A DNA stretch of 64,000 nucleotides from Phorcus lineatus (Eukaryota; Mollusca; Gastropoda; Trochida; Trochidae). Positions 1-64,000 of this stretch are shown piece after piece. The position numbers were made by a program, and so were the translations under genes. The notes beneath the pieces were generated by a model. That model searched no databases. It saw only the letters and a list, made by a program, of their open reading frames with translations, and was not told where the DNA came from. How positions within the stretch are numbered: position 1 is the stretch's first letter; the number at the start of each line of letters is the position of its first letter. The stretch lies in the NCBI GenBank assembly GCA_921293015.1, contig OV121083.1, positions 33,224,908-33,288,907 of the forward strand. The letters are read 5' to 3'.

Positions 1-2779
1 TTCATTCCCGCCGTTAGTTGGTAGTATAGGACAAGTTACGAGTTACGAAGTCAATTAACTTAGCCAACTATGTTCTCGATTAAGTATTCAACATTCTCTT
101 TTATTTCATCATCAATCGAATTAATTATTGTGGAATGATATTCCCTTAGCAATAAGGAAATGTGAATTTTTTTCTTCATTTCATACGAATAATTATGTGA
201 AAGAAAATTGTGCGTTTAAGGTCCTGACGAGCACACTTAATCATGATCTCTTTAGAATTTATGTCAGAAAGTATGCTTGTTGCAGTGTGGTCAAAGTGGT
301 GAAAATGTTATTATTTCACTGAATTTCCCGTATATGTCATACAAAGAAAAAATGTTTAAATCTAAAAATAACATTGTTAGAAACACAGTTTGAATTGATG
401 TTAATCTTATCTTAACGGCAATGGTCTCACTATTTTCGAAAACCAGAATGTTTTCAAATTTGTTCATATTCATGTCTCTCAAACTTAACGTTGCATATAA
501 TTTCTCTTGTACATATATCTGTCCGTCTCAGGTAAATGCTGTAAGTAAAAATCTAAATTTTTTTCTGACAATATGTTCGATATGGTGCCAACTCTCCTGT
601 GACGAGAATGTTTAACCCAAATGTGTATGGAAATCTACTGTTTGAATCCAAATCAATGGTTTCCTCCCATTTCTATAACCTTAGAACTCTCACTTAAAAA
701 AGCAACTACTAGTATTGAATTTAGCCTCGTGATAATTAAAAAATGATGCGAATCGGTTAATTATCTACAGTTCACCTAGCAAATAATTACTACTAGACCA
801 TATGCCTATTCACCTTGCTACCTGTAAATACTCTTTATGTACATCTATAAAATGTAAATGATTTGATTTATTCTTTGTTGTAAATCTTCACTATTGGAGG
901 AAATAAAGAATATATATAATATCATACTAGGCGCACGGTCTGAGACTGTCTCAAGAAAGTTCCAATAATAAATTGTATTGTAAATCCCAGAGTCGATCGT
1001 CTTCCTCGGTCATTCGGAGAATAAATACGGTCTAGTTAGCGTGTACATTTCATCGTGCTGCACGGACTGCACGGGCTGCAGGAATATTTCGAGCTCAGAC
1101 GGATACTCAATTTCTCTGAAGAGCAGAAATAACAACTCATACTATTATATAATATTTATTAAATAACATTTCTATTTACACTCAATTAGTTGATACAAAA
1201 TTCTATAAAACATTACAAACAAACGAAAGGGTCATCGACATTGTCATTTTTTAAACAGATCAATCTAGACTTGCTACATTTGATGAACTTACCTCCGTTC
1301 CAATTTTGATTCGGGCCCTTCGTGATCGATTGTTCATCGAAAAGGATACATGTATGCAATTAAACTTACCAACATGATAACCAAGCGATGGTTCATTTTT
1401 TTATATATCAAACTACACATACAACAGCTTGAATCAACAGATAAATACATAATTTGTTGTCATCTAAAACATTTTCTATTACTTGTTTTTGTTTTACAAT
1501 ACTTTAACAAAAACAAGTTAATAATTCCTAGGTTTCCTATATTATTCAACATCAGCCATTATTTCATTTCAGATAATCTTGTGGTACATAGCACTACATA
1601 GTAAACATATTTTTCTTTCAGAGAACAAAATCACCTCCTTCTTAATAACTTCTCAAACTTTTACCCGTCAGTTATGAAACGCTTCACATCTGTACTTCTG
1701 CCGAACGACTGCGTGCAATCGACATGTGCAATGAACATGCAATGTAATCGTGTACTTAACATCAATGGCACGGGAACAATGCTGGGGATGCGAGTATGAG
1801 ATGCGAGAAACGTGTCTGCGATGATATCAACACCGCATTGGCCAGGCTTCCTGTGTATTCGCCCTTTACCTCCACCCACAGCTTGAAATATTGCTAACTC
1901 AAACAGTTCCTGCCGACGTATTATGAATGTTCAGAGTATGAGATAGGTATGCTCTAAATTAATGAATGGATAGTTTACTATATATACATTTCTTATCTTC
2001 GAGCGATGTAGATATATATGGATCAGAGGTATGGACTTGGCTACCCGCTGTAAACACCCCTGGGCGAGTACTGGTGTGGATCAATTAGAGGCGAATCGGT
2101 TCAAGATATTGCAGTTAGTGGGCTTTTCTAATGCGCAGTTAAAACGGTAATTGCGTGCATTCCAATTGTTTTTATTTTTGAAATAAATTCGAAGTTAGAA
2201 AATTATGCGCCATGTTTTTAGAAGTTATATTAATGCACTTTTACAATCACATTCCAACTTGATTTTCAATAACAAAAACATGAAATAGCATAAACGTAGA
2301 TATTTCTTTCATAAATGTTTAATAACATATTTGATCTATTTTGGTATTTAAAGTAATGGAATAATACAAGACGATATATACAATTAAAGCTTAAAGTAAA
2401 TGATATAAAGTTAAAAAAGCGTTAAAATTTTGTCACGATCGTATGACAAATCATTTACTATTTCCTGGAATGTGTAAAACATTAGATCATTACAGAAACT
2501 CTCTACCCGAAACATTCATTTAAAAAGGTTCGCTGGAGCAAGTCCCATGTTCGTCCCCCTGTAATAAAACCACAAACATTTCCATCTTAGCCATCGGCGC
2601 CTGTGACCGACCAGACTAACTGCTTCAAAGATGCAATCACTTAAAGTGTGAATGGGAGGCACATAAGGCACACTGTGCGTATTATTGTAGGTAATAAGCC
2701 GATTGTAGCAGACAGTCGTTCGTGGGTGGACAGGCGTATCTGACTCACTCGCACCTGAAGAATGAACTGGGCAGCTAGT
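1..2779. other. No gene recognised
   Basis: AT-rich DNA with short frames on both strands. The only locally GC-rich piece is 1675-1880, where a short plus frame (PNDCVQSTCAMNMQCN) and an overlapping minus frame are both open; neither has a supporting splice site I trust. Confidence 0.5.
902..907 (+). terminator. Possible polyadenylation signal at the end of an upstream transcript or retroelement
   Basis: AATAAA lies at the end of a T-rich stretch (about 820-905) that ends GGAGGAAATAAAGAATATATA, resembling a gene or LINE 3' end. Nothing coding is recognisable before it in the window. Confidence 0.25.
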
Positions 2780-3245
2780 AGAGAAGAAAGGTTGGTGGCG
2801 GTGGAGGGACAAGGTTTAAGGGAGTTGAACAAGAGGGGAAGTTTGAAGAAATGGGGTTGTAGAGGGTAGATTAGGGTTTGTAGAAGTGAGATAAAAAGGG
2901 GTAAAGCGTGACGAGGGCCGAAGATAAGATATTGAAGAGATGAGTTTTGAGGGTTATGAAGGTGAGGTTATGACTGCATTGGTTACGTAAGGGGGTTGTA
3001 GACGGTTTGTCGGAGGGTCATTGGTTGTGACGTGAGGTAAAGTATTAAGTATACTACAAAGGCGTGGTTTGGGGATGCTTAGGGGAAAATAGGGGGTTGG
3101 AGAGGGGAGGTTAGAGTTTGTAGGAGGGAGACTATGAGTTGCAGAGTGAGGTGAGGTACAGAACGGAGGATAAGGAAATTCGGAGGTGAGGTTTTGGTTT
3201 ATAGAGGGTGGGAAAGGATGTTTTTGGCTGACAAGGGCGATGTGA
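2780..3245. repeat. G-rich, strand-asymmetric degenerate repeat tract
   Basis: The plus strand is strongly rich in G and purine, with recurring pieces such as GGGTTTGTAGAAG, GGTTGTAGACGG, GGAGGTTAGAGTTTGTAGG and GGTTTATAGAGGG. They look like decayed copies of a unit of roughly 30 bp. The 142-codon minus-strand frame at 2954-3382, rich in Pro, Ser and Thr, arises from the C-rich complement and I do not regard it as a gene. Confidence 0.5.
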
Positions 3246-6200
3246 ATCGCTATATTGGGATGCGATTTCCTCTGTAAATGTGGTCGTTTCGCTGCTTTCC
3301 GTTGCGATTCGATGTTTTCTTTGGTAGGCCTGGAAGGGGTCATACTTTCGGATTTCCGAATTTCATTAATTTCGATTAACATATTCCATATCGACTCTCT
3401 GAGAAAAAAATCAGCTTTTTCACATTGACTTGGTTAAAAAGGATTTCATTAACCTGCCAGAACTGTTACGGTTAACTGAGGGGTACAATATATATGATTG
3501 CGGTAAAATACAATGAATATTCCCTTCTATATTGCAAAATCAATATTATCCGTATTATAATACTACGATGCCCGAAAAACATCCCAAAGTACATGATCTT
3601 TACTCTAGGATACGCAGGTATGTGAACAGACTTTCGGTATGCAGCTGTAGACAAAAGATCATCCTTTGTCAGTTCAATTGAACTTAATTAATTGACGTTC
3701 AAACAGAATCCGCACTTACATGATATTTGCACTTAAAACACCAGTAGGGGATAACATTTTCTGGATGCAGTTTTAGTCTGTACGGACAAATGGAAAGTAT
3801 ATATTTTGTAATTCACACTCCAAAGTATGGCGTCAAATTAGAACTCCAGCCATGAATTGTTCTAAAAATTCCATTTCTATTCAACTATAACGGAAACTAT
3901 CATTATGAATTCATTGGCCACTATTTGATTATATGTCTTTAAATAGCAATGTATTGCCTGAAAGAGTATGCACTGAGCATCGTGTATTGAAAGCGTCTAA
4001 GAAGTGTAAAAAGGAACACAACGGGATACCATAAGTCCCCTAAAACCGTAGGGGCTTCGGACGCTGAGAGGAGAGGAGTGAAATGTATCAGTCAGCCACA
4101 CAGGGGCGTGGCATGTCGCTCTCACGTGTACATTTCAGGTCGTGAGCCGTGCCGCGCATATCTGGAGGCAGGGTAGAAATGTCAGCCGATCAGATCCATA
4201 GGGTGGAAATCTCGTGCTGCACGCACTACCCGCGGGTCAAAATAACAACAAACACACGTGTTGCCGGTCCGACTTACACGATTGCACGTGCGAAGCAAAA
4301 AATATCACGTCTTGACTCGAACAGTATCGCTCAAGCTGAGTGATATATTTCTTGTGGCGATGTCTGATTATTTCTGGCTGAAGTAGTGGAGCTTTTTGGA
4401 ACGTCAGATAGCCGGTGAATCATATTTCAACACCGAGGTGTTTAAAGTTATTTCAAACAGATTTATAAATTTATAGTTGTTGTCAGAAATGTGAACAATT
4501 TGTGTATGCAAATTTTTACATTTATCAAAGATCTCAATAATCGTCACAACTGATCCAATGATTATGAATACTATCTTAGCGTTTTAACGCGCCTTGTCAA
4601 GAATAATTTAGCAAAATTAATATCAAGATATATAAATGAGACATGTCGGTCAAATAAACATCACCTGGTATCGTTAAAGTGTGAAATTTCTAAAGAAAGG
4701 CAGGAAGGGCTGGATCACGTATACATGGATCTATATATAAAGGATTCCGTCAGATCATAGATGAGAAACAAGTAACAGCCCAAAATAACACTTTTGAGCG
4801 AATCAATGAGTTTAATCAGGTTGACTGCAATCTTGCTGAAATTTGATGATTATCACACACAACATTTATTTTATAATCATGAAAAAATGAAAGCCGTTTC
4901 CCATCGATGCTATAACCTAGCACATTGTGTAATGCTGTACGTACGTGGCGCCTTTGCTTACACAGATTGAGATTCTATTTCGTAGTGACTACCCATCAAT
5001 CCACGTCGTGTTTCTAGGTGTTTTCGGAACTGAAAATTGAAAAAGCGACTTCTAAATACCTTACACAGCAGAGACCACATTCTAACTCAACCTAGACCCC
5101 TTTTGATAATCCTAATATTAAAAAAATATATGTTATATCGCCCGAGTTCTTGTTTTCTGTATATCATTTAAATCATGAACAGTTTTCATCACCATTCACC
5201 GCCATTATTAAAACAGGTTCTCCTGCTAAAGGGATAGTAGCATATTTTTGAAATATCTATTTCTTCAAATTTTTCCCAAATGAACATTAGTTTATGCGAA
5301 ATGTATATATCATCTTCGGAGGGTAAATACAAAATCAACAAAAAATACTTAACCGGATCATCCGTAGTCGTAGAGGAAATATCAAAGTATCATGAAAAGA
5401 ACACTGGCGACCATTTTTGTGTGAACACCTTTTAAACATTTGAGGATGGGAAATGGATTGGCATTGCTTAGAATTATTTCTATATATTCAAAAGCATTGT
5501 CTAGCATTTGAAACATATAGTTTTTTCGTGCTACTGTCCCTTTTAACCCTCACTATGCTATGTGTATAGCCCTGAGCGTACAATACTTCTGTTCTGTTAA
5601 CTTTCTTATGAGAAGAAGATTGTTATACACGCCATCTAAAGCATATTATTGAAACGTTTCGAATTGAAATACATAAAAATACTTAAGAATCTGAAAATTG
5701 TTTGTTTTATCAATATTTTCTGAATTTTTTTTTATGATATATATAACAAGATTAAATGTAAGTAAAGATAACACCCTAAACGGTAAAAAGTATGCATATT
5801 TAACATGCAATTTTACGATCCAAATTTACTTTGTGAAAACTTTTTCTTTCGTTATAATTGCCTTGCAATTTAGTATTTTGAATATTCTTTAAAACTTTGA
5901 AACCTTGCAAAAACAAAACTTTAATGCGACTGAATATCAGTCTGTTGAATGAAGTGCTGCCTGTTGATGATCTGATTCACAACGATGGAATGGGAGAAGA
6001 CCGTCATTACTTCAAGACGCATGCTTGTCGGCGCGTCACACGTGCGTCATGTTGACTCACGTCGTTGTAACAGATGGTGGAGATATGCTACCCCCTCCAA
6101 CTCGCCAGACGAAAGAGTACCTTGGAAACCAGAGACGAATTTTCCGAACGTTTCCTACCCAAAAATGTCAACCTTTGTGGTCAAATGCAGAAGATGCCAG

Positions 6201-8346
6201 TCCCTGGTATCCATGTGGTGTGTGGAGTTATCTGGTGCTTGTTTGGAGCCCTACAACATGCAAGTTTTGATTAACACCGTTGTTCAAATGGTGATTTTCA
6301 GTTACAAGTATGTTGAGATAGTCGATCTCGGAATTTGCAGCATTTGACAATTTTTAGAGATTTGTTGTGAAATTCCTTCTCTTTGTCACACATTGTGTCA
6401 GCAAATTCCATTAGGAATTACTGATTATACGTATTATTATACTAATGATACTTCATGTAGATTCTTGTTCGAATATAAACTGATCGGCAAAAGAAAGAAT
6501 ACCTACAAAAAATGCAATGTTTATTTTTATTCATGAGTAAAAAAAACGACTCTGAAATAGTTTCATGATATTTATTGAAGCGAAAGTTTAATCTTTCTCA
6601 ACATTATTTGTTCATGTCATTGATAGACATGCCTTTACGCGATCGTCAAACCGCGTGGTCATAACTGTGCTTTATAAAGTGATCTTAACACCCCATGTGT
6701 TAATCAGATAAAAACTATCTCACCTTGAGTGACATTTTGAATACTTCTTTGGACTTCAGTTGGTTTTGAATACGTCTTTTCAAAATATACGCTTATCAAA
6801 AACATTCAAATTCAACTTTTCCGACAACAGCATTTTGCTTTTACTGTGTTTATGTTATTATTTATGTTATATTAAGTATGTAAAGTTTATTTTGCCTGTG
6901 ATTTTATCCGGATCATTTCGATCGAGTTTTGATGTGCGTTTGCATGATAAAGTACTCATGGTGTTTTTCATAGAACAAGATTAATATTTGACACTTTCCT
7001 CGTTTATAAGTTTTGATATTACTTTGTGTAACCAAATGATAAATCAAAACTGAAGTTAACATAGTCAGCCAACAGTTTGGCAAAGCATCTAAGCCACTTG
7101 AAACAATGACTCCATTGCCCAAAATAACATGTTTGATATATGCATGTCACACTTTGTAAAACGTCTTCATAAATCGTTTGCACAAAACCACTCCGGTAAA
7201 GCTGTCAAAGACAATGGCTACTTGTACTGTGTAAATGCCAGTTCTGACATCAGTAGATGTGAGCGGGGAATCCTTAGCTTCAGGAGGTCCTTACCCCAAC
7301 ACTTTGAAGCAGGTATGAGTTATCGCCCCTAGTCGTAACACGTGTAAACATGGCTGACGGAAACCAGCTTCAGAATGCCCGTATCATCTGAACATACCAG
7401 CCGCGAGGAGAACGTAAGTGCCCGGATAGAGTGACGACGAAAGGTCAGCGGTCAGAGCACACCCTGTGAACACGTGAGTTTATGCAGCAGTGAATATCAT
7501 CTAGACTTGATACAGTTTTTTATGGAATTGGTGTGACAGAGGGACTTCATTTTTTCTAAGTACAATTATTCTTCGAGACAAACCTTATAGTTCCTTACCA
7601 CCAGCTTGTTTAAGGTGTCTTTTGAAACTCGAATCGATTGTAGAACTAATACCCCCAATAAACGCTGCCCTGGAGTCACAACCTACATGTAGAGTAATGC
7701 AAAAAGTTGATTTCATGCTAAATACAAGCTTCGATACTGAGCGATACAAGGGGGGAAATTAATGTATTTATTGAATTCATTAACAAGCCACAGAGGTATT
7801 TGTTTATTGTATGAATATACAGTAGAGGTTAACGGACGTCCAGTGTATGTATAAGTTTTTATAATATAGTAATAAATGACCGGGATAGGGTTCAAGCTAA
7901 AAACGATTGCGTTGCGTCACGGTGATCAAAAACAAATCAGGAAATTATCCCCTTTATCTCAGATTTCCGGATGGTAGAAGGTAACTAACGATTAGGAAGA
8001 CTGTCCGAAAGGTTGTATTTTGTTATGTCCACTTTTGCATCTCGCGGGACAAAGTCATAAAACATAATGTCAGTCGAGGGATATTAGGTGGAAACAATTA
8101 TAAAGTCGGTCTCGATTTGCCGTCGGTTATATTTCACTTCCGGTAAGTAAATTCCGTTTTTTTTTTATAGTTTTAGCTAAGCTTATAGAGCAACATCAAA
8201 TTTCATGAAACGAAAAATAGTTTGCACAATTATAATGAAATATCATTTCTTCTTTGGTAACATAAATCATTAAATTGAAATGTCTGAACACTGTATCAGA
8301 ACAATGGACATGCAAAACTGTCAGGATATAAACATTATAAAACATG
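3246..8346. other. No gene recognised
   Basis: Apart from the short repeat at 3592, I see no repeat family or coding exon. GC-richer pieces at 4040-4350, 5985-6270 and 7140-7480 contain several frames at once. 7311-7318 (GCAG|GTATGAGT) and 7412-7420 (GAAC|GTAAGTGCC) are good donor matches, so non-coding or 5' exons of a plus-strand transcript are possible, but no open frame ties them together. Confidence 0.4.
3592..3655. repeat. Short dispersed repeat, copy 1
   Basis: Shares AGTACATGAT-x-TTT, then GTGAACAGACTTTCGGTAT and AGCTGTA with 43182-43245 at the same spacing. About 65 bp, family unknown. Confidence 0.55.
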
Positions 8347-8766
8347 TTAAAGAGCCACTCCGTGATTTTCATAACATATTATTTACCTTTGATACGAACC
8401 TAAATGTCATATGTGGTGATATAAAATCAAAACATAACTTTTCATGTCCAAAAGACATATATATGACAAATACTGGTTTTCCATGAAAATCTAGAAACAG
8501 CCTTATAAATGCACATAGGTGTAGATATCACGTCCAATACACATGGTTACTAGTTATATAACCTAACAAACACTATCAACTCCTATCTGCCCTCCTGGCA
8601 GTTTTAGATAAGTCTCCAAAATAACGTTTGACTATTTGACGCGCGCCACTGTCCAGTTTTCGACCATAATTGTGTCTTTTGGTAACAGTCGATACTTCGC
8701 GATCAAATGACACCATTGATTAGGTTTGGCAAATATGACTCAACAACGCACGAAATGGCTCTTTAA
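8347..8766. mobile_element. TTAA-flanked MITE, family A, copy 1
   Basis: Bounded by TTAA at 8347-8350 and 8763-8766. The terminal inverted repeats are TTAAAGAGCCACTCCGTG at the left and the complement of TTAAAGAGCCATTTCGTG at the right. It is about 420 bp with no transposase frame. A second copy at 58303-58879 aligns along its length. TTAA target sites and short inverted termini are typical of piggyBac-type transposons, so this is probably a non-autonomous relative. Confidence 0.85.
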
Positions 8767-8894
8767 GGTAAGACATTATTGAAGATATACAATCTTCTTG
8801 CCTAAATAAGGATAATGCAACAAAACCAAAAGCAATTCCTAACTTGCATGAAATTGCGTTTACGGTTATGGTTATTAGTATATACTCTGCAGTG

Positions 8895-9068
8895 GCGGAT
8901 AATGGGTTGAGGCGGACGGGTGGCGAATATAACGGTTGAGGCGGACGGGTGGCGGATATAGGGTTTGAGGTGGACGGGTGGCGGATGTAAGGGTTGAGGC
9001 GGACGGGTGACGGATAGAACGGTTGAGGCGGACGGGTGGCGGATATAGGGGTTGGGGGCGGACGGATG
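8895..9068. repeat. 29-bp GC-rich minisatellite, six copies
   Basis: Units of 28-30 bp begin at 8895, 8923, 8952, 8981, 9010 and 9039, of the form GCGGATATA-x-GGTTGAGGCGGACGGGTG. It is far more GC-rich than its surroundings. On the minus strand all three frames stay open and encode the same proline-rich repeat with RPPQP and PPPVRLN, because 29 is not a multiple of three. Those long frames (8720-9196) are a product of the repeat and are not called as genes. Confidence 0.93.
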
Positions 9069-9591
9069 GGGGTTCTTGGTCGTGACCATGATCTTTCAAG
9101 ACAACTCTTTTGCGAAGTGCACAGTCGAACAAATTCTAGTTTTCCCGAAGCAAACGGAAATGACTGAGGCTTTGCAAAGGCCATCGCTGTTTTCACATCT
9201 AACTTGCATCCAATATTTTCCCGGGTATCTTCATATATTCCCGGAAAAGCTCACGTTTAGCTTATGGCGTAATCTACGCCTGTGTGGCCAGATTCTACAG
9301 GCCACCTACATTGCACGTGCGTCTCTTCTAGTCTGTAGTCAAGCTGACCGCACTAAAATGCACTGTCGAAAATGCTATAATATGTTTTTTCGACCTCGAA
9401 AAAAGCTCTATGCATATCGAGATGAAACGATTTAATATACAGTTGTCCACTTGTCTAACAACCACTTACTTTTGCCTAACGTGAATTTCAATGTTATTCT
9501 ACCACAAACGGTTACTTAATCCTGAACACTTCGTACTCGACATTTACGCGTGCATCAACCGTAGAGTGATAATCTCAAATTGTCTCTTTAG

Positions 9592-9638
<47 letters not shown>

Positions 9639-9646
9639 CCTATCTC
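9592..9646. repeat. (TATC)n microsatellite
   Basis: About 13 tandem TATC units with a single interruption (TACC) near the right end. Confidence 0.97.
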
Positions 9647-10860
9647 GTACTTAATTAAACAAATTATTGTTGAGTAAAGTTTCATCTCGCAGATGGACAC
9701 CTCGTCACTTACTTTTGAATATCCTTAAAGAGTTTTAAAGAGTTCAGATTTTGAGGCGACCCTCTCTTTGTTAGATTGTTGACGGCAATTGCAGATTGAA
9801 AATATCATATAGCTATATTGGTTACAACTTCGGTAGTTCTCGTGGTTTGGTAAAAGACTTATTTTAAGTGTTGTACACGTTACTTTTAATTTTTCAATTT
9901 TACCATTCTATAACCTTCTTTGCAAGTCCTTAAATACTGTTTTAGAGTTCCGTTGTTAGACGTTAAAAAGAATTCAGGGTTGCCGGTCTCACATAAATTT
10001 TCCTTCTATGGTACCCTCTTTAGAAATGTCTTACAATCATACTGAGCAGTGTTGTATGGTTCCAAGTTAAATAAATTGATCCTAAAATCTATTTTGTGGC
10101 GTTTCCAACAGAACAATAATTCCCAGTTAGCATGTTGAGATAAAAGAGCACGCGAAGCACGAAGGATTTCACTAGAAGGCATGGAATACATCAGTCTCTA
10201 TTACTTGATTTTAAAGGAACTTGTTAAAACATACTAATTTCAGAAGTTTGTTAATTATTGGTGAAAGGCACAAGTTTTCAATCCGCTTGAAAGACATCTG
10301 ATTTTTTTGATTTTTTAGTTTCTTCAAAGGGGAAAGCGATAACCGAGAAACTGCACAGATACAGATATACGGGTCTTTACACTGAATCTATTTTTGGGAA
10401 ACATACATATCTGAAATCAACCACAAATATTTCCGCACCTTGCAGGCTCGTCTGGTAAGTAAATCAGCTTCAGACATCCATTTAATACGGAGCTGAAAGA
10501 GAGATTGCTAAATCTTTATTTAGTTTAATTTAGATACCTTTACTAGAACGGAGACTCGACAAGTGATTTGCTTGAAGTTTTGTGTACATTGCTTGTATTG
10601 GTTAAATGGATTGTTGACTCTTGCTGTCTGGTGATGGAGATTGATTAAATCATTCAGTGTCCCGCAGCTTCCAGCAAACCAATTTGGATCAGTAATAGAA
10701 TAAAAGTTTCTTTTTTAAATAAGAATTCAAAGTTTGATATGAGATTTAACCTTAGTGCACTGCTGAAAACTGAGATGAAAATATTTATAAATCATTTATA
10801 GTACTTATGTAAAGTTCACCTTGAAAGCAGTTTTACATCTTTACATCGTTTTTTAATCAA

Positions 10861-11065
10861 TCAATACGCTAGTTTTCGTTTAAACACCACCGGTAGCAGC
10901 ATATTGCCGACAGCATGTCGAACGCTGACATCAATAGTACCTTTCTTGCTGTTGCTGTAGAAATGTACTTTGCGCGACCTGTGTCTTATATGAATTATTG
11001 GTGCATTATTCTCATAACTGAAGGTGGGGTTGTACTGATAATCAAACACCGGCAGGTTCGTCAAT
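10861..11065 (-). CDS. Candidate terminal exon, unidentified
   Basis: An acceptor-like TTTGAATCAG precedes an open frame of 67 codons ending TGA at 10861-10863: LTNLPVFDYQYNPTFSYENN, then APIIHIRHRSRKVHFYSNSK and ending LLPVVFKRKLAY. Codons are balanced and GC-richer than the flanks. Basic, beta-strand-like composition. No recognised domain, and no other exon nearby to join it. Confidence 0.3.
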
Positions 11066-11301
11066 CTGATTCAAACTTTTTAATGTTCTTATGACTTCAG
11101 AAAAAAATGCGGGAAAGATACTTTTGGTCAAGACAGGCTCCATCTTAAAGCACTGACATCAATCATTGTATAATTCATTCTGTTGTTTTTTAGTCGCTAA
11201 TTGCCATGTAAATGCAATTTGTATTGGAATTCAAATCATGATATGCTATTCAAACATAGAAACAACGCACATTTGAAAATGCATGATCAAATACAATCAT
11301 G

Positions 11302-11690
11302 TAGTATTGAGGGTTACAAGACAACAAGTTAACAGAACATTGTTAAACATGTATTGTCCAATGTCGTGTTGTATTGAGGGATGCAGGACAGAGTTAACAG
11401 AACATGTATTGTCCAATGTCGTGTTGTATTGAGGGAAGCAGGAGAGAGTTAACAGAACATGTATTGTCCAATGTCGTGTTGTATTGAGGGATGCAGGACA
11501 GAGTTAACAGAACATGTATTGTCCAATGTCGTGTTGTATTGAGGGAAGCAGGAGAGAGTTAACAGAACATGTATTGTCCAATGTCGTGTTGTATTGAGGG
11601 ATGCAGGACAGAGTTAACAGAACATGTATTGTCCAATGTCGTGTTGTATTGAGGGATGCAGGACAGAGTTAACAGAACATGTATTGTCCA
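11302..11690. repeat. 55-bp tandem satellite with dimer structure
   Basis: Six units of exactly 55 bp start at 11351, 11406, 11461, 11516, 11571 and 11626, with a partial seventh at 11681 and a degenerate leading unit from about 11302. Two unit types alternate: one has GATGCAGGACAGAG and the other GAAGCAGGAGAGAG. The order is A-B-A-B-A-A. Confidence 0.95.
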
Positions 11691-11910
11691 AGGAAAGCAC
11701 TGACAGTTGCAAAGCAATGAGTCAAGGTCTGTGAGTAGTCTTTAGCTTGTTCGACCTTCATTTGAAACAATGTCTTCATGGAAATGGTGTCCCATACATT
11801 GGATATGATTCCGGTCTTTAAATTTTCTGATATTCTTTCCCCGAGCCTCTCAACTTGTTACAAAGAGTGAATACCCTATGCGAAATGGGTGTGGACAACT
11901 AAAGTCTTAC

Positions 11911-11930
11911 TTAAAGAGACACTCCATGTG
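11911..11930 (+). mobile_element. Solo end resembling MITE family A
   Basis: TTAAAGAGACACTCCATGTG differs from the family A terminus at two or three bases and sits 65 bp left of MITE B copy 1. I see no matching right end, so this is either a fragment or a related element into which family B inserted. Confidence 0.4.
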
Positions 11931-11978
11931 TAATTCGAGTCACATACATGTATACTAAACTTTATCAATGGTGTCATT

Positions 11979-12600
11979 TTAAAGACACTAGTGCACGTTT
12001 TTACGGTTTAAAATAGCTATTTTAAGGTTTAAGATGACTTATGCATTCACTTAAGCTTTCTATCGATGCAATGAAATACTTTAAATTCTTTACAGTCGAC
12101 CTGCAATCAACAATGAAAACGTTAAGACAGCCGCTGTCGGCTTGGACATATAAAAATTCTATGGTTAACCAGACGGATAAATCATGGACAGTTGGACGCG
12201 GCTGAACTAGTATTATGTGCAGCTATTGAATTTACCTAAACTCTGAACTGAGAACAAAGAATGAAATATGTTTTATGAAAGCAATGTTGTAAATAAACCG
12301 TTTAATAACACAGAATTAGCATTGTTATTAGATTGACCAAAGCGGCTGCCGTTTCCGCTTTTCTGGTGATAAGCACAATTTTAATATTTCCGATATCGTA
12401 GATAATGCGTATTTATTGTTACGTTACATTAAATACTTCCGGCGTTTAAAAATCAACTTTACTACCTGAATACGTAAATATTTGTTAAATAACTTACGAG
12501 GTAGATTACTTGAGTGATAATCGTGGGTAATATCGAGAGATATGCGATATCTGTGCATTCGTTGTGTTTACGAAATATTGGTGTGCACTAGTGCGTTTAA
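11979..12600. mobile_element. TTAA-flanked MITE, family B, copy 1
   Basis: Bounded by TTAA at 11979-11982 and 12597-12600, 622 bp. Termini: TTAAAGACACTAGTGCACG at the left, and TGTGCACTAGTGCGTTTAA at the right, whose complement begins TTAAACGCACTAGTGCAC. No coding frame. A full-length copy lies at 62368-62997. Probably another piggyBac-like non-autonomous family. Confidence 0.88.
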
Positions 12601-13082
12601 GGAAAAGCACAGACAGCTCAGTAGAGTGACAATATAAAGCTATTAAGCCGGACAATGACCCGCGTCAATTAGTCAACGCAATTTTGGAAACATATCTAAT
12701 GTAGGTAGAAGATCAAAATGAGACTGGTGTTTAAAAGGTTATAGAACTAGAATTCATGTAATTGTGTGATTTAGGCTTCGACATACACGGAAGAATGTTT
12801 ATCATTGAAAACTAATAATTGTATTTGATATTTTATTTGTTTTGAGTGAATATTATAATCAGTGGTGAGTGAAAGTCTTTAATTTCTCAGGAGTTATTGC
12901 CTTGGATGATTACACTTGAAATAACAGAGAGGATTCAGTGGAGTAAGCGATGGTAAATGCCTCTGTAAGTAGTACCTACCTACCTACCCACAGACAAATG
13001 AGGAGAATAAGAGTTGTTAAGCTGTGAGAACATACCAAATTCGTCACTGTCTTAGAAAATTGGTTTCCATAGTAGTAACAGA

Positions 13083-13644
13083 CTAGTGTTGTAACGATTC
13101 ATCGAAAGTATCGATGTTTGCATCGTCTACTACGCGATACGAGTGCATCGATACAAAACATGTTTAGACAATATATCAGGATATTTATATCGTGAGGGTC
13201 CACAATACATCGATGTATCGCCATAAGAGACAATATATCCCGATACTGTTAACATAATTTGTTTCCACCAAATAACTATGAAAGCTGAAAAGGTTTACTT
13301 CTATTTAAGAGATAACAGTGTTTAGAACAGAAAGAGAAAGAGAAATTATATGACATTTCTGATATTTTATATGTAATTTCACAGTGTCTCTTATTTTGTT
13401 ATTTCCCTTCATGAAATATCTTTGCCAATTTGGTATCTAAGAAATAACATCACTGTTCTATGTCTTATCTATAGTTCTGTCATAATATGTAGAGAATCAG
13501 GATACGTATTGTATCGCAACCACTGTATCGTGATGATAATCGTCTCGCAGATCCCTTGGCAATAATTCCATGATATATCGTCTCGCCTAATAAAACTAGA
13601 ATCGGGATATATTGTCTCGCCACTAAGGCCAGGATACACAGGTC
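13083..13644. mobile_element. hAT-like non-autonomous element with target duplication
   Basis: Flanked by the exact direct repeat TAGTAACAGA at 13073-13082 and 13645-13654; hAT elements make 8-bp duplications, so the two extra bases are chance or part of the ends. Ends read CTAGTGTTGTAACG and ATACACAGGTC, a weak inverted match. The interior is full of ATCGATAC and CGATATAT motifs and complementary GATAATCGTCTCGC segments, typical of foldback-prone hAT-derived MITEs. A 75-codon minus-strand frame inside is not coding. Confidence 0.6.
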
Positions 13645-13979
13645 TAGTAACAGATATCTTAGCAGTATGAGTCCAAGTGTATTTCTGTATGATCATGGAA
13701 TATTAAACAGAGTATAGAAGAATACAGATGTTGTATGTATCACTAAGACGTTTGACTTCAAGAATAAAGCCCCGCTTCGACACACGAAGAAGCCAAACAG
13801 GATCACAGATATGATTGTGCAGGAACTATGGCAGTTTACTATATTTCTAACCAGGCATACCTTCTCATATCAATTTTTGATTTCATTGGGAGTATGCTGA
13901 CAATAAGAAGAACGATATCAACACTTGTCATGGATGACAAGCACTTTTTTATGTAGAATCAGTGAGGTGTTTAAGATGA

Positions 13980-14240
13980 AGTTGAAGTGTTTTGGAGCAA
14001 CTATACAGGGTTTCACAACTATAACGTGCTCTGGACAGGACATCAGAGTTGGACACTTCGGTACTCCAGTCCAGGGATGAAGACCATCTTCTTGAAGGCC
14101 AGCATTGATAACACCACATGATCTCTTTTGTTCCCAGCATATGTCACTGGTTTGTTGAGTGGGACCGAAATGTCTGCTGATGGTAAGCTCAAGATGAACA
14201 TAATTTGTAACCTCAGAGACTTCAACATCAGCAAGATGCC
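13980..14240 (-). pseudogene. Degenerate LINE reverse transcriptase remnant
   Basis: Minus-strand frames here read VTNYVHLELTIS, then YAGNKRDHVVLSMLAFKK and a C-rich stretch ending HVIVVKPCI across frames. The pattern is reminiscent of the end of LINE reverse transcriptases (a YxxLGxxIS turn, then a basic helix, then the region before the C-terminus). No catalytic motif remains; the match is weak. Confidence 0.3.
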
Positions 14241-15451
14241 AGGTTATCGATTAGCGTGTCATTTATGTGAGTCTCGTTGAATACAGGGACTTACGTTTAC
14301 TTTTCTTCTCGGCGAAATCGCCATTTACAACTTACACGTGACAATTAGACATGAGCCTATCAATGCCAATGTTTTGGTAAGCGAGAGGAGGGTCAAATCA
14401 TCTGCGGATGTAGGAGCACTACATTGATTCTTGTGAACTGTTACCAAGGCTGTGCAGCCGCTCATCGATGTACTCACCAGCCTTGATATTGCAGATGGCG
14501 TTGTTCTGCACTTCAGTTACTCGAGGAACGAATTAACCTTAAGAATCAAAATCAGTAGCTACTGTAACCATAGATATTAATATTCAGTCTCTGAAGAATA
14601 ATTCTAATAACGTTTATTATATTCATCATAAGAAGGAACCTCAGAGAAATGGCTCTTGTAGTTAACTTTACATCTATTATTAGGTTATGTTTATGTCTAA
14701 ATATTAACTGCAGTCTGTGTGTAAGAGCACACTAACCATCAAAACACCTGGTTTGTATTGCAAACGTTGTACAACTGTATATATATATATCAGACTTTAA
14801 TCAATCGGTAAAACATCCTTCACTCTGGTTCATTCCACCAAATATAATAAATCTCCTTATCTTTTTTTTTATGGCACTGTTTAACTTTACGCTCAGTTCT
14901 TTGAGAATTTCTTGATTTACTGGCGATCTCGCTACTAAAGTCCTGTGAATAGATATTAAGGTATCCGATGAGGCTACCCTATCCTTTTATTGAAAACTAA
15001 TGTAGGTGTAAGTTACTCAGGAACAATTTACAGAAGCGCTAAATGTCATAGATGGTTGTGTGACGCGTGAAGGTGGAAATTACTCCGCATTTGATTGTCA
15101 TCATCTGTCATCCTAGTCACGTGACTGACATACCTCGTAATCCGAGCTAGCTAATGTACCACGGGTACTCGATGTAATCTTGTCTTTGTCTCCTCTTTCA
15201 GGACCTAGAGCACGTGTTCAGAACATTGCTAATGGCAACACTGATGAAAGCTGGAAATGAAACTTGATTAGTAAGAAAGGTTTTAAATGGACTATTGGAT
15301 AAATTGATTCAGAATTAGTGTGTCGTAATAATTTGCTAGTTTACACTTAAGAACTGCTAATAACATATACCGTCTTGTCTCGATTCAGAAACTGGCACTA
15401 TATTTGAGTTGGTTGAGAATTAAGGCACATTGCTAGTGAACGTAAAGGCGA

Positions 15452-15725
15452 CTTTGTAATACAGACATTTCACGATACGATACGTATCACGATATCTAAA
15501 TATGCTACGATTCCATACGATACATTCACGATACACTATTTTCAGGGATTGTTGTTTAAAAGAAAGATTAACATTTAGCATCCACCTTGACTATTAGACA
15601 AAATAAACAGTTTTAAAGTCAACGATACTTATCACGAAACAGAGACCGTATCACGATACGTCTATCGTCAGTTTACATGTAAGTACTCAATTCTCGATAC
15701 TACGATATATCGGCACAGTTCTACT
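15452..15725. mobile_element. Second CGATAC-rich hAT-like fragment
   Basis: Dense in ACGATACGATACGTATCACG, CACGATACA and GATACTACGATATATCGG motifs like those in the element at 13.1 kb, but no target duplication or clear ends are visible. Confidence 0.45.
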
Positions 15726-16974
15726 TTGTATATCGTATTCCCTTGCTATTTACAGTCTATCTAAACTATGTAGGACCACATACAGAGCGAACCCATAATA
15801 GTAACGGGTTCCTTGTTTCTCACACAATTCTTTCACAATCCAGAAATGAAATCACAGCTATCTGTTGCAGATAATTACAGTGCACGGTTTCCCTGAAGCA
15901 TGCTTTGTGGACGTGTCACTAAGGAATTTTAATAGAAGACACAGGTATTTAGTGGTCATATCTCTTACCTGAAGTCATCAAAGGTGATTCAAACGCACAT
16001 TACAAAGGTTTTACCTTGATGCAAACGTACGTTTTATTTGCTTTATGACTTGTGCTCCGTTGAGTGTCTGGTATGTTTAAGTCGAAGTTCTTAAGAAACT
16101 GCAGCTGCATCTTGCGATTGCGTATTTACAGTTTGTTAAGTTTAGTTAAAGTGATGCTCTTATACGATAATTATTGGTGATGTATTAGACTGGTTGTCAT
16201 GTTCTGTTAGATAAAGGATATTTTCTTTCAACGTATTTAACAAACAGCCGCACAAATGATGTAAAACATATTTTGATATTTCTGTCATCTTTGTTTTATC
16301 CTTTCCCCCTGCTATCAAAATGAATCTGATCTGATTTCTTGAAAAAAGTAAAACGTTTTACGTATGGGTTATTGGTATGCTCAGATTATAACTGCTAACT
16401 AAAAGCTGAATGAGTCAACAGTAGCCGATATGATAACTTCAGTAAATTACAATAAGATGCAAAAATGAAGACATGTGAAGACATAGCACCTTGACATGTC
16501 GATTTCCTCGAAAGATGATTATCGCAGATCAGAGAATATCTGTTTTCGTTGTCTACTGTCACATATCATCTGTGTCATGTTGCCAGTGTTTTATCAGCTC
16601 AATTACATCGTCCACGCGTGTACAAACCTCCACCCTACGCGACTTCGTCTAAAGTTCCAAACCTCCACTGCGAATTGTGATATAGCCTTGTGTTCTCTCC
16701 TGGCGGATAGGGTCAGTGAAGCGTATTTTACTACTCAAATTACCCGTACTTTTATCGAAATCATGACTTGTCTTCATTTTCTTTGTTTCTACTATATTAC
16801 TAATATTTTGATACCTTGTAAATATTTAGATTACAATTTACAAGTGAAATATTTATTTTACCTCATACATCATACGTTACTATCAATGATGAGATTTTTA
16901 TATACTGATTTTTAAGAAAACCTTATGAACGAATTTTTTTATGATGTTAGAGAATATTCGTTATGTTAATCTAG

Positions 16975-17165
16975 GTTAGGTGAGTTAACGCCGCTTTCAA
17001 GATTATTTCACTCATATCGCGGCTGCTAGTATTAATGCAGGGAGAAAGCCCGCAACACCATAGTGGCTATATATGCATTGCGGTGAAACCTGCGAGTATC
17101 GGCTGGAACTAGCGAACCATGGGTTATACTGCGCTGAATTTCAGTATAGCATTGCACCCAAACCT
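16975..17165. repeat. ACGCCGC...GCGGC interspersed repeat
   Basis: A locally GC-rich stretch with GTGAGTTAACGCCGCTTTC, then CATATCGCGGCTGCTAG and GCAGGGAGAAAGCCCG. From memory this resembles a repeat very common in gastropod genomes (GTGAGT...ACGCCGC...TATGGCGGC). There is also a short perfect stem TATACTG...CAGTATA near 17130. Identity is recollection and is not tested. Confidence 0.4.
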
Positions 17166-19098
17166 GACTGCATGTAGAACAGTTATATTAATCTAAAAGC
17201 GAACTATCGTATGGTTAATCTCATTCGAGTGCTTCGAACAGTTGCTTAAAAACAGAAGTAGGTTATAGAATAATTTGAGCCTTTGTTGTCAATTGGGTTT
17301 TGTTCTTTTTAAAAGTGCTAACTATATAGATGAACTATCCGTTTTGAATCAACTGATATGGTTTAGATTTATGTCAGTATCTGAAAGAGCAATACAGCCT
17401 GTATATTTTGTGGAAATGGAGTGTGTACTATTCTTGCACTTGGATGCCTAAAACGAGAAACTCCTTTAGATTTCTTTTTCAGAATACCGTCACTCAGCTC
17501 GTTTTAAATTGTATATAGTGACGGACATTCTGCTGGTGAAGCTGATCAACAGAAAATCGCTGTGCAATCCGTTGCACTCGTGTTTGACTGATCTTGAATA
17601 ACGCACATCGTGAGATCAAAGACGTGTATAGACGACACAAAACGGTCAGCATGATTAGATAGAAGCTAACATCAGGAGTCATCTATTAATATTTACCTCC
17701 AAAACGCTTCATCCTCTGTCTTTATATCTTTTAAACATACAACACTCATCGACAAATATTGCTTATACTTCATTTGGGCCTCCAAGTTTTTTTATACGGA
17801 ACCCGATCGAAGAGAATAATGTGCCACCCTCTTTTTGCATTTTAGAAAACTTACGACCGTATCATCATGTCTTTAAACACATAAAGGGCATCTCAGATTT
17901 TTATGCTGGCCCAAATCAAGGGAAAGTAACGTCTTTATTTCAAAATCTATCTTGTCATTTTCGGTGGCACGTTTTAGCGCGTGTATGCTTTTCATGGCAA
18001 ATCGTCCTTTCATTTCGGCAAACACTAGCACTCCTGGCGATGTTTGCAATGACGATTTGGTGGCTAATAGGCGCTGTTAAGCATGCACTTGTGAATGAAT
18101 CGCCTCTGTCAATACCATAGTGTGAGTTTGGTGAATGTCGGTCTATTTCTGTGACTGTTGCATCATGGAAGTCACAAGCATTTGGTGTGAGGAGGGTGAC
18201 ACATCGCTCTAGATATACACTAGTTTATATATTCAGACTTTTCAGCAAGTAAGCAAACAAGGATAAAACCTTTTTTAAATTGTGTGAGTGATCTACGTGG
18301 TTTTAGCATGCTATAAGCACTATTTACTTCGATGATTCAAACTTACTGCATCGTCTGTACATTTTGTTTATAATTCGATTCAGATCAATGAGAAGAAGAC
18401 GTAATCGTTATGTCATTAGTCGTTATACACAAATGTTAACATCCACAATATCATGTCGGCAATATGAACACAGCAGAGGTATTGTTATTTTGACGTTAAG
18501 AAAATATGATAAAAATATGATAACAATATGCCCTAGTCTATATCAAATTGGTATTATGACATTGACTTTTCATATGACACTGTTGACAATATCTATATTA
18601 GTAAAATGTACACACATAATGCAACATTTGGAATATCATACTGGTTGAGTGACGTTAGTGATACGACATATAAAACTTTAAAAATGTACTATTTGTAAGG
18701 AAATAACTGATATGACATTTAACCTCATTTTGATAATGTCACACTGGTGGTGTAATCAGACTGATGCAATGGTTACCTTTATTCTAGTAATGTGGAGATG
18801 GTGATATTGATTCATGGGCAAAATGACAATGGTTATTGTTGTTATACAAACTTAGCGTAAAATCACATTATATATTATGATTGATATTGATATTTTTAAT
18901 GTCTTATGCATCACAAATAATGCAAGTCGTGAGTTTGATAAATATTTAATGAAATCAATCATTACTGTTCCTTTCTTGATTCAAACATCTTTGGTCAATA
19001 TCACGGGTAAGTTGTTTAATTCTAATTATAACTTGCCTTCCTCTAAATTATTGTATTGTATATGATACAGACACAGTTATCTAGTGCCCAAACCGACA

Positions 19099-19525
19099 CT
19101 ACTCTAAGCTAAAACCTGACGTGAACGCTACCAATATACCTCTTCGCTGCAACAAGGTCACTGAGTACGTCTTGATTGAGGACAGAGAAGAATTTCGGAT
19201 CTTCCAAACGATATTTGTACAGAACCCGGTTTCTATTGAGCATGACGAGTTGATTTGCATACGGCTGAATCTAAATACCGTTTCGCACTCGCGCCGTTTC
19301 GTTGTTGGCACTCGGTCCGATTTAAAACATCTGTGATGAGTCGACTATCTCAACTATGCCTGCACTGAGAAACATGTCGGTTAAAGTCTTACGCAACATC
19401 TCTCCCCTAGAAACATCATACATGACAGTGAAGATGGGTTGACATTCACTCTTACGTCTAATTCTTCTAAACATGGCGTGGTAATAACTCTTATCAGTGA
19501 ACAAATGGATATTGTAATTCTTCAT
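19099..19525. other. Possible decayed coding segment, frame and strand unresolved
   Basis: Three long frames overlap here: plus 19121-19336 (EYVLIEDREEFRIFQ; ELICIRLNLNTVSHSRRF), minus 19322-19525 (NIHLFTDKSYYHAMFRRIRR; MLRKTLTDMFLSAG) and minus 19099-19311. Local GC is higher than the neighbourhood. The peptides look protein-like but I cannot pick one strand or name a family. It may be part of an old transposon or a broken gene. Confidence 0.2.
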
Positions 19526-22500
19526 ATATGATTCTCATCTCGAAAACACCCAGTATCGACTTGAATGTACAACCTTAAAGACTAAGTCCATGATTTTCAG
19601 GGAATTTATGTTTCGTTTTCGTATGTGGCAACACGCAACTCAAAATAACTCACATATTCATCCAAAAAATGCCAAAATAAGTAGAAATTATTGGTTTTAT
19701 CAATGAAAATCACAAAACACCCCTTGAATGTGCGTTTATACCAGCTACGTTTCTCCTCCTTTAAGTGACAAGATTCATCAAAGTTCACATATATATGACT
19801 CCAACAACTTCAGTTTCAGTTTCCCTTTAAACGTGCTCGAATACAACCGGCAGAGAGAAATATTAACCTCAGGTAAACGTTGTATTCGAGGAGTAGGGTC
19901 AAATTGAAGGGTAAATGCTACACGTACTGCTACGTGATTGTGTTGATGCACTATCTTCATTATGTTCAAATCTAGGTCAATATTTTTAAAAAGCAGATTA
20001 CATCCCACTGTTGTTAACATTTTCATTAGTCTTTCCTAAATCACTTTGAATGATTGTACAAGTTGAAAATTTAAAAAACGACCGTATGATTAACATCAAT
20101 GTGATGTATTGTTTTACATGGTGAGGTGATATACATGGTCTAAGAAATATTTTCACCCTTTTCTAACAAAAAAAAACATTGAAGATTTTTTTCAGTGCAT
20201 CACAGATGTATTATTCGAACGTTCGTTTAGTTTCCAACATGAGAAAATGCAAAAGGAAGAAAATAAAGTGGAGTCCCTAAATTGTAATTTGTTGTATTAA
20301 ATTTAAATCCCCTAGACATTGCACTAGCGTCTCACAGTCTCAGTTTACAATAACTATTGATATTCGTTTTAAAGACAATCCCATCGAGATGAACAACCCA
20401 TCTAAAATTGAAAATATGAAAACAAAATTGAGCCTCGCTCAATATGAGGCCACGTGTCACCGTTGTCCTTGAATGAAAAAAATATTAGCAATGGAAAGGC
20501 TGTTTATAATGTCTAAAATTCGGAAAGAAATATGTGTGAAAATGACTGAAAAATGGTTAATTATGTAAATTCATTATATTCACAATTTCCAAATAAAGTT
20601 ATTATCATTTATATTCAATTTCAAGAAAAGTCGTTTAACATAATTTCAATTTGTGTTATAAATTAACTGCATTTTCATTTAACTTTCGCACTCAGGGGGT
20701 AATACATCATATAAAACGTTTTCTTGAAAGAGTGAAAAATATTAACACATATTCTTTCTGACACCTTACTGTGTTACGAGAGTTGAGTGCAGAAGCTCTT
20801 TGCACTGTGTGAACAGCTAGTCGGTGCAAGGAGTCTACATGCCTGTGCGATGTTTCGAGTTTGCTCTATTTATTCCAACCATTTCGCACAGTCAATAAAA
20901 GACAACTCGTCACGAACCCATTTCAAGTCTAATTTCTTCTCGCTTCCTTGGAATCATATGGTTGCCATGTTTTGTCATTTGTAACGAATAAAGATATTGC
21001 TTCATCTGAAGCTAGAAATGTGAAAACATTAGTAGAAAATATACTTGGGACAATGAACATACTTTAGCGGTAAGACGAGATTATTTCTTTTCTTGACATT
21101 TAAGAGGGATAACCCAAACTGGACGGTGTCTTTCAAAAATAGTATGTGTAATAGACTAAGATAGACGATGTATAATAATCTACATGAATGCTTCCGCATT
21201 TCCCTCATCATGAAGTCACAGTGTTACTGTCTCTTTAAATGCAGATTGATTTTATGAATTACGTTGAAGTGTGTATAACTGCCATTCATAAACATTCTAT
21301 GAAAGAATGTTGAAATATTGGAAAAAAATACTTAATTATTATCCTTTTCATTAATTCTGAAACTAGTTAATTTTTTCATTAAGTGTTAGACCTTTTTACG
21401 AATAGAGTTAGCCATCTAGGGATATCTTTTCGGAGATGTTAGATGAATAAATATTGTAAACAGAAGCAATGGACTGAGGTAAATGTCTTCAAAAAGTTTA
21501 ACATTGGTTATTGAAAGATAGCATTTCAAATCATCAAATGTTTATCAATCAAAGCAACATTATCGTGTCACGTTTAATGTTCTTCAACCCGCAGATGACT
21601 TCAGGCGAGACTCACTTCCGGTTACAGCATGAGAACGAGGCTCGGAACTTTGGCGGTGACATGTAGACCTATTGCCGCTAAGCCTTTGATTATGGTACAG
21701 ATTACAATAGGCAATCACTTTACATATTAAACCTTTTCGGAAACTATTTGATGCTAGAAATTGCACTCATCCGTCTTAATCAACTCCACAATGGAACAGG
21801 ATAGGCGACAAAATGATACGTCAGTTGTCAGTGTGAACTCCAACGTTAATCTGAAAATAGAACAAATTGAGGGGCAAGCTACATTGTCGTGAGAAATTGG
21901 TCATCTTGTGTCCGCTTAACTGGCCATGTAAAGTGGCGATCTGGCCAATGTTTGTGGTTGTGGTTCAAGTGTTAAACTCATATGATATTCCCCCGCTTCG
22001 AATATACACTCCATTGTTAGAATCTATTTTATCGTCTTCGGTTTCCGAAACACACGCTGTGCACAAGAAAGGAAGACTTCACGCTGCGGCCGGATCTTGC
22101 ATTCTTAGTTAAGTCTTTAATACTCTAGAGTAATAAAGGAGATTCCAAATGCCCCGACCCCTACTGTGTCCTTAACTTCTCCCCACACCCAGTAACCCTT
22201 GTAAGCTTGCTTCTTAGTTTTCATGTGCTACAGCATCTAGTGGACTATGAAATTGGGTTAGGTAGATACCTTTATTAGGGAAACGCTTGAAAATATATTT
22301 TACAGTTCTTACGACGAGCTTAATAAATAATACAACCATGACAGTTGCTTCACGCATGCGCGCCTTAAGTTAATGGAGCTGTTGGCTATAATAGCTCAAG
22401 AACCATTAGTCGAACCGTGTTGAATATAATATTTTATAATATTCTCATTAAATACTTTGGAGGTGTTTGGAAGTGTTCCCATGACAGAAATAAGTTGAAT

Positions 22501-23129
22501 ACAGAATCATGGACCATCTAACATTTTTGTTGAAGGATGCTTGTAAATTGATAAAAGACGAAATGTTTTTGTAAAGTTCTAAACAGTCCCTATATTTATG
22601 TTATAGTCGACATAGTGCGATCATTTAGAAATACGCTCAAATGCTTAACTGACTAATTATCACAGGTATATTGATTCATATAAAACAGTTCTTTCAACCC
22701 TTCCACGATTAAATTAATTCATGTAGGATCTGTTAAAATAAACTATTTAACAGCATACATTTACATTGTGTGTAAATGCGGTTATTTTGTGCAGCTCAGT
22801 GGCGCAGTCGGGTGTATTTCAACCGCTATGGGACTGCTAACGAGCGACAAACGGCGCTTCTTACCTGCAGACTGATTCGACCTTCATGAGTGCTATCCCA
22901 CACACTCGGACTTATCTAAACAAGAGGCATCAGAAGATGACATTCCCGCATATTTCGTAACATGCATACGTGTAATCTAAGAATAAGAATGTCTAATGAA
23001 ACCTTTGAGTTGAGTTTGAGAAAGATATGAAGAGCAGTTATTTTAGTTCTGCTAAAGAAAAAGCTATCCTTGTACAGAGTCCAAATTCAACTTGTTTCCA
23101 TGTAAACGAAAACCTTTTGTTCTTCAAAA

Positions 23130-23460
23130 TCCTGAAAATATCAAAAGGCACCACTTCAGTAGGTGGGCAACAAAGCTGCAAATGTTCAGAGAATTTGACA
23201 AGCAGTTTTTGATTTCTGCTCCGAGGTACATAGTCAAAATTGGACATGAGTATCAGAGGCACCACTGCATCGTTCACGGAGAGAGGTTGTAAACGTGATG
23301 ACCTTATTCTCCAAAAGGAAGGATGCGGATAAGTAAATAAGTAGTTCAGTAGCTTGATAGAACTCATGTGAAGTTTCAGAAAATTTGTAAATATCAAAAG
23401 GCACCACTCCACGAGGTGGGTAGTAATCATGCAAAGTTTCAGAAAGATTCGATGGGCGGA
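23130..23460. repeat. Degenerate tandem repeat with GGCACCAC units
   Basis: ATATCAAAAGGCACCACTTC with AGGTGGG occurs near 23137, and ATATCAAAAGGCACCACTCC with GAGGTGGG near 23392; a related AGAGGCACCACTG lies near 23257. Each is followed by a variant of TGCAAAGTTTCAGA. Probably a decayed interspersed or tandem element; the long frames on both strands here follow from it. Confidence 0.5.
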
Positions 23461-23667
23461 CATTTATCTCGTCCACCAAGACGTAATGTAGGTACATGTA
23501 CGTATTAGGGTTACCAACCGAGGTGGAGATGTGCATCAATCAGAACACCTAAGCACGTGCGCCGTTGATTTGTTATCCAGAGACGTGGAACGTCTTTTGA
23601 TTGCATCATATGTGCCTATATATAGGTGTTCCTATTCATGGAACAAGGGTGGTCACTGACTTGCAAT

Positions 23668-23990
23668 TCATAATAATAATAATAATGTGGATATTTATAT
23701 GGCGCCTTTTCCACGTCCTAAGACATGCTCAAAGCGCTGCCTACATCATTACCCTGAGGGAAAGTTTACTTTCAAAGCTGCTACTAAGCGCTAAGTCCGT
23801 ACAACCCTATATTCAGGTACCCATTTTAACAGCTGGGTGGACTGAGTGCAATGTGGATGAAGTGCCTTGCTCAAGGACACAACACAGTTTTGGACCCAGG
23901 TCACAAATTTTTGGTGTCTCCACCGGGATTCGAACCCGAGTCGTCGGCGTGAAGGGCCAGCACGCTAACCACTACGCCACTGTGCTCCAC
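23668..23990 (-). mobile_element. tRNA-derived SINE with (AAT)n tail
   Basis: Read on the minus strand. The 5' head is tRNA-like: A box TGGCGTAGTGG (complement of 23969-23979) and B box GGTTCGAATCC (complement of 23926-23936), the two internal RNA polymerase III promoter elements. The body contains TCCTTGAGCAAGGCACTT and CAGCGCTTTGAGCATG. The 3' end reads GGCGCCATATAAATATCCAC followed by an ATT repeat. The GCGC-TATATAAAT plus ATT tail is the kind shared by SINEs mobilised by L2/CR1 LINEs. The plus-strand frame at 23601-24008 is a read-through of this element. Confidence 0.85.
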
Positions 23991-26900
23991 ATTCAACCAT
24001 TGATTTAGATTATCAAAGGAGTTATTAAGCACTTGTTAAAAAAAAGTTCTTTTGTAAGTATCATTGGTATCAACAATGAACAATTGGTATTATCAATGGA
24101 CAAAGGAAATCAATTTACAAAGCAACAGTGTCTGAATTCGATAGGTGACAGAAGCTTGAGCAATTTGTACAGAAGGAAATATGTGTTCAGTGAAACGTTC
24201 TTCGTCGGCGCTTTAAAGAAGATGTTTGGAATCTGGTAAATATACTAGTATTCAGTATTAAATCGACTAAAAAATCATTGTTTAGTCTAGGTAAATTTCT
24301 GGTGACCAAAAAACTGAAGACAAAAACCTATTTATACTCTCTGGCTATATATCATGTAAGAGATGTTACCTGTAGTAGTAGGGAGTCCAGCAGTTGTTTT
24401 ATCATAGCTATATAGCGACAGATAGATCAAACCCTGCTAGGATAAGAACATGGTTACTGACGCAATGCTGAGGCCTCGAGTGAAACCATTCTTGACCTAT
24501 ATGTCTTTGTAGGTCACCTAGTGGTATTTCATAATCCTCTTGTTTGTATTTCAGAGATTACATTTAATTATTCAACGTTTTATGTATTTATAACATTTGT
24601 TGAAGAAAATCAAAATGATTTATTTCACAAGTTCAAGGTCTCAACAGGAGAATATATATATATATATATATATATAATCGAAACTTTTTTAAATCGTACG
24701 GGTTAAAAATCAACTATATTCGAACTTAACTGTTATCGTTTATACTTTTTTATGCACAATATTATACGAAAACTGGATGACATCTTATTCTATATTATAT
24801 AGATATATTACAATAGTATGCGGTGTATTACACTGTATATGTTCTGTTTTCGTATGTCACCTATTCTGTTACATGGACAATAGGACGAACTGAAAACATC
24901 TCAGACTGCAAAATCACAACCCGGAATATATAAAAGTCTTACTCTGTCGAGTCTCAGGTAAATGTCAACACAAACTTAAAACTTGACTTCTTCTTAACTT
25001 CGGCTTCACAAAACATTCATTACAGCAACTATATGTATATAATTTGAAATAGACTATATGTGAGCCATTCCCAAATTTTGATATTTTAAAGGTTGCAACA
25101 TTTTTGGATCGAAATACATCCCTTACAATTTTGAACATGTTAACCAGCGTGTTTTATGTACAAGACAAATCGATGACACCCCCTCACTACAGGCGAAGAC
25201 AAAACAAAATATCATCGAACTCTCGTAGCTCAAGCGTTTAACGCACGGCTTTCTCCAACTTTCTTAGAAGTTTGGGATAGCTTGGACATTGACTGGATGC
25301 TAGGCTTGTCGATCTTTAGTTGCCAGGGTACAGCTTGTTGTAAATGTGTAAAAAGTGAAGTCATATATCAACAAACGGGTTAGCGAACGACATCTATCGA
25401 ATTTCAACATACTTTAGTTGAGTGGGTTGATCGTTTTCGGAGGTTGAGTGCGACTGAACTTTGCACTTGACAATGTTTACGTTTCTTCTATTGCAAAACA
25501 CAAAAGGTTAACAATATTATTCAACAAAGATCATAAAAGCACCGAGACATAATTTTAAAAAAATATTTGGCTTAAAAGCAAACACCGACGATGTACAATC
25601 AATTTCTCAGTAGACTGACATGTGAATTCCTGGTCCTTATTTTCCAACATTATCATAAATCAATAATTCATTATCCCGTGTTAAATATCATTGCCGCTGG
25701 ATGGTTTGAACTCATAAATGAAGTTAATAATTAATGAATGAATTACGTAAGTGGAAAATAATGTTTATAATAATTATTGATTATGTAAATTATGATACAT
25801 ATGTTTATTGATAGTTAACGAATACTTTGAAATTCATTCAAAAGTTATCGCCAATGTGGAAAACTGCAGATAGTCTGTGTTTAAACTATATTAAGCTACG
25901 TTGCAAAAATGTGGAATATAATACGAAAATATATCTGTAATTCAAATTCTGTTATCATGGGATGTCTTGTGCAAGTGACGCGCTGTGCTATGTTTAGTTG
26001 TGACTAAGCGAGACTAGGGGCAGTAAGTGTAATAATATATAGGTCGAGAGAATCCATATACCTTTGTAAGACATACGAGTCAACAGAATGGTGGGCTTAG
26101 TGACACTGCAGAAGATGATTATGTTTATTATCTGAATATCTGAATCATTTCTGAAATTTGTTTGGCTCAGGAGGAGCAATATAAATATGTTGAGTCATGA
26201 TTGTTCTTTATTTAATTGCTTTTTATAAAAACAGTGGCATGACAAAGACAATAATGATATAGCTATTTAAATAGTCTCTATAACTCATTATTTTACAACC
26301 CGTTCGCCCCTTAATAAATATCAAACACAGCTGAAGAAGATTTGGATATTTGGAATCGGAAATGTCCCGTGTCAAATCAGCAGAAGATGACAAACAATTG
26401 TATGGTCATTACAATTCGATGAATAGTAACACAAAAAGTTTAAATATAAGATTAATACAAATAAACAATTGAATATGAAATGAGTCACAATAAATAAGCT
26501 AAATATATTGACCAATCTTTGATCAACACAGCAGATGACTGACTATAGTTGAATCAGTCGATGGAGCTGAAAGTACTAACCGATCCATCAATCAGATCAT
26601 GCTAAATTAAAAACTCGATTTAAAAAAAAAATCTATTTGCAAGTTTATGTTTAAAGTAAACTTTTGCTTCACAGATTTCATTAAATGTTGCATATATCAT
26701 AAGTGTTCAAGGGCATTAGCACGTTTCTTTTGTAAATAAAGTAATATCGATATTTAAAAAATTACTGTTTAAAATAACGATGGCAAAGAGGTATATATCA
26801 TAATCATCAAATATGATTTGATTGTACAGTATATTTGTTTTAATGTTTTGCATAATCTTTGGTTGTTGGTAGATGGTTTGTAAATGTTTAAATAACTTTA

Positions 26901-27566
26901 AGACGGCATAAATATTTGTAAACTTGTTTGAAATTCATTCCAACTATGGTTAAATACTTCTTAACTGAAACTGTATATATTACGCATGCTTTATCTATAT
27001 TAAATTTTCTTCTTTCTTTATTTTCAGGCTAAGTAAGAATTTTAAAATAACTAAATTATTGTTGCATGTCAATTTAATTACATATTGATTTTATATGTCC
27101 ACTTTGTTGCATAAATAAACAAATTCCCCTTGATTGCACATCGTTAACTACTCTTGTTGATATCATGTATCATTTTTTATTTTTTTATTATCTAATTAAG
27201 CTAATTAATAATATCTTTTAGGATACTTAAAAAAGATACAATTATTTATGGAGGCTTAGGTAAAACGTAGATGCTTATCTTATCGAGATAATTTCATATG
27301 AATTCTTGACAATGCAATTTCTCATTAGAAAGCAACTGGTTCCAACCGTATTTAAATAGTTAATCCACGATACAACATCATTAATGTATAATTTATAAAT
27401 GAAACACATGTTTGCGATTGTTCTTAATTAGGCTATACATTTAAGACAGCTATGTTGTAGATATAATCAATGAACAGCGTATGCATATCTTTTGAGCCAT
27501 CTTCATACTGCTAACGATTCGAATGCAGGTAGTGTACCATAAAAGTATTGGGGAAATATATAGAGA
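23991..27566. other. No gene recognised
   Basis: AT-rich, with one AT microsatellite at 24651. Frames are short and composition is homogeneous. Confidence 0.5.
24651..24677. repeat. (AT)n microsatellite
   Basis: Uninterrupted run of about 13 AT units. Confidence 0.95.
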
Positions 27567-27975
27567 TTATTACCCGAGGAAGTGTGTCATATGACTTTTA
27601 CGAAACGAGTGTGAATTTTTGTATTACCCGAGCGAGAGCGAGGGTTATACACAAATTTGCACGAGTTTCGTAAAAGTCATATGACACACTTCCGAGGATA
27701 ATAATTTCTTTATTACCGATACTATTCCATTTCAATCGCATGGAACTATTCAGAAAACGGCCTCCTTCCTTTGAGATGGAAACTTCTGCGATGGACTCTA
27801 CCTGACTCACTACTAGCCCGCTACAGTGACGTCACGAACAATGGTTTTATGACGTCACAGGCGACGAAATACGGTAACTCGCGCTCAGACAATCGTTGCT
27901 AGGCAAAAGTGATATGTGCACATTTGCTCATATTGAAAATATGTCACCGCTTATGAATAACCATATGGGTAATAA
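27567..27975. mobile_element. Hairpin MITE, family C, with two CRE palindromes
   Basis: Ends ATTATTACCCGAGG at the left and CCATATGGGTAATAAAT at the right share the inverted terminus TTATTACCC. The left part (about 27569-27703) is a long imperfect hairpin: GTGTCATATGACTTTTACG at the left matches CGTAAAAGTCATATGACAC at the right, around a purine-rich apex. TGACGTCA occurs twice, near 27827 and 27851. Right-end sequence recurs at 63541-63663. The 70-codon minus-strand frame inside it is not a gene. Confidence 0.8.
27781..27811. repeat. 31-bp direct repeat, copy 1
   Basis: CTTCTGCGATGGACTCTACC followed by TGACTCACT recurs at about 28427-28456. Confidence 0.8.
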
Positions 27976-28426
27976 ATGTATTAATGTTATAAAGATTTCT
28001 AAAAGACTAGATGCAGTCTTTTCATTGTCGTATTAAATCCGCATGAACAATTCAAATTTCAGAAGACCAAAACGGCAGTCGCTGTGGTTAATGCATTTAA
28101 TTGACTTTTTAAAGTGTGTATGAACAATCGGATATATAATATTTTCAAAGGATAATACATCCTTTGTCTTTTAGATAGTTTAACTTGATTAATATAGTTC
28201 AGCTAGTCAGGTGGAAAGATTGCTTAATTTTCAATTTCAAAACTCTAGATCTGTGCATGCGATGAATAGAAATATTTAACCGCTAAGCCAGACGCGTTAC
28301 TCCACCCGCTCATGTCCAAACTTTCCATTGGTTATTTTGCACATCCTGCACGTCGGTGTATTTATTTATCCACGTAGCTCTTCTAATACCCTGATCATAA
28401 GTCAATCCATTTCGTATCTGAACCTT

Positions 28427-28456
28427 CTGCGATGGACTCTACCTGACTCACTCGCT
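28427..28456. repeat. 31-bp direct repeat, copy 2
   Basis: Same sequence as 27781-27811, 645 bp away. The first copy lies inside MITE C, the second outside it. Confidence 0.8.
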
Positions 28457-29505
28457 GTTGTTACAAAAACATCTGTACCGTGAGATAGAGTCCGTCATGT
28501 TTCCCCTCATGTTTTCGACAATACACGTCCCTTTGATTCAGTGAAGGTGTTGTAAAAATTAAAACATCTTAATTAAAACAATAATTCTTTTTCAAAAGTA
28601 CATACCATTGTATTACCATTAAACGTATTTCCTTTTGAATTAAGAATGTCGACGAACGTTTTGTCATTATTACAAACATTAAACACGAATCAACTGACAA
28701 CGTTTCCATTGATAGTCTTATCAATTATATTCAACACTTCAGTGCAACACTACTGAAGACTGGAACTCTCAATTGAATTTTTTTAGACCAGCGGCACTCG
28801 TCCTGAAAATTTTGCGACATTTAGTAATCAATGTTTAAGAGCCATTTTTATTGATTTCTTTTTTTCAAATTCCACAATGGCAAGTATTAATTAAATACGG
28901 ACGGAGAGTGAAGGAAGAGGAATCGTTGAGACTGATTGTCGAATCAATACGTGGAAGAGAAGGTGTGATGAGTCACGCTGTCAACTACTGTGGAATGGTT
29001 GGGAGTTCAACTCAGTAGGCAACTTATCAGTTTAAAACGCTACGAAACATGTCGCTTAACGGAAAATTTAACAGTTTTTTAAATTTTGATTTCTGCTTCA
29101 AATCGTAAAATAAGTTTGAAGTCATGAGCATTTACGATCACTCGCCTTAGGGAAGTGTTGGTTAGATTTAGTCTGTTTTCTCTCAACAAAACATGGCAAC
29201 ATGGAAAATGTATATGCCCTCGACTAATAATCAAACGAGTGATTATGTTGCTTTCAAGTCATCAATATATTGTGTTCTCAGTTTATTTCATAGCTTTGGT
29301 AGTGGGGGCCTGTGCCGTCAGATAGTCAGAACATATTTGTTCCATTCTTTATCATCAAAACCATTCATCTTGGAACTGCTGTTGGTAACATCAATTTCAA
29401 ATCTTATACTCTTGGTGAAAAATAATTAATAAAATCTTTACATTAATTGTAAGAACACCATTGATTGCAATTAATAACATATTTTTCGATTATGAAGCGC
29501 GTATG

Positions 29506-29570
<65 letters not shown>

Positions 29571-32500
29571 GCAATATGTATTCATCGGCGGTATATAGAT
29601 ATAAATATATAGAAATGGATGAAATTGGGCGCGAAAAATGTAGGTCAGACGCGATATTGGAAACATAAAATACAGACGACTTTCGATTCTTACAATCGAT
29701 ATATGCTGGCTTTAAGAGTAGAAAATGATGCTTTCAGACGATTTGCCCCAATCAAGGGTCTGTCTGTGAATAGACGAAGGTAGTTAATTGCTGAGGAAGT
29801 TTGCAGTTAACGAATTACCTCCTCATCAGCTGATCGTAACAGTTTTTGCAATTTGTAGTAGACATCTGTTTAAGACAATCAAGAACAAAACAGACCAATA
29901 ATTCAATTCCTAACTTAAGAAACTAATTTCTTTGCAATAATAACTTCCTTAGTTTTCTTCCATTTAGTAACATTAATTCTGATTTCGCTGGAGGCCAAAT
30001 GTCAAAACTTTTTGAAAAACGACGAAGTAAACATACCACGTGCACCAACTTTTGAATACACGCAATTACGTTAATTTGGAACAAGTGTAAACGGAAAAGG
30101 AACACCAAAGAACATTTTTCTAGCACAAGGAGAGGCATAACATAATTGTCTGTCAACTTCATTAGCTTCCCTTCAGACGCAACAAATTAGCTGTTGAGAG
30201 AAGTTCTCTTTATCAAAGTCTTGGAAACGCTCTCCACTCTATTTTAACAAAAGGCCAAAGAAATTCAAAGAGGCAAATTCAACTTATTGTAACTCGATGT
30301 CAGTTGAAGCATTAAATCGGCAGCTAAGTGACAAGTTGCCACTCGTTGAAACCAATCAGGCAAGCAGTAAAAAGACGTTCATGCCACTTGTTGTCAAATA
30401 TTGAGCGACATGGAGAAGAATTTAAACAGAACAACTGACCATTAATTGACTTTTTAAATCTCGAAGACCAATTTCGCGTCTATAGTGAAGACAGATTGAG
30501 AAAAGTGAAACAGTTTCAGGGCCTATAGGCAGGTGAATGACACGAAGTGGGTGTAAATTGGAGTGAAATTGCTTCTTGAGTCCAACAACAGGTCTACAGG
30601 ATTGTTGAGAATCGATCCTGAAGGATGCACATACATTTGTAGGTAGACACTAAGCCCTATGTCGCAAACTTTGTAACTATTCTGCATGGATATTTGGACA
30701 TTTGCAAGATTATGTAGTAAATAATGACCCCGTGCCGAACGGTTATAGCATTTAAATCCGAGGATGTAACTCGAGCAGCGTTTATTCCCATAACGGTTGG
30801 CATCGGGTCATTAAATGTATCTAATATATATATACGATCTTTGTTATAAATGCATGCAACATTGACTTTGAACACCACGATCTAAAAGCGTTTCACCGGT
30901 TTCTCTAATAGATATTAAGATTCGTAAAAGTCAAATGAATGAATGAATTTTAAAGTAAAATTCTAGTCTTGCAATTATAAAAGAACATCGAATTTGCATC
31001 GTGTTTAACATCAGTGTGCGCTAAACAATGCTTTTATATGTCTTTTCTTCGATATCCAAATACACGTATATCCTATTGCATTATACATAAAGTACATCAA
31101 CTGTTAAAAATGATCCCAAACTATATGCAAACAAAATTCGATGGGACATTCCTGTTGATACATACCTGTCGTATTTATATCATCATTTCACAATTGATTT
31201 TAAGCATCAACTGGGTGTGAGACTTTTGTAGCTTAAGTATTTAACATTTGAGAAATTATATTCACTGAAACACTGAAAAATTGAAGCCGAGACTTTCTCT
31301 TCAAGGTTTAATGTGACAAGCTCATTTATATTGATTCATTTATTTGAGTTTTTTACTCAAACATACACAGTAGTTTAGAAGTCCTATTGGTTTTGTCTCA
31401 AGGATTCACACATTGAAAATCATCATATAATCAAACAGAGTTTATTTAGAATGTGAACACAAGCTGTTCAATAAAAATGGAAAATTGTGTCAATTTGTTT
31501 ATTATTGTGAACATACATCATTAATAAGTTACCTTATTTAGCACTAATGATTGCAGACATACAACTAGTGTTTAACTTTTTGTTTATGAATGCTAAAAAG
31601 GTTTTTTCCCCAAATAGGTCTCATATTGCTGTGTACCATAGACTATACATGTGTTGGATGTGATAAATATCTTGGATGATGAACATTCTTCTACATTGGG
31701 TGATATCTCTCAGGTCATTATCCTACTGCCTTCAGATGCTCATGTTTGGTCGTATATTCAGTTGATCTGAAGAATGATATGTTGACTTTAAAAGTTTCAG
31801 ATGATATGAATAATGATGATATGTTTTGCATTGTCGTAACGTTCTAATGATTTGAAAATGCTATATTGTACAATCCATGATTAATCTACAAAGCAGTGTT
31901 TTTTAAATCTAATTTGTTAATGTATCCAGATGTCACATGTTTAATAACTTGTTTGAACGATGGGATTCAATTAGTCTGAGAATTAAGAACTGGCTCGTTC
32001 AGTAACTGGTCGGAGCTTTGTAAAGTCATGTATCTGTAACATCAAAACGTTGTATTTGACTGAACATTTGTTTTTACGTTCAGTAATTGGACTGAACATT
32101 GAGATTTTGTACGCCCAATAGTCTGAACATTAATATGTTGTACATTAGTCCTTTTGTAATAATTGGTGTCAACATTGGAATACTGTTTGTTAACAATATT
32201 GGGATGTTGAAAACTTGGTTTATATAATCAGGTAGCACGTTCAGTTTGCCAAGAAACTGCGAAACCGTGAGTTCAATTAAGGTGAAAATAAGACTGTTTT
32301 CATAAACTGGCCAGTAAAAAAAGATACAAGGTAATGATTAAAAACTTAACCTTAGCACCGATCCAACACCAATGCACGTTCCTACCACCATGAATGTTGC
32401 TAACCCCCCTCAGGTAAACTTTGTCAACACTCAGTTTGATGGTATCGCGAGGAGTTATATAACATTTATATCGAGTTATTAATGATGGAAGACAAGTTCA

Positions 32501-32613
32501 CTTTTTGTTTTTGATTGACCTCTCGCTTTGATGATATTGCTATTTCGCATTTCCTGTTCCTGACAAGTTGGTGTCATCGATTTCATTCGTTATTCCCAGA
32601 AGAAATTTCGTAA
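28457..32613. other. Region downstream of CERKL, no further gene recognised
   Basis: Contains the TA microsatellite at 29507 and probably the CERKL 3' UTR at its right edge. A minus-strand frame at 29923-30162 has no supporting evidence. Confidence 0.4.
29507..29566. repeat. (TA)n microsatellite, about 30 units
   Basis: Uninterrupted 60-bp TA run. The Tyr-Ile repeat in a plus-strand frame across it (29465-29668) is repeat read-through, not a gene. Confidence 0.97.
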
Positions 32614-32716
32614 TCAAAGTTCCGTGACTTCCTTCTTCTCGTACCAGACGAAGTTGTTGTAGGGTTGTGTTCTCAGGCTAGGGTCACCAATCAGAGATAT
32701 CACTTCTCGGTGTAAT
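32614..32716 (-). CDS. CERKL: CERKL exon 9 (stop codon)
   Basis: 103 nt, residues 450-483 then TGA at 32614-32616. The acceptor is TTGTGTTGCAG|ATTACACC. It completes FEVRLHREVISLIGDPS and ends KKEVTEL. Vertebrate CERKL has HIRLHPRLISLYG and CERK EVRVHCQLVRLFARG at the same place near the C-terminus. A possible minus-strand AATAAA lies about 1.1 kb downstream near 31497-31502; the 3' end is not established. Confidence 0.85.
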
Positions 32717-35700
32717 CTGCAACACAACAAGGATATGGCTGATTATCTACATAATTCATAGAATACATGGGAATAAACAGCTGAAGCTCTGCCAGTGTCA
32801 ACTTTGTACAATGCCAAGGAATGGGGAACATGTGTTTCTCATTCACTATCTCGAGATTTGACAAATGTTAATCTTTAAGTTTCAATAAACATACGAAAAC
32901 GATGTATGTAAATGAATGTGATAAACAACCGGAAAAATAGTGTCATATATGCAATATATTCTAAACATGAAGCTAGCGCTTTTGAACTTATTATCTTTGA
33001 TTTGTTTTTCTTCACAAATGCAAAATATCGTTCAATGGTGAAAAAATCATAGTAGAACATTTTTGTAGGTAGCAATAAACCCAAAAGGTCTCGACTTTGT
33101 GCAACCTTGCTATCTTAATTTGTTTTCTACGCTATCAAATAGTAACTTGTATGTTTCAAGGCGTCGCTCCTGTCCTGGTGTCCTAACAGGGCACCGTTAG
33201 TTAATGGAGCTAGCTGGGTTACAAGAGGTTTTCTCATAATAGTAGTATTACCTGACTTCGAACTGTGGTTTGTCTATAGTGATGACCTCACCGTCTGTGT
33301 TGAGGTAGTATTTATATATGAGTGCCGAATCCCCTTCACCTGTTTGGAGTTTAGGGGCTTTGGGCATACGCACTCTGAACCCTTTGACTTGATACTGATT
33401 TACAAATTCGTAGTCCCACTGAAACAAATAGGTTAAACAAATTCGTAGTCCCACTGAAACATATAGGTTAAACAAATTCGTAGTCCCACTGAAACATAAA
33501 GGTTAAACAAATTCGTAGTCCCACTGAAACATATAGGTTAAACAAATTCGTAGTCCCACTGAAACATATAGGTTAAACAAATTCGTTAAAGCTTTCCTGA
33601 TCAAAAGGATACTCAATGGTTTTAATGAGATTTCCAGTTACCATTTATCTTCAATACATTGAAAGATGAAATAATGTTTGCAACTTAATCATACCTGTAT
33701 CATATATACATCCTACAAAACAACACCATTATATTTTCGAACAATTATGGAGTGACTCATGAAAGATTTGACTTTGATCTAAATCTCGATAGAAGGTAAA
33801 GAAATAAAATCATCCACATTCACCTTGGATTCACAACTTACGCAATCAGAGCTCTTGGATTTAACCTTTCCCAGCTGTTCAATGTGATCCTTAAGTTTAC
33901 ATTTACTAGTTATATACATCGTCATGCAACTGTCTCCAAAACACGCCTCCATGTTGGACTTGTTTTGTTTCCACGTGACCACATATGCGTCCAGTCCATA
34001 CGCCGAGGCGCTGACCGTATGCCACGTGTCGGTCAAGTAGTCAACCTCGATGTCCACTATCCGTCTGTTGATCACAGACCTGACCGGAACCAACTGGAAC
34101 CTTGCCGCTCCCATCCACCTCTGTTCCTCCAAACTCTTCATGATGTCTCCAATCAACCCGAACCCCATCAGCAATCCGGAATAAACACAGAGTTGTCCGC
34201 CCTTGTATATGCCAGCGACGTTTGTTTTCTGCTGATGACCTGGTGAGAAACAATCTAGTTTAAATTAGCTGTAATATTATATGTCCCTATCTCCATTATT
34301 ACATCTAGAGAATTACTCCTTTTGTTGTGTCGCGCAGGAATGAAAAATCAGCCAATTATAAGAGAGCTGGACAAGCACTTCCAATCGCGGGTGAGAGCGA
34401 TTTCTCGTCGCTTTTGAGCACTTTGATTACAAAATCTGTTTGCAACCGATGTACAATGTATCGCAGTGAATTATGTTGAAAACATGATAGCAACACCAAA
34501 GCTGTGCAGGTATTGTTGACGGAATATTTGTGTGTTGTGTATTTATTCATTTGTGTATAAATAAATTCACAAATTAGGTCAGACAATCACAAAAACTTTT
34601 CAAAGGATTACTTTTTAAAAAACGTAGGGCAAACGACAGCATGTGACAGTAGAAAAGATGCACACGAATCTCCTCTTGGATATGTTCAAAGCTGACTTCC
34701 TGCCCTCTTTTTAATCTTCATTTCAAAGTTCGTCCAATGTGAACTGAACATGATGTCGATGAGTAATGTTTTGGATGAAATGACGGATCACTACAGCTAG
34801 ATCGGGTGAGAACAAACGTTATAAAAAACGTGACACGCTGCCGCAACGATGAGCAAGGTACTCGTCAACTTTCTTTGCTCCATTTGTTAGCTTACTTTCT
34901 AGATAAAACTTCATCAGTAGTTAAGAAACTTGTTGCCTAAAATTGATGAGTTTCATAGTGTACTGCTCAACCGGTAGCGCCCCTGCTTACCGAGTACAAT
35001 ATGTATAGCAGCAGTGACCGGGTCTCTCGTGCCGTGCAGGTATTGTGCGATGAAGTCACCGGAACCTGGTGAAAAGGAAGTGTATCATCTGTTACATACC
35101 TGTATGACATGAAACGAAGACAGTAGCACAGTTTCTTTTTATTTGAAATGCTGCATCTAGAATATGAAACAGTTGTGTTCGTGCTATTAATTAAAGATAA
35201 AAACAAACAACGAATGAGATAAATGAGCAAATATGACACATTGAACACAGTGATGCATTCGTCAGAAGCAGCCGATTGTTGATTCTCCTGGACTACTCTA
35301 CAAACCAAGTGTTCGGAGTTTAGCAAAGTCTGCAATATAGCCTACGTATGTCCGCAGCAATGATGAGCAGATGTTAAACCTTCTCACAAGCATAATTTTG
35401 ATAGACAAATGAGATCTTTTATTTATGGTTTAGCATAAATTACTTGCAGGAGTAAGTTTGATCAAAAGGTCGAATATTTTACTAAGGCTTTTGTGAGATC
35501 TATGTTTGCAAAATGACAACAATAAAAACATACATCTATTAGAAACTACCTGCACGAATAATTAAGATCGGCAAGTGATATATTCTGCCGCTGATGCAGC
35601 CTACCTTAGCCTTCCTGCGGGAATAATTATGATGGACAATTTCTTTGTTCTTCTTTTGATTCAACCTGAATTACTCTACCTGCAGGGATGATGCCGACGG

Positions 35701-38700
35701 GAAGTTCTGCAGGTGAGATGAGTGAGTCGGGGTTGTGGTAGTCGATGTTGTTGCGAGTTTGGGCCCGGATCAACAGACCAGTCATACACTCGCTGATGAA
35801 ACCGTCCCCTCCCACAATCACCACCCTAGGTAGAGAGAGGGTGGGTCAGTTAAGGTCACATGTGATTTGAGCTGGTGGGAAGATATTTCTGACTCATTTA
35901 CGCTTTTCATTTGACAAAATGGTTCACTGAAATTAAAGTGATAATTATCGCATTGGCGACGTAATGTTTATGTCTATTATAGTCAAGTTACTCTAGGTTT
36001 TTGTTAACAGAGTAATGGTTCAAGATCAGCCACTTATACATACCCTTCGATATCAGACATGTCGTAGGTTTTGATGAGTTCTATAGCATGCTTGGACCTC
36101 TCCGTCACTTGAAAATAAAGACAAATATGTGTTATTGAAGTGCTGAAAATGGTCGCGATTGAGAAAAGTGTTTTTAACATCGCATGTAAAACATGAATCT
36201 AATCCACATGTGTTCTGATATGAAATATGTCAAAACGGGTTGACAATAATTAATAACATTAGAGGCTTGGTGTATTTTGTCGCAAAGCTGGTAATTCACG
36301 TGCTTTATAATATCATAGCATTGTGACGTCATTTCGTTGAAGAGTTCTAACTAAAAATTGAAAACAATCTCAAAATTATATCTTGCCTAAAAAGGATATG
36401 CATTGGTTATACATGTATGAGTCTCCCGATATACTTTCATGTTTCATAAAAGCTATACAATGACATAATTGTTTGTTCTATACATTGTCAAACTACGCTC
36501 TTGACTCATAGCTTTGCAATTATACGAAGCGCAAAAGTACTGCAATATGAAAATAGCATTGATAATAAAAACAATGCAACTTCATCGTTAGATGTAAACG
36601 TGTAGTGGTAATGAAGTTATTCCTATTGTCACATTTATCAGCATGGTGGTAAGATCATTTTCGGTATAGTTTTTGTCATTTTACCAACATGATGGTAAGA
36701 TCATTGTCGGTATAGTTTTTGTCATTTAACCAGCATGGTGGTAATATCATTGTCGGTATAGTTTTTGTCATTTTACCAACATGATGGTAAGATCATTGTC
36801 GGTATAGTTTTTGTCATTTTACCAACATGGTGGTAAGATCATTGTCAGTATAGTTTTTGTCATTTAACCAGCATGGTGGTAAGATCATTGTCGGTATAGT
36901 TTTCGTCATTTTATCAGCATAGTGGAAGATCATTATCGGTATAGTTTTTGTCATTCTACCAACATGATGGTAAGATCATTGTCGGTAAAGTTTTTGTCAT
37001 TTTACCAACATGGTGGTAAGATCATTGTCGGTATAGTTTTTGTCATTTTACCAACATGATGGTAAGATCATTGTCGGTATAGTTTTTGTCATTTTACCAA
37101 CATGATGGTAAGATCATTGTCGGTAAAGTTTTTGTCATTTTACCAACATGGTGGTAAGATCATTGTCGGTATAGTTTTGTCATTTTACCAGCATGGGGGT
37201 AAGGTCATTGTCAGTATAGTTTTGTCATTTTACCAACATGATGGTAAGTACATTGTCGGTATAGTTTTTGTCATTTTACCAACATGATGGTAAGATCATT
37301 GTCGGTATAGTTTTTGTCATTTTACCAACATGATGGTAAGATCATTGTCGGTATAGTTTTTGTCATTTTACCAGCATGGTGGTAAGATCATTGTCAGTAT
37401 AGTTTTGTCATTTTACCAACTTGATGGTAAGATCATTGTCGGTATAGTTTTTGTCATTTTACCAACATGGTAGTAAGTACATTGTCGGTATAGTTTTGTC
37501 ATTTTACCAACATGGTGGTAAGATCATTGTCGGTATAGTCTTTGTCATTTTACCAGCAAGATGATATGGTGAGGTACCTCGATAATCACATAATAGCGGT
37601 CAAGAACATGAAGGTAAATCTACATGAAGTGCTCATCATGTAAACTAAGACTACACATTCTCTAAACAAGACTAATTGCTTCAGGGGATATTCTCACACA
37701 CTATGAATATTTTACAAACACTTCCTCTTTGTAGTGTTTAATGAATTCATCAGACAGTGGACTTATCAAGCGTAAATATACAAACACGAATACATGTTAC
37801 ATAAATACATAACACGAGGTAAGCAGGTACACAACCCTTCTGTCTAAGGATATAATCTTCAATAATATATGCTGAACATGTTCAAAAATTCACCTCGGGG
37901 TTAATTCCTAATTCTATATTCATGATAAAAGATTTAGTTTTTTGAAGAAATATAACATCTCCCGCTACGAATTAACGCTTCAGATGTTAACTAAAACAAT
38001 TTTTTGGCAATAAATTCAAAACATAGATTTCTTTTCAAAGGAGTATGCAGATCGGACATGTTTCATAAACACTTTATGACATAAACTTGTCCTGGTGTGA
38101 AATTAGATGGTTGGATACTGACAAATCTAATGATTAATTCATCAGCATGTAATTCCATAATTAGTAGTCAATTTGCATCGAATTATTAATAACAAAGGGT
38201 CGATTCAAGAAGTTTACATGCGGCTTGAAGCTGTTGTTATTCGTGATCCAATTGTTGTGGTTGGGTGGTATCATATTTCAGCATAATGTGTCAGTAGGAT
38301 ATACAGTAAGGAAACTGACAAGTTGAGCCCTTGTACTTAAACTGCATGTATTACAAAAAGTCAAATTAAACATTAACAATATGAACTTGTGTGGATCAAA
38401 TCTTCAAAGTTCATCACATTATCCGTGTGACTGATGCCACAGTGAAATAGAACATCATGTTGAAATGTTGAACTAGACTAAACATATCAGCAGAAAGCAT
38501 TTTTAAGAAAATATTTATGCTTGATTAGATCACGTGAACTTACTATACAATTAGGTTGTAGATGGGGAATATAAACTTATTTTTACGCCTTTAAGAATTA
38601 TCATAGTGATGACGACCTCGCAGATGTTACGATAATTCATCAGATTGAACATGAACCATCTACACTTGTTTACAACCTTTTCATTATATTCATATAGATA

Positions 38701-41700
38701 CATGTATGTAGTAAATATTGTTCATCAAATTATTCCAAACGAGGACGATATTGAAAGAACTGTTTATAACCATAGTCGTTTTAATTATCCATGACATATT
38801 TTCCAAACAATTGAATCAGCAGTAAACAGGGGTGAGATCAGGTCTGTAAAGACCGTACTAATATCAACACCCGTACGAGGCACTCTTTAATTAAACTAAG
38901 CTAATTGAAGTTATTTGCACTCTAATTAAAATAGATCTCCCCGCTCCCTGTCTTGTGGTAGTTACGCTCTGATTTCAAGGATATTGAGATTTGTTGAAAA
39001 TAATCTCAACAAATACACACATGACATAACATATCACGAAAAAATGCCACTTCTGCCAAAGCATCACTTAACGAGGCCACGTACAAACTGAACTTGAGTG
39101 AGTGAGAGCCAGTATATGAATATCTTTGAATGGAATGGTAACCATGTATTACCCACAACCTCGGTGGTGATGCCGCCCATGGCAAGAACTGGCTCCCCTC
39201 GGCGTCTGAATACCGACCTGGCCTCCCCCTTCCCGCTCACAGGGTTGATCAATACTAGGTATTTCCGCACAGGGTAGCGTTCTGAAACATATACATATAT
39301 GTTCTGTTATATATCATATTAAAGTTAAAAAGTTTGAAAAACAGACAGCCGTACTGCACTGAGTAAGTTTTTATAAAGCATCAGCGGTGGATTTGGGACT
39401 GCTACATGTTCCGAATAGACATAAGAAATTATAACCTAAACGTGTATAGAAGCTATTTGCCAAGTAATAAGGGTGTCTCTCGCCTGTGTTCATATAACCA
39501 GGTCCAGCTTAGGTATTACTAGTGGATACACAGAGTTGGCTATTTTATCACTTCAGCTGCAATGATCGTATGATACGGCATATAGAGTCTGAGTATTAAC
39601 TTGAACACAATCACGTTATTACGTCAGTATGTACCGTAAATCCAGCTAAGCATTGATATTTATGACAGAACCACTTAAATATCTATATTTGATAAAAATT
39701 CATTTACGATAGCTTCGAAAGCATCTTATCAATTGGCAATGTATTATCATAAGCGTCAAATCAAACAGCCTGCTTAGATTCAGAAAGTTTCATTGCCATA
39801 CATTGCCTCCTCTTGGAAGATAAAGTGTCTATTTATACGAGTCCATCAAAATAAGAAACACAAATCTGTCATTTAACTGAGATTGATGTATGCTGGTTGC
39901 AAGCCAGGACGACTACAATCAGATCATTATATTTTTGACAAGATATCATGCAAACAAAAGTTGTTTTTAGTTTTCATGAATATTTTCAAGTTTTTGGAAG
40001 AATCCTTCTTTAGATGCACTAAACGAACTTAACTTTGTTATTCAAATTTCAATTTTGAAGCGTATATTCCAACTTTCTTTCAAAGCTATTTCTACATAAC
40101 AAGTGGTTTCATTGTCATGTTGTCTCTATTTGAGTTTTCAATAATAATGTGTTTTTAAAATAAATAACCTTTAACCTGTCATCCCTTTTTCATAAGAGCT
40201 TACTATTTACGCTTTTGTGAAAACATTATATGAACATAAACTGGTATAATAACAGCGTAATCGCTACGCTGCGATGAAGCCAGTTTACTCCACCATTCGG
40301 AAGTGCGAGGTTATGAAATCATCCATACACAAATGTATCCCTTGTTGCATTCGAAATCAATGGGGCGAATCTTGTACCCCGAAAGACCCCATTGACATAC
40401 ATACAGGCTCTGTTTGAGTTGCGAGGATCTGCTATAATAGAGGAGTATGAACTACATAATACAAGATCGCCTGTGTTTCCTCAGTGCTTACATGCCGCTA
40501 TATAACTCTTAACTAAATGCAATTTCAACAACAAAACATCAGGTATTATGAAAAAAGGTAACACGGTGCATCGTATCAAATTTCAATTGTGGCTTGTGTC
40601 AATATATAAAAAAGTGTTCTCAGTACTTAAGATGTGTACATTATGCATGGGGTTCAAGGGAAGAGGTTGTTGGGATACAAAGCCATGTTTGAGAAGAACA
40701 CAATGCTGCAGATCTCAGTAAAGAGGCTGGGAAGCTGGGGGACACGGTGTACTTATGTCGTGTAGATGCACCACAATAGCAACTAATATGTTCAGTGTCA
40801 CTGGGTGCATATGACATGAACATGTCTTCTAAGAGATGAATGATGCAGACTTGAGAGTATTTGAAAACTCATATTGTGAAATTTACTAGATGAATGATAG
40901 CAATGTACGGATTTGGTTGAAAATTCTTATTTGATTTTCATGACTTAAAATAACAAAGGCACAAGTTTGTGCGTCTTTGAAGTATTTTATGGTCGATAGA
41001 GTTAATCTTTCTCATGTAAGAAGAAAAATAAGGGTTTTATTGCCCTACAAAGTGAAGTTTTATGGTATACACGCCTTCTTAAATGTATGCATTGTGGTTC
41101 CTGTCAAGTGCACTATGTGCCTACTGATTAAATATGCCGATCTTATCCATGTGGTATGTGATGACATAAATGCTTGATGCAGCAACTAAAATGATGCTTT
41201 CCGATTTAAAACAATAATGAAAGATTATTTTTGTTCGATAATAAATTATGCTATGCTGGTTACCATGGGTATGGGATGTCCATGTTATGGGTGATGCAGT
41301 TTGGCAGTGTTTTGTAATTGACAGTATCACTGCATATACATCATCATGTTAGTGAGATGATTACACAATGCTGCGGTCATGGCATGCTCCAGTGACGTCG
41401 CGAACAACTGTTTGAATGAGAAAAGCTGCCAAGCAAAGACGACACGTAAAAAAACGATATATCTAACTTACTCTATCTTTTATCGCACTGTTGACGAACG
41501 ATGTTGGTTGGTTGATTTCATAATGCCTCATACAGAAACATATGTCTTCCTATTGTACACGAGTCAACATAACAATTCAACTAGACATAGGCTGCCTTGG
41601 TCAAATCTAAATAATTTATATATTCACGGACATGCTTCTATAAAATCTCCCTTTGATGTTTTAAAAAATCCTATTTAAATTTCAAAGCTAAAAGCTACCA

Positions 41701-44700
41701 GAGAATGACTTTCAACAAGCTTTCAGAGATACTTTAGAGAACGATTTTTAACAAGCTTTCAGAGATACTTTAGAGAACGATTTTTAACAAAGGATCTTAT
41801 GCTTCTGTTTGGAATCCGATCTAGTTGTGACTAAGATAGGTAGAATGATCGCCTGCCATCACCTGCTTCTGTTAGCAGGACAGGACCGTCACGGTACAAG
41901 GGAAATATGCCATTTTACAACGCTCGGTTAAGCCAGGCAACGGACCGTGCAAAACTGTAATTGAAATGCCGTGAGACGATTTATTGGCTTGATGGGTTTC
42001 TCAAGACGCAGACAATTATCTTATGTCATTTTGAAACGTAGGTACTTTATTGACACATTAAGTGATAAGCATGCAACCCATGCTATGATATATAGCAGTA
42101 TTGTCATGAAGTACTTTAACATGTCGTGTAACTGGATTATCGTCAGCTCGTATGAGCGTCTGAAGCATCCGTACATGGGTAGAGTTCATACTTTAATGAG
42201 TCAGGAAGTATGGTGGTTGCTGAAAATAAAAACAAATTTGTAACGGGTTTTCTGTTTATCATGGTTCTTCCAACCTACTTGAATGTATTTGAGTTTTTAA
42301 AATATTTAGAGATGCAGGTTATTGCTGGTTAAAATGATGATAAACAGTATTTAACAGTAGTTTAGTTTAAACAAGATTTTAAACTGTAAATATCGCTTAC
42401 AATATGTCGCATATAAAGTCTGAAATGTTACATGGTTTTAGTATCTTTTTACAAAACTATCTTCTGATTTGAAATAGCTTCTAAATAGCGTTACTTTATG
42501 TTGTAGACCTCTTACTTGCAATATTTAAAATTTCACACGAAGATATACAATCGCATTTTCTGTTTCAGGAAATGTTGTTAATTCTTTGTGTAAGCATGTT
42601 CGTCTTAATCGGGCATAAACGTATAAATGCAGTGTTAAAGTATATAAAGAAAGTGTATTTATAATAAATCCTACATAATATGAACATACAGCTTTATACA
42701 AAACGTGTTTTCACATTAACTGAGTATGCTAGTGCAAATATCATGTTATTTGGGATGCCTTTGAGGTATAGTAGCATTTCAATACAGGTGTGCAGATGCA
42801 TTCTTCTTTAAGGCAACTATTTATCATACCCCACAATTAACCTTAACATTTTTGGCTGGTCGTTGAAGTGACCAGGGATAAAATTTCGAAAACACTAATT
42901 TTTATTTTTGTCTAAACAATATTGTATAAGTTATCAACTGCTTTAAAATTAGTCATGTTTGTTCCTTTGCACTAAGTTAATGTCATTGTGTTGATCTTAT
43001 TGAGTCATTGAGTCGATATAAACATTCGAAATTTAACGAAATTTAAATTTCGAAATTATGACCCCGTCTGTCTATTTCAACATGTCAAAATTCGAATTTT
43101 TGCACGAGAAACCAAACAATCCATAAATAAGTTAAAGAATGGCGATTTCATTCATAGACAATGGGTGATCCTTACAAGTAAGTACATGATATTTGCACTA
43201 CGATTCAGTGGTAAGTGAACAAACTTTCGGTATATAGCTGTACTGAACATGCAGTTCGGAAATGTAAATATCAATATATGCTATCGCATGTAATCCATAT
43301 GTGCAGTATTTTTGTATCTGAATAAATATCATAGTATATTACATCAGAAACTTAAATTAATTTGGTTTTCTTTGCTAATATACGACGTGATATTAGAGTA
43401 CACAAGATAAACCGAAGATATTTACCGTTGACTATCGTTCTGAGTTTTTCTCTGAACTTGGAGCACGTCTCGGCGTCACCTTTGAACTTGACCTTCCTCA
43501 CCTCAAGGTTACAACTTCCGGCGTTGGCAGCGTAGTTGATGGTAAATGAATCCTGGTCTTCCTTAAGACTTTTAACTTTCTTGCTGATAGAGATAAGTCT
43601 CCGCAGAGGAATAACACCTGAAAATACATCATCCATGAAACTTTTGAACTTTTGATTCTGTAAGCTTTTGGGTGAAATTTAACCCTTTCTAGAAAACAAA
43701 CTGCATGTAGGGTAATATGACATTATGGTGTTACGATTAGGGCTATTTCTTATAAAGAAATCGAAAAAGTAATTTTGAAAGTATCTACCAACCATTAAGT
43801 TTATAAGATGGCCCCTACACCTTAGAAATAAGAAGTAAAGCATACGAAAGAATGAAAGTTATGTTACACATAAACATTATTCCCAGAAATCTAACTCATG
43901 AATGACTAAGAGTTTATTCCGAAACGTCTTTTTCTTAAAGGATAAGGACATAGAGTTCAGAAACTTATCATGAGCCATTCCGTAAAGATAAAAACATCAA
44001 AGTCGAGATGTTCTTCCTTTTGTTTAGTTCCACCATCAGCGATTTGTTGTTATCATCAACTATTATTTATTTTCTATTCTGTATACTTATTCACCTCTAT
44101 AAACGATTACGATTACATTAACATCGAATCGGTTTGCGCCAAGGATGGCCACTTGTTCCGTTGCGACTTTTAGTACCATATCTTGTGAACTGATATGACA
44201 GCGTGATTAAGGGTCTTTACGATACAGTGATATGGAAGGAATGCTGTACAACAATGGCTGATGTCCTGCTCGGGTGGTTCTGTATGGGAGGACACCAAAG
44301 AAGATAGAGGGCGACCAAGCGTTGAGGCTCTCCGGTACACCTTGATTATATACACTATCCTGGACAGATAGTCACATAACAGAAACAGTTCAAATACCTA
44401 CATAGTTTGGGAACATGAGAAACTGTTATCTGATTGGTACACCCGAGATAACAGCGATAAAGTTTAAGTTTACTTTGATGTTATTTTTTGTTTTATTTAC
44501 AGATTTCGCCAATTCAACATGTATGTAAGTAAATGTTCCATGTAGATTGGAATGCAGTTCTTATGGGAAGTTAGATGTATTGTATGTGATGATTGCATCA
44601 AGTACAGTTTGCGATGTCTTCAAGATACAGAATTATGTTGAGTACAGGATCAAGTTTATTCGAAGTATGGACACGTGCATGCCGCTTCTTGAGTAAAGTA

Positions 44701-47700
44701 GATTTATTACAACCGGCGATGACATCGGCATATCATTTTAGATCTCCAAATGTAAACTAGAACACTGAGAGAAAGGTTTCTATTTAGTTTCAAATACATT
44801 CAGTTTATGTAGCATTTAGAATCAAATCAAGTCGGCAATATGTGTATCTAAGCAGAATTTGAAACATAAAGAAACCATATTCCATTTTAAACATTTTGCT
44901 AGGTCGTATTTCTATCAAGAAAATCACCCCTTCAATATTCGTGTCCAAAGAATGTCCCGCGTCGTACCGCGCCTTTTAAGGGAAGACGAAGCTATCAATC
45001 ATAAGAGAGGTAGGAGAATAGGAGGCTTTATGTATCACTATAAATCACTACATATGAAGGCTAACATTTCAGATCTGCGGGTGAAGACAACACTGTCTAC
45101 TGGCAGGTATGACACGTGAATGGAGATCGGGAGCCGATGACAGGGGATATCTTCCTTTAGAACTCGGAAGGTGCAGAGCCTTGACCTGGCGTCTTCTATA
45201 CCCTCGTGTGAAGAGATCGGGAGTGTGGAACCTTGTTTGTTCTTTAGCATGTAGATTATGACACGCAGAGGTTAGAAAAAGACACATAAATCTTACATCA
45301 GAAGAAGACGAAGTGACAAGGTTACAATTCAGCCAACAAAACCAGGAATTGTCACCCCTATAGATCCTTCCAGGTGAATACCCTTTTACTGGGAGTCATG
45401 AATAATTCACGGACGCCACACATGTGGTAATTTGTAAAGAAGAGAAAGGTAAAGAGCAACATTTCGGAAATAAGCGGGAGTTAGCGTGGTGACAATCGGA
45501 GTTGATTTATGTGATCTTCGTCACCCCGAAACATTGTCGCGAGCAGACGAGACCTCGGGTATCCGCACGAGAACCATGCTTCGCAGCTGGGCCAAAGGTG
45601 AGGGTCAGTAGACGACACTTTGATGTCGAAAACTGGTGGTCAAACATCGAACTAATGGCCATTCGGAGGCGACAAGTCACGAGGATGAAAGAATGGACAG
45701 TTTGATATGCGTAAATGGTAACAAAGCGTGGACGTGAATAATGATAAGTAATAGGATCTTATAGGAGGGGTTAAGTTATAAGTATAAGGTATAAGTTTAA
45801 TAGCCAGAACGTTATCAGTTTTGCCGAGAATGCATTTGATGATATACATAACATGTGATCTTCTATGCAAATACTTAAATGCTAGATATGGAGAAAATGT
45901 AAACGCCTGAATAAAGCAAACAATGACTTGTTAAATGGGTACCCTTTGGGTGCTTATGTAAACATTAAAGTATCAGAGGGTGTCAATGCCGGGATCCTTT
46001 GATAACAAAAACGCGTTTAAATCTCATTCGTTAACGAGATTTGCAATTCTGATTTTATTGAAAATCCAAATTTATTCATTACTTTTTATGTGTATATTTA
46101 TACGTGTCAAATTTCAAACTTGAATGAAATTGAACTTTTAAGGTTTAACAAAGAGCAGAAGATATATATCTGTGAACACATGCTGTTTATTCCTACTAAA
46201 ATCTCATTTTAGAACAGTAGATTATGTCAGCAAATGTACACAGTATGACACAACAAATGAAAGCGTAGTATAAGAAACAAACTTTTAACTTTTTAATGTT
46301 TTGATTACATTTCTGAATGTTTCAGTATTGAAATACTTTGATATTATCATAGGATCATATTTACTGCTAAAGAACAGAAACCATAGAGTAGGAATGTTCG
46401 TTGCATCAAATGATTTACTTGCATTAGATTTGACAAAACCGAAATGCTTACAATATATTCCTACTGTGAATCGCATGGAGCGTGTTTTGTAAACAGAATG
46501 ATAGAACAGCAATATGGCGGAAAGTACTTAGCAACTAAGATGCCATCAATCAAGGCAAACAATGCTATAGAAATTAAAGAATCGTTTCCAGTTTCAAGCT
46601 CTGATAATTCCACAACATAGCGGAGTCACCGGGTACAGATTGTTTTGTGACTGAAGCCAATCGGAGCGTGCTACCCTGTTAGAATGTCCCAGGTGGGCCG
46701 ATCCTCCTGGGCAGATGCTTGGCCGCAAATGTCGTCATCGTAATCTTTTAATATGACTTCGGTAATGTTCTTATATATGTGACCACCATCTGTTTTCTAA
46801 TATGACGATGCCATTTATTATTGTCATTTGTTATGACATCATTGACCGTCCTAAATATTACTATTTGAGATGGCACTACCAACATGGTTAACTTCAGACG
46901 ACTATATTAACTGATAAACTCAAACAACAATCTCGTATAGTCCAAAAAGTAAGTTTTGTCGGTAAGACCATGTTACAATTGCTATTCTAAAGTTGGCACT
47001 ATGACAATTTAACCCCTCCGTTCTATTTCATTATGCCTAAATTCGTGGACAAATTATAGATGGTGATCACAAGACGAGTGTCTGATTGATGAAGTTACTC
47101 GCATACTTGTTATTATCCTTCAGTGTCGATACACTGGATGTCAACAAATTTACAACAAATGGAAAATCAAATCATGATTCTTACTCAAGAGGGTGATGGA
47201 TGTCATATATGATGGATGGATGTCATATATGATGGATGGATGTCGTCAATACTGAATAACGATTAAACAATCATACAGTATCTAAATCAAGTATGAACTG
47301 TCGCCGTCAATGTTCTTAGAGCATGCGTGCGGACGTATGGTTACTTGAGTGTTCTTATTTGTTGTGTATGATTCTTGTGCGTTTGTAAAGAAGAGACATG
47401 TGATGCTAAGTTATGAAAATGGTCAAACATGTATTTTAATGTCTTTGATAGGTATTTAAGAAGCTGAAATGATGATAATGACGTCATCACGTGCACTTGA
47501 TTGATAACGGTGTTAGTGTATGCACCTAAATGTTGCATCTCTTGACAACAACTTACACATTTCCTATACATATATTTACTTGTTTAGAGAACCAGATGAT
47601 TTTGGGAACATAGATAGGTTTAAAGAATTTGACTTGCTTCATCGACTCTCTTCACCAATCATTTTCAGGTCCAACAACAGAAGACAAATGCGTCTTCAGT

Positions 47701-49444
47701 CAGTTTATTGTATGTAGCTCTTGCAGAAATCACGGTATTGATACCAATTTACAATTTATAAATGCCGCTTCCACAACCACAAGCCGAATATCACAAAGCG
47801 TAAGTATTCAAACTCCGACACACAGGGGCAGTTTCAAATTACGTTACGAAATTCAGGTGATTTCATACGAAACATCGAACTGTTTTATGACTTATGATTT
47901 TCACATCATTATCTTTTCACCGATAAGGATTTTCCTTGAACCATGGGAATTACACCTACTCATGTTTGATGATTTGTTTGTACGTTAAACGATGCTCATG
48001 ATATCACTGTTGATCATTGGAGGTTGCAAGATGACAGTTAAAAAGATTAAACAATTATTCACAAACCTCCAAAGAAAACATGATTTGTAAGTATTTCATT
48101 TCAATGACTTATATAATAAGTGTTAGTTATGATTTGCATATTTGTCTGTATATCCATCTTATTTGGTATTTATAACACGAATTGCTTCTACATGTATGAA
48201 TGGTGGCGAGAGGGTGACGCCGAGTGCTGGGTTTGCCATACACACTCTGTTTATTAATAGCTTTGATATATAGTACTAGCTTAATATATATTAAACAGCT
48301 TCAATAAATGGCATATGGTACAACAGTTTTAAAAGGGGTTCATGAAAAATGTCATCTTAAGAGGTCAGATATGGATGCTGTGTATCTCTTGAGGGAAAAG
48401 GTATTCTCGATGTGTGCGATACTGATAGGCGTTCAGCCTCTGCCTAGCATGTTGGCAGTGTCGGGCCGAGGTTAACGATATTTATTAAAGCACATTGCAT
48501 GTCATTGTCGTACATGTATATCAGTTATACTGCTCTTAATGGGATGGAATTTACAACATGTGTATTAAGCAGGTTTTTTAAAAAATCTATCTTTGTCTAA
48601 ACGTCTAATCTACGGACCGAGGATAGTTAATGGAGTAGTAGTCAATAAGCTGGTAACTCAGCTGCTCAAATCAGTGGTTAGAGACAAACCAAAGAGAAAT
48701 GCATTAAATTTGACAAACTTTTTGTGTATGATGTCTTGTGTGTTACTCGTGAATCCAAGTACAGTATATAAACTGCTCATCCCAAAGGACCAATTTATAA
48801 TAATCTAGTTGTGGACACATTCTAACTGATTTGATACACTTTTGTCTATCCTTTATACTTTCTGAGAAGAAATACATGTCGGTGGTTAAATAGTATTGAC
48901 GTCGTTCAGAATAGTGCAGATGTTAACATTTATGTTCATCGGGGAAGTCGGTGGTCAGCTTGTGACACGCTCGAGTGAGTTGTCAATATCCCTCTTTGTG
49001 CCTAACCAACCTTCGCGAAAATTGATCCACTTTCACGCTTCACTTACCTCAATTCAAACTAAACTGTTTACTCGCAACTTGTATGTCAAAGTTCACAGTT
49101 TCCGTATAAAGATCACAATTCACATCTATCAAATAACATTTGATAATAAATGCGTTGTGATAAGTAACTAAAGCTAAACCGTCAATAAATCACACCTGTG
49201 TGTCAAGAATATGGAAATGAGGCCGATCAGAGGCGAGAGTCACCTGTGCTGGTCTACCTGAAGCGTTAAGAAGGCTCCACTCACCCATGTTCCAGATGTT
49301 GGTGAAGCCATTGGGCTCGAAGACACCATTCCTGGGTTTGACTCTGTAAACGACCTCCTGGTCAGTGAGTAGGACCACATGTGTGATGCCATCCTTCTCA
49401 AGATCTCCCCGCAGCATCTTCCCAACACTCGTCTCCGACTGCAT
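32614..49444 (-). CDS. CERKL: Ceramide kinase / ceramide kinase-like lipid kinase, nine coding exons (gene span)
   Basis: Family member of the diacylglycerol/sphingosine/ceramide kinases, which phosphorylate a lipid hydroxyl with ATP at membranes; vertebrate CERKL has no settled substrate. Nine exons join with GT-AG sites and continuous phase into 483 residues (human CERK and CERKL are about 530-540). Visible: PH-like N-terminal region about 1-116; nucleotide loop INPVSGKG (129-136); VGGDG (186-190); IIPAG (227-231) followed by SGD; LMGFGLIGD (279-287) and EEQRWMG; a CxxC at 388-391; NTDGEV (434-439) and FEVRLH (447-452) near the end. The C-terminus RLHREVISLIGD and the LIRAQ plus LPVGIIPAG stretch look more CERKL than CERK; ITTEVVVTE looks more CERK. 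About 70 residues of the C-terminal lobe are absent between exons 7 and 8. Start chosen at the first ATG of exon 1; an upstream exon at 50.3 kb could extend it. Assignment is from remembered family sequences, not a search. Confidence 0.88.
33252..33418 (-). CDS. CERKL: CERKL exon 8
   Basis: 167 nt, residues 395-449 plus two bases. The acceptor is GTTTCAG|TGGGACTA and the donor GTCAG|GTAATA. It encodes WDYEFVNQYQVKGFRVR and, later, NTDGEVITIDKPQFEV. CERK has FDFTFVEVYRVKKFQF and NCDGEV at these places. The first 17 bases and the acceptor are the first unit of a 35-bp tandem array, so this acceptor exists in five near-identical copies; only the copy nearest the exon keeps the frame open. Confidence 0.88.
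33402..33585 (-). repeat. 35-bp tandem array duplicating the exon 8 splice acceptor
   Basis: Five full copies start at 33402, 33437, 33472, 33507 and 33542, with a partial sixth at 33577. Each unit carries, on the minus strand, a TTTCAG acceptor followed by the first bases of exon 8 (TGGGACTACGAATTTGT). 35 is not a multiple of three, and use of any upstream copy reads W-D-Y-E-F-V and then TAA. Copies differ at only one or two bases, so the expansion is recent. Confidence 0.95.
33824..34239 (-). CDS. CERKL: CERKL exon 7 (start of the C-terminal lobe)
   Basis: 416 nt, residues 256-394. The acceptor is CTCACCAG|GTCATCAG and the donor GAATCCAAG|GTGAAT. It begins HQQKTNVAGIYKGGQLCV and aligns with CERK from GDSLAMDVSS with no gap through LMGFGLIGDIMKSLEEQRW and GAARF. 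The second half (394 = Lys) is a variable loop ending CVSCESK, which resembles the cysteine pair in CERK. Reading on through the donor meets a stop after 14 codons, which supports a real splice. Asn262 stands where I recall Asp in both vertebrate paralogues. Confidence 0.88.
34991..35065 (-). CDS. CERKL: CERKL exon 6
   Basis: 75 nt, residues 231-255 plus one base. The acceptor is TTCACCAG|GTTCCGGT and the donor GTACTCG|GTAAGC. It encodes SGDFIAQYLHGTRDPVTAA then IHIVLG. CERK has AGSTD and CERKL AGSTN at the start, while many lipid kinases have AGSGN; SGD here is intermediate. The TAxHIVxG ending matches both vertebrate paralogues. Confidence 0.88.
35680..35825 (-). CDS. CERKL: CERKL exon 5 (GGDG and IIPAG motifs)
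   Basis: 146 nt, residues 182-230 plus one base. The acceptor is CTACCTAG|GGTGGTGA and the donor CCTGCAG|GTAGAG. It carries VVIVGGDGFISE, the signature nucleotide-binding strand and turn of this kinase superfamily, then LLIRAQTRNNIDYHNPDS and ELPVGIIPAG. LIRAQ resembles LLRAQ of vertebrate CERKL. This exon is the best single evidence for the gene family. Confidence 0.93.
36044..36107 (-). CDS. CERKL: CERKL exon 4 (short linker exon)
   Basis: 64 nt, residues 161-181 plus two bases. The acceptor is TTTTCAAG|TGACGGAG and the donor GAAGG|GTATGT. It encodes TERSKHAIELIKTYDMSD, the helix between the ITTEVV strand and the GGDG strand; CERK has TEHANQAKETLYEINIDK here. Phases match on both sides. 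Too short to be found by ORF length alone. Confidence 0.85.
36641..37555. repeat. 46-bp minisatellite of near-palindromes, 20 copies, in CERKL intron 3
   Basis: Twenty units of 45-46 bp. Each unit boundary carries the 18-bp near-palindrome TTACCA-R-CATG-R-TGGTAA, followed by a spacer like GATCATTGTCGGTATAG and TTTTTGTCATT. The array lies within the intron between exon 4 (36107) and exon 3 (39153) on the strand opposite to the gene. A 61-residue plus-strand frame here is only repeat read-through. Confidence 0.95.
39153..39281 (-). CDS. CERKL: CERKL exon 3 (nucleotide-binding loop)
   Basis: 129 nt, residues 118-160. The acceptor is GTTTCAG|AACGCTAC and the donor GTTGTGG|GTAATA. It carries RKYLVLINPVSGKGEAR, the first strand and glycine-rich loop of the diacylglycerol-kinase-type catalytic domain, then EPVLAMGGITTEVV, which lines up with the APLFTLASITTDII segment of CERK. 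The SGKG loop is intact. Confidence 0.9.
41700..41790. repeat. 36-bp tandem duplication in CERKL intron 2
   Basis: About 2.5 copies of a unit beginning AGAGAACGATTTTTAACAAG. The first copy is slightly diverged (AGAGAATGACTTTCAACAAG) and the last is cut after about half a unit. Confidence 0.9.
43182..43245. repeat. Short dispersed repeat, copy 2, just beyond CERKL exon 2
   Basis: Reads AGTACATGATATTTGCAC, then GTGAACAAACTTTCGGTAT and AGCTGTA; the partner is at 3592-3655. Also partly similar to ACTTACATGATATTTGCACT at 3715. Confidence 0.55.
43426..43617 (-). CDS. CERKL: CERKL exon 2 (PH-like region)
   Basis: 192 nt, residues 54-117. The acceptor reads ATTTTCAG|GTGTTATT and the donor GTCAACG|GTAAAT. 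The segment starting VIPLRRLISISKKVK matches the position of VPVSEIIAVEE in CERK and FIELKDIFSVK in CERKL, with the last helix FREKLRTIVN just before the catalytic domain, as in the family. An in-frame ATG just upstream of the acceptor (43636) is probably intronic. Confidence 0.85.
47195..47244. repeat. 20-bp tandem repeat in CERKL intron 1
   Basis: About 2.5 copies of GATGGATGGATGTCATATAT. Confidence 0.9.
47669..47799 (+). CDS. Candidate internal exon on the opposite strand inside CERKL intron 1
   Basis: A very good acceptor (CTCTCTTCACCAATCATTTTCAG, counting 20 bases upstream) and a consensus donor CAAAGC|GTAAGTAT bound 131 nt that stay open: PTTEDKCVFSQFIVCSSCRN, then HGIDTNLQFINAASTTTSR and ISQS. 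It has three cysteines and a Ser/Thr-rich end, compatible with an extracellular segment. No neighbouring plus-strand exon is recognised. It may be a chance exon. Confidence 0.3.
49285..49444 (-). CDS. CERKL: CERKL exon 1 (start codon, PH-like region)
   Basis: Encodes residues 1-53 plus one base. The ATG is at 49442-49444 and the protein begins MQSETSVGKMLRGDLEKDG; the LRG-x-E pattern parallels LLRGIFE of vertebrate CERKL. The donor reads AACATGG|GTGAGT, a strong match, and leaves phase 1, which fits exon 2 exactly. The frame is open upstream to 49498 as well, and a CAG just after the ATG could instead be an acceptor (exon starting at 49438) joined in phase 0 to the candidate exon at 50282-50422. 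So the gene's true 5' end is uncertain. Confidence 0.75.
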
Positions 49445-50281
49445 TTGAGCCCCGTCAATACATGAGCTGTTCTTACTATTTAATCGGGTGTAAAACATCG
49501 CTCATTCACCCATTAGTTATAAACTTGGCTTCTCCATGCGTGACCCTAGCCAATATGCCTCAAGTATCTGCATTTAACCGACAAACTAGTTGTATACCTT
49601 AGAAAGGGAAGGGACCGTTGGTTCAAGTTGACTTCTCCTGGATAAAGGATCAGTGTAGCTGTCTTAGTTAAGGTTCAGTCTCTTTTAAGACATAATTATC
49701 CGAGACTATCCAGTACAATAGGTGCTCAAGTTCTCTATAGGGCAATGCAAAGATGTGTATTGACGAACAGAGAGTAAGAGAGCAATGTTAGTCGTGGCTT
49801 GCTTTAACTGTATAGAATTTATCGAAAAGATATTTGGACTATTATAAGCCATCAACACGAAATCATTCATTCGTGAACGATTAACATGCAAATTTTGACA
49901 TTCTTTACAACGTGTCTTCTTCTTCTGCTATACTGTCTGGGTGTCGTCTGCTTTCATATAGTCTCTCGATGGTGTTATCTGTACTGAATGCTGTCTGCAT
50001 TCACTTTCATGTCGTCTGCTTTCATATCGTTTGTCGTTAGTGTTGCATGCTTTTAAACGATCTTTCATATGTGTCGTCTGCTTTTAATTGGTCTTTCGTA
50101 AGTGTCGTCTGCTTTCTAAGGTTATGTTTCGTATATGTCGTTAACTTCCATATAGTTTTTAAGCATGTTGGCATCAGATGCTGTACTTTCTTCATTCATG
50201 GGCATCTTCTGGTGTGATGTCTGATACAAGATCGATCCTCTGAGAGGAGAATTTGCCCAAAGGTTGAAACTCGAATCCTAC

Positions 50282-50422
50282 CTGTCCCATCGCCTTAACT
50301 ACCTCCCACAAGATTCCTGAGCTTCGAATGTCACTCAGACCTTCTAGCGGGAATGTAACAACTTCGTCCTGAACAATGGAAGGGGTGGGACCGTTGAAGA
50401 AGCTCACATTTGGCGACGGGAT
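50282..50422 (-). CDS. Candidate exon upstream of CERKL exon 1
   Basis: The acceptor ATAATTGCAG|ATCCCG and donor GGGACAG|GTAGGA bound exactly 141 nt (47 codons) open in one frame only. The peptide is IPSPNVSFFNGPTPSIVQDE, then VVTFPLEGLSDIRSSGIL and WEVVKAMGQ. Codon use looks coding. It is 840 bp upstream of CERKL exon 1 on the same strand and could join in phase 0 to a CAG|TCG acceptor at 49438, giving ...AMGQ-SETSVGK. If so CERKL would have a longer N-terminus. Otherwise it belongs to an unrecognised gene. Confidence 0.45.
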
Positions 50423-52270
50423 CTGCAATTATGGGGTGTCCGCTATGAGTTTCGACTTTGCTCCTCATCTCAATGATGTTGTATTACTTCTTTTGTTGCT
50501 GGCATGTGCACCTGCAATGTGTTTGAATTAAGCCGAAGCTATTTCACGGCTACACGACCGGGAACTGTTGGCGAACTGATCCGCACTTCTCACCCACTTG
50601 AATGTTTGTTCTAAGGTCAATGTATGATAAAGGTATCAAATAGCTCCTTAACAACCGTACATCCTTCTTCATTTCTTATATATACTCGTAAAGTGTGGCT
50701 CTTAAATGATCTGTTAAACTAATACAATTCATACACAACCAGATCTCTAGAAATAATTCATAGGCAATTCTTGTAAATTACAATCCCTTCAAGATTATAC
50801 ATGTCCAAAATACGAATTACAATTTTGAGTAATATCGCAGCTTTTACTATATTGCCGAAAGTAAAAAAAATAATATCATCACATTCCAATTATAGATCAG
50901 GTATCCTGTGTGTGTTTGAAAGTAAGATAGATATCGATATGGGTTGAAAGTTCCCGCATATATACATCGAGTACAGAATCAATACGAAGAGCTCTATATC
51001 ATGAATACCTCGCGTCTTACAGATCGAAGCTAGTACTACTGACTGTCTATGCTCTGAACTTGTACTGTACCGCATGAACCGTAGAGTTCATTGTTCAAAC
51101 TGATTCCATTATCTGCCTGTATATTGACAAACACAATCTTTCAGATCCCATTGTGAAGTAATAGTCGGGATATGCAAGTAGTGCGGGCAATAATCTTAGT
51201 CTTTAAATCCAAGGCCAGTTAAGCTGGGCGTCAAGATACCTGAACTGGGTCTCAAGGTACGAATACCTTTTATCGCACTCTCCTTTACCTGGGCAAAAAG
51301 CGGAGCTGTCAAAACTCCAGCAATAAAACAGTAATTTGTTGAATAATATTCTTGGTCATTTTTGTGCGGCAAATTTATTTTCTCGCATATCATCTGCCAT
51401 TGTTGTTGGCTACAAATGGGTCTTTACCCTAAACTTGCTGGATCAGATGGATTATATAAATAGCCTTTACCTCATATAAATCTGTCACCTCGACCAGCGA
51501 TTCGAGAGTTATATTAAAGGGTTTAACGTTGTCATAAAGCCTTATGTTTAGTAGTTCTGAATGGCCTTTCCGTATCCAATCCACACATGCTCAGTCGCTA
51601 TCATGGGTGTAAAGCTAGGAGTAGTTACTTATGACATTCGCATAGATTTTGTGGAGATTTTCTCCTTTATTACCAATCATTTTTGCAATATTTATCCCAT
51701 TTGATGACAATCTTTTCTCCAATATTGAAACTAAGTCATTAGATCACTGCGATTGTTGACAAGATCGTGGTCTCTGGAGCAGGTCTTGTTTATAGAGGTG
51801 TGGAATCGCCTCCTCCGAAAAACATTACCAAAGCACACAGAATTTTCCAACTTTTTTATATGTAAATATGTGTTTCATTGCAATCAGGAGGCAAATATTG
51901 CTTGAAAAATGATCATTGTAAATACTGAAAATTTGATATGTGTTGAAATGCACATGTATAAGGGCATATGGCATACAAACATTCATAAACACACTTGACC
52001 TGACTTGACTAATAGGTCCGAGTTAGCCAAATTTAACTCTCTCGTTATGCTGTTGAACAAAGAAATATGTTTTAATTCCCCGTTCCCCGGCTGAACCATT
52101 ACTTTATACTATTCGTTTTACATTGAATAAACTCTGACTTTTAACTGACTGAATCGTTACTTTACAACGTTGTTTTTAGATTAAATTATTTTTTTAAAAG
52201 GTCGAAATCTCATTTTGAATTATTTGAACCTATACTTGTAAATGATTTAACATTTATTTTGAACTAATGG

Positions 52271-52435
52271 AACATTTTCAAAATTCCCCAACTATTTCAT
52301 TTACAAATAATCAAATTCAGAGAAACGTTGTCATAACAGGATGGTGCGTCATTGATACCCCCCAAAGATTCTTGTTGTTTTTGTAAATGTCATTCCATAA
52401 GCACGATACTGCAATGGTGAAGTTTACAATTCTAT
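52271..52435 (+). repeat. 165-bp inverted repeat, left arm
   Basis: Starts AACATTTTCAAAATTCCCCA and ends TTTACAATTCTAT. Its reverse complement is present at 55312-55476 with a few mismatches. The similarity stops sharply at both ends of both arms. Confidence 0.92.
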
Positions 52436-53460
52436 GAAACTGCTCTCCTGCAAGCTTGATGACTTCCGGATTACGTGAGTTTGAAATGTACAACTGCGAT
52501 TAACAACCGGATCTATGACCAAGAACATTAGAAACGGCGATAAGAGTTTCCTTAATGACACTATATAAGTCCGTTATTATAAACACAAGGGCACATCCGC
52601 ATTCATCCGGAGGTCGAGATGATTACAATGAAATGTAACAGTTGTCGCATATACATATTACATATTATTGTAATGACACTTTTCAAATAAATCGAATCTT
52701 AATTTTCCTATATATATTTATAGATCTAAATTTGTAGTTATTTTCCATGAAATAAAAAATAATGAATCATTGAGATCATATAGATGAAAATAATATATCA
52801 GAGAATAACTATTAAGCATCCCATAGCAAGCGAAAATAATTTTACAACAATATTTCATGCAAACTGTTCAGATATTTCAACGTCGGTCATAAAATGCTAT
52901 AGAGGTGTTTTTATTAGGAGCAAGTTGATTTGAGTTTTTATCAATTATGTGACACAAGGTTTTGAAATATTTTTTTTAATTGTCTCTATAGGGGTCTTGA
53001 AACTATGCACACTGAACAAAGCATAATATGAAAAAAATGGAGGAAATCCAAAGGTTTCTGCATACGATTCAAAAAGGTTGTAAAAACATTTTTCCTTATC
53101 AAAGCAAAACTTTTTACAAATAAGTTATTAAAGGAAAATATTACCACATAAATGAGATATTTTTCACGATTCTGGCAGTTATTATATATGCTGTATGAGT
53201 CGATATGAATTTTGCTACGTCCTCAGAAATAAAAGTAATGCACAACCGTTTGAAGCATGTTTTCATAAAGCGTTGGTCACAATATGTTTTGTGTAGCACA
53301 GTTAAGTACTACAGCACATGTCAGCATGAATTCTTCACAAGACGTCGTAAAATATATTTAATAATAATACAGGTATAGACGAGGATTAATGTAGATAACT
53401 AAAGGTATCAGCTTAGATATTTACGCTTTTGCATAAGTAAGACGTTAGGTTGAATTTCAA

Positions 53461-53517
53461 TTATGCAGGTATATTGTGAGATTATATGTCATTTATGCAG
53501 GTATATTGTGAGATTAT
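53461..53517. repeat. 32-bp tandem duplication
   Basis: The segment TTATGCAGGTATATTGTGAG with its next few bases occurs twice, starting at 53461 and 53493. Confidence 0.9.
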
Positions 53518-53939
53518 GAGGGCATTGTGCGCTTGAGACAGATAAATAAGGTTACATTGCAACATTAGAGATGTAGACGTGAGGGTACCACAGGTCAATA
53601 CAGTTGTTAGGAAATACGATCACCTTGCTTTAAAAGGTATCATTGTAATTTTGGTGATCACTTGCAATAACAGTTCGTACAAGGAACGTGTAAAAGGGGT
53701 CAGTGGTTCATAGCGATGTTTTGTCGACGTTTTCACACTTTATAGTTTCACCACAGAAGTCTGGGTATGAAACTGACGTAAAGAGTAAAGAGGAATACTG
53801 CTTGATGTTACTGACAAACACTGAAGTCTCTCCTATTGCACATCACACAATTTGATATTATCTCTTACAATTCTTTATTTCATTTGAGACATTTTACCTG
53901 TTGGAATCTTTTAACCTCAATGAATAGATGAACAAGACT

Positions 53940-55206
53940 CTAAATATTTACAAGTTAGAATCAAATGATGACTTAGTATTTGCAAATGAGTTAAACTCAT
54001 TTTACTCTAGATTTGATAGTTGTATTTTTTCAGAAAAAAAGAAACAATGTACTTGAATCACTCCCACCATGTGAGGTGTTAGATATTTCTAAATATGATG
54101 TGATAACGTCTTTTGTTAGATAAATTCACATGAAGCCTGTGGACCTGATAATTTGCTAGGTGTAGTTCTAAAAGAGTGCATAGTGCAACTGGCTGGTATT
54201 TTCCAAAAGATTTTTCAATTATTTTACATTTCCATCATGTTCCCACTCTTTGGAAATCATAAAAAAGTATTCCATTGCCAAAAAAGAAAAACCCCTCTGT
54301 CAATAATGATTACAGACCAGTAGCTCTCACCTCTGTTGCTATGAAATGTCTAGAAGGAATTGTGAAGAATTTCGTGTTAAAGAATGTGATTGACGTTTTA
54401 GACCCCTATCAATTTGCATATAGAGCACGGCGTGGAGTAGATGATGCAACAGTAACTCTGCTTAATAACATCTATAAACACTTGGAAAATTATAGTTCAT
54501 ATGTCCGAATAATGTTTGTTGACTTCTCCTCTGCTTTTAATACGATTCAGCCACATCTGTTACTTGATAAACTTTGTCATATGAATGTAAACTCAAATAT
54601 CATTAGATGGATACATTCTTTCCTTGTTAACAGACAGCAATTTGTACAAGTCAATAATGTTAAATATTCAACTGTATGCACATCTACTGGTGCGCCACAG
54701 GGTTGTGTTGTTTCGCCAATTTTGTTCATTTTGTACACAAAGGATTGTTTCTCAAATGCTGATTCGTGTTTTACCATTAAATTTTCTGACTACAGTTGTA
54801 GGCCTAATGGGAGAGCCAGAACTTGCCTATAGATCCGAGCTATCAAGATTTGTGGATTGGTGTAAATCGAAGTTTTTTTTATGTTTGAACGTTCAAAAAA
54901 CTACAGAAATGATTTATTTTAGGAGAACAAAGTCAACATTACAATCTGTGTATATTGATGGAAATAATATAGAAAGAGTAAATGAATATAAGTACTTAGG
55001 TACTATGATTAATCTTAACTCTCTTGGAATGAGAATACTGAGAAAATATATAAGAAAGGACAACAACGTTTACATTTCTTGTGGAAACTGAAATACTTTT
55101 AAATTGATCAAACCATCCTGATGTTGTTTTACAGAACCTTCATTCAAAGCGTCCTTACATTTAACCTTTGGGACAATAAAGATTATCTGATCTTATCTTA
55201 TCTTAT
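53940..55206 (+). pseudogene. 5'-truncated, frameshifted LINE reverse transcriptase (CR1/Rex1-like)
   Basis: The middle frame (54275-54832) carries canonical reverse transcriptase blocks in order: PKKKNPSVNNDYRPVALTS, then FVDFSSAFNTIQP, then STGAPQGCVVSPILFILYT. Pieces of the upstream part (ANELNSFYSRFD; HEACGPDN) and downstream part (LSRFVDWCKSKFFLCLNVQK; YKYLGTMINLNS) survive in other frames. A frameshift falls at the aspartate-pair catalytic motif, which reads FSDY before the frame ends, so the enzyme would be dead. The 3' end has AATAAA at 55175 and a TTATC/TTATCT tail to 55206, typical of CR1/Rex1-type LINEs. The organism's RT family is assigned by the DFSSAFNTI style of motif. Confidence 0.88.
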
Positions 55207-55311
55207 AATCAAATTTATTATTAGTGTTATCAGATATCATAAAACATTGGTAAGTTTGGTATCTTTTTGCTGGCAGTCGAAATGCAATGAAGTTATATAT
55301 TTTCTTTTTTT

Positions 55312-55476
55312 ATAGAATTGTAAACTTCACCATTACAGTATCGTGCTTATGGAATGACACTTACAAAAACCACAAGAATGTTTGGGGGGTATCAATGATG
55401 CATCACCCTGTTATGACAACGTTTCTCTGAATTTAATTTCTTATAAATGAAATAGTTGGGGAATTTTGAAAATGTT
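55312..55476 (-). repeat. 165-bp inverted repeat, right arm
   Basis: Complement of the arm at 52271-52435, starting ATAGAATTGTAAACTTCACC and ending GAATTTTGAAAATGTT. The two arms enclose about 2.9 kb that includes the broken LINE. Confidence 0.92.
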
Positions 55477-55713
55477 TTATTTTTCTCTTTTATGTTTTTT
55501 CTTGGTTTCTTAACCTATATATGTATGCCCTTTCTTTCTTTTAGTTTCATTGTAGATTGAAAATTATAAACTTTCCGATTACATTAAACTTTTCTTTGGT
55601 GAGGCTGGGGTCCTTTTTTACGTTACAAATAAACTTGCGCCAATGTTGCTTACTCAGTATAACGTCATACATATCAGCACTGCACTTGTCTCGGATGTTC
55701 ACTTCCCTGCAAG

Positions 55714-55823
55714 GAGTCTTTGAAGAACCAGTCTATATGGAAATCATGCAAGACATCCTACAGCTCCGAACATTGTTGTTTAACAAGATGATGTCAGGAG
55801 CTGCTCATACGCATGAGTCGTAA
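55714..55823 (+). CDS. Candidate terminal exon of an unidentified plus-strand gene
   Basis: An acceptor-like TTCACTTCCCTGCAAG precedes an open frame ending in TAA at 55821-55823. The peptide is GVFEEPVYMEIMQDILQLRT then LLFNKMMSGAAHTHES: a short amphipathic helix with heptad leucines and a hydrophilic tail. Codon choice (GTC, ATC, CTC, ATG-rich, CAG) looks coding and contrasts with the AT-rich surroundings. A possible AATAAA is near 56016. I do not recognise the protein and found no upstream exon in the window that clearly joins it in phase; the LINE/inverted-repeat block lies just upstream. Confidence 0.45.
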
Positions 55824-57448
55824 AACCTACACCTGTTCGTAACGGCCTCATAACAGCGCAGACCAAAGGGGAACATGACAATTATTGATAAATTAAACTA
55901 TATGATAACAATATATCGTGTGTGGTACATCAAGTCTTTCATTGTGTTTTACGTTGTGGTCACGTTTGGCATTAAGAACTTAGTTAAGATCGTTTGTATT
56001 ATTTTATTAACACAGCGAAATAAAATAACTTTGACATTAATAATATGCACTATTGGTATGTTAAAGTTATGGTATGAGTGAAGTTGGATATGTATGATAT
56101 AAAATGAAAATAATGAAAAGAATCACTTAAGTTAGACTACATCAAAGTTTTAAGAGATGAGTGCAAATGAGGGCATTCCTTTCAGTGGATTGATTCAACA
56201 TGTACATTTTGAACATATGTTTTACAAATGAATATATAATAAAAGAAACACTTAAATATTTTTCAACACTTTTTTCATTCAATCCCGGAATTATAATATA
56301 TGATGATAGTAATAAAACATACAGAGGCCACTTCTTGTGTAAAGTATTAAATTGCAGGATAAAGATACTCTCGTTTGTCGTGTGAATTAAAACCTGTGAT
56401 TCAATGATTGATTGTATATATCTTGGACGTTATTGATGTGCTCTCAAAAGCCGTATTTAATAAATTTCTTTGATGTTGTGAATTTTATCTAGAAATAGAA
56501 ATATTGTATCTGCCACCTAGTTAAGACGCAATGAATGTATTTTGATCAGATCAGCATGATCAGATATTGAAGTTGCTGACTATGTAGATATTGTGAATCT
56601 TTCTAGGAAGGATCAACTTCTGCATATGCCGACGTGCTAGTTGGAATGAAACCGCTGTCACCATGTCCAATTACAAGTAGAGAAGTGGACAGTTTGCCCT
56701 CTGGACTGCGTAAAGTGCAGCGACAAATTCAAGTGGAGTAGATGTAGACGCGCAAGTAGAATGCAAGTAGAATGCGAATAGATGTGCAACATGAATGACC
56801 TGGTTACAACTTCATGTAACATCTAATGTGTGGATTATATTTTTAAGAGTTAAACAGATTAAAATCTTTTTAAAAATTTTTCAAGATTGCGAAAGTCCTT
56901 TTAGATTCATTCTATCATATTACTTCATTGCATGTGGCGGCTCATTGTTTTGTGCATCAATGGTAAATGTACTTGAATGACCATTGTCCCACTGATTTCG
57001 CTTTATCCATGTTCCATGATAATTTACTATCATAATGATAACAATTCGTCCGCAATACATTGTACAATGGAAATGCATTGTGTTCATTTTGTATTCGGCA
57101 GCCACAGTGAAGCGCCAGTTAAAGCGTTGATCTGTTCTCATAATGCTGAGTATCAAGCAAGGAAGCAACAGCTCCCATCTTTTAACGTCCTATTGTATGA
57201 CGTGACCAGAACTCCGATACTGAGCGTACACTCAACAAATTAAGCTACATCCCCGTTCACTGCAGTGTGGCACTCTTATAGATAAATATATCAGAAATAT
57301 AAAGTTCTGAAAACGAACAACCAATTCATCGAAAGAATTTTCTTGCTTAGTCGTAATTTCCGGGTTCTACATTAGTGTAGGATAATGGATTAATTAAGTT
57401 TAATTAACGAACATTTGATATATTCCATAGTGCTCGGTGAGTTTGTTA

Positions 57449-57662
57449 CAGTCAACTCGCGATAGTCCGGCCACCGATAATCCGAATCTCGCAGTGTCCC
57501 TACGGTAGCTAGCTGTAACCAAACTAATCTCTATATAAACTCATTAAATGTTGATTCATTAATCCGTTGATTCAGTTTCCGAATCCGAACGCTAATTAGC
57601 TGTAACGGATTAGTTAATTACAGCTATTTCTGCTTCATTAATCCGACGGTTCACCATGACTG
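57449..57662. mobile_element. pogo/Tigger-like MITE with TA target site
   Basis: TA at 57447-57448 and 57663-57664 bounds a 214-bp element that starts CAGTCAACTCGCGATAGTCC and ends CCATGACTG. The CAGTCA/TGACTG termini and internal GATAATCCGAATC and ATTAATCCG sites resemble the AATCCG-type sites common in pogo/Tigger families (Tc1/mariner superfamily). No transposase frame. Confidence 0.65.
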
Positions 57663-58302
57663 TAGAGAAGTAAAGTGAAATCCCACGTTTGGTATACAAC
57701 TTCTAGCTTTAATGAAACTGTTATCTTGTTACTGCTGAATAAAGAATTGTGTAAGATCTCGTTATGTCATGAATGTCTGTCCTTCAAAACCTTCCTTCTT
57801 TCAAAGTATAAGGTTTATTATATTTGGTGGTAGATTTACATAGCCTTGTTAACGCTTTTCCAAAGAAAATTATAGCTTTGGAAAAGAAAACTAACCAAAC
57901 AAACAATATTTGTTAGCAATTAGAAGAAAGTCGCGGAAACGTTTACAAGAAATCGTAGTAAATAGAGAAGTTTTTCGTTCATTTTCACTTTTTTGTAAAA
58001 GTGTTATTTATTTGGTAATACATGCATTTTTGGACAGCTGAATAATCCCATTTTGAACATGTAATTTTGCTTTTGCCCAATAACTTCCTTTGTCTTATAT
58101 GTTATCAGCGTAAATTCAGCTGCTACACTAAGAATACAAAGATATTAAAATTCTGTCCGGTGTTGAATTTTACAATTTTGCATTTGTCAATATCGGTATC
58201 GGTTTCACTTTTAAAAATGATCGCCAAAGATTTAAGAAGCAGCAGGGCGGTTATCACGTGATTATGAACTTTGTAGCGGACTGAATTTAACTTAAAAACA
58301 TG

Positions 58303-58879
58303 TTAAAGAGCCACTCCGTAAATTTCATAACATATTATTTACCTTTGATACGAACCTAAATGTCATATGTGGTTATATAAAATCAAAACGTCTTAACTTT
58401 TCATGTCCAAAAAACATATATATGACAAATACTGGTTTTCCATGAAAATCTAAAAACAGCCTTATAAATGCACAAAGGTGTAGATATCACGTCCAATATA
58501 CATGGATACTAGTTATATAACCTGACAAACACTATCAACTCCTAACTACCCTCCTGGCTGTTTTAGATAAGTCTCCGAGATAACGTTTGACTATTTGACG
58601 CGCGCCACTGTCCAGTTTTCGATCATAATTGCGACGTTCTACCTTCATATTATTACTGTACAAAACAAATTATCTTTAAAATGTTTCTTTTTGGTAACAG
58701 TCGATACTTCGCGATCACATGACACCATTGATTAAGTTTTGCATATATGACTCCAACGGGGTCGACCCGATATGCCAGTTTCTAATCCCTGACTAGTTAA
58801 CGAATATCGGATTATATTTAACGACACTGATTGGCTTAATTAAGTGTGCCAGTCCAACAACTCACGGAGTGGCTCTTGA
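58303..58879. mobile_element. TTAA-flanked MITE, family A, copy 2
   Basis: Same element and orientation as 8347-8766. The left TTAA is at 58303-58306; the right side reads GGCTCTTGAA, so its TTAA has drifted to TTGA. It is longer (about 577 bp), with an extra segment of about 56 bp after 58634 and another of about 100 bp near 58757-58860. The right terminal repeat CACGGAGTGGCTCTT is closer to the left end sequence than in copy 1. Confidence 0.85.
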
Positions 58880-58885
58880 AAGCTT

Positions 58886-59055
58886 TATCCTAGTTTTACA
58901 ACCAAGGCAACTTTTGCGTTCATTGTATAGCATGGCGTCCGCCGTTCCTTCGTCTGTCAGTAAATCTTTCCGCATTTCTTCCACATACACCACACCCTTG
59001 AAGCCTGTATTGTTCTTCACAAGTTCGAAAACCCCTCGAAGGCTGAACTCCTTTG
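58886..59055 (-). CDS. Candidate internal exon, unidentified, abutting MITE A copy 2
   Basis: The acceptor-like TTTCAATTAG is followed by an open frame in phase 2: KEFSLRGVFELVKNN, then GFKGVVYVEEMRKDLLTDEG and TADAMLYNE. Third positions are GC-richer than the flanks and the residue mix is globular-like, which argues for real coding sequence. The frame runs into the right end of the MITE and stops at 58862-58864, so the MITE may have replaced or interrupted the natural donor; GGTTGTA near 58900 is a poor donor. SLRGVFEL faintly recalls LLRGIFE of CERKL's N-terminus, but the rest does not follow. I do not recognise it. Confidence 0.4.
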
Positions 59056-62000
59056 CTAATTGAAATTATAAACAGTAAATTTGGTGACTTTCGGACCCGG
59101 AACAAAAAATAAAATAAATAAAGTTTAAATCTTGTGAACAGACTCTTTAGCCAGTAGGGGTTATAAACTGAACATTTTGCGAGTCTGTGGCGCACTGTTT
59201 CGGTCCTTCCTTAATCCTATTTTTTCATTTTTTCTAGAACTAAATTTCTTCAAAAGCTGAAATCCTTTGTACAGACTCCTTTGCCAAAAGTAGCAAAGAA
59301 TTGTTGATTTGGTGACGTGTGGCCCCTGTTAAGGACAGCGGGGGAAATGCCTTAAAACGCAATTGCTTTTTTTCATTTTTAAAATATAGATGAATTGTTG
59401 TTATTAGACGTGGATGTATATGAAAAAAAGTTGGTGACTCCTTGGCCTGCCTCATTATGAAGGTGACCAAACGTCCAAAACAATTTCTGAAGACACCTTG
59501 AATAATTTGGTTTCACACCCTCTATCCCACTGAGAAAGTTTCAACCATATAATCTTGAAGTAAGCCCTTGCTACACAACAATATATCCAGTTTCTTCAAA
59601 ACTAGATTTGTTTTTAAGGTATACAGTTTTCTCTCTGTTCATTGTGTCTTTCATACTGATATGTGTGGTACTGATATGTATATGAACAGATTTTAAGATA
59701 TTCACGTAGCAGAACTTTAGAATCAGATTCACTCACGTTTTGCAGTTTGAATCATCATTCCGTCTGAAATCAAATCATAAAAAAAAAGCTCAAAAAGTCA
59801 GCTATTTTTCAGAAAAATCCATGCGATTCCTTCTGAGACAAGAAAGAGAGGATAATAAATCTAAAACATATTTGCTCTGTGGTTTCTGCCGCCAGGTGTC
59901 AATCTAAGTTCAAAGGTTAACTCGTTGCACAACCAATGGATGATCTCAAAATCTTCTGCGCTAAACGTACACAACATCCGGGATCTGTCACGTGTTCCAA
60001 TTTACCTTTGACCTCCCCTCAATCCCTCTCTTCCGTTACCTGGAAGCGACATCTCCTGTATTGTTTTAGACAACATGGATTCTACATCCCAGGATTTAAA
60101 CAATTAGTTACATGACGCTGTTACGTGTAAAATTGCAAGTGCTTGGCTTTTTATCTACTTTATCAGCGTAGAATAATTTCTGTTTCAAACATAGAGCTAA
60201 CTTTCATGCGGCGGAAGTTATTTTGTCTAGTTTAGTTATAGTTTATATATTAGTGTCGTTTCAGTCGAACTACCCAAAAGTTATCAATGGTGTTCAGATA
60301 TACTGACTCTTGCTGAAGGTATCAATTTATCGCCAAACCGGCTTATAGTGAAGTGCATAAAGGTGTAGAGGATTCATGTGAAACCGGAAGATGTACTGGC
60401 ACGCGTCCATTGGTAACACGTAATTTTAGTTAGTTCACAAGCAGACAGAATTGACAGATTAGAGTTGATAGTGTTTAATAGGCTATATAAATAGTAATCA
60501 AGTAATAGGACTTATTATTCAGGATTCTAGAAACATGTTAACTTTTAAGGTTATATTATAATGTAATTGAAAACTGTTTAAATATATGTATATGAGGCAT
60601 TTCTCTAGAATGAAAATGTACAAAATATCATGTATAATGTCCCTTTAGGCCTAAGTGGTCTACATTGCATAAAGGAATTTGATAAATATCGTTTTTGTCA
60701 ACAGCGTCGGAAACATATCTGTATGGTGCTGAATAAAAGTAACTTATATGTGTAACAGACAGAGGAGTAGCTATTGCCTTGTTCTTCTTTCAAGAACTTA
60801 TCAAAGGAAAACCTTTCTGCCAAAAATAACACTAAGGGGACACAAACGGAAAATCAATTGTTAATATTATATAAGTGTATATCGAAAACATACTTTTATG
60901 AACTTAAATCATTTGCTTCAGACTAGAAATATTTCACTTGGCTTATACCATCTTATTGTTTGTTCAGATTCACCTTCAAATAACTATCAGAAAAGATGGC
61001 AATAAAATTTACATAAATGGAATACATTATGTTGAGATATATCATTATTGACAAGTTGCTGAACAGAAAAGGAAATACTTTGCTAAGATTTGTTCATTAC
61101 CGATGGGCCAGGTATATCGTCCTACCAGATAAATCGATAGAAATTGTCTTGTCAAATTGACGACAGAATCATCGTCGTCTGTATGTAAACCACACAGAAA
61201 ACAAAGTGATCACTCTTTGTCTTATCAATGACTTTCAAAGTGTTTCATTTCCCGCCAAAAGATGAATCATGCCTTATTTCAACTCAAACTGGTTGTAACC
61301 TGACACAGACTTATTCAAACAATGCGGTAACAAGTATGTTACTATCCGTCTTGAACTAAACCCCACAAAGCGTGGCGCGTGCGCCGGAAATGACTGTGGT
61401 TAGAAAGAGACGCTGTAAGAAGTGTCTGTTGAAAAAAAAATATACTTGACGCGCCTGAGAGACCGGGGTATTGTGGGAAAACAGAATTGCTAAAGGTGCT
61501 TATTTTTTCGATCTTTTAAAAGGATTTGATTTGGAAAAAAATGTACATTTAGCTTACACTTACAAGCCACTGAAAGGGTTACAATGGAATAAGTTAACCC
61601 AAATATATTTTTTCTTACATTTGAAAAAAATAAAATTTCAGTCACAGATGATGTATCGCTTTCGGAAGACTTTATTTCGTCGATGAGCTACTTTTTAGGA
61701 GTGACCTTCAAAAGTCTTCTTCATGCCTTATGAATGTAACATTTAAACAAATCTTGCTTCCAAACCTAACTATAAATGCGGTAAGGATTCACTTTTCCGC
61801 GGAGATGATAAATTAAACCAAGTTAGTCCTTTACAGACAATATCACTCGATTTGGAACAGTGTAAAAACTGCGTCGTCTTTAGCTAGATTACACCATCTA
61901 CAATAACAGAAATGGTCAACATTCCAGGTTAAAGGAATTCGAACTATATATGAGTATTTTCACCATCTTTTTCGCTACTTTAACTTTCTACCGAGGCAAT

Positions 62001-62367
62001 AAATATATCATTATCATATCAATTATTCTTTACAATTGGGAAATATTGATAGTTGAATGGTTGAACTAAAAATGTTTGCAGCTTATGAAAATAAAGAATT
62101 TGGAAATATTCTTTATTAATAATGTAACGTTACTGATTTCTTATGCACAGTATAAACATTGACGTCTTTGTCTCTGGATTGCATGGGAATTTGCATATTG
62201 TCGATATCATATATAGTTAATGTGGAGTAAATGCAAGGTTTCGCTAATTCATTCCAGTCTTTGAGAATAAACTTTATAACCTACATATTTTCAAAATAAT
62301 CTATATGATATTTCGGATCGTAAGTAATGAAAAATTATCTGTACATTATATATATAAATTTGTCGGT
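59056..62367. other. No gene recognised; possible CpG-containing promoter-like patch at 61370-61480
   Basis: The patch reads GGCGCGTGCGCCGGAAATGA, then ACGCGCCTGAGAGACCGG and TATTGTGGGAA. It has several CpGs in otherwise AT-rich DNA, an NRF1-like GCGCGTGCGC and an ETS-like CCGGAA. The 71-codon plus frame that follows (61471-61686) has no family resemblance. Confidence 0.25.
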
Positions 62368-62997
62368 TTAAAGGCACTAGTGCACGCTTTTACGGTTTAA
62401 ATTGGCTATTTCAAGGTTTAAGAGGACTTATGCATTCACTTAAGCTTTCTATTGATGCAAAGAAATACTTAAAATTCTTTACAAATGACCTGCAATCAAC
62501 AATGAAAAAATTTAGACAGCCGCTGTCGGCTTGGACATATAACAAATCTAAGGTTAGCTGTGCACAAAACGGATAAATTATAGACAGTTGAAAGCGGCTG
62601 AACTAGTATTATGTGCAGCTGTTGAATTTACCTTAACTCTGAACTGAGAACAAATAATGAAATATGTTTTATGAAAGCAATGTTGTAAATAAACCGATTT
62701 AATAACACAGCATTAGCATTGCTATCAGATTGATCAAAGCGGCTGCCGTTTCCGCTTTTTTGGTTATAAGCAAAATCTTAATATTTCCGATATCGTAGTT
62801 CATGCGGATTTATTGTAACGTAACATTAACTACTTCCGGTCTTTAAAAATCAACTTTACTACCTGAATACGTAAATATTCGTTAAATAACTTACGAGGTA
62901 GATTGCTTGAGTGAGGATCTTGAATAATATCGAGATATATGCAGCATCTGTGCATTCGTTGTGTTAAAGAAATATTGGTGTGCATTAGTGCGTTTAA
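62368..62997. mobile_element. TTAA-flanked MITE, family B, copy 2
   Basis: Aligns end to end with 11979-12600, with about 630 bp and scattered substitutions and small indels. TTAA lies at 62368-62371 and 62994-62997. Left end TTAAAGGCACTAGTGCACG; right end TGTGCATTAGTGCGTTTAA. Confidence 0.88.
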
Positions 62998-63540
62998 ATA
63001 TACGATTGGTAGACAGTTTATTATGCGTTGAAAAGATCGGCCCGAGCAGTAATGTACATTCCTATGTGTGTTGAACGAATGATTTAACCTAAATAATGTT
63101 GTACATTTCCTGTGAATGGTTCAGCGCTTACTCATCCCACACGGCGATATACGACCACTCTACCTGTGACTCTACCTTGTAGCGTAAGTCCCCTCAGTCT
63201 CGTTCCCATCTTGTACCGTAGATCTAGGAAAGATGTGTAAAGAAATTCCAGTATTAAAGACATACTGGATTCGTAAAGCCAGAACTAGGTACTGTCTATA
63301 TGACAATGAAGTTCTATTTTGAGGGCGTTTTATTTTTCCGTTTAAGTTTTCTTTATAAAACATACCCATACAATTATCGTTTTATTGCAAGAGAGAATAC
63401 TCAAGTTGTGTACTGGTACAACCTAACTGTCTCGTTAGAACAATGGTGGGTGTGAACAAGTGTGGGTTTTAAGCAACGTCCTTTGAAACAGTAGGTTTAA
63501 AAAGTATCAAACATGCAACGAATTTGTGCTCTTGGTTTTT

Positions 63541-63663
63541 AACGTCACAGACGGCGAACTACGGTAACTCGAACTGAAACAATCGTTGCTAGGCATAAGT
63601 GATATGTGCACATGTGCTCATATTGAAAATATGTCACCACTTATGATTCACCATATGGGTAAT
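63541..63663. mobile_element. MITE family C, right-end fragment
   Basis: Closely matches about 27848-27973, including ATCGTTGCTAGGCA, GTGATATGTGCACAT, CATATTGAAAATATGTCACC and the terminal CCATATGGGTAAT. The hairpin half is absent. Confidence 0.8.
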
Positions 63664-64000
63664 GGAAGGATATATTGCCTACTAAACAAAATTTGTCTTA
63701 AGTAGTGCACGCTTTTGTCGCAAAGTTATGAAATCTGTATACTTCTTTTATATTCTAATCTGCTATCAATTTAAGATGTTTATATGGGACTACGAGAAAC
63801 GCAGAAACGAGATCTCCCCCCGCAACTTAGCTTATCCCGTTCCTTTACGCATCAAAGATTATTCAATAATATACAGTACTTTAACCCACTTTGGCAGGCT
63901 ATGCTGACAGCAAATGTACCGGCTCTCTATGTGTGGTCGAACAATTATTACAAAACACAGCACAGCCGAAAGAACGGTTATTGTTTAAAGTGAAGCCCTT

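Follow-up and report, generated by a model that had tools for sequence, protein, structure and literature searches.

The host gene and its paralog

The window is a stretch of 64,000 nucleotides of Phorcus lineatus DNA, to whose first letter all coordinates refer. On its minus strand lies a gene in which a tandem array of 35-bp units spans an intron–exon boundary. The mapped exons and the intron that contains the array are as follows:

43426-43617, 39153-39281, 36044-36107, 35680-35825, and 34991-35065, minus strand: upstream exons, containing the DAGK_cat region and the stretch before it
33842..34239, minus strand: exon E8, ending at the donor TGC|GTAAGT
33419..33841, minus strand: intron between E8 and E9, 423 bp, containing the array
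33252..33418, minus strand: exon E9 (called exon 8 in a preliminary description of this DNA), from the innermost acceptor, in phase 0, to the donor CAG|GTAATA
32617..32716, minus strand: probable last exon E10, LHREVISLIGDPSLR..., with a stop codon just beyond

The eight exons splice with AG/GT ends into one open frame of 423 residues, and the model, whose upstream exons cover 34991..43617, stops short of the 5' end of the gene. A first spliced version of the protein, which had an older end of E8 and lacked E10, comprised 395 residues and was used for several comparisons. This version matched the DAGK_cat domain in Pfam (2.3e-23) and sphingosine kinase 1 among PDB sequences (2.2e-15), and it was 33% identical over 234 residues to human CERK. 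A Pfam match of this version to CERK_C was not found at E up to 1, and CERK_C matched weakly, below the Pfam cut-off, in two exons of a paralog (E 0.16). By these similarities, the host appears to be a ceramide-kinase-like gene.

The local search for copies covered 264 kb, comprising the window plus 100 kb on each side, and detected a diverged ceramide-kinase-like paralog on the plus strand at window-relative positions of about -17062 to -10291, ~43 kb away. The two genes thus lie on opposite strands, tail to tail. The paralog's counterpart of E9 (FDYEFVEQHRVQGYRV...) opens at the same place and in the same phase after a single acceptor (TTTCTCCTCAG), and the intron before it, of 328 bp, has no array. 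As the same intron with the same phase has only one acceptor in the paralog, the array would be derived in the host gene, or else it would have been lost in the paralog. A comparison of E9 with its counterpart over 54 codons gave a pS of 0.85 and a pN of 0.28 by a simple count, with one gap placed by hand and pS near saturation, and E9 looks like a real exon under purifying selection. The E8 region of the paralog apparently contains one more intron.

The assignment of E10 rests on the paralog, because the exon scan alone was unconvincing: E10 scored 15 and came second to a candidate at 29709 that scored 21, and scores in the opposite-strand control went up to 18. In the paralog, the exon after its E9 reads LHRNVVPLFG (by eye), which supports E10 of the host gene. 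In alignment to human CERK, E9 without E10 scored 39, which 9 of 2000 shuffles equaled or surpassed, and E9 with E10 scored 51, which none of 2000 did. A Pfam search of the E9 frame returned no family, and E9 and E10 together retrieved just three weak, unrelated matches from the PDB sequences, the best being ribosomal bL21 with an E of 0.1.

It had been supposed in the preliminary description that an exon is missing beside the array. The comparison with the paralog identified the segment thought absent as the tail of E8, the donor of which had to be moved: the paralog's TGT|GTAAGT pointed to the matching TGC|GTAAGT, which is better than, and replaced, the AAG|GTGAAT considered before. The E8 tail of the paralog (RNPKGDKMVPCFGDNALTLFLTSKCSLSKHVQQLIKV) aligns to RSPRGLSPAAHLGDGSSDLILIRKCSRFNFLRFLIRH of human CERK across the supposed gap with a score of 51 (reached by none of 2000 query shuffles), and the E8 tails of the host gene and the paralog align over the same stretch with a score of 204 (none of 2000 shuffles). 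When aligned to human CERK on its own, the host E8 tail did not stand out, with a score of 25.0 (783 of 2000 shuffles as good) or, at a softer gap cost, of 35.0 (175 of 2000). A direct search of the gap between E8 and E9 found no such exon, and a counterpart of the long human CERK loop that precedes the RSPRGLSPAAHLGDGSSDLILIRKCSRFNFLRFLIRH segment appears in neither gene in these alignments. As the paralog bridged the gap and joins the same two exon regions without a recognizable exon between them, we dropped the idea of a missing exon, which the comparison does not support.

The tandem array and its acceptor copies

Tandem Repeats Finder (TRF) reported the array at 33402-33586 with a period of 35, 5.3 copies, 98% matches, and a score of 356, as compared to a highest score of 73 across 20 dinucleotide-preserving shuffles of the window. 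Its parts are:

33578..33590, minus strand: 13-bp remnant, TTTAACGAATTTG, at the outer edge of the array, without an acceptor
33438..33577, minus strand: four decoy units, with first 'exon' bases at 33558, 33523, 33488, and 33453
33403..33577, minus strand: all five complete head-to-tail 35-bp units, with the sequence TTTAACCTATATGTTTCAG|TGGGACTACGAATTTG or one that differs from it by a single base

Each unit consists of the intron end with TTTCAG followed by the 16 bases that open the exon, and one further shared T brings the exonic match to the 17 bases that had been described. The authentic boundary, with 33418 as its first exon base and joined to E9, is located at the edge of the array, and the four extra copies lie upstream, inside the intron. 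The description of an acceptor copied five times is correct for the total number of copies, but only four of these are decoys, and the 13-bp remnant, which we read as a unit that lost its acceptor, contributes none. A branch-point-like TTTAAC is present in every unit (read by eye). Two of the 35 unit columns vary across the five copies, both of them in the intronic part, which is too few for a test of selection on the array. The array sequence had one match in the assembly among the best candidates scored, so that one haplotype was covered.

Each of the four upstream copies has the sequence TGG GAC TAC GAA TTT GTT TAA and thus encodes WDYEFV followed by a stop, whereas the innermost copy at 33418 is the sole one that continues into coding sequence, as WDYEFVNQYQ.... 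This agrees with the earlier view that the innermost copy alone is productive, whereas the others would add six correct residues before a TAA.

In amphioxus, minisatellite-like duplications of intron–exon boundaries, the so-called 'mirages', are reported for Adh3, BflGb6, BflGb9, TnC, and PGBD5 (PMC3087553, PMC3902484), and as judged from its sequence, our array has the structural features of such a mirage: the unit extends across an intron–exon boundary and includes its splice signal, with the position of the boundary being set by the same-phase intron of the paralog and by the coding constraint on E9. As tandem arrays are error-prone, and as the BflGb6 mirage was apparently misassembled in the genome draft (PMC3087553), a misassembled repeat number or boundary has to be considered here as well. 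However, five 35-bp units fit within a single modern long read, the units carry distinct variants, and the array sits in a 65-Mb contig, which makes an artefact very unlikely.

Within each unit, an AG and a GT also flank 15 nt in phase 0, and if the GT in ATTT|GTTTAA were used as a donor, every unit could add an in-frame 15-nt micro-exon (WDYEF). There is a precedent in a potato gene, which gained an intron via a boundary-spanning tandem duplication whose exonic part supplied the donor (PMC4974935). Yet ATTT|GTTTAA is far from the donor consensus, and the introns between neighboring units could be just 20 nt long, so that we regard a micro-exon source as extremely improbable. Two further types were considered and rejected, namely intron gain by AGGT tandem duplication (Rogers type), as the unit contains no AGGT but just the GT in ATTT|GTTTAA, and NAGNAG tandem acceptors, which are 3 nt apart and not 35 nt as found here.

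Predicted use of the decoys and proposed origin of the array

Use of a decoy acceptor would place the TAA at exon nucleotides 19-21, at a distance of 146+35k nt from the next junction, which amounts to 181, 216, 251, or 286 nt. Transcripts with a stop codon farther than 50-55 nt upstream of a junction are usually subject to decay, and therefore decay would be expected for all decoy products, in line with the early stop that the preliminary description had foreseen. In the gene model, whose E10 is supported by the paralog, the decoy stops would thus be situated well upstream of a junction, as expected for regulated splicing coupled to decay.

On a rough scale that was built from human frequencies, the innermost acceptor scored 3.95 and the decoys, from the outermost to the innermost, scored 1.7, 1.7, 4.0, and 1.7; the seven other acceptors of the host gene ranged from 2.4 to 7.2. 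The last 12 intronic bases (TATATGTTTCAG) are common to three of the four decoys and the gene's own acceptor at 39281. By these measures the decoys are not clearly weak, and acceptor strength does not appear to settle the choice. Some leak to the decoys would thus be likely. When the intron was folded as RNA together with the exon, the true acceptor did not stand out from the decoys either, with an unpaired probability of the AG of 0.24 for the true site and of 0.21, 0.29, 0.57, and 0.29 for the decoys.

It had been proposed in the preliminary description that the decoys compete with the true acceptor and that, since their use leads to a stop and to decay, the number of units sets the level of the kinase mRNA. 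The intact acceptor and early stop in all four decoys, the downstream junction at the above distances, and the one decoy with a score on a par with that of the true site are consistent with this copy-number rheostat. Minisatellite length is also expected to vary, as in BflGb6 (PMC3087553), and variation of the copy number between individuals is plausible. However, the published mirages are reported to leave splicing undisturbed (PMC3087553, PMC3902484), and the location of the array could be a matter of chance. With TRF cut-offs of a score of 100 or more and a period of 10 or more, there are 26 distinct arrays, which account for 5.9% of the 264 kb and for 11% of the mapped span of the host gene, and by simple arithmetic that ignores purifying selection, ~0.8 of the 14 mapped splice sites would be expected within an array at random. 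One overlap of an array with a boundary is thus expected per such gene at this density, and we consider a rheostat unlikely.

Directly visible are the array, the gene model of the host with its reading frames and stops, and the lone acceptor of the paralog. As the probable explanation, we favor that the array is a near-neutral acceptor mirage in a ceramide-kinase-like gene. It would have originated by tandem duplication of a 35-bp segment that runs across the 3' splice site of the intron and 16 bases into the following exon, and the copies would then have grown into the intron by slippage or unequal exchange. As every copy has an intact acceptor and only the innermost joins the frame, correct splicing would have to prefer the innermost acceptor or tolerate a leak to the four decoys. 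The decoy transcripts would end at the TAA and probably be destroyed, and the overall effect would be close to neutral, with the intron merely being lengthened. A much bolder reading is that the array acts as a dosage dial, in which the decoy count determines what fraction of the ceramide-kinase-like transcripts is directed to decay and the length of the array works as a heritable switch of splicing, with an array that is naturally variable and mirages that occur genome-wide in this lineage as in amphioxus; we give this combination little credence. The array offers a natural test of how the spliceosome picks one among five near-identical acceptors, for which the paralog would serve as a single-acceptor control.

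Among the 26 arrays, one spans a boundary with homology support and another one probably does; the other 24 were screened just for open frames at their edges. The probable second case is at window-relative 134164-135831, 70 kb beyond the window, where 20 occurrences, counting the first, of the donor pattern CAGGCAGA(C/T)TG(G/T)GGT(A/G)AG were found, for example CAGGCAGACTGGGGTAAG and variants. These follow a plus-strand exon-like frame that ends with DRYQADWG|GTAAGA, and the array is probably a donor-side mirage. The putative exon at window-relative 134001 is defined by its open frame and splice sites and had no Pfam or PDB match; a further exon-like frame near 132600 had no Pfam match. With this second probable case in a region of 264 kb, mirages may be frequent in the genome.

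Other features of the region were noted in passing. A 36-bp array with 14.7 copies at window-relative 105864-106391 has TTTCAG in nearly every unit and is open in one frame as HNVSEYFFIVDR repeats; it was rejected as a mirage, as an exon search alongside found none. An intron of the host gene contains a 46-bp array of about 20 copies (36626-37558), in which many minus-strand units have a donor-like TTGGTAAAA. An open frame at 54263-54829 resembles, by eye, a LINE-type reverse transcriptase.

Comparison with known systems

In literature searches by topic rather than by gene name, which covered repeats in relation to splice sites, no apparent description of this array was found among the titles and first lines of abstracts listed. 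The human IFI6 (6-16) gene reportedly has a minisatellite with multiple splice donors (Turri et al. 1995). It is similar to our array in that a minisatellite multiplies a splice site, but it concerns donors, which according to the title are provided in the transcript, and not acceptors as here.

In Drosophila, new introns are reported to have arisen by tandem duplication (PMC2891723), and the same is described for the potato RdRp gene, where a duplication across an intron–exon boundary together with a cryptic donor led to the gain of an intron (PMC4974935). The potato case differs from ours, as there a single duplication with a cryptic donor gave the new intron, whereas a good-quality donor appears to be absent from our array. 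Human segmental duplications are described as containing variable tandem repeats with units of 30 bp and 4 copies on average, some of them at exon–intron boundaries (PMC2812944). They share with our array the short repeated units at a boundary, but they belong to recent human paralogs, and novel introns and coding repeats are among the reported effects (PMC2812944).

The closest structural agreement is with the amphioxus mirages, which likewise consist of a tandemly duplicated boundary with many copies that carry splice signals. In BflGb6, which is also acceptor-side, the 3' end of the intron and the 5' part of exon 2 are duplicated, with 6 units on one haplotype and 3 on the other (PMC3087553). 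RT-PCR and the Adh3 data are reported to suggest that regular splicing is not disturbed in amphioxus (PMC3087553), and Adh and TnC are said to yield no aberrant mRNAs in the report that added PGBD5 as a further case (PMC3902484). The systems differ in unit length, which is 35 bp here, 10-72 bp in Adh3, and about 150-160 bp in the globins (PMC3087553), and in the affected gene, which is ceramide-kinase-like here, where the likeness is one of sequence structure. Mirages may extend beyond the lancelets in which they are described.
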